This document shows positions 1 through 64,000 of a stretch of DNA of 64,000 nucleotides, piece after piece. A program made the translations under genes and the position numbers. Each line of letters begins with the position of its first letter. Positions within the stretch are counted from its first letter, which is position 1. Origin of the DNA: Heterotrichella gracilis (taxonomy: Eukaryota; Sar; Xanthophyceae; Tribonematales; Xanthonemataceae); contig JAULBX010029046.1 of the NCBI GenBank assembly GCA_032358255.1, forward strand, positions 62,001-126,000, written 5' to 3'. Below the pieces are notes generated by a model. The model was not told the origin of the DNA. It did no database searches and saw only the letters and a program-made list of their open reading frames with translations.

Positions 1-1581
1 TGCACTACTGAAGCAGGTGTGCAAAGCATGCCGCATTTGTTACACTGCAGCCCGTGGCGTTAATTGTAAAGCATGCGTGATGTGTGATGTGTAATGCATC
101 GTGTTTATACAATAAAGTCAACCTTCGCTTGGTTACTAATGTTATCAGGCTTGGTAGGGTACAGTGTGCTACCTTGTATCAGCCCAGCACTGCTGAGCAG
201 GCGTGTTCACTGCTGCCCACACCTGGAGGGTCATGCCCTTGCCAACATGGCATTGCCCTTGCCAATGGCACACAATGGCAAGTAACATCAGGTGGGGAAT
301 GCCTGCAGGCAGACTGCAGTGTATTTACTCAACTGGAGGGCTGCAGACGTTAGCTAGCCCCGGGGCCAGTCTGTGTCCATGTATGCGCTCGTCAGGCGGT
401 TCAATGAGGGGGACCCAGTTCACCACCCGGCAAGGGTGTGATAATATGGCACTAAAACCCTGCAAGCCTCACTGGCCCAGACACATGCCGTTGATGGATT
501 CACAAAAGCATCCACGCAAATACTGTGGACGACTGACCTCGCACATATATATGTATGCGAGTGTTTCTCGAGACTGTAACATAGGCTTGGAGGGATTGGA
601 CGTAAAGCTGCGCAGAGCACGCTACTGGATGTGCCAGTGACACAGCCACAACATGGCAGACGCCAGGGTTGCGTGGATTGCCGTCAAGGTGCCAAATAGC
701 TAGTACCCTTTTAATTGGCGAATGATGTAACCCACCTGAGGCAGTGCGCTTCTAACCATGTTCCTGCCACTTGCAGCTTTCGGAGGCTTTCGGGTGTGCC
801 ACCGCATGTGCCGAGCGACAAGTCTTGTAAGTCCTTGACTGGCTTGATGTGGCACAAAAGAGCACTGCCCAAAACGCCATTGTCAACCAACTGTCTGTAT
901 TGCACCGTCCAGGAAATGCAAGGAAGAAGTTTTTGCATTTTTTGAGCCCTCTGGACCACAGAGCCTAATTTGGTGTGCTCAGGTTCGCCAATGCACACAT
1001 TTCCCTCCCAGGCACTGCGGCCATTCAGTGGCTCGGTGCAATACAGTGGTTCACAAGTTGTTTGTTTGCTTCCAGTTTGTTTGCTTCCAACCTGGCTGCT
1101 GCTTGGTATCTTCTTGTCTGTCTAAGTTGGGGCTAGTGTCAAGTGTGTGGCCTTGCACAGGTTGACAGGGCAGCAACCGAGTTGCAGACAAAAGATGCCC
1201 CTATCAGTCTATATCTACCAACGGTAAGAATGGGTAAATAGCCCTCAGCAGACTGCTGCCCTACTCATGCAAGCACTTGCATTGCATTCCTAACTTTGGG
1301 GCGGTTAGCCCAATTTTTTGCCAAACTGCCCTGCCCAGCAAAGCGCACAGCAACCATGAAGTAGACTTGCAAAACGATGCACTCTTGAGCATATGTGATA
1401 CATGAAGCATGCTAACACTTGTACTGGCAACATGAAAAATCATCTTGTTGTATAGCCTTCGCCCCTGCATGTGGCAGTCCCACAGGCATCTGCTTTCCTC
1501 ACTGCAAGTGTAATACATGTGGGCACTGCATCCCCATTTGCACCCTGTGCCATCGCACTGCTGAGTATAAGTGATGGATAA
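1..1581. other. Left-edge region upstream of first recognisable dynein exon
   Basis: I see no convincing long coding exon here. The dynein gene to the right lacks roughly the first 50-150 residues expected for its family, so small N-terminal exons probably lie here or left of the window. One weak candidate is the open stretch at about 365-440 on the plus strand, which starts SMYALVRRFNEGDP; another follows at about 445-540. Neither has a clear acceptor and donor pair that joins in frame to the exon at about 1.6 kb. The other open frames are short and low in information. Confidence 0.4.
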
Positions 1582-4500
1582 GAATTCACTGCTGTGCCAT
1601 GGAACGACCAGGACAAGCTCCCCACCGGTTGCCAAGCGGCATACATTCTGCGAGCCAACCCGAGGGGTGTCAGCGAGAAAGCATGTGAGCAGGATATGCT
1701 GTTTGGAGAGGTGGTGCCAGAAGGCCTGGATGCAACGCGGGTTCTCCTGGCTGAACTATTCCTGCCTGCACTGCAAGCCCAGAGCAACCTTCATGGGGCT
1801 GAAGGATACACCGTGGAGTTCTTCCAGGTGAGGCTCCATGCATATAATACCCTAAAACCCTAAACCCTAGATGCGTGCAGCACAGCAGGGCAAGCAAAGC
1901 AGGGCGAGCTAGCTGCACAGGGAAACTCTACATTGTGCTAAGGGGAACATGCCCGGCAGAAATGATACCCTGTATCATACTGAGGTGCAGCGTCCATTGC
2001 AGGGCATTACAAAGCTGGTGGCGACACTAGCCCATGCCAGCGACAGCCTGCGAGGTACAGTTGACTTGGCACATGCGGACCCGTTGTTCCTTGAAGGCTT
2101 GGAGGCCAAGCTGCCGTTGTACAATAAGGCAGCAGCAGATGTTGGCAAGCTGCAGCACTTCAATGGAGTGCTGGATATCTGGTGCAAGCAGGTGTCGGAT
2201 TTGCTTGACGAGAAAGCACCTGCCGCGGGTGATGCCTCAGGTACAGAAGTACTGGTACCCATTGCAATTTGCAAGCAGCCCTGTACAGTTCTGTGACAAG
2301 ACAGTTCTGTGACAAGACAGTTCTGTGACTGCGGCATTGCAGGACCTGAGACGGAGATGCAGTTTTGGCGCACGCGGATGGCGAGGCTGTACTCAGTGAC
2401 AGAGCAGCTGAAACAGACTGAGAGGAAGATTGTGCTGGGAGTGTGCAGCACTGTCCGCACTTCTCAGTACAAGCAGTGGAAGGACATGGACATGAAGTTG
2501 ACTGATGCAGCGAATGAAGCCAAGGACAATGTGAAATACCTGTCCATTCTAGAAAAATCCCTGGAGCCAGTCATGACAGGTCAGAACTGTGTGATAGTGA
2601 CTTTCTTGCATGGTCACGCATGAACAGTTTTCCCACGCTTCTTTACACCTGTACTCTCCATAGCAGACCCTGCACGCACGATCAGAATCCTCATTGCATC
2701 ACCGAAAACAGATCTGCAATTGCCACAACATATGTTCATGTTGGGGCATTGCATACAACTCTATGCTGTGCAGGCTCGCCCGCTCATGTCATGGACACTC
2801 TGCCAACTCTGCTCAACAACATCCGGATGCTGCACACAATCTCACGCTACTATCAGAAACTTGATCACCTTGAGGGCTTCCTTGTCAAGGTGTCCAACCA
2901 GCTGATTGCCAATGGAAAGGCACACATATCGCTAGCAGGTATGGTGTTGCTTTTTAAACTATACGGTATTAAGCAAATTAAAGCAATTTAAAGTAATAAA
3001 TTGATTGTGCAATGGCAATCCACAATGCATTTTTATTTTTATGAATCACACGATCCAATAGATATGTCACTGATAGCACTCATTGCAAGCACCATTTACA
3101 AGATGCACAATTTCTACCACCACTAACCCCCAGCTCCAGCAGGCTATTTATTGGCTCGGAACCCTTTTGTGCAGGCCGTGTTTGGGACCAAGATAGACAG
3201 ACCTGCATGAAAAGCCTTCAGTTGGTTGCAAGTATGAATGATGCCTTCAAGGTAAAGCCTGTCGAGTATGCATAGCTGGTTTTGTGCATGCAGCAGGGTG
3301 GTCTTTTGAAAGGTCTAGATTTACATCTGAATTCCTCATCAATGGCTTTTCTACGCAGGAGTTGTTTCGGAGCATTTGCTGCCAGACTTCCACCGAGAAT
3401 GCGAGCCCAATACTCGTGAATGTGGATGATGTCAAGGGCGCATTCACCAAGCTTGACTTGTTCACAAAGCGGTGCCAGAAGCTTTCCTCTCTGCTGCACA
3501 CCGTTCAGCAGTTTGCCACCTTGGAAAAGCACGCCCACCTGGAAGGGCTGCCTGCAATAGTAGCAAGGTTCAGTGGCATCGTTGAAGACATCAGGAGGAA
3601 ACCCTATGACCTTCTAGACTATCAGCAGAATGGGTTTGACAGGGATTACCTTGAGTTCAACATGAATGTCAATGACTTGGAGGTGGAACTTCAGGTACGC
3701 ATGGCCTTCATGGTGTGGGTTTCCTGCTTGGCAACCAGGATGAAGTGGTTGCATGAAGTGTTGTGCATTGAATCGAATTTAACGGCCTACACTGGAATCG
3801 CTTGCTGACACTTGGGTTCTATGTACAGGGTTTTATTAACTCCAGCTTTGACAATGTCCACTCAGTCAAGAACGCCCTCAATCTGCTGCGTCAGTTCCGA
3901 ATGATACTGCAGGTTAGTCTGATCTCACAAATGGTACATATATTGCGCAGCGCGCAAATGGTGAGATGCAAGGTGATTGCTGCCAAAGCATACCTTTAAT
4001 TTGGAAATGCACGGGCAACAGGTCGCAGGAAAGGCCCAGGGCTGTCTTGACTGTGCGCCATCATAATCCAGGGAACATTGAAATTAAATGCACACATTCA
4101 TACAGGAATTGACTGCTAATGTGGCTGTACTGCCAAAATATATGTGACTCCCTTTATTTTACATCACAAAATATACCGCTGCAATCGTCAACTGCAGTTT
4201 AGTTTCTAGCAGTTGTACCACCATTGCACGTAATTTTTGATGCATTGCGTTGCATATGGGTGACATATGTGCATGTGCTCAGCTTGTCCCGGATATTATG
4301 TACATAGGTTTGTTGGTGGAGCATGAAAATGTTGCATCTGAAAACTCGCCCTGCTGTCCTCTTTTACAGAGGGATGCTCTCAAGGATGACCTCGATGCAA
4401 AGTACTTCCAGATCTTTCAGAAGTACACAACCGAGCTGGAAGAAATCCAGCAGTTGTATGAGAAACACAAGCATGCCCCGCCCATACCCAAAGGCACTCC

Positions 4501-7500
4501 ACCAGTTGCCGGGAACATCATGTGGGCAAGACAGATGCTGCGGCGGATAGAAAGCCCCATGAGAAGGTTCGTTGGAAATTCTAGCACCTGTGCAATCATG
4601 TTGCCAACGGATTATTACTGCACGCACTGCCCATAATTATCTCATGTTTCTGGCTGGCAATTTTATTGAGCGCGTTGGCACGTTAACAACGACTTTGCGC
4701 CACAGTTGTAAGTCAATGAGTAGGAAATCAAGGTGGATGTTCTGCTGCAGGTTTGCAAAGGTGAAGTCACTCATGGCGAACAAGGATTGCAAGCCCACAA
4801 TCAAACTATACAACCGTTTGGCAAAGGCTTTGGTGGAGTTTGAGGCAATCTGGCACAAAGCATGGCTGCAGAGTGTGGAATCAGCCAAGCAAGGTCTGCA
4901 GGGGCCATTGATAGTGGAGCAACTGGAAACCGGTATGTAGTACAGGGTTTACGCATTGCACAGCTCATTGACAATTTGGCACCAGCCTCATACTTGAATA
5001 ATGCACGACCAACCCTAAACCCTAAACAAACACTAAACCCTAAACCCTAAACAGACTATAACCCCTAAACCTAAACCCAAAGAAGGTGACAAGAAGGTAG
5101 GTAGGCCTGGGTCACATGGACTGACCTGAACAGCTGGGGACCGCAAACAGTGCTAGGATATGACTGCTTGGCGCCCCACAGCCAAGGATGGCTCCCTTTC
5201 TGGCTGCATTGCTGGGATGAATCTTCACACCCACCACCATCAAATGCTGTTAGGGCATTATGGCCAGTTCTCAATCAAGTGAAAAACAAACAAGGCTGTG
5301 CTGATGCAGGGAAGCTGGTTGTTAATCTGGACAAGGAACTGCTGCAGCTGCTGGCAGAAACCAAGCACCTCCAGCGCATGGCAGTGGATGTTCCCGAGAC
5401 AGCAAGGGTGATACTCCTGCAAGAAGAGAAGTTCAAGTACTATCACAGCCAGCTGACTTTCTTGCTCAAGGTGAAATTATGACGCTTCAGAGCATGCATA
5501 TAGCTTGACAACCAGACTGTTCAACAATGGCGGCACGGTTGCCTTGTACCATAATCTGCAGTTTGCATCTAAGCACCACTTATGTTGCCTTCCAATGCAG
5601 TCACCACATTTGCCGTGTTTGATTCGTGCTGCTTCGCCACAGGATTATGACCGGATCACAAGTCAAATCCGCAAGGAAACCACTCAGCTGCTGAAGCCCC
5701 ATCTACTTGACATGTACAACAAGATTGATCCAGGGCTCTCGGTTTTGCGATGGACATCCATGAATATAGATGGTTATCTACACTGTGTGCGGCAGGTACC
5801 AACTTGCCTTGCTCTGTGTATAGCAATAGGCCATATGCATTATTTTTGCAGAGGATTGCAGAAATGTGTAATTCTGCATTGGCCAATGCCTGCTTCCTTC
5901 CTACCGCTCAATTTTGTGCACTGTTACAACACAATTTTGTAGGGGCTGTCTAGACTCGAGGACTTGGTCACAAAGATCAACAATCTCATAGACAAGCGCA
6001 TTGAGGCCAACCTCCGAAGTGTGGCAACCACCAGGCTGGTGGATCTACCTGCAGACCGGTCGTGGACATCGGACGAGTTCACGCATGCGCATGCCAAGTT
6101 TACCAACAAGCAACGGGCTGTGCTGGACATAAGGTAGTTCATCAGTGCATGATATGCTGTGCGATGCCTGAAAACAGGATGCTATCAAGATCCGAGGACT
6201 GTGATCTGCAGTCATGGAAATTGTAACATTGGAAGCATTGGTTTGCATTGCCATAAATGCTGACGGTGCATAAAGTCTTGCTGGGTAGGGTATATATTGC
6301 CTGCAAGAGTGCAACCGCGCATCGGTTTTGCCTGCATTATTTGAGGTGACTTGCCTTTGAGCGCCCAAAAACCTAGCCAGGTTCCTAAATGGCATTTGCA
6401 TCATTGCACACTATTAAATTAATGCTCTGTGGGGTTTTGCAGAAATGCTGAGGTGGAAGCAGCTGTTGATGAGTTGATTGAGTTGGCAACATCCTGTCCA
6501 CGCGAGAATGTCGATGTACAACTTCCTGAGAGCGAGCGTGCCAGTCTCAAACTGCACTTCAGCAAGCTTATGTACAAGGTGATCTATGGCATGCAATCTC
6601 ATGGCTCTAGGCAGTGTTTTGCCTGCTGCATTGGCCATAGCTCGTTAATGCGTTGGTGTGCCTTAAGTGGATGGCGCTGGCTTTTGCCCTGCTGCTGCAC
6701 CCAACCTGCCTTTGCAGCAACAGTAGCTAATATCTATGTGCACATGGCAGGCAATCTTGACTGCTGTCCAAAATGGCTTCACAGCCATGAAGCAGAGGCT
6801 GCTGACTCGGTCACACAGTGAAGCGCTTGCACATATGAAGAAGCCCTTGTTCTCTGTCAATATTGAGTTGCTGATACCTATCATTGTGGCAAATCCAACT
6901 TTGGAGGAGATTCAGAGCACCATCAACAATGCTGCAGACAAGGTAACAATTGTTATGCTTAGTATGCCAATGGTCACTGAACATTATCAGCGATCTTAGT
7001 GTGACAAAATGGTTTGTTTGTTTGACAGATTCTAACATGTGTCAAGCAAGTGAAGGCATGGGGCTTTGGTGCCAATGGTCCATCCACATATCATGAGCTG
7101 GTTTCTTCAGACAAGGAGATTGTTGACATGGTTGCAATGCTCATTAAGTCGGTTGAGGGCGCCAAACAAGATGTGCTGCAGTACATAAGTAAGTACCTAT
7201 GTTTTTTTTTCTTTTTTTCTTTTTTAGGTTCTGCTTTTTGCATAATGTTGACAGTGGTGTTGCATGATCGCATAGCATGCCCACCAAATAATGTGTTTTA
7301 CTTGAACACATTCAATGGCAAAAAACAAATATAGAAGTTTTGCTATCATCATATACATGTGGATTGTATATTACCCACAGGCAGTTTTGAGAAGTACAGC
7401 TTCTTATGGATGCGGGACATGCAGAAGGACTATGAGGAATTCATGAACAATAAACCTGTGCTGGAGGTGGGGATCATGTTTTGGCATATGAATTAATTGG

Positions 7501-10500
7501 ACCAAATGGCTTGTGGTGTGTTGAAACAGTAGCGTGTGCGGCATTGCTGGCCGAACTGTCGATGTTGTGCGTGTCAGACTTAAGAAATGAAGGTGATTTA
7601 TGGCTGTGTCTGCAGGATTATGAGAATGAGCTGCGAAAATACTTGGCATTAGAACAAGAAATTCGGCAGATAGATGCCTGCCACAATATTGGTGCATTGA
7701 TCCTGGAGATGTCCCCTTTGAAAACCAGCTTGAAATCTGAAGCCATCTCTTGGAAGGTTCAGTTTGCCAAGAACTTGCACAAGCAGGGACATGAAAGCCT
7801 CAGGGTGCGCAATCATGGAATGCAGTCTGGTGTTTACGGGGGCCACAGTTTGGTAATGGTATTGGTGACCACCTAATGAACCGCATGCATGCAGGCCTTT
7901 GATCAGTATGTCAAAGACACTACCGCAAACCTCAGTCGTAAAGTGGAAGACCTGGAGGATGTCCGCTGTATCATGGGGGTTCTGAAGCAGGTGAAACAGC
8001 CAATTATCATCTCGCCCATTTGAATAATTATGTTGATCTGGCTCAAAACAAATTATTCCAGGTCCAATATCTGATCTGAATTTTGCTTTTGACATACTGG
8101 GAACCATGTAAACCTGCACCAAGTCTGATACCTGGCAACGCACCCCACAGTGCGCCACCAGTCAGATTTACAGGTGTCTGTTTTCATATGCTTTATATGT
8201 GAATTGCACTGTACTTTTTGTTGATTCAGCAGAACTGATGCTGGGGCGGATGTGGCAGTATGGTGGTGGCAGTGGCATGGCCCCAGGTGGATCAGATCCT
8301 GTGTGATCCTCACTAGGGTTGGTTGAAGTGGGTCTTGAAGGAAAAACACACAGCTTAGCATGGGAGTTTTCTGTTCAAACACCTCACTTGTGGATTTCCT
8401 GCAGGTCCGGGAAATGGAGGCCAACATCGAAACTGTACTGTGCCCCATTGAAGACATGTATGCGCTTTTGAACAAGTATGAAGTGAAGGTACCAAAAGAT
8501 GAGGTGGATATGGTCAGCGACCTGCGCTATTCCTGGAAGAAGCTTCGCAAGCTGGCTTCAGATATCACGGACACTTTAGTGAAGCTGCAGGTAAGCTGCT
8601 GCCATTTGCACATTAGAAGCAATTGATCTGGGGGTGCAGATTACATGATTGGCTGTAATGATTTCACTCTCAGCAATGGGCATAATAAGTACAAGAGCCG
8701 CACTGCTTTGGGTCCATCAGCAATGCCTGAGCAACCCAATAAATAATGCTGTAACAGTTCCATGGATTGTGTTGCCGGCTTTGACAAGCTGGGCCCACCG
8801 GTGAGCTGTATGCTCTACATGCATGAGTGTACCTAAGCCGCAACATTTTCTGGTGTCCAGGTTGGCTTCAAGAAGCAGCTGATCAAGGAGGTCCGAGGAT
8901 TCGTGGCGGATGCCGTCGCATTCAGGCAGGACTGGAATGCCAACGGGCCAATGGTGAAGGGACTGGATCCCATGGAAGCTGTTGACAGGTTGAAGAAATT
9001 CCAGCAGCTGTTTGAGGTAAGCTGGCAATTGATATCATGGCGGCTGCCTCTGTGCCCGTGGCAGTGTTCCTGTATCTATAACCAGCTGGGGACGAATAAA
9101 TGCCTGCATAGCGCTTTCCAAGCTGTGAAATGTAATCAGTGCACTTGCGGGGCACAGGTGCACATTGCTCCCACCTTTCTAGTATTGGAATACTTCTCCC
9201 TAGTTGCATTGGTTGAGCTTTGCGCACCAGCATCTGTTTGACGGCCCTCTTCTTATCACTGCTTTATTGTCCAGATGGAACGTGACAGGGTGACACACTG
9301 TGATGCATATAATAATGCCCTGCAGCGCTTATCAGCAGTGCTTGCTACCACAGGTCCGGAAGCGCAAATGGGACAACTACACGTCAGGCGAGGAGCTGTT
9401 TGGGCTCGAAGTCACAAAGTATCCTCAGCTGGAACAGACAGAGAAAGAGATACAGATGTTGGACAGGCTGTATAGCTTGTATGTGAATGTCATCACCACC
9501 ATCAAGGGCTACGGAGACCTGTTCTGGGTTGACGCACTTGAGCAGCTGCAGACCATGCAAGACCAGTATGTGCTGTTCCAGAGCCAGTCCAAGCAGCTTC
9601 CTAAAGCACTGCGAGAGTGGCAAGCATATCAGGACTGCAAGAAAACCATCGAGGAGTTCCTGGAACAGCTGCCATTGTTCCAAGCATTGGCCCAAAAGTA
9701 CATGCGACCAAGGTCAGTCAGTACATTCAACCCGACTTGAAATTACGACATGCACCTTTGCAAACATATCAACTTCCAGCGTTGCCTGCGCATTGTTTCT
9801 CGAGTGGTTTTGCCTGGATTTGCTTTATTCAGATTTGGTTGATTCAGCAATCATGGCGGGTTGTGTGGTCTGAAAGTTGCATCACAGTAAGTGTGTGCAC
9901 ACGTGGGATTGAATCTAGCCGGCCAAATGCAGGCATTGGGAGGCTGTCATGAACACCACTACAAAGGACTTCTCCTTGGCAGAAGATGTGTTCAAGCTGC
10001 AGAACCTCCTAGACTCCAAGCTGCTTGGCCATCGTGAAGATATAGAAGAGCTGTGCAGTGCAGCTGCTAAGGAGGAACAGCTGGAGACAAAACTCACTGC
10101 GATTTCAAATGAATGGGGCATCCTAATGTTAGCTTTCACAGACTACAAAAGTCGTGGTCCTGTGGTTTTGAAGGTGATGTCAAACATCTAGCAAGAGTGC
10201 ATTTAAAATGAATACCGGTATGGCTTTCCATTTCTCTTGGCAGAGCACCTTCAATTGAAAATCCAAAAGATTAGATTGTCCACATACAATTTTGTACACT
10301 GCAGGCGGCTGAGACATCCGAGCTTGTAGAAAAGTTGGAGGATACTCAAATGGTCCTGGGGTCAATGGCTACCAACAGGTACAGCGCACCATTCAGGGAG
10401 GTTGTCAATACCTGGATCAACAAGCTTGGCACTGTGAGCGAGATCATTGAGCAGTGGCTCATGGTTCAAAATATGTGGATGTATATGGAAGCTGTGTTCT

Positions 10501-13500
10501 CTGGGGGCGACATTGCCCGCCAGCTGCCAACTGAAGCAAAGCGCTTCCAGAACATAGATAAGAACTTTGTGAAGGTACGCAGCATGTATGTGTTTTTTAT
10601 ACAGCGCATGGCAAGTGCAGCCCTAAAGTCAACAAGTTGTCTCAATATTTGTGGTGTCATACTGCTGCAGATTATTGCCCACGCAACAGAAGTGAGAACC
10701 GTTGTGGCAACATGCTTTGGAAATGAGCTGATGAAGAACCTCCTCCCGCATTTGCTGGAACAGCTGGAGTTGTGCCAAAAATCACTGTCAGCGTACCTGG
10801 AAACCAAACGAGCAGAATTTCCCCGCTTTTACTTTGTGTCAGATCCAACACTGCTGGAAATCCTGTCATTGGGTTCTGATCCTCCATCAGTGGTCCCACA
10901 CTTTCAGTCAGGACTCTTTGACTCGTTGTCCAACGTCACTTTTGACAAGGTATGAAACGTGCAGCATCAAGACGCTCTGCCTCTTATACATGCTAATCAT
11001 TTTGGATGCATATTTTCAATTAAAAGTGGAATTTAAGAACCTTGTTCAACTGCCTTATCTGACAATGCACAGGTCGACAAGTCACGCATGCTGGAGATGT
11101 TTTCATCTCAAGGAGAAAAGGTGGGGTTTCTCAAGCCAGTTGAAGCTAAAGGTACGCTGATCCAGTTGCGCTGGCTGAGCAATGACAGTTTGTGTCATAT
11201 TAGGCGTGGCAACAGCATGGGATACCAGCATTGCCTGTTGCGCAAGCCATAAATTCATGTGCTGTTCTACTGTGTTCATTAGGGAACGTTGAAGTGTGGC
11301 TACAAAAGCTTGTTGAAGGCATGCAAAGCACAATGAAGGCTGCCATCAAGCAGGCGTACAAGTCTGTCAATGAAATGCCGCTGGAAGATTTCATATTCAA
11401 TCATCCTGCCCAAGTCGCCTTGCTTGGGATACAGTTTCAGTGGACAGCAGACATGCAGGTAAGTGCTGTGATATGTACTTGCAATCATATGAGGCGCTGC
11501 ATAAACGCAGGTTTATACCATCTTAAGCAATGTTTGTATTACCATTTCTTGATGGGTTTCCTCTGGCGTACATTTCAACATCACAGTTCCAATTGACAAC
11601 AGTATACAGTGGTGTTGAAATTTAAACTGCCCCAAAGAGTGACCAACGTTGATACCCTGCTTGTTGGCTTGCAGATTGCCTTGTCGCAGTCAAAGACAGA
11701 AAAAGGCATCATGAATAAAGCTCTGCGTAAGGCCGATTCCATCTTGAGAGATATGGTGGCAATGACCCTGCGCACAGATTTGACCAAACTCCAAAGAACC
11801 AACCTGGAGACATGCATCACGGTGCACATGCATCAGAAAGAGTCTACAGAGCAGCTGGTCAGGAAAAAGATTCGAGATCCAACAGACTTTGAATGGCTGA
11901 AGCAGTGCCGCTTCTACTGGAATGAAGACAAAGACACAGTCATCATCTCCATTTGTGATGTAGACTTTGAGTACTCATATGAGTACCTAGGTAAAGTATT
12001 TTTGTTCAGCATGGGAATGCACTTTGGATTGTAACGGCTTGGAGCTCCAATCAACAACCGATTCTTTTTGCGCGCTCACGTGTAGGTGTCAAGGAAAGAT
12101 TGGTCATCACCCCTTTGACAGACATATGCTACATCACACTCTCCCAAGCGCTGGGCATGTTTCTGGGTGGTGCACCTGCTGGTCCGGCGGGGACTGGCAA
12201 GACTGAGACCACCAAGGACTTGGGCAACACCCTGGGGAAATACGTGGTGGTCTTCAACTGCTCTGACCAGATGGATTACAAGGGGATGGGCAAGATATAC
12301 AAGGGGCTGGCGCAATCTGGACTGTGGGGGTGTTTTGATGAATTTAACCGCATCAACCTTGACGTTCTGTCAGTTTGCGCACAGCAGGTACGATTCATTG
12401 TAAACTGTGCGTTTTTTCTGTCGCAGTCTATACATCCAACGCACTGACAATAACATGACTTTTTCCATTGCAGTTGCACTGCATTTTGTCGGCAATCCGT
12501 GAAAGGAAGAGGTCTTTCAACTTCACTGACGGAAGCGTTGTGCCGCTGGATCCTCGCGTTGGCTTTTTCATCACCATGAACCCTGGCTATGCTGGGAGGC
12601 AGGAGCTGCCTGAGAATCTGAAGGTGCGCAGACTCAAAAGCTGTTTCGATTTGCATGGTATGAACGCCATACGTTTTCAGATGCCGCAAACCCACTGTCA
12701 ATCAGTGCTTCCAGGCTACTGCTTTGAAATTCATGAGCTTACTAGAAAATCTGTGTGCAGGCGCTGTTCCGAGGGGTGACCATGATGGTGCCTAATCGGC
12801 AGATTATCATGAAGGTAACGATGCAAAATTCCATCTTTGATGACGTTTGGTTGCTCTACAGGGATGTGCATTGAAAAGCATCCTCTGCCACTCTCAAACA
12901 ATGTACAACGCATGCTACTCTATCTGTAGGTGAAACTGGCAGCCTGCGGATATCAAGAGAATGACATACTGTCCAAGAAATTCTTTGTGCTGTATGGGCT
13001 GTGTGAACAGCAGTTATCAAAGCAGCCTCACTACGATTTTGGACTCCGGAACATTTTGTCAGTGCTGCGCACGGCAGGGGCATCCAAGAGGGCAAATTCT
13101 GACAAGTAGGTCACGATGCGCCGCTGATTGCATGCATTGTGCTGCTGTGGAATCCACATGCCATGCACTTGCACTGTGCCTGACCCTTGATGGCTGCATG
13201 CAGGTCTGAGACTTTCCTGATGATGAGGACGTTGCGCGACATGAACATGAGCAAGTTTGTTGCCGAGGACGTCCCGCTGTTTCTGTCGCTGATTGACGAC
13301 CTGTTCCCAGGGCTCCAGGCAGACCGGGCAGAGTTCCCTGATATCATGCAGGCTTTGGAAAAGGTAGCTGCAAAGGGTGGCACCGTCACCATAATTTGGA
13401 CACCAATGCATAGCCGTGCTGGCATGTTTCCTGTTGTGATAGTGCTTCACACGACACTCTGGTGCTTACCAGCTCTGGTTTATACCGACAGGTCGTTGCC

Positions 13501-16500
13501 GAGCGTGGCCTTCAGAATCATCCAACATGGCTCAACAAGTGCATCCAGCTGTATGAAACCTACCTGGTCCGCCATGGAATCATGCTAGTTGGTCCATCTG
13601 GATCCGGTAAGTTCTGGGGCCTTTGGTATCCCTACAATTTGCTTGTTGAGTTTTTGTAAAGTTACAAGCCTGTGGAGCTAGGCTTGATTTCCTCCAGGAC
13701 CTGCTGACACTGTCAGCTTGCGCAGCAACAGGCTATGTGCAAGAGTTAAAGTCAGTATAAATTCGTTAATTTAGTAAAATTGTGACATTACATTTTTTTT
13801 TTGGAATAATTAAATGTTTCTATTCAAAAGCTGCTATAGCTTGATGTGCGTCATGCGTCCTCTAGCCAAGCCATGCCTGGAATTAATAATGGCCCTGCCT
13901 GAAAATATCCTCCTTTTTTGGTTCAGGCAAAACCTCCATCTGCGAGTGCCTGGCCGCAGCATTGACAGAACTTGGTCAGAAACATGTGATATGGAGGATG
14001 AATCCAAAGGCAATCACTGCTCCCCAGATGTTTGGCCGGCTAGACGCGGCAACAGGTGAGCGGAAAAATGTGAATACTCAGGGTGATTGCTTTCCATGTT
14101 GTCAACAGTACATCGTGATTTACAATATGCTGTGTTGCACTTTATTTCTCTATTACGTGGCAAAGTTTGAGAAGAACATGCAGGGTATTAAAATGGCGAG
14201 ACTGTGCATCTTGCAGGGGACTGGACTGATGGCATTTTTGCAGTTCTGTGGCGAAGGGCGGCAAAAAACAAAACTCAGAGCACATGGATTGTCCTGGATG
14301 GCCCAGTGGATGCAATCTGGATTGAGAACCTCAATACAGTGCTTGATGACAACAAGGTGTGCTGTCGTCTCTGTGCTGCAGCTTGCTTGGTCCCTGTAAT
14401 GTTGTCCGCGGTTGTCATTATCTGCTGCTGCAAGTCCTGTGCACACACGTTGTGGTACCAAAAGCGGATGGCGTTGCAACTGCAGGTTCTGACACTGGCA
14501 AATGGAGACAGAATATTGATGACGCCGCAGATGCGAGCAATGTTTGAGCCGGAAAATCTGAACAATGCCTCTCCTGCTACTGTGTCACGGGCCGGTATCA
14601 TTTATGTGTCAGACACTGAGTTGGGTTGGCAACCAGTGGTGACATCCTGGTTGCAAACCAGGAGGCCACAAGAATCTGCCATTCTGAAGACTTTCTTTGA
14701 TAAATATGTTCCCCCAGCATTGGACCTAATCAGGCACGTAAAGAAAGGTCATGTCGGTTTTGTTGACAGATACCCTGTCTTCACCGCATTGATGCGCACA
14801 ACAGGTTCAGATTGCTTTAATTCCCAAATTCAATGCAATAACTAATACCCTGGTCATTTTCCCTCCTCCCGCAGAGTACAGCTGAAGCCTGTAATGCACA
14901 ACGAACAAGTGTGTCAGGTGAACACCTTGCTGACACTCCTTAACGGATCGCTTCAGCCATCATTTGAAGCCAATTCCATTTTGACCAGCACCCACTACGA
15001 GAAGGTCTTCCTGTTTTGCTTGGCATGGTCAATTGGAGGGTTGCTGGAACCCACCGATAGGGCTTCATTCGATGGTTTGCTGCGAAAACTTACAGATAAC
15101 ATGCCTTCAAAGGTGGGTAGACATGGTGCTTTTCAACTGCATTTTGATGCGCTGTAACCTGTGCAGTTGCCTCATTGTTGACTGGGAAATGCTGAATTGG
15201 GGGGATATATTTGGGGAGTGGCACCTGGTTGGCTGTTTTTTGCAGATAATTGTGAGAGGGGCAGACACACAGAGGCAGTTGTTGGGTTACTAACAGCTGT
15301 GATTTGATCACATCCAAATTCATAATCTGCCAACATCGCCAACCACTGCCACCACCTTCAAGCTAAACCTCACCCCTGAACCCTAAATGACCCAGCAAAT
15401 GACATCAAGGTTTGCGTTGTATGCAGGACGATGGTGAAACTGTGTATGAATACCTTGTTGATGATGCCACAGCAGAATGGCAGAACTGGAAGGTCAAAGT
15501 ACCACAGTGGACCTATCCCCAGATCGCCAAACCAAAGTTTGCATCTCTTGTGATACCGACAATGGATTCAGTGCGATACGAGAAGCTGCTCTCCCTGGTG
15601 CATTCAGTTGGAAAGGCCTCCTTGCTTGTGGGAGGCCCTGGCACAGCCAAAACATGCACCATCAATCAGTTCTTGTCCAGGTTTAATGTTGATGAGCACT
15701 TCTCCAAGACAATTAACTTCTCCTACCTGACAACCCCACAGATCTTCCAAATGGCGCTGGAGGTATGTCTTGCATGCTACTTGAGCTCTGGCATTGCTTA
15801 TAGTGATGCTGTCTTCCAGAAGCAATGGACGTGCAAGATGCAACGAAGCTGGTATTGGCAAGTCATTGGATTCGTACCCCACTGGCTATAATATGCTTGC
15901 AACTGCATCCTTCCAGGGGTATGCGCATGATTGTACCTGTCATGCATGTGATTACAACCTTTTTACCAGTTCTGGTTGTCAATTGCCATGCATTTGATGG
16001 TAGCAATGTGCAATGTAATGCAATGTAATCACACAAAGCATGATAATGTAATTAACTAATGGCCTTGGCGTGACTACTTGACATGCAGGGCTCAGTTGAG
16101 AAGCGCCAAGGCCGCACATATGGTCCCCCTGGTGGCAAGGCAATGTGTTTGTTCATTGATGATATCTCCATGCCAGCCATTAATGATTGGGGTAATCAGG
16201 TTACAAATGAGATTGTCAGGCAGCTTTTGGAACAAGGGGGGGTGTATAGCCTTGAGAAACCCATTGGAGACATGAAGTCAATTGTCGACACAAGGTTTGT
16301 AATCTGAGCAACATTTGTGGAACCAGTGTTTGCATATTGCGTATGCCTGCAGCTGGCAATTTGCCGCGTAAAGCTGCATTTAAATGAAGACGCAGTCTTG
16401 CAGTGCTGCGCCACCTTTCCATGATGCTGTCCTGGATTACCTAGCCACCTCTCTATGCAACCGGTCCTTGACTCTATCATCATTGCAGGTACCTCGCAGC

Positions 16501-19500
16501 CATGAACAAGCCTGGAGGTGGCAAGAACGATATCCCCAACAGGCTTAAACGGCAGTTTGCATTGTTCAACGTACCTCCACCATCTGTGGCAGCAATCAAC
16601 AACATCTTTGGATCTGTCATAGAAGGTCGTTTCAGCCCTGATAAGTTTGAAACGGAAGTTGTTGATGTCGCCAAGAAACTTGTTGGTGTGACCATCAACT
16701 TGTGGAACAAAGTCCAGGCAAAAATGTTACCTACGCCTACAAAGTTCCATTACCAGTTCAACATGCGGGAACTGTCAAAGGTACGTAGTGATTCATAGGG
16801 AAGGCCCAAGGTCTGTTGCGTGATTCGCCAACCACACCATGGATATGATTGACCTTGCCTACTTAGTGGCATACTCTGGTGGATAATCACAAGTTGTACC
16901 AGAACTATGCTAACTGTGCATCGCTGGCCTAAGGCTGGTGGTTTTAATCATGGCCTGACATTTCCATTTGTTTCTGCATCAAACACAGGTTTTCCAAGGG
17001 GTAGTTCTGGCCGAGACAGACAGGTTCAACAAATCAGCAGACAAATCCAAGCCTTATGGTGGCAGTATCACCAGCTCTGCAGGGTACCTTCTTGCACTGT
17101 GGGTGCATGAATGTCAGCGAGTGTTCTCAGATAAGCTCATCTGCCAGGAGGACAAGACTTGGGTTGATTCCGCCATCAAGGAGCTCTGCAAGTGAGTGGC
17201 CATTCCAGACGTGGATGCTCCTGCGTCACACCTACACTAAACCTGCTCGCGTATCTGTTGGCATCCATATATAAGCAGATGCCCCACCCCCCCATCCTAG
17301 TGTCATTTATCAGTATTCCTACTAATTTTGCTACCTCGTCCTTGATCCAATTAATTTACGTACAAAAAACAAATTTCATAAATATACTCACTTAGAAGTG
17401 TAGGGACGCTGAAAAAGTTCTGCCATGCGCTTTATGTTCCCTGCTATCCCTGCTAGTGACTGTCTGGAATGACATTGTGCAACCAATGTGAGTCGATATT
17501 GACTAATTTTGACTTTGTGTTGTGTTCCAGGCAAAGCTACACTGCAGACCTTTGTAAGCAAGTTGAGACACCATTGTACTTTGTTGACTTCCTGAGGGAC
17601 CCTGTGGTTGATGAAGAGACAGGGGAAGTGATTGATGCCCACCCATCCCACTATGAAGCTGCTCCTGGTGGAATGATCGAGCTCAAGTAAGATCAGTATT
17701 GCGCACAAAAGTCATTTTTTATCTTAATGCATAGCAATTCCCGCAGCACTCAACAACAATAAAAATAATGCACACTCCTAGCCAATGCAGTGTGCCTGTC
17801 ACGCAAAGTTGAACCAAAATGTTGTACGCTCCAAGTGTACAATAAATGGCATGGCCACCAGGACCTTGGACAACAATATGACATTTACATTGTAATGCAA
17901 AATCAGCTGCATTACCTGGACTTGGTTGCGCGCCATCATTGAATCTTGTCGTATTGCAGGCAAAAGGTCGAGGCCCTCCAAAGGCAGTGCAACATTGAAA
18001 ACCGTTTCCTCAAGTTAGACCTCGTTCTTTTCACTGATGCTTTGCTGCACCTCAAGCGCATCTCAAGGATGTTGGGCATGGACCGAGGATCAGCGCTGTT
18101 GGTAGGAGTGGGTGGCTCTGGTAAACAATCCCTTGCACGCTTGGCTGCGTACTTTGCAGGTAACATCTGCATGGCATACATCCCTGTAGGCAGAGCATTG
18201 CCTGTGTGGTAATATGATGGTAGTGATACCCCCCTTGAAAGTTTTTTGGGGGGGGGGGTTGCTCACCTGAGGCGCAACGGAATCTAACGTGCCTGCGGTG
18301 ACAGGAAATTTTTAAAACTTCATAACTTATGTATTTTATTATAACGCTTTTTTCTAACATTTATCTATTGACTAACAGGGGCCCAGATTTTCCAAATCAC
18401 TTTGACTAAGACATACAGTGTCGCCAATCTTTTTGAAGATATCAAAGCCATGTACAAGGTTGCTGGTTTCAAAGGCAAACCAGTTTGTTTCATTTTCACT
18501 GATGCGGAAGTTAAGGATGAGGCATTCCTGGAGTACATCAACCAGATATTGATGACTGGTGAAGTTGCTGGCCTGTTCCCCAAGGATGAGTTAGATGCCA
18601 TCATCAATGACATTCGACCGATTTTCAAGACCAGTTGTCCAGGTGAGGCTCCCTGCTTTACAAAGCATGTAATTGCTCTGATATGCACAGTTTTGAGGGC
18701 ATACAATCACCGTCTCAGACCCTTTTGCTATTGTAACTGTAACCATTTGGTGCGGTCTTACAGGCAGCCCAGACACTTGGGACAACCTGTACGCATTCTT
18801 CTTAAACAGAGTGAGGGACAACCTGCACTTGTGCCTGTGTTTCACGCCAGTTGGCACAAAGTTCAGCAGACGTGCCCAGCAGGTATAAAACCATCAGGGG
18901 AACCATGCAGTGGATGTCTGCAAGAAAGTCTTTTGCTTTGCCAATTGGTTTAATGGCTTAGCTCCAGAATTCCTGAGCTATTTTTGTGTTGCTGCAGTTC
19001 CCAGGATTGATCAATGGCTGCACCATTGACTGGTTCCTACCTTGGCCTGAAGAGGCTCTCATTTCAGTCTCCAGCAAGTTCATTGATGAATTTTCCATGG
19101 AATGCAAACCTGAAACCAAGAATGCTGTCAAGCGAATGATGGGCAGCGTGCATGTATCTGTAACACATGCTTGCCAGGCGAGTACAACGCTGCATGCCGC
19201 TACCTTCATCTTGGTGCACCTGACATATACAGGGTCCTGCAGGAGACCTGAATTGTGCATCGATAATCAGTGCACAGCACCCTGGGTGTTATGAATTCAA
19301 TTGTGCTCAAGGACTCTGAGAACGGGGAATGAATGCAGGCTGTGTTGACTAAGTATATGTTGCATGGCATGTTGTGCTCTCTAAAGTGCACTAAAAATCC
19401 CTCTTGCTCATGTGCGTCGCAGGAATACTTTGAACGGTACAGGAGGCATGTGTATGTCACACCCAAGTCATACTTGTCGTTCATCAATGGTTTCAAAGAG

Positions 19501-22500
19501 TTGTACTCGAAGAAGCTTGCATGGGTGAAAGAGTTAGCTAGCTCTATCAACAATGGTTTGCAGAAGATGAACGATGCCAAGCAAGATGTACATCGCATGA
19601 AGGTAGGCTGGAAGCAATGTTATGAAGCAATAAGTGCCGTTGAATGGTATCCACAAAATGCCAAAGTACACACGTCGTTGCGATGATACCATTCATTATC
19701 TGATCTGGATATTCATGCTCGCCCGCAGGGGGAACTCGCAATTAAAAACCAAGAGCTGGCTGCGGCAACTAAGGCAGCAGAGAAACTTCTCCATGAGATC
19801 AGTGAAAGCACAGCCCTTGCTGAGAAAGAGAAAGCAAAGGTGGCGGTCATTGTTGATCAAGTCACACACAAAGCTCAGGTGAGGTGCAACAAATGCCCTG
19901 TGTAGGCCTTCAACGAGAGATGAAGGCAATTTCTGCATCACTGACACGTAAAATTTCTGGTGGATCTATATATGTCCTGCAGTGCAGGTTAATAATTAGT
20001 TGGATTTATCAAGTTGGCTACCAAATGATTTTTAATTACATATATATTGTGGCGTATTTGTCAGCGCTGCACCGTTCAAACGTGCATCAGCCAATTGCAT
20101 TCCACTTAGTAACAATATTTTTCTGTAAATTGCAGGAAATTGCTGCAGTTAAAGATGATGCAGAAAGGGACCTGGCCGCAGCACGGCCAGCCTTGGAAGC
20201 CGCTGTAGCTGCATTGAATTCCATAAGTCCCAAGGATATCAATGCGCTTAAGGCCCTCAAGAATCCACCAGATGTCATCAAGCGTATTTTTGACTGCGTC
20301 CTGCTACTCAGGTATGCAGAGATTATGGGTGCTTGACAATAGGTTGCTTTTACTGTTCCAACAGCAAGGGCCCACATGTTGATATAATCATTGTATCAAT
20401 CTTGTATAATCTTGTATAATTGGCAATGATTTTGGCATTGAACCCTGATCAATTTGCTTATTTTCATGCAACAGGCACCTACCTGTTCACAAAGCTCAAT
20501 GGCAGGCTGTGAAAGGCGTGCAAGTGCTTCTCGGCACATACGAGGAGGCAGTCAAAATGATGGGGGATCTCACCTTCCTCTCAACTCTGATGAACTTCCC
20601 TAAAGAGCAGATCAATGACGAGACTGTTGAGCTGCTAAAACCTTACTTTGCCGCACCTGATATGAATTTTGAGGCCGCCAAGAAAGCTAGCGGAAATGTG
20701 GCAGGCCTGTGCAACTGGTCAGAAGCTATGTGCAAGTACCACGACGTGGCTAAGGTACGCAGTGACACCAGGAAAGGACCATATGCACACACCATCCTGA
20801 CAGTGCCACCCCGCATATTGCACTGCAGGTATTACACCAGGAACGGACCCTATGCACAAACTATGGAACAGTGCAGGGTGCAATATGCATGGTGGTCCTA
20901 GGCACAGTATTCGCCAGGCATAATTGCTGAATGCTGCACAGCACGCAATCTAAGGATAAATTGCAGGAGCAGTCAGTGCATTGGTTGCCTTCATTCATTG
21001 CAGCGCTGCAATGCGCACCTGTTTTGGTTCTCAAGATTTTGCCGCACAAAAATTTACCTGGCATCCTTGTGCAGATGGTGGAGCCTAAGATTGCCGCTCT
21101 GAGAGAAGCTGAGGCGGAACTGAAGGTTGCCACCAAAGAGAAGACCACTGCAGAAGAGCGCATGGCAGTCGTGCAGAGCAACCTGGATGAGATGCAAGCT
21201 CAGTTTGATGCCGCAATGCAGCAGAAGCAATCCTTGGAAGAAAATGCAGCAGCAACAAAGAAACGCATGGAATCAGCAAATGCCCTGCTGTCAGCTTTGG
21301 CTGGCGAGGAAGCGCGGTGGACAGAGCAAAGTAAAATGTTTGATGATCAGATTCAGCGCCTTACAGGTATGTACAAATCTGCAGCATCAACCAGTGTGTA
21401 GGGCGCAACATTGCCGCAACATTTCTTCTGTTTATGGACCCATATTAACGCCGGCAAAATTGCCCAATGCAGGAGACTGTACCATTGCTTCTAGCTTTGT
21501 GTCGTATCTTGGACCCTTCCACAAAGAATTCAGGGAATTGCTCCTAAACAGGGAGTTCATTGGCAACTGTAACAAGCTCGGGATACCAATATCCAGAGAC
21601 ATTCAGGTATCATCCACTAGAGGAAAAGCACAGCCCATATTGCAATATTGGCATGTTTGTTGTGCGCACAAACTACTTACGCCATCACCTCATTGCAAGC
21701 AGCACGTCCAACATCTGCATTTTCTGCTGTTCTGAATTCAAGATGCACTAGCTTGGAGCATGATGCAGGAGTGCATGCAGCCAAGGCCTGCTGCTGGGCT
21801 CCTCAACTCTGCAGGAGTGCAGCCGCAGAATGCACCCCTTTTGGATTTACTGCAAACACAACTTTTAACAATGTTTTATTTGGACACAGATCACCAAGTT
21901 CCTTGCCGATGATGCGGAGGTTGGAGAGTGGACTCTTCAGGGGCTTCCCACCGATGACTTGTCCATACAAAATGGTATCATGGTGACACGAGCAACTCGG
22001 TATCCAGTTCTTGTGGACCCTCAAGGCCAGGTACAATGCCTTTATTTGTGCATTAATTCGTATCCATGGTGAATACTGGGTAAACATGGCAACTGATACA
22101 ACAAACCTCTTTATCAATTTCAATTATTTCCATGCAGGGACGGGCGTGGATCATAAACAAAGAAGAAAAGAATGGGCTGCGCGTGACCCAGCTTAACGAC
22201 AAGAATTTCAGAAGCATCTTAGAGGTAAGTTGGTCGATTGTTTTGTCCGCAATTGCATTGTATTGGCATATCGCCTCATATGCAATGTGCCAACCTAATG
22301 CTGAAATGGTTCTGTTATTCTCATAATTATATTTCCACTTCATTCAGGATTGCTTGATGTTTGGCAAGCCTTTGCTGATAGAGAACATGGATGATGACCT
22401 TGATCCAATACTGGATCCTGTGTTGGAGAAGCGTTACATCCAGAAGGGTGGGTACCTGAAGGCCCTGAGCCTGTAGTTTTGAAGTCACTCATCTCAACAC

Positions 22501-25500
22501 CTGCAGTTGCTGATAGTATCATGGTTGCAGGCCGAACCACAATGGTTGCGCTTGCCGATAGGGAGGTAGATTTTGTCGATACTTTTAAACTGTTCTGCAC
22601 GACACGGATACCAAACCCGCACTTCACACCGGAATTCAGCGCAAAGGTCACTGTGATTGATTTCACGGTCACAACAGCTGGTTTGGAGGATCAGCTGCTT
22701 GGCAAACTGATTCTCAAGGTGAGTGGCCTATATGGGCAGTCCAGTGCTTGAATGCTACTTCCAATAACGCTGTGCCATAAACGGTTCCTTTTCTGGGTAA
22801 AAACTGCACTATTGGACGTGGGGTGCACTGTTTCTAAAGATGGACATTGATGTACCCTCCTTGCAAATGTGGCACACCTGGACACTCTTGTGAATTGCAG
22901 GAAAAGCATGAGCTTGAAGAACAGAGGCACAAGCTGATGGAGGAAGTACAGAGCTACAAGCGCAAGATCAAGCAGCTTGAAGATGATTTACTGTTCCGGT
23001 TATCCAACTCCCAAGTAAGCGGGAAGCTGGAACTCAATGAATGCACCGCAGTCACAACACAAATTTGCAGCGTTAATTAGGACTGCTTTGGCAAAGATAG
23101 CCGATGTTTCTCATGCCATTGACGTGACATTGTATGCAGGGCAACCTGCTTGATGACACTGAGCTCATTGATGTCCTTGCGTCAACCAAGAGGACAGCTC
23201 AAGAAGTCAATGAGAAGCTCATCACAGCCAGTGAAACAAACAAGAAAATCAATGAAGCCTGTGAAGAGTATCGTCCCGTTGCAAGGCGGGCCACCATTGT
23301 ATACTTCTTGGTTGCTGAATTCAGTGTGGTCAACTGCATGTATCAGGTGGGTATAGATGCAGCGGCTGACCACAGGTTCTACCATCACTTGCTTTCTTAG
23401 TTGCAGAAAGTTCAGGATATCTATTATGGCCATGGCTGTACTGCCAATGGAGGTCCACTGTAGCTGTTCCATGGAAGTCATTTTGCTCACTAAAGAACCT
23501 ATTCTGTGTGCAGACCTCATTGACACAGTTCAATGAGCTTTATGAACTAGCTATCGACAACTCTGAGAAGGCAGCCATTGCAAACAAGCGCATCAACAAC
23601 ATCATCGAACACATGACGTATGACATTTACCAGTACATACAGCGTGGGCTGTTTGAACGGCACAAGATCACGTTTGCACTGTCATTGACCAACAAGGTCC
23701 TAGTGGCAGCCAACCAGGTATGCAAAGCATTTTGAGCACCGGCGCGCGCTGTTAATATAATTACATAGACTCAATTAAACATCAATAATTAATTGTATAT
23801 ACCTGTGCTTGTTCCCCTTGCCTAAACCCTCTGCCATACGTGGATGGGCATGGATGCATGCATATGCAATTACCAAAGTAGGTGCTACCCATATGTGCAC
23901 AATGTCCTTGCAGATCAAGAAGGAGGACATTGATATCTTCCTCAAAGGGGGCGGGGCTTTGGACATCAATAGTGTGAAGAAGAAGCCCAAGGTGCGGAAT
24001 TGGTTTATATGGATGCCCTCAACATACAAACACCAACCACTTACCCGCATGTCTGCCAGTGCAGTTGCGATAAGAGTATCAGGATGTTGCATTCAACAAA
24101 ATCATATGATACCAACTTGCTGTGCGTGCAGGAATGGATCCCTGATTACGTGTGGCTGAACATAGTGGCATTGTCACAAATGGACGCCTTCCGCGACATC
24201 ATGGAGTCGGTCTACAACCATGACACTGTATGGAAGCAGTGGTATGATCAAGAAACCCCAGAGTTGGCAAAACTGCCTGAGTATGAGGGACGCTTAACAA
24301 AGTTCGAGCGCATGTGCCTGGTCAAGGTATATAGCCGTTTGTTTCCAAATGTGTTGTTCTGTTCTGCAGTACACGTGTCTGTTGGCCGTAGGCAAACATT
24401 TAACATATGCTCATAGCCACGAACCCTAACCATTGTAGGCATTCCGAGAAGACCGTATGCTGGTAGCTGGGGCTGAATATGTAGCTCACAATCTGGGAGC
24501 TAAGTACATCGAGTCAATACCTCTGAGCATGGAGAAGCTCGGGACTGAGAGCAAACCCAAGGCCCCAGTGATTTGCCTTCTGTCGCCAGGTATGGGCTTG
24601 CACAACCAGACCCGGTGATGGACTTGGTATGAATACGTGGCAGAAAATGTGCAATTGCACTGGTGGATGTCCTCCTGTACATTTTTCACATACTTAGTGA
24701 CCAATGGGTTCTCCACGATTTCTGCAGCCATACGCAATTGTGCGCAGCAACATACAACTAACACTCAGTCTGATGCTGATTGGAAGCCTTACAAGATTTG
24801 CTGCTGTGTCTGAAACAGGCTCGGATCCAACCAAGATGATAGAAGAGCTAGCCAAGAAAAGGAAGACCAAGGTCCTTGGTGTGTCCATGGGCCAGGGTCA
24901 AGAGGTCATTGCAAGGAAGTACATGGCTATGGCCATGGCTGAAGGGCAATGGGTGCTGTTGCAAAACACGCATCTCAGCCTTGGATACTTGAATGAGGTA
25001 AGCTGGACCATGGTAGTGGTGGCAGTGCAAGTACTCCAACCTTTAAGTGAAAGGTTGTGGTCCTGCACGCATTTTGCATGATTGGCCTGACATTCCTGGA
25101 ATCCCAGTATTATTTTGGATTACTCACAGGTTGAGCAATGTCTGTCCAAATCGGTGGATATCCATGAGAACTTCCGGCTGTGGATCACTGCTGAACCCCA
25201 CGAAAGCTTTCCCATTGGCCTTCTTCAAATGGGCATAAAGGTGACTAATGAAGCCCCAGTTGGCATGAAGGCAGGTCTGAGAGCTTCATACCAGTGGGTC
25301 TCCCAGGTGAGGCCACTTGCATTGATCAGAGCAGCCCCGGCGCCTGTCACCACATGATTATCCACCACCAAGATCGCATGCAGAAACAGCAGGCAAACAG
25401 AGGAAGTGATCGACCAAAGGAATATACAACAGGGTCGCTGTATCAGATACTGTCCCAGATTATGTTTCCGCTACATCCTTGATAACCCATACATTTGTAT

Positions 25501-28013
25501 GCGTACTGCAGGACATGTTGGACGCTGTGAACAGATTGGAATGGAGACAGCTGCTCTTTGTGCTGTGTTTCTTGCATTCCCTCGTCCAAGAGCGACGCAA
25601 GTTTGGACCCATTGGGTGGAACATCCCCTACGAGTTCAACCAGTCAGATCTGTCAGCATGTTGCCAATTTTTGCAGGTAATTTCCTATTGTTAAACCTGA
25701 ATTTTTTAATAATGTGCGCTGTATTCTGTATGTTGTAATTACGTTGGCTCAATAGTTGTCCCCTGTGGCCAGAACCATCTGCTGGATATGGATGCCAAGA
25801 GAGCTACCCAGCCCAACTGGGAGACTGTGAGATACATGATCTCAGTGATCCAGTATGGAGGCCGAATCACTGATGATTTTGATCAGCTGCTGATGGACAC
25901 ATATGCTGAAAAGTACTTCCACATGGTGCGTATCATCAGTACAACTCCAATGCCACACGTTATTATTATTTTTGCACTTGAACATGCCATGACGCATACT
26001 CGCCACTTGCGCAGGGTGTGATTCAGAAGGACTATGAGCTTTACAAGGATGAGCGCACAGGCATTCAGTATACGGTGCCGGATAACACTGACATAGACGT
26101 TTTCAGGAGAGCCATTGAAGAGCTTCCAGCGCAAGAGAGCCCAGAGATTTTTGGCTTGCATCCAAATGCTGACCTGACTTTCAGGACCTTGCAAGTATGG
26201 CGCATATAGCACACGACCACAAGAGGGCTATTGTTGTTGTTTGCTGCAGCCCTTGTTTTGCAATGTGAATGCTGGGTGGGGGCTGGCGTATGTAACTGCT
26301 CCTTGCGGGTGTGCAGGCCCAGGCTGCTGTGCAAACCATTCTGGACACCCAGCCCAAGGGGGCTGGTGGAGGTTCAGGAGCGTCAAGGGAGGAGACAGTG
26401 GACAGGCTTTGTGAGGAACTGCTGGCAAAGGTAATCAGATGCCCATTGCCATACGGTTGCCCATTGGCAAGATAAATACTGATGTTTTTGCATTTCCGAT
26501 CTGAAGACTAGTCTAAACTCTGAAATGCATTGTCTGCACTACAAAGGATTACTGAGGATGTCTCATGGCCTGGGTGCATTTCTCCATTGGATACAAGCAG
26601 TATCAACAGTGAGTTCCCTATTTGCAGGTACCCGCTATGTTTGAACCCGAAGAGACAAAAGAGCGCCTCAAGAAGCTTCCAGGTGGCCCTTCAATGCCAT
26701 TGACGGTGCACCTGCGCCAGGAGATTGATCGACTGAATGTAGCTATCAGCCTCACTGGTGTTACTCTGAAGAACCTGAGGATGGCCATTGCTGGTGAGTG
26801 GGGCAGCGTTGCATGCGAAGAACAACTTTGTTTAAAAACTGATAATGGCAGGGCCTGGCAGAATTGGCAGTCTGTGCACATGCCCTGCCAGGGTTGCACC
26901 CTCCAAATCGGTCATCTTCACAATCTGGTGAACAAGGTTGAAGGCTTGCCAGTGACATCAATTTTGCATTGCAGGAACGATTGCTCTCAGCGGCAGTCTA
27001 ATTGACACATTGGATGCACTCTACAATGCAAGGGTTCCAGCAGATTGGCTGAAAAAGTCTTGGGAGGCCAGCGCGCTGGGCAACTGGTTTGCTGGCTTGC
27101 TCCAGAGGCATGATCAGCTCTGGAAATGGCTCAACTATGGCAGGCCCAAGGCATTCTGGTTGACAGGCTTCTTCAACCCACAGGTATGGTGATCCTGTTT
27201 ACTGTAGCAACTGTTATATACTGTATAATAAAGGTATTCACGGCAAACGTGCCGGCAAACTGCATATCCATATAATAATTATAATTCCATATGATGGGCA
27301 CACGCAGTATGCCATATGGGTCCATATGCAATACATCCTTGGCGCCCTCCAACCTGGGTGTTACCAACAACATTGTCTGCAACAGGGTTTCCTTACAGCT
27401 GTAAAACAAGAAGTGAATAGAAGGCATGGGAATGACAAGTGGGCACTGGATGACGTTGTCATGGCTAGCGAGGTCACACATCCCGCCAAGGATTTCGACA
27501 CCTTGCGTGATGCCCCACAAGAAGGAGTATACATCTATGGGCTGTACTTGGATGGCTGCGCCTGGTCAAGCAAGTAAGACAGCCTGCTTGCTTTCATTAT
27601 AAAGATTTATTGCACAAACCTCTCAATCTGCAACAATGGCTTGCAATTTCACAAATGTCCACATCAAGCTTGCCCTGAAAATGTTGTCAAATTGCATCAC
27701 AAATTACGCCCAATAAATTTATTCCATAATGTTACAGAAAGACCAAAACACTGTATGAACTGTGGTCTACTGTTCCAGGGAGAACAAGCTAGTGGACGCG
27801 GAGCCCAAGAAGCTGTACCACCCTCTACCGGTGTTGTATGTTACCGGGGTCTTGGCCAAGGACAAGAAGAGGTCAGGGGTGTATGAATGCCCAGTGTACC
27901 GGGTGAAGAAGCGCACCGGAGCCAACTACATCACGACATTCCAGCTGAGGACAGAGGATGACAGGTCAAAATGGATCACCAGGGGCGTATCCCTGCTCTG
28001 CTCTATTGATTGA
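1582..28013 (+). CDS. ODA2: Outer-arm dynein gamma-type heavy chain (ODA2/DNAH5/DNAH8 class), about 70 exons
   Basis: Motor heavy chain that would power ciliary outer dynein arms. I trace about 72 exons, roughly 4,400 residues, close to the family's usual 4,500. The N-terminal tail has the family pattern ([13 protein letters not shown] at 2.34 kb; [10 protein letters not shown] at 2.5 kb; [12 protein letters not shown] at 4.5 kb), and the linker has [18 protein letters not shown] near 10.47 kb. The ring follows: AAA1 P-loop [10 protein letters not shown] (12,187) and Walker [12 protein letters not shown]2 GPSGSG|KT split by an intron (13.6/13.93 kb); AAA3 GGPGTAKT (15.63 kb); AAA4 GVGGSGKQS (18.11 kb). 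The coiled-coil stalk and microtubule-binding tip are at 19.4-21.4 kb, AAA5/6 at 21.5-25 kb, and the C-terminal domain ends [13 protein letters not shown]. The [10 protein letters not shown]-type tail points to the DNAH5/8 group rather than alpha, beta or inner-arm chains. The first exon is uncertain, and the AAA2/AAA3 linker junction at 14.74-14.88 kb is ambiguous (AGAG acceptor). The gene ends 58 bp from the TFB4 stop. Confidence 0.93.
1849..1870 (+). repeat. Telomere-like CCCTAAA motif in dynein intron
   Basis: Consecutive variants of CCCTAAA lie 22 bp after the donor that closes the first recognised dynein exon (donor at 1828). This is the plant/green-algal telomere heptamer on the C-rich strand, in a short degenerate run rather than a real telomere. 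Confidence 0.75.
2287..2327 (+). repeat. Short tandem triplication in dynein intron
   Basis: The phrase ACAGTTCTGTGACAAG is repeated in near-perfect tandem (about 18-bp unit, almost three copies), ending about 14 bp before the acceptor of the exon that starts near 2,341. It lies in the intron between the exons ending about 2,239 and starting about 2,341. Confidence 0.7.
5011..5080 (+). repeat. Interstitial telomere-like array in dynein intron
   Basis: Five to seven degenerate copies of CCCTAAA (including AACCCTAAACCCTAAAC) form the longest such run in the window. It lies in the intron between the exons ending about 4,934 and starting about 5,309. Sequence on either side is ordinary intron. 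Confidence 0.85.
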
Positions 28014-28071
28014 TCTGGGTCACTTTGCAACTGGAGGACTCCCAAGGCTGTTGGTGAATAAGTCCACATTC

Positions 28072-29913
28072 TCAAGATAGTCGGCGTTTCACAGCCGCCT
28101 GTCGTGGTGCGTACTGTGCTCCGCATGTTGAACACTCGGTTGTAGGCTGCGAGCAACACCTTGATTGAGTTGATTTGCTGCCAGTATGTTGCCACGAAGT
28201 AATAGCAAAAAAATGACTCTTACCTGGCAGAAAATTGACAAGCAGACTGAGCACACATAGCCCAGATCAATAAGCTTCTGCAGCCAGAACCCAGTAATAC
28301 TCAATAGAAGGAAGGTTAGTTGTATTGGCACAGCATCTGGCTGCGCATCACGCTGCCAGATTGGTCATTGATCATCTCTCTTACAAATGCTGGCAACATG
28401 CTGACTGCCAGATCTTAGCTCATTATGCACAGCTGATCAACAGCTATAACGTCACAGCAACATACCTTGTGGCAAAAGCATGATGCTCGAAAGTCAACTG
28501 ACAGTGACTGCGGCATCTTCATAAACTCGCGTGTGAATGAGCTCGCACCATAAAGACCCTGCAGTGCAGGACTGATGTAATTCACCATGGCGAGTAACAT
28601 ATTGTGTCACAAGTTCAAGAACATTGTCCTGATGTAGCAAATCACCTGCACAGCGCTAGGATGCATGACTCATTATGATAACAAAAGCACAGCACGCACC
28701 AGCAAGTACTGCAACAATGCGCTCATTGACCTCGGCTCTGTGTACATGCCGTGCGTCAGATAAGCAGCTTGCTGCAGGTACGTCGATTTGTGCCCACCCA
28801 GCATGCAGGCATCAATCATCACCTCGTTCCTCTGCACGTCAATAAAGACAAGTTGAAATATATTCACAAGTATATGTCATGCAGTAACTGGCTGTGTATC
28901 GGTGCCAACCCCAAGTGAAGTTGACGAATCACCTCTGCTGAGCATAAGGTTCAGCCCCATCAAGGGCTGGTGTAACCACCCATTGATATGCAAGTACGTG
29001 GCATTGCTTGGCAAGTATGACTTGGCAAGTACCACTATGATGAAGATGCAGCTGTCCCTACCTGTGCAGCAAAGATGGCATTCATTACAGCAATATACTG
29101 CGACGGATAGTCGCAGCCCCCCATCAAGCACAACACCCGTGGCTTCCCAAGCTGATCCGGCAGTGTGTGGCTGCCTGCACTGCTGCTGCGCCGCTGCAGG
29201 CTGTTGATATAGCACAACGCGCGGGAAAGTGCACCTGACAAGCAAGTCTCCATTCCTGTAGGGCCACCGCAGACGTTCGCACAGGATTACGGGAGATGGG
29301 GGGCACATTGCGAACACAGAGGCGGTGCCGAGTGTTCAGGCAACGCACTTGTGGCCTCCATGGTTCCCATCACAGCAAGCTGCTGGAGAACTGTTGCTCC
29401 AATCGTTTCTGCTGGCGTGGCCACGGCTTGCTGGGCACTGCTTTCGTACAGCAGGCGGCTGCAAAGTGACAAGATGAGCACTCTTGAGGCAAGTCTAGGC
29501 CAAGGCATTGTGCAGAAGGTATGTGGACAAGAGGAAAAACAGTGTTGCTTGTCTTCCTTACATACCTGCTGCTGTTGGCCACCCCAAAAACAGCGAGCTT
29601 ATTGCTTTCATGGAGCAGCATAAAGGCGTTGAGGAAGCACAGGACCTGCAGCATGCACCGCATACAGTCAAGGTGCGTGCTACCAGTGCTGTGCATTGAC
29701 ACCACTATGCTGCTCCACCATACCTGCTGCAAGACTGCTTCTTCCCTCGGTTGAGAGCCTTTGCTATCGCCGTTTGCCACCCACCAACTCGCTGGGTTTA
29801 CATCGAGCAAGAGCACCAGCAACCCAGCGTCGCCTGCACACCGAGGGGTCAGAAAGCGAAGTATTAAATACTATCGCAACTGCTTAAGTAGTAATCGTAC
29901 CTCCATCAGCCAT
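28072..29913 (-). CDS. TFB4: TFIIH subunit TFB4 / p34 (GTF2H3), 9 exons
   Basis: Core subunit of TFIIH, which acts in transcription initiation and nucleotide excision repair in the nucleus. Exons (minus strand): 29913-29901, 29833-29724, 29645-29566, 29458-29349, 29234-29062, 28831-28700, 28558-28466, 28277-28224, 28146-28072. They join in frame to 279 residues, against about 308 in human p34. The von Willebrand A-like fold shows LLVLLLDVNPASWW near the start, then ALSRALCYINSL, YPSQYIAVMNAIFAAQ, MIDACMLGG and FRASCFCHK. The C-terminal C4 zinc site is YVCSVCLSIFC (Cys246, Cys249) and ECSTCGAQY (Cys260, Cys263), split by the last intron. Exon 1 carries only 13 coding bases; it was chosen because its ATG and donor give frame-perfect joining. 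The gene is convergent with the dynein gene and divergent from the antiporter. Confidence 0.95.
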
Positions 29914-30659
29914 GTTGTAGTCTGTAGTTGGGTTTCAGCGACCTGCCAAGTGACATTCAAATGCATGCATATCGGCGTCATTGCATGCCATCTGTTGGTG
30001 CCATACACAAACTATAGCGACTTCGGACATGCAATATATTTCTTGAAGGTCGTAAGTTTGCGCCCACTTATGTATACAGTGTACAGCAGTTGGTCGCGAT
30101 AGATCTAGATCCATGCCGACGTTCCTGAAAAATGCATGCCAAACTGTATCCGCGCAACAACAAAGACCGCAGTGGGTTGGTGATGTCAACAACTACGGCC
30201 ACTTGCTGTTGTTAATATCACGTTGCTGGCTGTGAGGGAGGCACCAACTCTACTGCCAACGGGGGAAAACTTCCACGTGCCTGCAAGTGCCTCGGTGTCT
30301 GCACCATTGTGCACCCATTGTGCATTGTATGTCACGGGTATTTTCTCCACGAAAGGGCACCGGTTGTCCCCCCACGACCGCAAATTTGACCTCACAGTAG
30401 CAGGCTGCGTACGATTGATGTTCTATCTAAACCCTGCTGGAGTGTGTAGCAAGGAAGCTTTCCCGGGTGGCTTCAAAAACGACGAAACTCGTTTCAAGGC
30501 CACCGCATGCTCATGGTCCCACCAAGCTTTGAGGTTTCTTCCGCGATTCTGCGCGTCATGGCTTGTGGGTGACCGCAAAACTTGTCTTTTTCTCCCAGTG
30601 ATACCAGTTTTCTTGGTGTTCGGCTTTTGCCACCGTTCCCAACGACGCAAGCAGCAAAC
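29914..30659. promoter_or_regulatory. Divergent promoter between TFB4 and the antiporter gene
   Basis: These 746 bp lie between the two outward-facing start codons and must hold both 5' UTRs and core promoters. The open frames here are short and resemble no protein I know. I see no clear TATA box or long inverted repeat. Confidence 0.55.
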
Positions 30660-33600
30660 ATGCCACCACAACACTCAGACAGCCTCGAGCCAGAGGCGAC
30701 GAGCCTGACAAAGTATCCGCGGCTGCAAAAGGCTTACAGGATATATTGCCGTTTCAAGCCGCCACCGTCAGGTGAGTGGGTTGACTGTTGCAGAGTGGCG
30801 GTCATCTTGACGCGAATCCACACGTATATGGAAGTGGGGTGCATGCATATGCGTGTGTGCACTCTTTTGCTGCGCTCGAGCCACAGGCGGTTTGTAGGCG
30901 TGACATGGGCTGGTTTACGTACCTGGGTTATTAAGGGAATCAGGACCAAGGCCCTGTTGGGAAGTGGGCGGGTTGGTTCAGTACGCCCCAACGTCCCTGT
31001 GCCAAGCGCTGAACAGTTTCGTACAGTTCCGTTCGTTGCTTGTTGTCCCTCTGCAAGTGTTTAATTAAACAGGTGCTTTTGCACATGTTATCCTTTGTGT
31101 CGGGCGTATCCCTATGACCTGTGCGCACCTGTTTGGCCAATCCTGAGCACGTTGCCACACCTATGTGACTGGAACTTGGGTTGCTCTGCCTGGGGTGTCA
31201 CATTCCAGCCAAGCTCAAGCCAAGCTCAAGCCAAGCTCAGTGGTCCTTACTTTGCTGTGTCATACCTTCTCGTTGTGCCGCCACCCACTGGCTTCGTTAC
31301 ACCACCAGTGAACTTCCTTGTTGAGTGACAGACCATGTGGGCTGCACCCGCTGAGCACGCGCACCCCCCCCACACACCGAAGGCCTTGTTGCTGTGCAGG
31401 CGTGACAGTGAACATAGGGACCGTGGTCATCGCAGCCGCCTTTTATGGAGGTAGGTGGTTTCAGGCAACTTTGTTTGGGGAATGTACAAAAGATATTGAT
31501 AACTTCTAGTGACGGTGTTGCCTGGCCTGGCGGCTAAGCTGAGTCTCTTGCTATCGCAGCGCTGTACTTTTCTATTGGCAGCGCCTTCCTGCCAGGACAC
31601 GCCGCCTTTGCGACTCTGCTGATATGGGCAAGTGCCCAAGTGGGCGCCGAAATCGCGCATTGGGTAAGCCCTCACTACGACCCCTCTCTGGCAATTGTAT
31701 CGGTTTATTGCTGGTTGCAATTCGCTGCCAATATAGTTCCTGGCAAGAATGGTGCTGCTGAACGATTGCTTCGCTAACCCGCCTCTGGGTTTCTTGTCTA
31801 GTTGCGCCTGCCGCGGGTGATTGGCATGCTTGCCGCTGGTATACTGCTGCGCAACATCCCATGGTCAGCCATCGACTCCTTCCCGCCCAGATGGGGCGTT
31901 CAAATGAGAGCAGCAGCGTTGGCGACCATCTTTTTGAGATGTGGATTGGAGCTGGACTTCCAGGCACGTGAAATTTGGCACACGTTTGGACAGCTTGCTC
32001 ACATGCACCCCTGGTGTCACTGCATACCCTTAGGGCGCACATAATGGTTTGAAAGTCTGTCCCAAGCCATGTGTTGCTTGTTCCGCATGCGCAAAACCCA
32101 CCCACGCAGGCCACGCACCTAAGAACAGTCTATAATAAATTGTTGAAACACAATAAATGATAACATTAATTATAATAATTACAAATTTCCTTCAGTGCGC
32201 TCCCTGCCCCACGCAGACCATGAACCTAACAGTAGTTTTGACCATTATGCTTTTAACTTCTTTTATGCAAGCGCAACCCCTCACCACGCAGACCATGAAC
32301 CTGTACAAGTGGCCCGCGCTACGCCTGGCCTTCTTGCCAGGCATGATAGAGGCGTTCACCGACGGCGGGCTGGCCGTGGCCTTTTTCGGCATGCCTGTGC
32401 TCCTTGCTTTCTCCCTGGGATTCATCCTCAAGGCCGTGGGCCCGGGCCTGGTGGTCCCCGCCATGTTCATGCTGCAGAAGAAGGGGCTGGGGACCAGGCG
32501 AGGTGCGTGTGGTTGCACATGGATCTTCCACTGGGACCGCGTTGCATACAGAGGGACTGAATCAACTGGGCATTTAATCTCCATCCACCTTATGGCAGGC
32601 GGGTACTTTGCGCAGCAGTGTGTTTGTTCCCCTGGGCTCTGTACTGGGGGATACAATCATGGGTAGTCATCATCCTCGGTTGCACAGTTGCATCGAGCTC
32701 AACTCTCAGCTCTCAATGCTCAGTGCTCAGTACTCAGGGTTGTAACTGTGGTCAGTGCGCAATGCCTGTGTCGTGGCCGCAGGTGTGTCCTACGTGGTGG
32801 CTCAGTGCTCAGTGCTCGGAACTCAGGGTTGCCATGGTGCTCAGTGCTCAATTCTCCGCAGGTGTGCCCTCCGTGGTTGTGATTGCCGCCAGCTTTGATG
32901 ACATCATCGCCATCACAGGATTCTCCATCTTCATCTCAGTGGCAATTACGGGGCAGGGCGACGTGGGCTGGCAGATAGCAAAGGGGCCCGCACAGGTGGG
33001 TGGGGGGTGCGTCGTGTGGCTGTGTGTAGCACCTCTAGGGGAGGTTGCTACTTTGGGGTGTGACGTATGTGATTTGAATGGGGATTGTGGAAATTCGCAC
33101 TGAGGTGGCAAATAGCCAAAGGATCAGCACAGATAACCGGGCATGCAAGGGCGCCACGTGGCCATGCAAGTTGGGGGTCGCCTGGTTGTAGGCTGCCATA
33201 ATGGCAATGATGGGCATGTCATGAAAGCCATGACCTGCAGTGTTAAGTGCGCATACCCGCAGGCTGATCCGAATAGGTCAATCCTGGTGGGCACCACAGG
33301 TTGCTTCAAACTGGCCAATGGCTCCATTTGCCGTTGTGTCAAGTTGAAGCAGAGTTGCGTTTTTGCCCTATACAACTCCATTGCCTGGTGCAGGTTGTGT
33401 TTGGCATCATCGCCGGCATCCTGGGTGGCATAGTGGTGGGCTGCACCAAGATATTCCAGGGGAGGTACACGCGCCTTTTTGCAATCTACGGAGCCTGTGA
33501 GTACCACCACCGACCCATGTTGCATTCATGGCAGCCGCACGCCCTATTGGCATTGAGCCCCGCGTGTTCCTGGCCTGTGTTCCTGGCCTGTGCTGTGTGC

Positions 33601-36600
33601 ATATGGGCCCGACGTGCTGCTATTTGCAATTTCCACCCCTGGTGCTTAGTGCCCAGCGCCTGACTGTCTGTGGCTGTTTTGCAGGTCCGCTCACCATCCT
33701 CTTCCTGGCATCAAATAAAATGCCTGTTCATTTCCTGCATATGTATAACCAAGTGCTTTGATTTCGCTGCAGGCCTGCTTATCATGTTCTTCCTTGAGCA
33801 CTTTGACATGCTGTCGGGGGGGGCGCTGGGCTCGCTCACGATTGGCCTGGTGGTGTGCTTCATGTGGGAGAGGGTGAGTGGCGGTGGTGCTGGTGGTGGT
33901 GTGCAGATTATGTTTGTGTAGATGTCTGGAAGACTTAGGAGTTTATCGGTCAAGGCAGCTAGCCGGCCGCGCTGTCTGTCCCTTGCATCATGCCATTGAC
34001 CACTCCCCCTGAAACCCCTCTTTCTTTCTCCAGTGCCGTCCCCGCTGCCTGTCCCTGGGACCCCTGCTGTCTGTCCTTGCATATTTCCACTGATCTCCCC
34101 TCCTTGAACCCCCTCCCGTTTCCTCCAGGGCCGTCCCCGCTGCCTGTCCCTGGGACCCAGCGACGAGTACAGTGCTGAGGTGGAGCGCGTGATGGCGGTC
34201 ATCTGGAACTGGATCGCTGAGCCGCTGCTGTTTGGCACCATCGGGGCCTCTATCTACTTCAAGACGCTCACCACAAACATCATCCTCAAGTCGCTGGCCC
34301 TGGTGGTCATTGGTGAGTGTTGAATGCGGGTGGGTTTGGGGTCTAGGATTTAGGGCTTGCCCTTGTCGCTACCAACATCATTTTAAAGTTGCTGGCCCTG
34401 GTGGTCATCGGTGGGTATGCAAGGTGGGCAGGGTTGGGGTTTCTGGTCAGGGTTTTGGCCTGGATCGGTGGTCGGTGTAGGTGCAGGGCTAGTGGGGCTG
34501 CAGCACGATGCAGCATCCACTTATATGGTGCAATTGCTCTCTGCACCACCAAGGAGCAGCAAAGTTTATATAGGACGGTGGCGCAAACTGGAGTCCTCTC
34601 CTGTTTAATGAGCTGCTTAGCAAGTCCCTGTCAGCGTAGGACTGTGGTGGACAAGTGCATGGCGGTGGCAATAACGAGTGTGGTTGAAAGTGACCGGCGT
34701 ATGCACCCAGTAAGCGAAATGCAGGCCATTGCTCACCTGGCGTACCCTCCCCCTCCCTGCAGGCGTGACGCTGCGCATCATCGCCACCTTCATTGCGCAG
34801 TTTACTATAAACCCTAAACCCTGACCCTAAACCCTGCAGGCGTGACGCTGCGCATCATCGCCACTTTCCTTGTGCAGTTTACCATAAACCCTAAACCCTG
34901 ATCCCAAACCCTGCAGGTGTGACGCTGCGCATCATCGCCACCTTCATTGTCATGTCGGGCCTGCACTACAGCTTCAAGGAGCGCATGTTCTTCGCCATTG
35001 GATGGACACCAAAGGCAACGGTGCAGGTGCGGGAAAACCCTAAACCGTAAATCCTAAGGCAATGGTGCAGGTGTGGGAGAACCTGTGCTGTCCCTCATGT
35101 GCGATATACCGCATACATGGCTTGTCACTGTTAGGGCTGCATGGCGCCCATGCACCATCCGATGCATGTTGCGGAGCACGGGTGCGGCATTACCACCACC
35201 CAAATTCTCCACATTCACAGATAATGATGCCTGTGCTTCCAGTTTAGGGTTCAGGGTGTGCAAGCCAATGCTGAGCGATCAGGATTCTTTCTTTTATTGT
35301 GCAAAAAGCCCGCGCTGTACGACAACCCTGGGCACCCTTCCACACCCCAGCAGGACAACAGTATAACAGAATAATGACGAAGAGCCCAGCCCACCTTTTC
35401 CCTCTTTTCCTCCCGGCAGGCTGCCCTTGCCTCCTTCTTCCTGCAGCTTATCGTGAAGTACAACCAGATTAACAGAATAATGATGAAAAGCCCAGCCCAC
35501 CTTCTTCCCACTTTCCCTCCCCGCAGGCCGCCCTTGCCTCCTTCCCCCTGCAGCTCATCGTGAAGTACAAGCAGGACGAGCCCAACTACAAGCAGTGGCT
35601 GGAATGGGGCAACGCCTGCCTCACCACCGCCATCTTTGCAATCATCGTGTGCGGAACGCTGGGCACGCTGGCCATCTACTGGACCGCATCCACGCTGCTG
35701 GGCAAAGATGAGGTGGGTGGTTGCTACGGGGGAAATGGGTGGGTGAGGTGGGGGAAGCGAGTGCTGGGGGGCAATGGGTGGATGAGGTGGGGGGAGGGGG
35801 GTCGATGCAGGGCAGGGTGCGCGCTGCTGGGCGCGGTGAGGTGTGAGGGTGGGTGGGCGAGATGGGGGAAGTGGGTGCGTAAGGTGGGGGAATTGGGTGG
35901 GTGAGGTGGGGGAAGCGAGTGGTGGGGGAAATGGGTCGGTGAGGTGGGGGAAGCGAATGGATGTGGGTGGGTGGGGGAAATGGGTCGGTGAGGTGGGGGA
36001 AGCGAATGGATGTGGGTGGGTGGGGGTGAGGTGGTGGGCGGGTGGGTAGGCTGTGCAGTGCAGGGTGCACGCTGCTGGGGAAGAAGGTGGTAGGTGGGCG
36101 GGTGGCTTGGGCTGTGCTGGACAGGGTGCGCGCTGCTGCGGGCCGGGACAGGGCTGGCGTGTCATTGGCCCGTTTGGACCAATACACTTTTCCATTTGTG
36201 CCCCTCCCTGTGAAGGCAGAAAATATGTGTATCTGAGGGGGATTACCCATCGCAATTGTATAAATATGATACTCTAAGCCTTGAACCCTACACCCTTGCT
36301 TGTGCAGGAGGAGGATGGCAAGTCTGGTGGCCCCGAGGTGGAGCCCACCCCCAGCCAGGTGCACGACATAGGGGACAAGGAGCAGGTGGCGGGGGGGCCG
36401 GCGCAGGCACGCAGGGCGCGGCGCATGAGCAGGGACGCCAACGCATACAGAATGTACGTCGGGCGGGGCTGGCTTGGGTCGGTGCACGTGGTGGCTGCAT
36501 GTGTTGGCTGCATGTGTTGGCTTGCATCTCATGTTGAGATACTCATTACTTGGCGTTTGATTGGGGAGGCGTTGCATGTGATGGCTGCATCTGTAGGTGG

Positions 36601-38039
36601 CGAGTGCATGTGATCACTCCAACATTGCCTACACGTGCAAGGGGATTTCCTTGTGGGGAAGGTTGTGGGTAGGGTGTTGAGCAGCATTGCCTTGCATTGG
36701 ATGGAGGGGGGTGCCCGGTCGGACCCATAGGGGGTGTGCCAAAATGTGGGGCAAATGCCGCCAGCCAGGTGGAATCGAACCACTGGGCCTCTCGGCCCCT
36801 ACGGGTTTGAAGCCCGCACCCAACACCAGTCAGGGTCAGTCCGGCATGGTGAAATTGAGAAAATTCAGAAATGTTGAGATTTTGGGGGGCACAGGATTTG
36901 AACCCACGACCTGCCAGTTACAGTGGTCATCTGGTGCACAAATAGGGAATTACTGCTGATCAAGTCCCAACCTGACAACTGTATCCATTGCTTCTTTGCA
37001 TTTTTCAACTATGTCGTGGGCAAATTGGGTGCAGCTCCCATTGCCACAGCCCTGCCCTCCTCCACTGCCGCTTGTCACAAAAAACCCTTACCTAGGGTAT
37101 TCAGGGTTTCTATGTTAGGGTGTAGCGACGGCCTCCACCAAGCTACCCCCCACTCCCTGCCCACCGCCCACCCACCCAACCCCACCCCCTGCCTGCAGCC
37201 ACGAGCAGAGCGATGCCGAGTACCACTCCAACCTTGAGATCATCGATGAGTACTTTGACAACATTGAGCAGCTGCTGGAGCTGGTGGAGAGCAAAGGGGT
37301 GGGCGGCGAGGTGGTGGGCAACGTGTGCAAGGCCATTCGGAGCAAGCAGGAGGTGAGGGGGGTGGCATGGGTGGGGTGGCATGGGTGCAGCAGTGTGGGG
37401 GTTAGGAGGGGGGGGGTCATGGTTGCCAACAGCAGCTGCTGCTGCATGGGGTATGAGTGTGTGCATTCTTCTCTTTTTCTTTGTGTGAAAAACTTAAAAG
37501 TCTTTTCCAGGGCCCGCATGCAAGTGGTTGATGCACCATCCCTTCCTTTCCCCCCACACTACACCAAAATATCACATTACGGTACACAGGAATACGTGTG
37601 ACATTACTGCAGCCTCATTTCCATCAAGTATTTAGATGGATAAAGAAATAAAAGTGCATATGTTGTTTAGGTTTACTAAAACAATCAATGACAGAAAAGT
37701 GACTGTTCTTCCCCTTCCCCGCAGCACCTTGAGCAGCACATGGGCCCCAAGGAGCTGACGGTGCGCCAGATGTTCCACCGCGCGGCCCAGGAGGCCCTGC
37801 TAGCCAACCACCTGCAGGAGGTGGCGCTGGATGGCGGGGGCCTGGAGGAGGGGGTGGGGGGCATGGTGGGCGGCAGCACGCTGCGCGACAGCACGCTGCG
37901 GGCCAAGAGCGCGCCTTCGCTGCTGCCATACAATGGGTCAGGCGACGACAGCGATGAGGATGTGGGGGGGGAGAGGGCGGGGCTGCAGGGGGCTAGGAAG
38001 CGTGGGGTGTCGCGCGAGGGCAGTGCGCATGGGCCTTAG
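30660..38039 (+). CDS. SLC9B/NHA-type cation/proton antiporter (CPA2), 14 exons
   Basis: Membrane antiporter exchanging Na+ (or K+/Li+) for H+. Exons: 30660-30771, 31400-31450, 31560-31663, 31802-31963, 32292-32502, 32862-32995, 33394-33496, 33773-33873, 34129-34312, 34917-35026, 35527-35712, 36308-36453, 37199-37352, 37725-38039. They join in frame to 690 residues, longer than the roughly 540 of animal SLC9B2. Key signatures are LRCGLELD (to about residue 141) and the paired ion-binding aspartates in ASFDDIIAITGF (Asp226, Asp227). Several hydrophobic helices follow, such as VVFGIIAGILGGIVVG and AIIVCGTLGTLAIYW. The C-terminal 230 residues are a charged, low-complexity cytosolic tail. Intron 4 is GC-AG. 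Introns hold repeated copies of exon edges, and intron 12 holds an antisense tRNA-Sec. The membrane targeted and the transported ion cannot be read from the sequence. Confidence 0.92.
31202..31234 (+). repeat. 11-bp tandem repeat in antiporter intron 1
   Basis: CCAAGCTCAAG is repeated almost three times in tandem. No coding signal overlaps it. Confidence 0.7.
31964..32291 (+). other. Non-canonical GC-AG intron (antiporter intron 4)
   Basis: The intron begins GCACGTG after exon 4 (ending LELDFQ) and ends CCACGCAG before TMNLYKW. No GT donor nearby preserves frame. The joined peptide, as I recall animal NHA2, aligns with it without a gap from the conserved L-D to the M-E-A motif, so the GC donor is well supported. 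Confidence 0.8.
32209..32302 (+). repeat. Echo of exon 5 start: acceptor plus first codons, 75 bp upstream
   Basis: CCACGCAGACCATGAACCT occurs at 32209-32227 and again at 32284-32302, where it is the real acceptor and start of exon 5. The upstream copy has an equally good AG acceptor but then diverges. Confidence 0.85.
32700..32882 (+). repeat. CTCAGTGCTCAG repeats and echo of exon 6 start
   Basis: The intron carries many copies of CTCAGTGCT. Within them GCAGGTGTGTCCTACGTGGT (from 32779) copies the true acceptor and start of exon 6, GCAGGTGTGCCCTCCGTGGT (from 32858), 79 bp upstream with two mismatches in 20. A stretch around AACTCAGGGTTG is also duplicated, so the unit includes intron sequence. 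Confidence 0.8.
32965..33138 (+). repeat. Echo of exon 6 end in the following intron
   Basis: The end of exon 6 (TGGCAGATAGCAAAGGGGCC then CGCACAG and donor) is partly copied about 137 bp downstream at 33105-33135, as TGGCAAATAGCCAAAGGATC then AGCACAG. The copy is diverged and its GT donor is lost. Confidence 0.6.
33684..33800 (+). repeat. Diverged echo of exon 8 start
   Basis: At 33684 GCAGGTCCGCTCACC begins a stretch that could read PLTILFLAS. The real exon 8, from 33773, reads LLIMFFLEH after GCAGGCCTGCTTATC. About two thirds of 26 positions match. It could be an old duplicated exon start or a decoy acceptor; the copy has no in-phase continuation. Confidence 0.5.
33971..34160 (+). repeat. 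95-bp tandem duplication spanning acceptor and start of exon 9
   Basis: The unit starting GCTGTCTGTC at 33971 recurs at 34066. It covers the end of intron 8 and the first 30 bases of exon 9 (34129 onward, CCGTCCCCGCTGCCTGTCCC). The copied exon start at 34034 matches the real one at 28 or more of 30 positions and has its own pyrimidine-rich CAG acceptor. Confidence 0.9.
34268..34415 (+). repeat. Echo of exon 9 end and donor, 98 bp downstream
   Basis: The real exon 9 end (GCTGGCCCTGGTGGTCATTG then GTGAGT, ending 34312) is copied at about 34369-34415 as GCTGGCCCTGGTGGTCATCG then GTGGGT. The copy reaches back through ACCAACATCATTTTAAAG, similar to the exon's ACAAACATCATCCTCAAG. It provides a second GT donor. 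Confidence 0.85.
34758..34950 (+). repeat. Exact 77-bp-period triplication of acceptor plus exon 10 start with CCCTAAA filler
   Basis: TGCAGGCGTGACGCTGCGCA occurs at 34758 and 34835, and at 34912 as the true exon 10 boundary (TGCAGGTGTGACGCTGCGCA). All three continue ATCATCGCCAC. Copies one and two end in GCAGTTTAC(T/C)ATAAACCCTAAACCCTGA before the next acceptor, so telomere-like filler joins the units. Only the third copy continues as the conserved reading frame (GVTLRIIATFIVMSG); the others would stop soon after. Confidence 0.95.
35012..35084 (+). repeat. Echo of exon 10 end and donor, 44 bp downstream, with telomere-like spacer
   Basis: Exon 10 ends AAGGCAACGGTGCAG at 35026, followed by GTGCGGGAAAACCC. 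After ACCCTAAACCGTAAATCCT the same phrase returns as AAGGCAATGGTGCAG, then GTGTGGGAGAACC (to 35084). Copied exon edge, copied donor and heptamer-like filler occur together. Confidence 0.85.
35365..35576 (+). repeat. 106-bp tandem duplication spanning acceptor and start of exon 11
   Basis: The unit beginning AACAGAATAATGA starts at 35365 and again at 35471. Both copies hold a pyrimidine-rich tract, a GGCAG or CGCAG acceptor and the first ~50 bases of exon 11. The real exon from 35527 reads AALASFPLQLIVKYKQDE; the copy reads AALASFFLQLIVKYNQ. The junction falls inside exon sequence, so the duplication includes about half intron and half exon. Confidence 0.92.
35713..36110 (+). repeat. G-rich minisatellite in antiporter intron 11
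   Basis: Variants of GAGGTGGGGGAAGCGAATGG and GGGTGGGTGGGGGAAATGGG repeat in tandem, with a roughly 49-bp unit clearest at 35940-36035. The end of exon 11 (ACGCTGCTGGGCAAAGATGAG) is echoed near 36067 as ACGCTGCTGGGGAAGAAGG, and in part near 35820 and 36130. The array may have grown from exon-end copies. It creates long meaningless open frames on the minus strand. Confidence 0.8.
36741..36744 (-). terminator. Putative Pol III terminator of tRNA-Sec
   Basis: A TTTT run on the minus strand lies 15 bases beyond the tRNA 3' end; Pol III usually stops at four or more T. Confidence 0.55.
36759..36845 (-). tRNA. trnSec(TCA): tRNA-Sec (selenocysteine, anticodon TCA), antisense inside antiporter intron 12
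   Basis: The 87-base length equals the eukaryotic tRNA-Sec length. The anticodon arm is GGG-CTTCAAA-CCC with anticodon TCA. The D arm has CCC TGACTGGTGTT GGG. The long variable arm is a GC hairpin (GGGCC GAGA GGCCC). The 4-bp T stem is GTGG-TTCGATT-CCAC. The acceptor stem is of the long 9-bp type: positions 1-5 and 7 pair, with a T-T at position 8 as in animal tRNA-Sec and an A-G mismatch at 6. The discriminator is G. It lets in-frame UGA be read as selenocysteine in selenoproteins. A tRNA-Ser is excluded by the anticodon and the 9/4 stem geometry. Confidence 0.9.
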
Positions 38040-39205
38040 TGATCTGGGCAGCATTGCAATGATGGGAAACGGGGTTTCAGGTGAATGCCGGATTTTTTGT
38101 GCGGGTTCAAGTGTGGTGGGGGGCGGATGGTGGGGTAATGAACCATTTATTTTCAATGTCGTTACGGCGCGTGCGTGGTGTGACCACATAACATTGCCAG
38201 GGGGGGAGGCCATGGTAGTGCATACTGCACCGAGCCTCACAGCAATTGCATCATCGGGTGGGTTTGGTGAGTTTAGGAAGAAGTAGTATAGAGCTAATTA
38301 GGTTTGGTCATTGCTAACAAGAGTTCAGGTGGGGAGTGGTGTTCAGTGTGAAGAGTCTCTTTTCAGTGGTAGGTAACCCTTTGGTGGACTGGTGATTGTA
38401 ACAATACTCGTGCAAAGCTTTTCACGTGCAATTGCAACTTCTATGGTGAGCTGGCCGCGCAAGCAGCTGTGCTTTCCTTTCTTCAGCAGTGAGTTTGATA
38501 ACACAAGTGGTGCTGCGCATGACGTGCAAGGCTGGGTTTGTGGCTCGTAAATAATGGCAAATGGTCCAACTTGAAGCAGTCAGTGGACAATCTAACATGA
38601 CATACGGTACTTTCTTTTTTGGTGACACTTGACAGTGTGGTGTCAATTCTTGAAGAGTTTCAGCTGGATTAATCGCCCACTGAGTCAGCCGCTCCGGCGG
38701 AATTACTGTACTACATTGCATCCGATGCAGTTGATCCGGGTTCACGATATATATGGGGTCGCCGCATATCAATGCGTGACCTCTCTCCATAATCCAAGTT
38801 GGCTCTTAAAAGTATACATTTGCCGCAAACAGTGCTGGCCACCTTTGCCAGCCGTCTTGAAGACGTCTTGGCAAAGGCAACGCCGTGGGTCAATGCGCGG
38901 GTCTGTGTGATTGACCCAAATGTCCGACATTAAGCCAATATGGGGTCTGACTCAGACTCTGTGCGCCCTAAAAGTTTCCACTCCTGGAGACGGACCGTTG
39001 TCTGGGTGTCACAGTGTGTCACAGTATGGCACTTTTGCCCAGCTTCTTTTTTCAGTGCCCACTCTTCCCCGGGGGCCCATGGGAAGCAATGATTGCATCC
39101 AATTTTCACTTGAACCGACAGCAAAACAGGCGTGTGTAGGCTCAAGGTGGGATGCCGCAACCAGGTCCTTCGCATCATGTCAGTGACCACATCCTCCGCA
39201 TGGGC
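38040..39205. other. Convergent intergenic region, antiporter / BCAS2
   Basis: This 1.17 kb holds the two 3' UTRs. TGTAA, the usual green-algal polyadenylation signal, occurs at 38397 on the plus strand and could end the antiporter mRNA. I see no further gene. Confidence 0.5.
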
Positions 39206-41461
39206 TTAATCATCATCCTCCCCCTCCTCCATAGCCGTCAACCCCTCCACCTCCTCCCCACCATTGGCCACAGCAGCACCATCTGCCACTGCCACGCCAC
39301 TTGGCACAGCAGCAACAGCTGGCACCTCAGCCCCTTCCGACTCTTCCACCTCGCCCTCCGCAGCCTGCCCATCGCCCTCTGGCGCCTCCCCGTTTGCTTC
39401 TTGAGGTGCTGCTCCCGCATCAGCCCCAACATCAGCCTCCCTGTGAGAAACAATGGCAGGTTTAACACGCAAATGCTGCAGTAGCGGGTTTGGGTCCAGC
39501 CGATCTCTACCTGCGACACCAGGCTCGCAGGTTGCCCCAGCTAGTTGCAGGTGTATGCATGCTGATGTTGAATGTACTGGGCAAGGCAGCGATTGCACAG
39601 GCGACGCACCACCATCACCTAAACCCTAAACCCTAGCGGTGCACAGCACTGCCATCTGCTAAACCCTACACAACCTACGCAGCGGTGCACAGCACTGCCA
39701 TCTCCTAACCCCTAAACCCCAACGGTGCACAGCACTCACATGTCCGCCCCTTGCTCCCGCAGCCCCTCCACCTCCACCTCCAGCCGCTCGCAGGCAGCAC
39801 GGATCTCGGCGTTCTTGCACACGGCAGCCATCCAATCCGCCTCCAGCTGGCGCAGCTCGGGGGCGCCACGTGTCTGCGCCAGCTTGCGCACGCGGTTGGT
39901 GTCCTCGATGGCCTGCCGCACTGATGCCAGTTCCGAGGTCAACCTGCGGAAGGGGCAGGGTTAGGGTTTAGGGCGGGAGGGAGAGGCGGGGTTAGGGTTT
40001 AGGGTGGGAGGGGAGATTACAGTTGCATTTTCAATAAAGGCCTCCCAGCGAGGTACAAGGGATGGCACTGTACGGTGTGTGGCAGCAGAAGAGAGCCCTG
40101 GGAGGGCACCGAGGTGTGCAGGCTGAGGGGGGGTATGTTATGATCACACGCCTTCTTCATGGTTGCAGCAACCCCCGCCTTTGAAGCATATGCACAAAGC
40201 TACCCCAAATCCCAACCTGGTACCACAAACCACTAATCGCTGGCCACGCCTGGCTTCCACACCACACAAGCAGCCCGGCCTCGCCAACTCCCTCCCCCTC
40301 CCACCCCCACCCACCTCCTGCACGTCGCCTCCAGCCCGTCGTTGTGCGCCCGCCACACGTTGGGCCCAAACTTGAGCAGCAGCTCCAGGTTGAGCAGGCG
40401 CGAGTACTGGTGCTCAAGCTGCGCGTGCGCGTTGTCAAGCGCCTGCTTCCACGCGCCAAAGTCGTTGCGGTGCACCTGGGGCGGAGATTTTAGGGTTGAG
40501 CGCTTGTCAGCGCTTCTGATGTCGGCGCCTGGCCGTTCATAAACCCTAGCTCCGGGCATAACCCTCGGCACATGGCATGGCTGCTGAATTTAGTTTAAGG
40601 TTTAGGGTTGCGCGAACCTGAGGTGGGGCATCCAGGCGGTATCGCGAGCTGTCCGGTGCCGCCATGGGGATGGACTGACGCACCCGCTCCATCTCGGCGG
40701 CCAGGATGGGGTGGTTCTGCAGGAGTGGGTGGGGGCGGGGTGGGTGGACGGGTCAACAGAACTGCACAGCACCACAATTTTTGTGCTTGCAGATTCAGTC
40801 TGCAGGTTGTTCACGGGTATAACATTTCCTTTCTTTCTAAGTGGCTAGTGCCAGGTCTGACGTGGGAAACGGCTGGTGGCAGGCTGGAGTGGATTTCCAG
40901 GGTCAGTGGCGGGTGCAAGGTGACATGGGTGACCCGCGCTCTTTAGTGGTACGGTGCTAGTCAAGGGGCGGTACCTTGAACTTTGGAGGCGGCATGGGTG
41001 GCAGCTGCTTCAGAAAATCGATTGGCCGCTTGGTGCTGCGCTTCATCTGCAGCACGCAAGGGGGATGGTGATGCTTGCTACCCATACCCAAAGGCCAAGT
41101 GCCCCTATCCTACACGCCAAGCTTACCCTTTACAAAACATGGTGGGCTCTCAAGCCTAGAAACAGGCTTGTTTTGACGCTACTTCAAGTAGTTCGTGCCA
41201 GCATGCGTGTACTCAAGTGCAAACCCACTGTAATGCATTGCCACAGTGGGAATGCCGCAGTTGGTACCTTGCCCGTTACAACCACCGCATACACTCTGTT
41301 GAAACACGTACACCTGATCCTTGACCCACCTCCTCCTCCACTAGCTGGTCCACAACCACCTTCTCCTCAGGGGACAGCACATCTATGTAGGGAAGGGCAT
41401 CGATAAGGTCCTGGCCTGCCCGCCACCCAGCCCGGGCATCACTGCCCTCCAAGGCGAGCAT
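39206..41461 (-). CDS. BCAS2: Pre-mRNA-splicing factor BCAS2/SPF27 (plant MOS4), 6 exons
   Basis: Subunit of the Prp19/NineTeen complex that activates the spliceosome in the nucleus. Exons (minus strand): 41461-41330, 41046-40975, 40716-40618, 40475-40315, 39943-39740, 39440-39206; they join in frame to 300 residues. Family hallmarks are an N-terminal DALPYIDVLSPEEK and a VDQLVEEE helix, KRPIDFLKQLPPMPPPKF, NHPILAAEMERVRQ, the central coiled coil AHAQLEHQYSRLLNLELLLK, and LRQLEADWMAAVCKNAEI near the C end. Human BCAS2 has 225 residues and ends about there; this protein adds about 75 acidic and Ala/Glu-rich residues ending in EGEDDD. The gene is divergent from the starch synthase. Intron 5 carries copies of the exon 5 end. 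Confidence 0.93.
39617..39755 (-). repeat. Triplicated exon 5 end of BCAS2 with telomere-like linkers
   Basis: On the plus strand CGGTGCACAGCACT occurs at 39637, 39683 and 39723. The third overlaps the real donor of exon 5 (ACAT|GTGAGTGCTGTGCACC on the minus strand). Between copies are CTAAACCCTAAACCCT, GCTAAACCCTA and CCTAACCCCTAAACCCC, plant telomere-type filler. The two outer copies have GATGGCAGTGC in place of ACATGTGAGTGC, so their donor is lost. Confidence 0.9.
39958..40012 (+). repeat. Duplicated TTAGGGTTTAGGG block beside BCAS2 exon 5 acceptor
   Basis: GGGTTAGGGTTTAGGG followed by C/T GGGAGG appears twice, about 31 bp apart, within 70 bp of the exon 5 acceptor at 39944. Confidence 0.8.
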
Positions 41462-42218
41462 GATGGCTGCTGGGCAACAAACGTGCTTTGCAAGGCTGTG
41501 TCAACCCTTTGTTGCCTTTCGTGGTGTGGCCACAACCTTAAGTGATCAGATTTGTTGCCAAGCTTTTGTATGGGGTAGGCTGGGGTTGTCCACCACTGAT
41601 TTGTTGTCACCCAACAACCGTATTCTGGGGTAGATGCTCAGAAGTTGAGATACCTCCAAACGCTGAGCGGCTCGGAGCTGCAGCAGCTAAGCTAATAAAT
41701 GGTGGCCTGGTACAATGCATGCATGTGCCAATCCAGAAGTTGCCAACTACAGATGTACGTCGCAGACAACTGGGCTGGCGTTCGTCCCAAGCTTGTGCAA
41801 GAAACCTACAAGTTTGTGCGTCTAAAGATCGGACTGGCAACTTGTTGCGCCGCACAACGCCCGTTTCCTGTTAGGCGCTGGTGCCCCTTTGCTGGCAAAA
41901 ATATAATATTAAAAAATTAATTAATTAATTGTTTTGCCAACGAGGACAGCTGCCTCGCGTGCCCAGCTATGACGCGAGCGGTCAATACTCGTACGAGACA
42001 AAGGCGCAGTTTGCAGCAATGCTGTCCAGAATGCTCGCCATAAAGCAATAGATCAGCGTTCTTAGCGTCTGAACCGTAAACCTGTTGACACTAGACAGGC
42101 CCGTGAGCAGTTTGTCGGGTTTAATCCGTGTGGGCTCTCATGTCCTAGCTCAAAATATCCTGGGAGGCGACAGCAGGCGTTATGGCCCTGTTCGTCCCAC
42201 GGAGTTGGAAACCATGGG
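41462..42218. promoter_or_regulatory. Divergent promoter, BCAS2 / starch synthase
   Basis: 757 bp between outward start codons. An AT-rich stretch with TTAATTAATTAATT lies near 41917-41930. I recognise no defined element. Confidence 0.5.
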
Positions 42219-45200
42219 ATGTTAAAAGGTAGAGCAGGCGCTATTCAGCCTGCGGGGGTTCCTGGCCAGGACCCCCGCAGCTCTGGGTTGAGCTGGCTGG
42301 TGGCAAACTACAAGTGGAGGAGGCACCGGCGGAAACCCCCTTCGAGGTGCAGGGCCAGCGCGGAGGGGATGCAGGTGAGAGGCGGTGGTTGGTTGGGGAC
42401 GTCGTGGGCAGTGTTGTCGGTTTCGTGGGTCAGATGGTGGGGTGGCCCATGTGCATGCGTGTGAGAAGGCCACTCCTGGTAGGTAGTTAGAAGCCAAACT
42501 TTTGGAGGTGTTTGGCCAGTACTGTTTCCAGGTTGAAGTGGCCAAGGGATGAATTTCTGTAAGCGAAGTTCTGTTGTTGCTGTTTTCCTTTTTGCTGCTG
42601 TGCTTGAGAAGCATGGTGGGTACTACCATGGTGCATGGCATGTGTGTCTGACAAAACTGTTGCTGGCCTAACGTGCTTCTTCATAAGCAATAGGCTTGCT
42701 ACTAATATAGAGCATTGTTGACAGCTGTTGGTATAACTGCTGGAGGGTGTTTGACCTTCCACCCCCATTGGGCATCCGCATGCACCGCTGGCCAAAAGTA
42801 AACAAAAACTGTTCAAGGTTGTCGCCTCAGCTTGACGTTGCAGCAATCGCCCGTTTCATATGTTCCGAAGTTAGGCAAGCTGTAGTGGCAGTTTGCTGGC
42901 ATATGCTTATTTCACTGGGGTGGTTAGACACCGGCAGTTACCTTGTGGTCAATGGGGGTAGTCAGGGTCCACACTTCGCCAGAAACCTGTCAGCCATACC
43001 CTTGAAGTTGCCCCACCCATTCCACCCATACACCCCTCCTGCAGGTGGTGTTTGTATCTACCGAGGTGGCGCCTTGGTCCAAGGTTGGGGGCCTGGGGGA
43101 CGTGATGGGGGCGCTGCCTGCGGCGCTGGCGGCAAGGTGCGCGCTACCAGCGGCATACACCTGCGCCTGCCGCCATTTGCGCCTGCGTTGGGCCATGCAC
43201 CTGATTTTGTCTCACAGCGGCTTGGCAGCAGGACAACCATGCCACTCCGCATGCGCTGCTGTTGCCATGCCTTTCTTGCATTCCGAATGTATCCATGGGG
43301 CCACGTCTGCGACTGGCGTCAAAGCATCTCGTTGTCGCATTACATACTGGCCATCCCAATGCAAAGGTCCTGCCCACTTGCTGCAGAGGCCACCTTGCGA
43401 TAACCGTCTCCCCCATCTACACCCACTAAACCCTGGACCATAGACCCTGACCAGTTGCATGTGCGCTGTCGCAGGGGCCACCGAGTCATGACCGTCTCCC
43501 CCATGTACAACGCCTACCCTGACGCCACAGACACTGGCCTGGCGGTGCCTGTGCGCGTGCCGGCAGGCCTGGCACACAGCCTGCCCCAGAGCCAGGCGCA
43601 GGGTGTGCGGTGGGCGCCCCTGGATACCCATACAGAGGCGGGCTATGCGCACTACCACACAGTGCGCGTGCGGGGGGTGGACCACGTGTTTGTGCACCAC
43701 CCGCTGTTCCACAGCGACATCTACGGCGCCTCGCTCACCTACATGGACGGCATGGGCGACCTGGACGTCAAGTACAGCATCCTGTGCCAGGCGGCGGCCT
43801 ACGCGCCGGTCGTGCTGTGGGCCCCGCCGCACCTTCAGCCACTGCTGGAGGTGCTGTTTGGGACCCAGGCAGCGCTGGAGCAGCCCCGACAGCTTGCCCC
43901 AGCCCTGGCGCCAGCAGTGCACGCCACAGATGCCCTTCTCACAACACCCACGGTCGCCTCAATCATCGCCAGCCAGGCACCTGAGTCAGACCCTCGGGGA
44001 GTGCAGCGTGTGGTGGAGGCGGCGCTGCAGCAGACCACGGGGATGTGGGCGGCGCTGGGCGGGCTGCGGCAGGCGGAGGTGGGGCTTCTACGGCCCATTG
44101 TGTTTGTGGCCAATGATTGGCCCTGCGCACCGCTGGCAGCCTTCCTCAAGCACGTGGTGCAGGCGCCTGTGCACTCCCTAGACTCCCTAACGCATGCATC
44201 CAGCGGGGGTGCTATGGACCCTACCGAAGCCCTCCTCAGCTCCCAGCTCCCCTCGGCAGTGACATCTTCCTCCCCCCTTGTGACACCACCTTCAGCCCCG
44301 CGCAACGCATGCAACGCAGACTCTCTTCCTTCAGTCAGCACAACGTATCAGGGCGGGGAACCCGGTCTGTCCCCACGCCGCGATGCAGCGCAACGCCGCA
44401 GCACGTATTCCACTTACAGAAATAGCGGCGATGCCTCAACCAGTGGCAGGGATGAGGCTGAGGAGTATTTCCTGACAGCTGGCGATTTGGATGAGGTGGA
44501 GGCAGAAACCCTACAGGAGGTTCTCTCAGTGAAGGGCCCATTCGGCCGCGGCAGGCGGCGTGGACGGCATCGACCAGGCTGCGGTCCGGGTGATGTGTTC
44601 GCACATGGGGGGCCGGGTGGTGCAGCACTGGGTATATCACCCGAGGTGCACGCCTGGGCGGCATCTCCTGGTCATGCTTCGCCTTCCAGCGAAGCAGGGG
44701 AGATCCGCGACAGCCAACCTGTGATGTACCCTGGCGCAGCATCATGCAGCGGGGGTGCGCTCCTGGATGCAGGGGTGGGTGCAGGCGGGGGCTTACACAG
44801 CAGCACGGCAGATACTCCTACATCTTCAGCCATTGGCATTCCGCATGGCGAGGATGGTGGGGCTGCCGCTGCCATGGATGTACCTCAGCCTCAGCTACCA
44901 ACGTCCGGCATCGCTGAAGCCATGCCTGGTGGGATGGCTAGCACCCTGCCAGATGTCAGCACCAGCACCAGCAGCCATGCAGCACCAGTGGCTGATGAGA
45001 CGCCAGCTTTGGTCCACCCCAAATTGGCGAATGGTGACACCCCCAAGGTGCCAGGGCCCACCCCTCTGCCATCAGCAGGCATCAGCCCCAGGGACCATGG
45101 AGTAGCAGGCACTCATGTTGCGCCAGCTTGGGGCGGCTCCCAAATGGCCAACTTCGCCAGCACTTCGGTATCAGAGCCCACCCCTCCGCTGGATGACGGT

Positions 45201-48200
45201 GTGGAAGTGGCAGAGGCGATTGGGGCGGTTGTGCACCCACCGCTGGCGCCTGTGGCGGGGAGCGACGGCGGTGTGGGAGTGGTGGGGGTGCAGTTTGCAG
45301 CGCTGGGGGTGCTGCAGGGGGCGCTGGTGCATGCGTCGGTGGCCTTCTGCATACACAACCTGGCGTACCAAGGCACATTCACAAAGGTGGGTGGTGGGTG
45401 GGTGAGAGGGGGGAAAGGGGGGTGCGGGGTGTGGGCGGCGGGATGGCTGCCCTTGGCATGTGTGCTATTCCAAGGACCTAGCTGGTGTAGTGTGTAATGG
45501 TGGATATGAACGCCCAGCACCTGTTACAGCATCATTGATCACCTACATGAAAGGGTTTATGCTTTGGCTGATGAAGACTTTTGACAACAATTCCATATGT
45601 TTTCTGGTATTAACCTCCCGGGTGTTGTGTGTCACAGGCTGCGTTCTGGCGGCTGTGCCTCCCGATGGCGGCACTTGCTGCCTTCCTCCAGCACGTGCGG
45701 CCAGCCCTGCACCAGCTGCCCCCCCCACCGCGCCCCTCCCTACTCAGCAAGATCGCCTCCCCGCTGCGTGCGCTGCGCCGCAAAATCTCCACCTTCACCA
45801 ATACCCGGCCGCAGCCCCCGCAGCCCCTGGACAGCCCCCCCATCAGCCGCTCCCGCAGGCTGCTCCGGGGGTGGTCCTCCATCCGCAAGGGGACAAAGGA
45901 GGTGGTCAGGGGAGGGAGCGGGGGCAGCGACGGTGGCGCGCAGGTGCCCCGCCGCACGCGCTTGAAGGCGCTGCAGGCATGTGAGGAGGCGGACCAGGAG
46001 CTGCAGCTCAACTGGATGCAGGTGGGTGGGGGGCATGGGGTAGCATTGTGGCGCTGTGCCTGGCATTACAAGCAGCTTCAAAATGGTGGGGACAAGGATG
46101 TTGAGGCTTGACGGTTATTGGCTAGCTATCATTGTTATTGCGCCTGAAATTATGGCATCAAGTGGGTGGTGGCCCCCGGTCGATGTCTGGCACATTGTGT
46201 CCAAGCTGCCTGCTTAACCCCCATCTCCCACCCCCAGGCTGCCCTGCTTGACTCCGATGCCATCCTCACTGTCAGCCCCTACTACGCGCGTGAGATTGCC
46301 ACAGACCCTGGGCTAGGGTACGGGCTGCAGGACCTGCTGCGCATGAGGGGTGTCAAGTACGTGTGCACTCGCACCATCTACTGGATTGGGCCGCCTTTTT
46401 AACCCCACCTATGTACCTAGCATCGCCCTATCCTAGCATGCAGCTGGCAATAGCTGAGACATGCAGTACAATGTGGATCCTGAGGAAAGCAGAGAGCAGC
46501 ATGGGGTGCATAATGTTGTCGCCACCCCACCTCCACCAACTGACACGCACCCTCCCTGCAGGGGCATCATGAACGGCATTGACATCGAAGAGTGGGACCC
46601 TGCTCATGACAAGCATCTGCCAGAGCACGCGCGATTCGCCCCCTCGTCCACGCCATTACCCAGCGCCACCGCCGGCGCGCCACCTGCCGGCACCACGACA
46701 GCGCCACCTGGCAGTGCTGTGGATGCGCCACCTGGCAGTGCCACTGATGAGCCAGCTGGCGCGCCCCCGGTTGCTGCCCCTGTGGATGTGTTTTCGGGCA
46801 AGGCCTCCATCAAGGCTGAGCTGCAGGCGCAGTTGGGGCTGGATGTGTGCCCTGACACCGCATTGGTGGTGCTCATTGGGAGGCTGGTGGAGCAGAAGGG
46901 CGTGGATGTGGTCATGGCGGCAGGTGCGCAGGCGCATGGCAGATATTTAGACACGACTCCTTCATGTGCATTGCTGTGGTCTGGCAGATTGGCACTTCTG
47001 GTTAAATCCTTGGTGCAGTTCATCAGCAGTGGTGGCCATGCTGTGAAGCCTGTGCTATGAACCATGTATGAGCTCTGGAAGAGGCTGGGTCGTTTTGCGA
47101 ATGTTGTGACCTCGTAGGCATGATGGCATTGGCCCTCTACTGACGCAGCCCACCTCCCATGTCTGCAGCTCCCGCCCTGCTGTGCCCAGCCAGCGACCCC
47201 GACCACAGGGTGCTGGTGCACAAGCTGGAGCACAGCCAACAACCCAGCCCCACACCACCACTCGACCCACCCGCCACACCCGCCACACCCGCCACCTCGA
47301 GGAGGCTGCACAGGGCTCGCATCGCCCTCCCACCTGGCCAGCCGGCGCCTTCCACAGCAGCTTCTGCACCCGCCACCACCCCACCCCCACCAGGGGCTCC
47401 CGCCCCTCCCGCTGCTGTACCTCAAACCAGCGTGAGCGCCATGCAGCTGGTGGTGCTTGGCACAGGGGAGCGATGGATGGAGCTGTGCCTGGAGGGGATG
47501 TCATCCTCCTTCCCTGGCAAGGCCGCGGGCCTGGTGCAGTTTTCTGAGGAGCTGGCGCACCGGCTGGTGGCGGCGGGTGATTTCCTGCTGGTGCCCTCGC
47601 GCTACGAGCCCTGCGGGCTGGTGGCGCAGTACGCCGTGCGCTACGGGGCGGTGCCCATTGTCACAGCCACGGGGGGCCTCAAGGACCTGGTTAGCGAAGA
47701 GGTGCGCTGGGGGTGTGAGCGCGTACGTGGTGTTTTGGGAGGAGGAACGGGGGGGGGGGGTGAGGGGGGACCTCCGTGCTTGGATGGGCACGTTGTCAAA
47801 GCATTCATTAGAAGAATCTCCTCCCACGCCGAGGGCTATATCGGCTGCTGAGTGTCATGGTTCCTATCACCTACCAAATTGCACTACGGTATACAAGCTC
47901 CCCACACTGACTGCGCACTGTGCCCTCCAGGCAAGTGCACGTGCAGTTGCATTTCGGTATGCATTACTGTGAGCTCACTTTTTTGCTGCCCTCTGCAGGT
48001 TGGCTACACCATCCCCCCCTTTGGCCCCCGCGGGGACACGCTTGCCTTCCAGCAGGCAGTGCGGGACCTCAAGGAGGCGGTGCGCGCGGGCCTGGTTGAC
48101 TACGGCACCCCTGCGTACAGCGCCAAGCAGGCGGCGGGACTGGCGCTGGATGTGTCGTGGGCGCCGCGTGCGGCCGAGTGGGAGGAGGTGCGGTCACATG

Positions 48201-48760
48201 GGGCGTGATTTACGGGGAAAACATGTATTAGACAAATATGTTCTGAATGTTATTCGGTCATAAAGTTTGAATATACGTTCATGCGTTTTGTTTTTTGTTG
48301 TTATCTCCTGATCCTGAATACTGAAAGCATCATTACACCTTGCATTCTAACAGGTGGTGCATGTTGTTGCGGGGTCGTGGGGGTAGTGGGTGTGACGCTC
48401 CCTTGGGGTGCAGCAGCGGGTTGCACCATGTTGGGTGGTGCATCAGGTTGTGACCTTCTGCTGAAGCCAGCACCAGCTTTCCACTTGTCCCCCCTTTGCC
48501 CTGTGTGACTTATAGCGGTGTGTTATACGCAGGCGCTGCTGGATACAATTGCAGCCGCCAACGCCACACGCGGTCAGGAGGCAGCCGCCAAAACCGCATG
48601 GGGTGACCTGGATAATGTGGAGCAGCCAGGTGGAGCGCCCTCTGAGGGTGACGAGCCCCCTCAGGTTGGCGTTGAGGGCTGTGAGGGAGCGTCGGGTGCC
48701 AGCGCTGCCCTCCATGCGCCAGGTGCAGCACAGCAGCCGCAGCTTGGCGATGCAGAATAA
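42219..48760 (+). CDS. GBSS: Starch synthase, GT5 family, granule-bound type, with large insertions; 9 exons
   Basis: Plastid enzyme that transfers glucose from ADP-glucose to growing amylose or amylopectin chains. Exons: 42219-42374, 43045-43136, 43475-45386, 45638-46021, 46238-46356, 46562-46923, 47169-47701, 47999-48187, 48533-48760; in frame, 1,324 residues, about twice a normal GBSS. Residues 1-52 (arginine-rich, ending [14 protein letters not shown]) look like a transit peptide. The catalytic signatures run in order: [16 protein letters not shown] (ADP-glucose loop, 65-71), [18 protein letters not shown] (about 297), [11 protein letters not shown] (about 706), [36 protein letters not shown] and [11 protein letters not shown] (about 1154). 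Five low-complexity insertions separate them; the largest is about 370 residues of Ser/Pro/Gly/Ala, all open in one 1.9-kb exon. GHRVM and [13 protein letters not shown] favour GBSS over the soluble classes, but the distinction is not certain. Confidence 0.9.
43381..43513 (+). repeat. Echo of starch synthase exon 3 start, capped by CTAAACCCT
   Basis: At 43383 GCAGAGGCCACC and then AACCGTCTCCCCCATCTAC copy the true exon 3 boundary GCAGGGGCCACC and GACCGTCTCCCCCATGTAC, 88 bp upstream. The copy ends in ACCCACTAAACCCTGG. Its acceptor is intact but its frame differs. Confidence 0.85.
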
Positions 48761-50385
48761 TCTGCTGGTGTGCAGCGCAACAGCTCGTTGGGAGTGTAGA
48801 TGAAGAGGGGAAGGAAGGGTTTGCACGTGGGGTGCGAAGGTGGGGGGCAACTGTAGCGCCTGCGCATATGACGCAGTCGCAAGCTGTGCTGGGAGACTGT
48901 GGGTGTGCCATTGTTGGGAAGTATCTTGGCTGTGGGTTCAAGCATTTATCACGTACATTATTGTGAATTTTTTATGACACAGCTTGCTCAGAGCATTGTT
49001 TCGATGGGCTAGTGAACGCGTCAATTTCCTGCTGGTTTTTCACAGATTCTAATATTCATTGACCCCACCGTCTGCCCCTGGGCTGCATATGAACTGCCCC
49101 ATGGTCCAACGCCATGCCTGCATTCCAAGGATTGTGCATTGTGTATGGACACTACCACTATCAGTTGACTTGTTTTGCTCCTCTTGAGCTGTTATAATAT
49201 CCAGAGCAGGCATAGTGTTAGCATTTCTGGGGGCATCTGGCTGCATACTACGGGTTGCGCCATTCAATTTTGATGATTTCATTGGGAGGTCCCTGTCTGA
49301 CGATTTTATCTCGGAAGTTGCGTGACTTGAATTGCTCAGTGCCAGCGTGGGGTTCCCAATGATTGCATCCCCTGTAGGCGTGCAACTTGCCAACAATCGT
49401 TAATGATGTTGGGACTCGCAAAGTTTGCTACTGTGGGAATGCACATTGTGATTAGACACTAGTAGTGTGACATTCACAAATCACAGAGTGAGTGAGAGTG
49501 TAGAACTGGTGACTTTTGTTGCACAGACATGCATGGGCACCAACCTTGGTGGGACCAGCTGCCCTGTACTACGCCGGCAAAGAACCTGCAGGAACAAACG
49601 CCATAGGAAACGCACAGAGGCGTAGACCTATTTCAATGTTCCAAAAAATGGCCTCACTGAAAAATCCGATTTGAAATTGGTTGCATATGCATTTAGTGCA
49701 ATCATGATGTGCACACCAGGACCATCACAGCGTGACACTGTGAGCGCATTGAAGCATCCACAGGTACCTGCGGTGACAGGCACTGCAACAGCAGCAGGAG
49801 TGACTGCATGCAGCAGAGGGCTCAACCATCATGATTGTTCCATATGATATTGGTTTAAACCCACAGTCACAATGTGCACACCATGACATCGTGTCATGCT
49901 AGCTGCTGCATTTTGTTAAAAGTCTATTTTCCGTGGTGTGAAATTGAATTACACAGGCAGCAGCAGCAGCTCTAAGGTGCGATGTGCCACACTATGCCAA
50001 TTTATTAAACTGTTGTGGGACAGGTTGCCCAGCAGGGCTGCACTGTCACCGCCAAAACTGGCCGCCATAACACAAACATGCGCCATGGCCTGGGCATTGC
50101 CATAATCACCGCTAGTATTATACTAGTAACTGCTGCTCCCTGGCAGATCATTCCATGTGCCAACCCCCAGTGGTGATATACCATTAAAAATGGAGTGTGG
50201 AAAAGGTGATTATGATTATAGTATCATAGTAAAAGAAGGGGAAAATGTCATTTGCCATGCTCATCAGCAAGTAAGATTTCATAAAAGCATATACTGTCAG
50301 CCGGTCGGTGACAAGCTATGATACAATGTACCCACTAAGCCCCCAGCAGCTGTCACAAACGAGCGGCTTCAAAGGATGATCCAAG
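48761..50385. other. Convergent intergenic region, starch synthase / solenoid gene
   Basis: 1.6 kb without a believable exon on either strand. It holds the two 3' UTRs and a (GCA)n-like run near 49957-49972. Minus-strand open frames at 49.0-49.4 and 49.6-49.8 kb are short and have no flanking splice sites that fit. Confidence 0.5.
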
Positions 50386-53201
50386 TCACTCATGGCTGTC
50401 TGATGCAGACACCTCGGTTGAGATCTCAGTGCTGCTTGTGCGCGAGAAGTGGTCCGTGGGCGAGGTGTGGCTGGCAGCGCTGAAGGACTTCGGTGATGCG
50501 TCCCTCTTGGCGTAGGACCTGTAGCCCTTGCCGCCCTGCCCCCACTTGTTGCCCCACTGGTTGCGGGCCGGTGGCACATACCTCCCCAGGGCATACGCCA
50601 CCATGTCCAATGTGATGGCATCAAAGCGCATGCCGCGCGGGACCCCCCACTCGCTGGCGTCCATCATGGCGTAGGCCACCTCCACCGCCTCCCTCCTGAT
50701 GCTGACCGGCAGCCAGTCCGGGATGTCGCGGTAGCGCGCCCGGGTGGCGGGGTCCCCATGGCTCTTGAGGTAGTTCTGGTTGCCCACCAGCGCAGAGTGG
50801 AGCAGGCCCAGCCCCTTCTCGTAGCTCTCGGGCGCGGATGACCTGAGGCTGATATCCAGGTAGGCCAGCAGCCTGGCCTCGATCTCCTTGTCGTTGATGA
50901 ACACCTTGAGGTGCCGCTGCAGAAGCTTGTGCACCACCTGCGTTGCCAGAAACGGAGTAAATAATTAACAAGCAAGCAATGAATAATTAACAGTAAGTAC
51001 AGTTTTAAAGAAGTACTGGTAAGTAACTGGTAAGTAACGTGGTAAAAAAAGGGTAGAAATTATAATAAGACTGCGCAGCCTATGCCAGGGTTTGAACAGG
51101 CGAGATTGTCAGGATAGATCCAAGCGATAAAAAAGCCACGCATTGCTCTTCTGTCCACTATTCTCCTACCTGCGTCGCCACTGGGTACACATCCAGGATG
51201 GCCAGGCACGTCATCACGGCAGCCTTGTCCTGCGCCAGGCTGGATAAGATGATGGGGTGTGGCGTGGCAGCCAGGGCTCTCAAGATGGAGTTGATGTCCT
51301 CCCGGAGCACCCTCTTGCCGGGGGCCAGCACTGCCTGGAGCACCATGCTGCTGAAGCCTCTGGGCAGGTAGGCAGGGAAATCCAGCAGCAGCTTGGCAAG
51401 ATGGGCTGGAAGGGGCAAGGGAAGGGTTAGTATGGAAGACAGAAGGTCTATACCAGTACCAGTCCTAGCAAAAGACACTGCTGCGTACTTCAAGACATTT
51501 GAATGCCATGGTCCAAAGCTGGGAACAATTGTAAATTCCCATGCGCCATCATCTGGTGTATACTGTGCACTGCAGTGCCATGTTGCTGATGTGCAACAAT
51601 ATTGGACAGTAAATTGCAGGCCACCATGAACACACACACACCCTCTGTAAGGAACAAAAACACATGTGACTCCACCGCCCACCCCCCAAAAAAGACAATC
51701 ACTGCAACAATGGCGTCGTACCTGCGGTCTTCACCACGTTGTGGTCTTGGTGGGACTCCAGGATCGACAGCACTGTCACAGCAAAGTCCTTGACGTGGCC
51801 AGGCATTGTGTGCCTCACCACCGACAGCAGCACATGTGACATGACCAGAGGTGGCTTCTCGTAGTCATCGTCAGACTCTGCGGGTGTGGTCATCTTCTGG
51901 AGCAGGTGCCTGGGGCTGCACACCTCAGCAATGATGGTGTCGGCATCCATGGCTCCCAGGACTAGATCCAAGAGATATGCTGCGGCTCTGGCTGGCACCT
52001 CGCTGGCAGTCACGTACTCTGCCCTCTCAGCAATGGCGATGAGCTGATTGGCCACAGTCACCAGGTGGTCCACAGGAGGCTCCTCCCCACAGCTGTCAAG
52101 CACTGCTGCCGTGGCCGATGCGCACGTGCACCTGTTCTCTGAGTGCAGGTCGCCTGTGTGGCGGTCTGAGCAGCTGCGGTGGTGCCACTGGAGGTAGGTG
52201 TAGAGCACCGACAGTAGCTTCACCTTCTGTGGAGAGGAGATTTGGGAGCCGGAGCCCAGGGAGGCACAGGTGGCTTGCACCATCAGCTTGGTGTACTTCT
52301 CCACCAGGGGGCCATCCAGCAGGTAGTACTCCTCCAGCAGCTTTGGGATCAGCATTGCCAGGGTCCTGACCGCATCCAGGCCTGAAATAGAGACCCTGTT
52401 GGCCTGGCTGCTCAGCACCCTGCCCATTGCAGCTGCCATGGACACCAGGGAAGAGCCAGGGACCGAGGAGCACGGCAGGATGCGTGCCAGCAGCAGCTTG
52501 GCCACAGTGTAGGCTGTCTCTGTGGACGACTCCAGGCAATCTGCGCTCTGCTGGCTGAAGGTGATCAGCAGACCGGTGGCCACCTTGTCTGGGTTGATGT
52601 CAGGGTGCACACCGAACAGGTTGAGCTTGGCAATGGCTGACACTGCTGCCTTCCTGCTGTCCATGTCCATGTCAGCGAGCACGTTCAAAAGAGCTGACAC
52701 AACGTCCACACGGCTCGCCAGGCGGAGCCGGTACTCGGGCAGCTTTTCTGCGATGATGGCGCATATCGTGGCAGCTGCTGCCTTGCCTTGTGAGTCGGTT
52801 GTCTGGAGCACTTGCTGGACGAGTGGGAGTATGTGCTCCTCCAGACTAGGTGCTGGACCCCCCTGCGGAAAACACGCGGTATAGGTGAGCCAACGTTTAA
52901 GCTTCGAGCGAAGCATGGCAAAGCAGTAACAGTATAGGAGAAGCTTGGCACTGCGATCTTGGGTATTTAAAATATCTGGTGGCAGGCGTCAAAAACCTGT
53001 TGCCAACATGGCCCATGGCCTCACCTGGCTGTCAGAGCCTCGGCTGTTTGGCTCCTCAGCAGGACTCCCCAGGGTCTGCATGCTGGATGGGCTATCATGG
53101 AAAGGCACTGCTCCTCCATCCACCTTCTTGCTCGCTTCTGAGGGCTTTCCCACCTTCTCGTGGTGCCCAGGGGTCTGAAGGGACTCTTCACCCGTAGACA
53201 T
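50386..53201 (-). CDS. Alpha-solenoid (ARM/HEAT-like) protein of unknown function, 4 exons
   Basis: I do not recognise this protein. Exons (minus strand): 53201-53025, 52862-51722, 51405-51170, 50937-50386; in frame, 701 residues. Residues 1-59 are polar and likely disordered. Residues 60 to about 560 are almost entirely amphipathic helices in pairs, for example LEEHILPLVQQVLQTTD, AATICAIIAEKLPEYRLRLA and MDSRKAAVSAIAKLNLFG, as in ARM/HEAT repeats. The last third has LPRGFSSMVLQAVLAPGKR and a conserved-looking IRREAVEVAYAMMDASEW. The tail of about 50 residues is Ser/Thr-rich. There is no signal peptide or membrane segment. Start chosen as the first ATG with an in-frame donor. Intron 3 is bounded by near-identical sequence. 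Confidence 0.8.
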
Positions 53202-54048
53202 TGCGTCCAGGACCACCCTCTGCAAAGGCTTGCAGCAGCACCGTCAATAAGCCACTCAAAAGGAATGCCTGTCTTGCAATGGATTGTCATCTTTCGCCTA
53301 TCCGACTACCGAAACTGTTCAGACTTTTGAAACAGTGCACTTGGGTAGTCACCCGGACGTTTGATTTGCCAAGCACCCAGCTCAACAGGCATCGATACCC
53401 ATCAGCAAATCCACCTCAAGTTGGCAACTTGGGGTGCTTCTGAACTGTTAAATTTGGAAATGTTTCGGTTTGCACGGCCTCAAAGTTCCTACCTGTTCAA
53501 CTCCGCAGCGAAATGGGTCAGTCAAATGCCGTTCACATGCCGATTTCGAGTAGTCTGTTCAGTATTCGGAAAGGACGGACAAGAACGTGACAGGTTGCCT
53601 TGAAAGTGTTGTAGGAATGCTTCTCCTGTTGGGTATCTGTCCGTCACAAGACGTTTTGAAAACAAAGTTTGGCTTGGAGTGGGGACCGGCCGTATGACCG
53701 CCGTATGACCGCCAGGCGGCGACCCCTGTGCCATTGTCGCTCACAACTGCCCACTACCGTACGTAGCCCAATTGCAGTTTCTTTGTGTTGAACTGTCGTG
53801 CAGGACCAACTGAGATGTGACACAGCCATCACAGTGGGGCCTGCACGCACTAGCATATTGTTATTGGTTGGCTTCACATGCATGCATGCATATGCCACTG
53901 CTTGCGCAGCAAGTTTACGCAATCTAGTCAATAGCTGCCACCTGAATACTTCAGATAATCTGCTTTGTATTCAGAATTCGCTCCTTGCAACCTCACTTGA
54001 GATCGGGGTAGCCAATTGCAGCTATCTCTCGTACCAACGTTGGCCGCC
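53202..54048. promoter_or_regulatory. Divergent promoter, solenoid gene / TRM6
   Basis: 847 bp between outward start codons. GTATGACCGCC occurs twice in direct tandem at about 53691-53713, next to CCAGGCGGC, which gives a partial inverted repeat. These are candidate regulator sites; no known factor is assigned. Confidence 0.5.
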
Positions 54049-56215
54049 ATGGACATCTCTGGCGCCCCTCCTATTGCAGAGGTTGACGAGGTGACGAAAG
54101 TTGCTAGCCCAGCTGTGGAGGAGCCCCTGAATGGTGTCACGGAGCAACCAGAGCACAGCCCACAAGCACCCGCAGAGCCTCCCAGTCAGGGCCTGCTGAT
54201 CACCGAGGGGTGCAGCGTGGTGTTGGACTTCAACACAGAGAAGCAGACGTTCATCTCACTGAAGCGGAACGGGTGAGGCTGCTACATTGGATCCGCTTTT
54301 GTCAGGGGACCTGATTATATCTTCAGGGGCGCGGCCTTGACCCAGCAGTTTAATACCTGCACCCTGCTTGCATAGTTGGAGACTCTGGTCGGTCTGTGCT
54401 CAACGGGCAAATCAAGGGTGGCACATCAGTTTTTAGGGGCAATATAACTGCACGTTCACGCACCACTGTACTCTGCTGCAGGACTATCAAAGTGGGCAAG
54501 TCCCAGGTCAGCACAGGGCCGCTGGTGGGTGCGCCGTTTGGGAGCTGCTTTGAGCTCAGTACAGACGGGAAATCCCTTGTCCGACGTGAGATGTAGGTGC
54601 CCTTTTTACAGAGTTTCACCATGCTTGCCTGCGTATGCTTTTCTTTTTATACCTGACTTCATACAGCCACACAATCCAGCATCCCTGCGTGCAACGCCTT
54701 GCGCTCACACTCCGTGCGGCACTGGCCACATCCAGGGTGAGCACAGAAGACTGGTCATCAGTGACAGACACAGTCCGCAACAACGCAAACATCGTGGACC
54801 AGGCCGCCGCCAACCAGCAGCTGACATCTGGCGACATCGCCCGCATGAAGGCGGAGGGCATGACAGGGGAGGCCATCATCGAGGCCCTGGCGGCCAACAG
54901 CGCCACCTGGGCGGAGAAAACCGAGTTCTCGCAGGCCAAGTACAAGAAGAAGAAGGCCAAGAAGTACATCACGGTGGTGCAGGCGTTCCGGCCAACGGCG
55001 CGCAGCGTGTGCGAGGTGGGTGGTGTGCGCCAGCCTGTGCATGTGTGACCACTATGGCCATGGGCAACAGCACAGCTGGGCCTGCCATGGACCTGAAAGG
55101 CCCTCATGCTCGAGTTTCATTATCCGGAATGGCCACCAATTGGGCTTGACAAAATGTCTACTGCCTGAGCAATGGTCTACAAGATTGTCTTTGTAAAATC
55201 TCGCTTTGCTAAGGGAAACCACAGGGGCACATCCTCAGGTTGTTGATTGCTTAATGCAGGCCTACTTTGCCAAGGCACCCGCCAAGATCAACTACATGCG
55301 GACCGACACCCTGGCTCTTATTTTGTCGTTGGCCAATGTTGGTGCCCATGGCCGCCTGCTGGTGATGGAGACGTGTGGGGGCATGGTGGTGGCGGCTGCG
55401 TGTGAGCGCATGGGTGGCATGGGGGCAATCGTCGCCGCGCACGAGGGCCCTTTGTCGCCACCGCTCGACATTGCGCGGCAATTCAACTTCACAGATGCGA
55501 TGCTGGCCAGCATTAGCACGGCACCGCTGCAAGAACTGGAGCGCTTGAGAATTGCCACAGAGGTGCGATGCCGACTTACCTATACAAGGGAGCAAGAAAT
55601 CATCTTGAGGATGTCTGAAATTACATCATATCACAGACGTAGATTGCCTCCGCGAGCATTTACCTATGCAAGCATGATGGGCGTGGCCTGCTGAGGGGTG
55701 TTGATGCGAGCGGTACAGGCCATGGGGTTGAAGGTTCGCTTGCAAATATGCAATCGTTGACCTTGTTGCAGGGGCAACAGACCGAGTCTGAGGAGCCATC
55801 CACATCCGGCAGTGCAGATCCTGTAAAACCCTTCAAGGGTCTCAACCCAGCATCCCAGCGCATGCTGGCTTCAAGCATGGGCTCTCAAGGAGGCTTTGAC
55901 AGCGCAATCCTGGCAGCTCCTGGTCTCAGCCCCGCACACTTTACCCCTCGCCTGCTTTCACTGCTACGACCATCCGCCCCCTTTGTGGTGTTTGGCAACC
56001 ACCTGCAATGCCTGGCAGAAACGCTCCAGATCCTGCAGCAGTCCCGCGCAGCCATTGGACTCAACCTGCAGGAGTGCTGGTGGCGCGAGCATCAGGTGCT
56101 GCCTAGCAGGACCCACCCGCACATGTCAGCCAGTGGCGCAGGCGGCTACGTGCTGAGCGGAATCAAGGTGACAGGCGGCATGGAAAGCGACAGCAAGCGA
56201 CAGCGATTGGTGTAG
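54049..56215 (+). CDS. TRM6: tRNA (adenine-58-N1) methyltransferase non-catalytic subunit TRM6 (GCD10), 5 exons
   Basis: Partner of catalytic TRM61; the tetramer makes m1A58 in the tRNA T loop, including initiator tRNA-Met, in the nucleus. Exons: 54049-54272, 54482-54592, 54736-55015, 55260-55562, 55772-56215; in frame, 453 residues. Family features are the N-terminal barrel (SVVLDFNTEKQTFISLKRNG, then GAPFGSCFEL), the central KTEFSQAKYKKKKAKKYITV, KINYMRTDTLALIL, and a degenerate Rossmann core, VMETCGGMVVAAACERMGG. As expected for TRM6, that core lacks a full AdoMet motif. Residues 305-453 end in a nuclear-localisation-like SDSKRQRLV. Divergent from the solenoid gene and convergent with LSG1. 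Confidence 0.93.
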
Positions 56216-57068
56216 GTCAGTAGATGTTGGTCGCTGTAGGCTATCCAAGGCATGTATGGGATGCAGAATGGTCACAGCTTAGCTTGGATTCACTTCACTC
56301 CTCAGGCTCTTGATGACAATCTCCAAAGTTTGAATTCAAATGCCACCTGGCAGTGCCAGGCCAACATTGATGCAGGCTATAATTCAAATTCCTAGTGCGC
56401 AGTTGTAAATTACAGACTTGGTATACCCCTGGTGGGCGATTATTGCAATGTGTGCGGTTGTAAATTGCAGACTTGGGGTACCCTGGGCGATTATTGCAAT
56501 GTGTCCTCACAGAATAGAACCCGTGGGGCACCCCAAAACAAATACACTTAAACTTTGCAAACTTTATGCCACCAATTGGGCTGGCAGCTCTGATCGCACA
56601 ACCATCATTAATAATATTGCAATTTAAAACCATTCTGATAGCATGTAGTTACAAAATTACATGCTGTGTGGTTGCGACCATGGCAAGGCTCAGAGCCCTA
56701 GCTGCCATGCGCGCTGCTCGCTAGCAGTTTCCAATGGAATATCTAATTAATGGCATTGTCTACGCCCTTGACAGGGAGCAAATTAGTATAATGATACCTG
56801 CAGGAAAATTCCATTTAATGACATATGCAGACCGGGCCCCTCAACATCCTGCCGCAACATGCAGTGCATGGTGGTTTGCGCCGCAACCTTAAAGCCGCAA
56901 CCGCAAAGTTTGCGGATACCATGCCAACGATCCAACGCGCCCAGAGGTTTTCTGAGCTCGCACTTGGCAGTATACCGTAACAGAAAATGCCTGTCAACAA
57001 TGTGTGTACAAATTCTGCGCCTCATCAATGTTCATATGTTTGCCAGCAATGTATATTGTTGTGCAAAT
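56216..57068. other. Convergent intergenic region, TRM6 / LSG1, with a two-copy tandem repeat
   Basis: 853 bp of 3' sequence. A unit of about 55 bp occurs twice, at 56395-56449 and 56450-56505 (shared TTGTAAATT, CAGACTTGG and GGGCGATTATTGCAATGTG). TGTAA in each copy could serve as a polyadenylation signal for TRM6. No gene seen. Confidence 0.65.
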
Positions 57069-60000
57069 CTAGCTGGCAGCAGAGGGGACGTGCACCAGCC
57101 CCCCACCCTTGCCATAGGGTATCGCTGCCCCATCATACCGCGCCCCAACCATATCTTTGTCCAGCCCCCTGTTCCCCTTGCTGCGCGCTGACTTTTTGTG
57201 GAACTTGTACTCGGGCCGCTTGGCCTTGGCCTTGTTGCCGTTCAGCTCCAGCGATTCGAGCAGCTCAAGATCCGCCTCATCCATGACAAGCTGAGAAGCT
57301 GATGCAGCATTTGGCTCAGACCGATCTAGTGCTGACTGTGAAGCCGTGGTGCTTTCGGACCCCCCGCCGGCTGCTGACGTGCCAGCATTGCGCTGTGAGG
57401 TGGTGCCAGATGCAGGGGCATGCGAGCCTGATGGCGCATTGGGCATGGTGTGAGCATCCTCTGCCTCATCATCCTGCAGCAGCACCCGCCAGGTGTCAGC
57501 AGCAGGGCATGCGGTGCAAACAGCCACAAAGACACCTGTGTCTGTAGACGCAATGGACGTTTCCAGGCACCATATGATCAACGCAATGCCGCACCAGAAA
57601 ACTATGGTCGATGAGTGGATCAAGGCACCTGTCCTGATCCACTACTGGCGACAAAGCCAAGGATTCTCATGCAATATGGTATTGTTGATATGCAGCCATG
57701 CAAGTGACTCTGCTTACCTCCTCCTCCTCAGCTTCCAACGCAGCCAGCAGCCCCTCCACCGAATCCCCTTCTCTGATGGTGTGCCTGGCCTCCACCTCCT
57801 CCTCCTCCTCCTCCTCCTCCTCGCTGATGGCGCTGGGCGGCGGCCTCCAGTAGCGCAGCTTGCCCCCCACGTAGTCCTTCAGGATCTGGCGACCCGCGCG
57901 GGTCTCATCAACCAGCCCACTGGACGCGATCCAGCCGCGGGCAGACCCCATTGTGCGCAGCAGCTCTGCGGCTGTCAGCGGGCGCAGCGCGTCTTCGTGC
58001 GCCTCGGGCTTGGGCAGGCGGATGTTGTACACCGTCTCCAGCTGCTCCCGGGAGATGCGGTTGGCGATCTCTTGCACCGGGCCGCGCACGTCGGTCAAGC
58101 GGTCAATGGGGATCACGCCACCTGCCACCATCTCTGGCTTGGAGGGCGCGTAGCGCGGCAACACCAGCCCGGGACAATCGCATAGGCACAGCGATTCGGT
58201 GATGTTGAGGGTCTGGAAATGTTTTGTCTTGCCGGGAGTGGGGGCCACCGCTGTTTTCTTGGACCCAAACAGTGCATTGATGGTGGATGACTTGCCCACA
58301 TTAGGGTACCCTGTCAGGCCCACCACCACACGCTGGCCCTGCAAGTGACAAACATGGAGTCAAAAATACGTCCAAAAAACCCACCCCTGTCATGATGATT
58401 TTGGCAGAAAAATCCAATGAGGACATGCTGGTAGTACCATACCACATGATGCTGAAAGGCATGGTGCAGGAGGAAGGCACCACGGTGCAACGATGCCTAG
58501 ATCCTGCTGCATAGGTGGCCGTACCTGTTGGCTGCTGTCTGCTGCTTTCGCAGCGGATGCATCTGCCCCCGAGGTGGATGCCTTCTCAGCCGCTGCGGCC
58601 TGCGCTGCCTGTTCAAAGAACTGCAGCAGGGCATCCGTCCCCAGCACACGGATGTGCTGCGGGATGTCCAAATCCTCCTGCTCGTCAGGAACCTCACCTG
58701 CAGCACATGGTCATGTCACATGACTCATGTGACAAAGGGACCATGCCACCCTAGCGATTCCAACGGTGCTCCCCATGCAAAAACCCTGAGTGCACAAGGC
58801 CCTATGCCATACACGTCATGCAAGTTGGCGAGGCCCCCCTGCCCCGCCACAACCATGCTGCTTCCACGCCCCATCCAGGCGTCCCCATGCGCACCTGCCA
58901 GGGCGTCAATGGCTGCCTTGGCTGACCAGAAGACGTGGTCAATCCCGCGGCCCATCAGGTACTCGGACCACGCCATGCGCGCCTCTGGCGTGAGCAGGTC
59001 AGCCTTGTTGAGCACCATGAGCGAGCGCTTGGTGGGGTGTATGGCAAGGGCGTACTCGGCCAGGTCCTCAGACCAGTAGAACAGAGGGTCACGTGCGTCG
59101 ACCACCTGTGGCGCAAGGGTGTGGCTGAGGCAGGCACAGCCACGGGAATGGGGCAACCACATCATGGGTGCAACAGACACAACCTGGGCCTAGCACCTTC
59201 CATGCTGTCAGATAGTAACGCCGCAAGTGCCCCCCATGCTACTCGCAACAAGTAGCCCACAAAAGGCAATGCCAACTTGCTGTGGTTGTCCCACTCACCT
59301 GGGCCACAACGTTGGAGCGCTCCAGCACCCTCCACAGCTGGCGCCACACCTCCAGGTTCTTCTCAAAGGGCGTCAGCAGCAGCTCACCCTCAGCCTCCAC
59401 AGCAGCCAGGGCGCGGCGCCATTCCACAAACGCGGCGCGCTCCTGGACGTCGAGCTCGTCAGGGGACATTGAGCGCGTCCACGCAGGGCGCCGAGGGATG
59501 CACAGCCTGCAAACAAGGTATCCCCGCTATCAACCCAGCTGCTGCCATGACCCATAAAAGTGGGTGTGCATAGAACCCCGGTTGAGGAATCCCTGACTTT
59601 CAGAAGAGAGGGATAGAGACAACAATAGTACCTGTCTTTGTACTTTGCCTCCAGCGCTTTGCGCTGCGCGCTGCTGTGGTGCTGCAGGCCCTCCCTGGCA
59701 CCTGTGCTGATAACCACCACTTGCTGCTTCTCGGCAGTGAAGTCCCGGCCAGCAAGTTCCGCCTGGATAAGGCACATAGTGGTCAGGTGGGCACTTCTCC
59801 ACAGAGGGGGCTAGTGCAGCTGTTGAGCTAATTCTGCAACCTGGGCTCACCATGGACATGAGCTCGTACAGGTCGTTTTGCTCCACCACACTCTGCATGT
59901 TTACGCCACCTGTGTCTGTGGTGTAGAGGTGGGCGTTACCGCTGTCCACGGCTTTCTGTACAGGAACACAAGGTTGTTAGGGTTGTTAGGTTGTTAGGGT

Positions 60001-60400
60001 TACTGCACCGGGCAGCAGTTTTGGGTAATGGCGCAGTGCAAGGGCTTGTTGGGCAAGTGCTACCAAACGACCACTATTGGAAGCTTAATAAGACGATGCA
60101 GTCACAGCAACAGTGCCCACGCCAGGGCGTAAGTTTGGCAACAGTGCACCGAGAGCGCTGCGGCTGCATATGCATGCATATTAGGTGGCGGCAAACAGAT
60201 GGGGCGCAGCCGAGGATTGGAACAAGCAAATTAACGAGCAGTAGTTTGAGAACTTAACATGGAGCATTGCAGTTTTGTAAAATAGACGTTGTCCCGCGTA
60301 TCAGCCGCCAGTTAACTCTCACCTTGTGCTTGACGCGATTGGTGAGGGCCTGGCCGACATGTAGCCCAATCTTCCTCGCTTTCCCGTTGTGCTTCCCCAT
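57069..60400 (-). CDS. LSG1: Large-subunit GTPase LSG1 (circularly permuted GTPase), 8 exons
   Basis: Cytoplasmic GTPase that releases the export adaptor NMD3 from pre-60S ribosomes. Exons (minus strand): 60400-60323, 59955-59851, 59762-59632, 59506-59299, 59105-58895, 58697-58525, 58338-57718, 57473-57069; in frame, 643 residues (human 658). The G motifs are in permuted order, diagnostic of the YlqF/LSG1 family: G4 LNKAD (about 206-210) and G5 WSAKAAI come before G1 GYPNVGKSS (312-320), the G2 region KTKHFQT and G3 DCPGL (about 356-360). VVDARDPLFYWSEDL begins the permuted domain. LCIPRRPAWT is also family-typical. The N terminus MGKHNGKARKIG is basic. A (CCT)n run at 57800-57829 encodes a poly-Glu tract after the GTPase domain. 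The C end is basic (KKSARSKGNRG). Divergent from the PH/WW gene. Confidence 0.95.
59968..60002 (+). repeat. GTTAGGGTTGTTAGG repeats in LSG1 intron 1
   Basis: Three to four tandem GTTAGG(GTT) units form a degenerate telomere-like run, 13 bp from the exon 2 acceptor (exon 2 starts at 59955). Confidence 0.65.
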
Positions 60401-60954
60401 GACTAGTGGCTGCACGCAGCGCTTTCTCAAGTTTTGCAAAACCAAGGGAACAACGACGACTCTGTGCTGCTGCGCTCCAAGGTCTTTGTATTGTTAAAAA
60501 GCTAAACACTGTTGCAACAGTTGTTCAGCTTTGGTGGCAATTCTGTGCGGGTGGTGCAGAGTGTACTGCCCGTCTCCCAGCTGTTCAGCTTTTGTATAGG
60601 GTGCAGCCTAGTGTTCACAACCTCGTTCTGTTGTGCACGTTCAGCATGTTTTATGAGTGGGAACCGTGCTGAGCACTTCCGAGCTTGTGAGGACTTTGGA
60701 GCTTGGGAGCATAACACGGTTACCTTCCCGTTTGCAAACGGGAAACCGGTTGCACCTGCTCAGAAACTTGGCTTTACAACGCCTGAATGCAACAGCACAA
60801 GTCCAGTTTGCAACCATAGCAACGTTGTTTCACCACACACTGCGTTGCTGGTTTTTACATCTGGCCACGCTTGCTGTAGCGGTGTTTTCCTGCTCCATAC
60901 CCATATGCATGCTTTCTGAACTCCTTTCAATTTCCCGGCATCAATAGTCTCGTC
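60401..60954. promoter_or_regulatory. Divergent promoter, LSG1 / PH-WW gene, with a perfect 20-bp palindrome
   Basis: 554 bp between outward start codons. TTCCCGTTTGCAAACGGGAA at 60725-60744 is its own reverse complement over all 20 bases. It lies about 211 bp before the PH/WW ATG and 325 bp from the LSG1 ATG. Such symmetry suits a homodimeric regulator. TTGTTCAGCTTT-like phrases also occur twice (about 60519 and 60582). Confidence 0.6.
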
Positions 60955-62842
60955 ATGGCTGACTTCAAAGGAGTCTCTGAAAAGTTCCGGTTGTCGCTTG
61001 TTGATGACGACACTGGAGCAGCGGACCGTGTCGTGTGTGAGCTGGGGCTGGACGGGCTGGTAATCCTCAGCCCAGATGAGAGGCGTACTCTCCGCAAGTA
61101 CCCCTTGAACCATATCAGCCGGTGGGCCCTGCGTGGCTCCAACCTGTTCCTATACACCAAAACGCCAGTGGATGTCGAGGAGCGGACGGTCACTCTGCAA
61201 GCTGACGAGAGGACAATGCGCAGCGTATTGGACACCCTCACCTGTTCCTGCATGCAGTAAGTGTCCTTCTTTCTTTCAACACCAGCCTATCAGCTGCCCT
61301 TATGTTGAAGTAGTGGGTGGCTCATATCTGCAAACTGGTGTAGGTTGTACGAGATTTTGCAGAGCAACCCTGACTCAGCAGCTGGGGACACCACAACAAA
61401 CGCCCTGTCAGCCCTGCTTGATGGGCAAAAGAAGAAGAAAGCCTCGGTATGTGAACCTCTTGTTGCTCAAGATGGAACCTTGGCAATGGTTTCTGGTATC
61501 CCTTGTTTTAGTGCACCTTTATGTTGGCTTTTTAACAACCTCCCTCTCCTTCGCAGTTGCCCACTGCAGATGAGGTTGAGTTCTGGCAGAACCCGGACAA
61601 AACAGGCTGGCTTCACTCCCAGGGGGACTATGTCAAGACCTGGAGGCGCAGGTGGTTCGTGTTGAAACAGGGCTACCTGTTCCGCTTTGCAACCAGCGAT
61701 GTCAACTCAACAAGCAAACCCCGTGGCATTGTGGACCTCAGCAAGGTGTCAGATGTGGCAGACGGGAGGGACGTGACTGGCAAGCAGAACACGCTGAAGC
61801 TCTCCACCCCAACAGCAAAAATCTGCTACCTTGCTGACAGCGAAACTGAGGCGGTGGAGTGGATGTCTGCCTTGGAGGGTGCAGTTCAAAAGGTGGTGAA
61901 AGCGATTGCAGGGGTAGAGGACGAGCCCCCTGCACCCCCTGCTCCCGTGCCAAAGCCAGCTCCACAGCTTGCAGCCGCCCCCAAGGCCTCGTCTTCCAAG
62001 CGCTACACTAGCCCCTCTGCTGACCGCAACACAATGGTGACGGTGCTCAACTACGAGGCGCCCACAGCCCCACCTGGCCCGGCAGACAGGCAGCAGCGGG
62101 CCTCGACGTCCTCCTATGGGCATGGCTACCCAACAATTGCAGGTGGGTCAGTTCATGCTTTCTGCAAGCTTCCACTGTGTACCTTGATAGGGAATCGCAA
62201 GTAGCAAGCAGTTGTTTGCAAACGTTGAGACCCTATTGTATGGTGCAGGCATCGCCGGGGCGCGCCCTGTTGCCGAGCCCGAGACTGTCAAAGTGGATTA
62301 TGGTGCGCAGTATTTTGCCAGCTCAGGCTACAACCCACGGCTGTCTGAGCAGCAGGCTGGCAGCACCTCATCTACAGATACATACCACCCTCCCCAGCAG
62401 TCGTACGGCGCGGCGCAGTACCAGCCTGCCCCCGCGCCTGTGCAGCAGCAGCCTTCAGCAGGATACGGCGCACAGCCAAACTACCTGGACGAGGCTGCGC
62501 AGCACTGGTATGCGCAGCAGGGCTCCCAGGCCACCGCGTACCCAGTCCAGGTAAAGACATGCTGCAGTCGAGTCGTGCATACATCAGTCTGATTGCCAAG
62601 GCGATATCAGCTCCAGCCTCGTTTACCAGAATGCTACAATCTGTGAGCATGGTAGTCAGCTTGCCAAATCGCCATTGACCCATTTGTGCTGTGCCCCGCA
62701 GCAACCGGCCGCTGCCGCCCCACCGGCCATGCCTCCCATGCCGCCAAGTGCGTGGCAGATGCACTATGCAGGCGATGGCAGGCCATACTACTTCAACCCA
62801 CAATCAGGCTTGACACAGTGGGAAGCCCCAGCTGGGATGTGA
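60955..62842 (+). CDS. PH domain protein with C-terminal WW domain, 5 exons
   Basis: Likely phosphoinositide- and proline-motif-binding adaptor. Exons: 60955-61256, 61344-61446, 61557-62142, 62249-62550, 62702-62842; in frame, 477 residues. Residues 1-105 form a beta-rich segment (GLDGLVILSPDERRTLRKYP, then NLFLYTKTPVDVEERTVTL) that resembles a PTB/FERM-F3-type PH-like fold. The PH domain (about 152-255) starts TGWLHSQGDYVKTWRRRWFV and ends EAVEWMSALEGAV; it closely resembles the plant AtPH1 PH domain, with the KTWRRRWF lipid-binding strand. A Pro/Ala/Gln-rich linker follows. The WW domain (449-471) reads WQMHYAGDGRPYYFNPQSGL then TQWEAP, with both tryptophans and the YYF aromatic patch. I know no named gene with this exact order. 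Confidence 0.88.
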
Positions 62843-63489
62843 AGTCAGAAAATAGCACCATTTGGCAGCCTTCAGATAGCTTTCTGCAAGTCCATATTGG
62901 CGATGCGATAGCAGCGGAACTCACTGCTGGTATTGGGGCATTTGCGTTGCGGACAGTACCATTCTGCTTGCAGACAAACTTTGTTGTCGTACTTTCAACA
63001 TTATAGGTATGCTGGCACCGGTGCGTGGTGATTGGGAGTTGTGGAGTGGATCATGTTGAGCCCGGGCCAGGCATGAGTGCTGAAGGCTTTTGAATGTTGT
63101 CTTCTGCCACTACAATCGTGCTCCTGTTTGCTGAGTGTGTGGCAGGAGGGTGGGCCATTGTGCAGCAAAGGCCAAAATGTTTATTGTAATATTGCATCCC
63201 AATTATCCCAATCCCAGTCCCAAACAGGTGTCCCTTGGGGATTATTAATGTTGTGTATGGGATCATGTGATTGCTGACATCAGCTTTCCATTTTAAGCCC
63301 TTTGCGGCCCGCAAGCCGTGCTGCAAGAATCCAGATCCAAGTAGGCGTACGGCCCACCCTTTATCTTGAGCTCTGTTCGCACAGGAACGCCTTGATGCAA
63401 AGGTGTTGAATCGGACTTTGTGAAGTGATTCAACCCTTGAGGTCCCTAGCCAGCCCTGACGCTCGATTGCCCAGGTGGCGGTAGCAGAT
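62843..63489. other. Intergenic region after the PH-WW gene
   Basis: 3' UTR of the PH/WW gene (TGTAA at about 63184) and promoter of the next gene on the same strand. No open frame here has coding character. Confidence 0.45.
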
Positions 63490-64000
63490 ATGGCAATGAA
63501 CGCTAGGTATGGGGTGACGTGCCTTGTGGCACTATAAGCTGCACTGCAACAGAACGCAAAGCATCTGCTTTCCCCGGCACCAAGGGTAGTGTGGGTGGCA
63601 CTGTAGATGACGTCGCGATGCCCACGGTTGCTAGCGAGTGATCACGCCGTCTAGGGGTTGCATGTGCGAATACTGCTAAGCTGATCATCACCCTAGTTGT
63701 TAACGGGCCGCATCTGACGTGTTTTGCAGGGCCAGCACCCTCTCCAGCAGCTCCTTCTTCAAGGTATGCTAGTTTCACTGGGGATGTAGCCTTTCCAAGC
63801 TCTTGCGCTATTCGACGTACAGGTTACTGAGTGGTTTGCCTTGTTGCAGGGAGACTGCCGTCTGTCGCGCCAGGGCGTGCAGGTATGCTTTGCAGCTCAA
63901 CGCTCTTTCTCGTGCTTGCCCTAATGGTCTATCCTACCTTTCGGATATAATGCGTTGTTCTTGGTGTGCCAACCTGAATTGCCTTGCAGGCTCGCGGTGG
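63490..64000 (+). CDS. 5' end of a gene with micro-exons, probable plastid-targeted protein; runs off the window
   Basis: Four small exons join in frame: 63490-63506, 63730-63763, 63850-63882 and 63990 onward, each with GT donor and GCAG acceptor. They encode a start MAMNARASTLSSSSFFKGDC, continuing RLSRQGVQARG. It is Ala/Ser/Arg-rich with few acidic residues, as in algal chloroplast transit peptides. The mature protein lies beyond the edge, so its function is unknown. The alternative is that these AG/GT pairs join by chance. Confidence 0.5.

Follow-up and report, generated by a model that had tools for sequence, protein, structure and literature searches.

Exon edges in this genome are recurrently duplicated into the adjoining introns, usually together with their splice site, and runs of a presumed telomere repeat lie near or between many of the copies. 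The usual view is that introns grow through transposons and small, random insertions. Here, about 1 in 11 sampled exon edges has a recognisable local duplicate, with telomeric association, so that a single genome offers a readable, datable record of intron growth, of the supply of cryptic splice sites and, likely, of break repair. The duplications provide a natural test of how far the spliceosome tolerates duplicated splice sites and of whether a telomere-end activity operates at internal breaks in green algae. They also carry a warning for annotation, in that gene finders can mistake decoys for exons.

The window, by which we mean the whole 64,000-nt stretch analysed, contains a gene for an SLC9B/NHA2-type Na+/H+ antiporter (PF00999) at 30660..38039 on the forward strand. 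Its 14 exons lie at 30660-30771, 31400-31450, 31560-31663, 31802-31963 (with a GC donor), 32292-32502, 32862-32995, 33394-33496, 33773-33873, 34129-34312, 34917-35026, 35527-35712, 36308-36453, 37199-37352 and 37725-38039. Together they give 2073 nt of coding sequence in a single open frame (690 aa). An earlier claim, made in a preliminary description of this DNA, that the frame is preserved by the true exons alone is supported. Homologue alignments, 54 in all with 20 to 54 bearing on each junction, show few gaps or none at junctions 1-10 and 13 (the largest excess being 0.6 residues per homologue, for junction 6), and at junctions 11 and 12 the homologues have 5-7 extra residues. The best match of the antiporter is to Tetradesmus, followed by Auxenochlorella and others, and the beta-adaptin of the same genome points to Trebouxiophyceae. 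Read from its proteins, the lineage would be that of a trebouxiophyte-like green alga, an assignment that is not firm.

Each antiporter exon edge, taken as 30 exonic plus 10 intronic nt, was compared by alignment with the intron it adjoins; 300 dinucleotide shuffles, 12 other introns and the reverse complement served as controls. For 10 of the 26 edges, the P value for a copy in the adjoining intron was at the floor set by the shuffles (1/301). The same ten edges scored above every other intron, something the reverse complement did once. These edges correspond to the ten places at which the preliminary description had reported at least nine copied edges. Identity ranges from 19/19 down to 21/27. 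In nine of the ten cases the splice junction was copied too, as had been claimed of all of them; the exception, at 33106, stops exactly at the junction.

All of the copies lie on the forward strand. The start of exon 5 and its acceptor are copied at 32209..32227 (75 bp upstream, 19/19 identical), with a weaker further copy at 32101-32129, and those of exon 6 at 32777..32808 (79 bp upstream, 26/31). The end of exon 6 recurs within intron 6 at 33106..33132 (21/27), and the start and acceptor of exon 8 at 33680..33706 (about 90 bp upstream, 21/27). Both edges of exon 9 are duplicated, the start and acceptor at 34025..34063 (95 bp upstream, 37/39; tandem pair 33971-34158) and the end and donor at 34386..34416 (98 bp downstream, 28/31). 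For exon 10, two copies of the start and acceptor occupy 34755..34908 as 77-bp units (matches at 34755-34792, second copy at 34832), with telomere-like AAACCCT repeats between them; they lie 154 bp (34.76 kb) and 77 bp (34.84 kb) from the true edge, and the 34.76 kb copy runs into a stop. The end and donor of exon 10 are copied at 35053..35078 (44 bp downstream, 23/26), and the intervening spacer contains AAACCCTAAA. The copy of the exon 11 start and acceptor at 35410..35448 (107 bp upstream, 35/39; tandem pair 35364-35574) is without a proline kept by 52 of 58 homologues among the matches listed. The end and donor of exon 11 have a weak copy at 36068..36097 (24/30), which we rank lowest because it is 377 bp downstream, outside the 44-140 bp given previously, and adjoins a G-rich minisatellite. 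The telomere repeat is present in only 2 of the 12 modelled antiporter introns.

An excess of exon-edge similarity beyond this one gene, as the preliminary description envisaged, was found at many loci in a sample of about 264 kb of the 68.5 Mb assembly. Genes were predicted with a home-made finder, for which the best antiporter fit among six parameter settings was kept; its 13 predicted antiporter exons include 12 of the 14 exactly, a figure that, given the tuning on this gene, is not an independent test. Pfam matches were obtained for three of four predicted proteins or parts tested (pyruvate kinase, zinc-binding dehydrogenase and protein kinase), with none for the fourth. Before counting, we dropped 4 of 24 genome pieces of low GC and bacterial appearance (L002, L005, L017 and L018), gene models with a weak coding score (including one that runs from about 1.7 to 28 kb in the window), introns below 60 or above 2500 bp, introns beside exons shorter than 30 nt, and duplications that were low-complexity, short or low-scoring. 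This left 254 introns.

In genes other than the antiporter, copies were found for 42/242 5′ edges and 32/242 3′ edges (z over 5), compared to 1/242 and 0/242 for the reverse complement and the same numbers for another intron. Control points inside exons gave 6/170 and 3/176, and intron middles 16/196. When the count was confined to pieces not chosen for the pattern, with the antiporter excluded, 35 of 394 exon edges (8.9%) had a copy, split 18/197 and 17/197 by edge, versus 1/394 for the reverse complement and 1/394 for foreign introns (1 and 0 of 197 for each kind of control). Intron middles in these pieces repeat within their own intron at 10 of 159 points (6.3%). Repeats are thus not confined to exon edges, the intron-middle rate being not far below the edge rate; edges are also somewhat easier to detect, one copy being constrained. 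Introns with copies are longer than those without (median 393 versus 283 bp), in keeping with the suggestion that the process lengthens introns.

As recognised, the duplicated segment, whose ends decay has blurred, comprises a median of 41 nt of exon and 12 nt of intron, and the pattern is more aptly seen as a stretch of ∼100 bp, boundary included, that has been duplicated locally. The copies are direct local repeats of tens of bp and neighbour one another, as in short tandem duplications. In several pairs, the copies follow one another head to tail and the spacer is short or absent (the antiporter periods are 95, 77 and 107 bp), and some sites have three or more copies. Spacing has its mode at 80-119 bp (39 of 93 non-overlapping duplications), and none of the 103 duplications is spaced at 250-299 bp, although the scan reached 420. 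Among junctional or intronic duplications inside genes, 59 of 78 cross or reach a junction, a count that omits 3 mixed duplications and 1 exonic one; random placement in the same gene with simulated detection weights predicts 36.5%. The unselected pieces give 33/44, or 30/38 without the antiporter, versus 36% expected. One caveat here is that the P values attached to this excess are too small, as the home-made finder was tuned on the antiporter and events are clustered by gene. We dropped the idea that the exon-heavy shape of the copies reflects a copying rule, since simulated plain tandem duplication followed by decay reproduces most of this shape in older pairs. Only in the youngest pairs (identity ≥0.92, n = 29) does the unduplicated spacer clearly exceed the simulation, with a median of 50 compared to 0-12.

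Short runs of TTTAGGG, the presumed telomere repeat, are scattered through the introns. A 38-nt TTTAGGG array occurs in 22 contigs, in seven of them within the first seven bases and in one at base 138; on the basis of these eight contig starts we take the internal runs to be the genome's own telomere repeat, in the manner of interstitial telomeric sequences. Exact telomere 17-mers number 2437 in the genome, versus 1 for the reversed control. With telomere-like words masked, 39 of 115 intronic telomere clusters have repeated flanks, compared to 18/368 points in run-free introns and 22/242 other points in run-bearing introns. The repeat is found in 37/68 introns with a copy versus 33/186 without (z 4.5, stratified by locus). 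It falls within the span of 45 of 103 duplications, where random spans at the same locus average 17.6, and more than half of the duplications have none in their span. Among 79 edge pairs, 18 have the repeat in the spacer and 9 have it in the 50 bp on the far side of the decoy, with 16.1 telomeric nine-mers per kb of spacer versus 10.5 on that far side. The repeat is therefore only moderately concentrated between copies, and it may be a marker of fragile sites and not filler; this comparison slightly lowers our confidence that breaks are filled in as set out below. To us the most telling clue is that telomeric repeats lie next to the copies and between them, which the preliminary description missed; its idea of a link to repair fits.

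The best explanation, to which we would give about an even chance, is that staggered breaks undergo fill-in and joining, in some cases with telomeric filler, and that selection retains the products in which one splice border is intact. A staggered break near an exon edge would arise from a nick in each strand, the two offset by some tens of bp; fill-in of both overhangs would follow, TTTAGGG repeats would sometimes be added to an exposed 3′ end by telomerase or a related activity of telomere ends, and end joining would produce copy, filler and copy. Duplications wholly inside an exon would be removed by selection; those spanning a junction would survive, with one intact splice border still making the old protein. 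The spare border would become a decoy and then fade, and each event would lengthen the intron by very roughly 100 bp. The preference for junctions would arise from an excess of breaks at exon edges, or from repair priming near them. Both the involvement of telomerase and the reason why junctions are preferred are our inference, the latter being the least certain part of the mechanism. That telomerase-assisted repair of border-clustered breaks is a main, continuing source of intron growth and decoy splice sites seems to us rather unlikely.

Plain short tandem duplication, by slippage or template switching at a high and untargeted rate, could give much the same picture if selection clears exonic events, exon constraint preserves the junction pairs and telomere repeats are bystanders. 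We lean against this reading but count it a genuine possibility. It accommodates the pairs that abut head to tail, the similar exon and intron extents that simulation with decay yields for older pairs, and the repeats in intron middles, also seen in unselected pieces. It sits less well with the junction share, which is high despite the detection weights and in the unselected pieces too, with telomere clusters lying between repeated flanks far above controls, and with the spacers of young pairs, which are beyond the simulation. Copy, filler and copy also resembles the insertion of a mobile element or introner that lands near splice sites and duplicates its target. However, of 57 spacers of at least 45 bp compared with the 264-kb sample, 21 match nearby sequence, 8 match distant sequence (2 do both) and 30 match nothing else, and the 8 distant matches run through stretches that are 70-100% telomere-like. 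No spacer thus belongs to a dispersed family in this sample, only telomere-like sequence being shared, and the link to introners raised in the preliminary description is not supported. Duplications of tens of bp also far exceed the 3-9 bp given for some introner families in the available text of PMC9860276, and intron ends are unlike the opposite exons, leaving this origin a slim chance at best.

The duplicates might instead be functional, kept as alternative exon edges or splice sites for alternative splicing. Most decoys do retain GT (32/43) or AG (29/36), in agreement with the earlier statement that decoy splice sites are created, and in an initial, smaller set of 19 pairs mismatches are most frequent at third codon positions (7.9/4.9/15.8% at positions 1/2/3), a pattern less plainly neutral. 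In the 79 edge pairs meeting both thresholds, however, mismatches are 10.8/9.8/16.2%, so that the rate at positions 1 and 2 is about two thirds of that at position 3. This is near free drift, and its direction looks like that expected with the decoy free and the exon constrained; on this pattern we rejected functional duplicates, which we regard as very improbable. Moreover, 13 of 14 exonic gaps in the 19 pairs are not multiples of three and would be expected to shift the frame, and the antiporter includes the copy that hits a stop and the one without the conserved proline. An assembly of 903 contigs might invite suspicion of artefact, but the copies occur at many loci and range from near identity to about 72% identity, whereas errors would as a rule give identical copies; we find this reading scarcely credible. 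Their differing divergence also upholds the view that copies arose repeatedly.

No description of this pattern was found in the accessible parts of the open-licence literature. The preliminary description knew of no named class, yet neighbouring classes do have names: staggered-break fill-in duplications and telomeric repeats inserted at breaks. According to the available text of PMC8355091, CST-Pol alpha generates small tandem duplications when breaks are filled in. These CST-Pol alpha-primase/NHEJ duplications resemble those of the alga in being short, local and direct, in a break-repair origin (which for the alga we infer) and in the implication of a telomere-end complex. In the alga, by contrast, ∼9% of sampled edges are involved, junctions are in excess, and telomere repeats often lie near or between the copies. 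According to the parts available of PMC2246262 and PMC7215372, telomeric repeats are inserted at breaks in mammals, and in a minority of cases the target is duplicated (plain target duplication at 3/66 horse, 6/130 rodent and 4/25 primate loci). Those interstitial telomeric sequences are likewise short internal runs with some duplicated flanks; unlike them, the alga's clusters, as putative insertions, have repeated flanks at the frequency given above, and many of its duplications straddle splice sites.

In duplication-based intron gain, too, a tandem duplication doubles splice signals inside a gene, but in the alga it is existing introns that grow. A newly gained intron would have a head resembling the downstream exon and a tail resembling the upstream exon. 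These features were seen in 0 and 1 of 247 introns, with none showing both, and we rejected new introns by duplication on that basis. Introners, which are also common in algae (PMC9860276, available text), share with this pattern repeated intron events involving splice sites; unlike introners, the alga's spacers share no element family in the sample, and copies were sought, and found, only locally. The pattern is neither introner nor classical duplication-based intron gain.

Splice-site sequences that are GGG-rich (donor strand) or CCC-rich (acceptor strand) may help to prime the telomere repeat. Telomere repeats near acceptors are C-rich in the sense strand in 21 cases and G-rich in 2, though selection for a pyrimidine tract may be all that lies behind this bias. 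At some donors, at least five, the telomere repeat follows directly.

The SLC9B/NHA-type antiporter gene (30660-38039, plus strand; PF00999, with a PDB match to exchanger 9B2) has 14 exons that join into a single open frame of 690 amino acids. Homologue alignments (54 in all, with 20 to 54 covering a given junction) show no or few gaps at junctions 1-10 and 13, and homologues carry extra residues at junctions 11 and 12. Intron 4 has an apparent GC donor (31963/31964; CAG/GCACGT); the frame needs it, and the homologues are continuous there. Ten of the 26 exon edges, each taken as 30 exonic plus 10 intronic nucleotides, are copied within their own intron beyond all 300 shuffles. These same ten copies outscore all 12 other introns, and they are the ten sites at which the preliminary description had reported local copies of the adjoining exon boundary. 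The weakest, at 36.07 kb, lies at a distance of 377 bp in a G-rich stretch. Three of the pairs (true edge plus decoy) are head-to-tail tandems with periods of 95, 77 and 107 (Tandem Repeats Finder). The copy at 34.76 kb reads into a stop, and that at 35.41 kb lacks a proline of the true exon that is kept in 52 of the 58 homologues listed; at least these two copies are non-coding.

Beyond the window, the source assembly (68.5 Mb, 903 contigs) was sampled in 24 pieces of 10 kb, four of which were dropped for bacterial-like composition, leaving ∼264 kb including the window. Five pieces were later additions adjoining copy-rich ones; the remainder, as originally asked, are termed unselected. Genes were modelled with a home-made finder tuned on the antiporter, 12 of whose 14 exons it placed exactly. 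Among 242 introns of other genes, copies were found at 42 5′ edges and 32 3′ edges (z over 5), compared to 1 and 0 with reverse-complement controls and 1 and 0 with foreign introns. Exon interiors in this set repeat in 6/170 and 3/176 cases, and intron middles in 16/196. When the five added pieces and the antiporter are left out, 18/197 and 17/197 introns have 5′ and 3′ copies, with both controls again at 1 and 0. Hence the excess of exon-edge similarity extends beyond the antiporter (35/394 other edges versus 1/394 for each control), and edge copying is, as far as sampled, a property of the genome. In the unselected pieces intron middles repeat in 10/159 cases, so repeats are not limited to edges. 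The rate differs by gene, with copies in none of 34 introns at 39-64 kb of the window versus 6 of the 12 antiporter introns as modelled. The former belong to minus-strand gene models (39206-64000; 34 usable introns) that lack edge copies though they adjoin the antiporter. In a kinase-like gene on another contig (C50, piece L024:5740-6209), the finder took several copies of one edge as exons (KLYKELGMTEEAPK repeated); it may have mistaken decoys for exons, or the repeat may be real and in frame.

A predicted junction is spanned by 58 of the 103 local duplications detected in the 264-kb sample and touched by 2 more; 19 are intronic, 1 is exonic, 16 fall outside the gene models and 7 are of mixed type. 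Spacing among the 93 non-overlapping duplications is 80-119 bp in 39 and falls in a second shoulder (140-239 bp) in 35, with two near 300; a middle copy is still visible in 10 of the 36 with a spacing of 150-250 bp and a spacer of at least 40 bp (z over 5). In 79 edge pairs, median homology is 41 nt of exon plus 12 nt of intron, with a spacer of 57 nt and a shift of 107 nt. Decoys retain GT in 32/43 cases and AG in 29/36, in line with the earlier claim that decoy splice sites are created. Mismatches by codon position (10.8/9.8/16.2% for positions 1/2/3) are skewed in the way that free drift of the intronic copy, with selection holding the exon, would predict. The first set of 19 pairs (7.9/4.9/15.8%) is less plainly neutral, but 13 of its 14 exonic gaps would shift the frame. 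Older pairs resemble simulated plain tandem duplication with decay; in the 29 youngest, the unduplicated spacer exceeds that of the simulation. Median intron length is 393 bp with copies versus 283 bp without, which agrees with the proposed lengthening of introns, although longer introns also give more room for copies.

For junction preference, the expectation came from random placement of every duplication inside the gene that contains it, by which 17.7 fell at junctions, 49.5 in introns and 14.8 in exons. With simulated detection weights applied (0.56 and 0.35), 36.5% of junction-plus-intron duplications should span a junction; the observed number, counting those that touch one, is 59/78. 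In the originally asked pieces plus the window, 33/44 are at a junction (30/38 without the antiporter), as are 19/25 pairs of at least 90% identity, against 36% expected. The P values (2e-12 for the full set, 1e-7 for the originally asked pieces) exaggerate the significance, given that events are clustered within genes and that gene models are imperfect, but the direction is steady.

Twenty-two contigs contain a 38-nt array of TTTAGGG, which in seven of them is found within the first seven bases and in one at base 138; given these positions at contig starts, we took TTTAGGG as the telomere repeat. Internal runs are common: exact 17-mers number 2437 (overlapping matches and contig-end arrays counted), compared to 1 for the reversed control, and nine-mers are far denser in introns than in exons (5.6 versus 0.07 per kb). 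The repeat is carried by 37/68 introns with an edge copy versus 33/186 without (z 4.5, stratified by locus), and it lies within the span of 45/103 duplications, where random same-locus spans average 17.6. The sharpest test asked whether each intronic run has mutually repeating flanks, with telomere-like words masked. Such flanks were seen at 39/115 runs, versus 18/368 points in run-free introns and 22/242 other points in run-bearing introns; the unselected pieces gave 18/73, 11/318 and 8/175. In 17 of the 22 listed cases the run is no more than 24 nt from both copies. Weighing against this, 18 of the 79 edge pairs carry the repeat in the spacer and 9 carry it beyond the decoy (16.1 versus 10.5 nine-mers per kb), so that the inside/outside contrast is moderate.

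The sampled genome thus holds a known kind of event in true excess at splice junctions, with telomeric association. We infer that a staggered break opens, that both overhangs are filled in, and that telomerase or a related telomere-end activity adds repeats before the ends are joined, which would yield copy, telomeric filler and copy. Exonic events would then be removed by selection, and junction events would survive because one good splice border is left. The introner link raised in the preliminary description did not hold up: in the 264-kb sample the spacers contain no introner family and share no sequence across loci except the telomere repeat. Formation of new introns by duplication was also rejected, its signature being present in 0 and 1 of 247 introns. 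Internal gene duplication is reportedly the subject of Gao and Lynch (2009), a study cited in PMC4974935, rice duplications that of Vaughn and Bennetzen, and paired nicks that of Schiml and colleagues. Our literature search found no description of junction-biased duplications with telomeric association. Passages of PMC8355091 describe small tandem duplications arising from CST-Pol alpha fill-in in human and mouse cells. Parts of PMC7215372 and PMC2246262 report that mammalian breaks take up telomeric repeats, with plain target duplication at 3/66 horse, 6/130 rodent and 4/25 primate loci with telomeric repeats.

As to the source, the best beta-adaptin matches are to Myrmecia, Trebouxia, the JGI entry Botrbrau1 (presumably Botryococcus) and Elliptochloris, at 50-59% identity, which points to a trebouxiophyte green alga. 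The class is likely rather than certain, because the nearest antiporter proteins are those of Tetradesmus and Auxenochlorella (49-53% identity). The four dropped pieces (L002, L005, L017 and L018, from the 894-kb contig C1 and from C100) look bacterial, given their GC content of 0.33-0.36 and their long open stretches of up to 1403 codons between stops, and would represent either contamination or an associated bacterium. Within the antiporter, intron 11 contains a G-rich minisatellite (35728-36046; periods 21-49 bp), and intron 12 houses, on the opposite strand, a selenocysteine tRNA gene (36760-36845, minus strand; RF01852, 77.1 bits; ARAGORN tRNA-SeC, anticodon tca).
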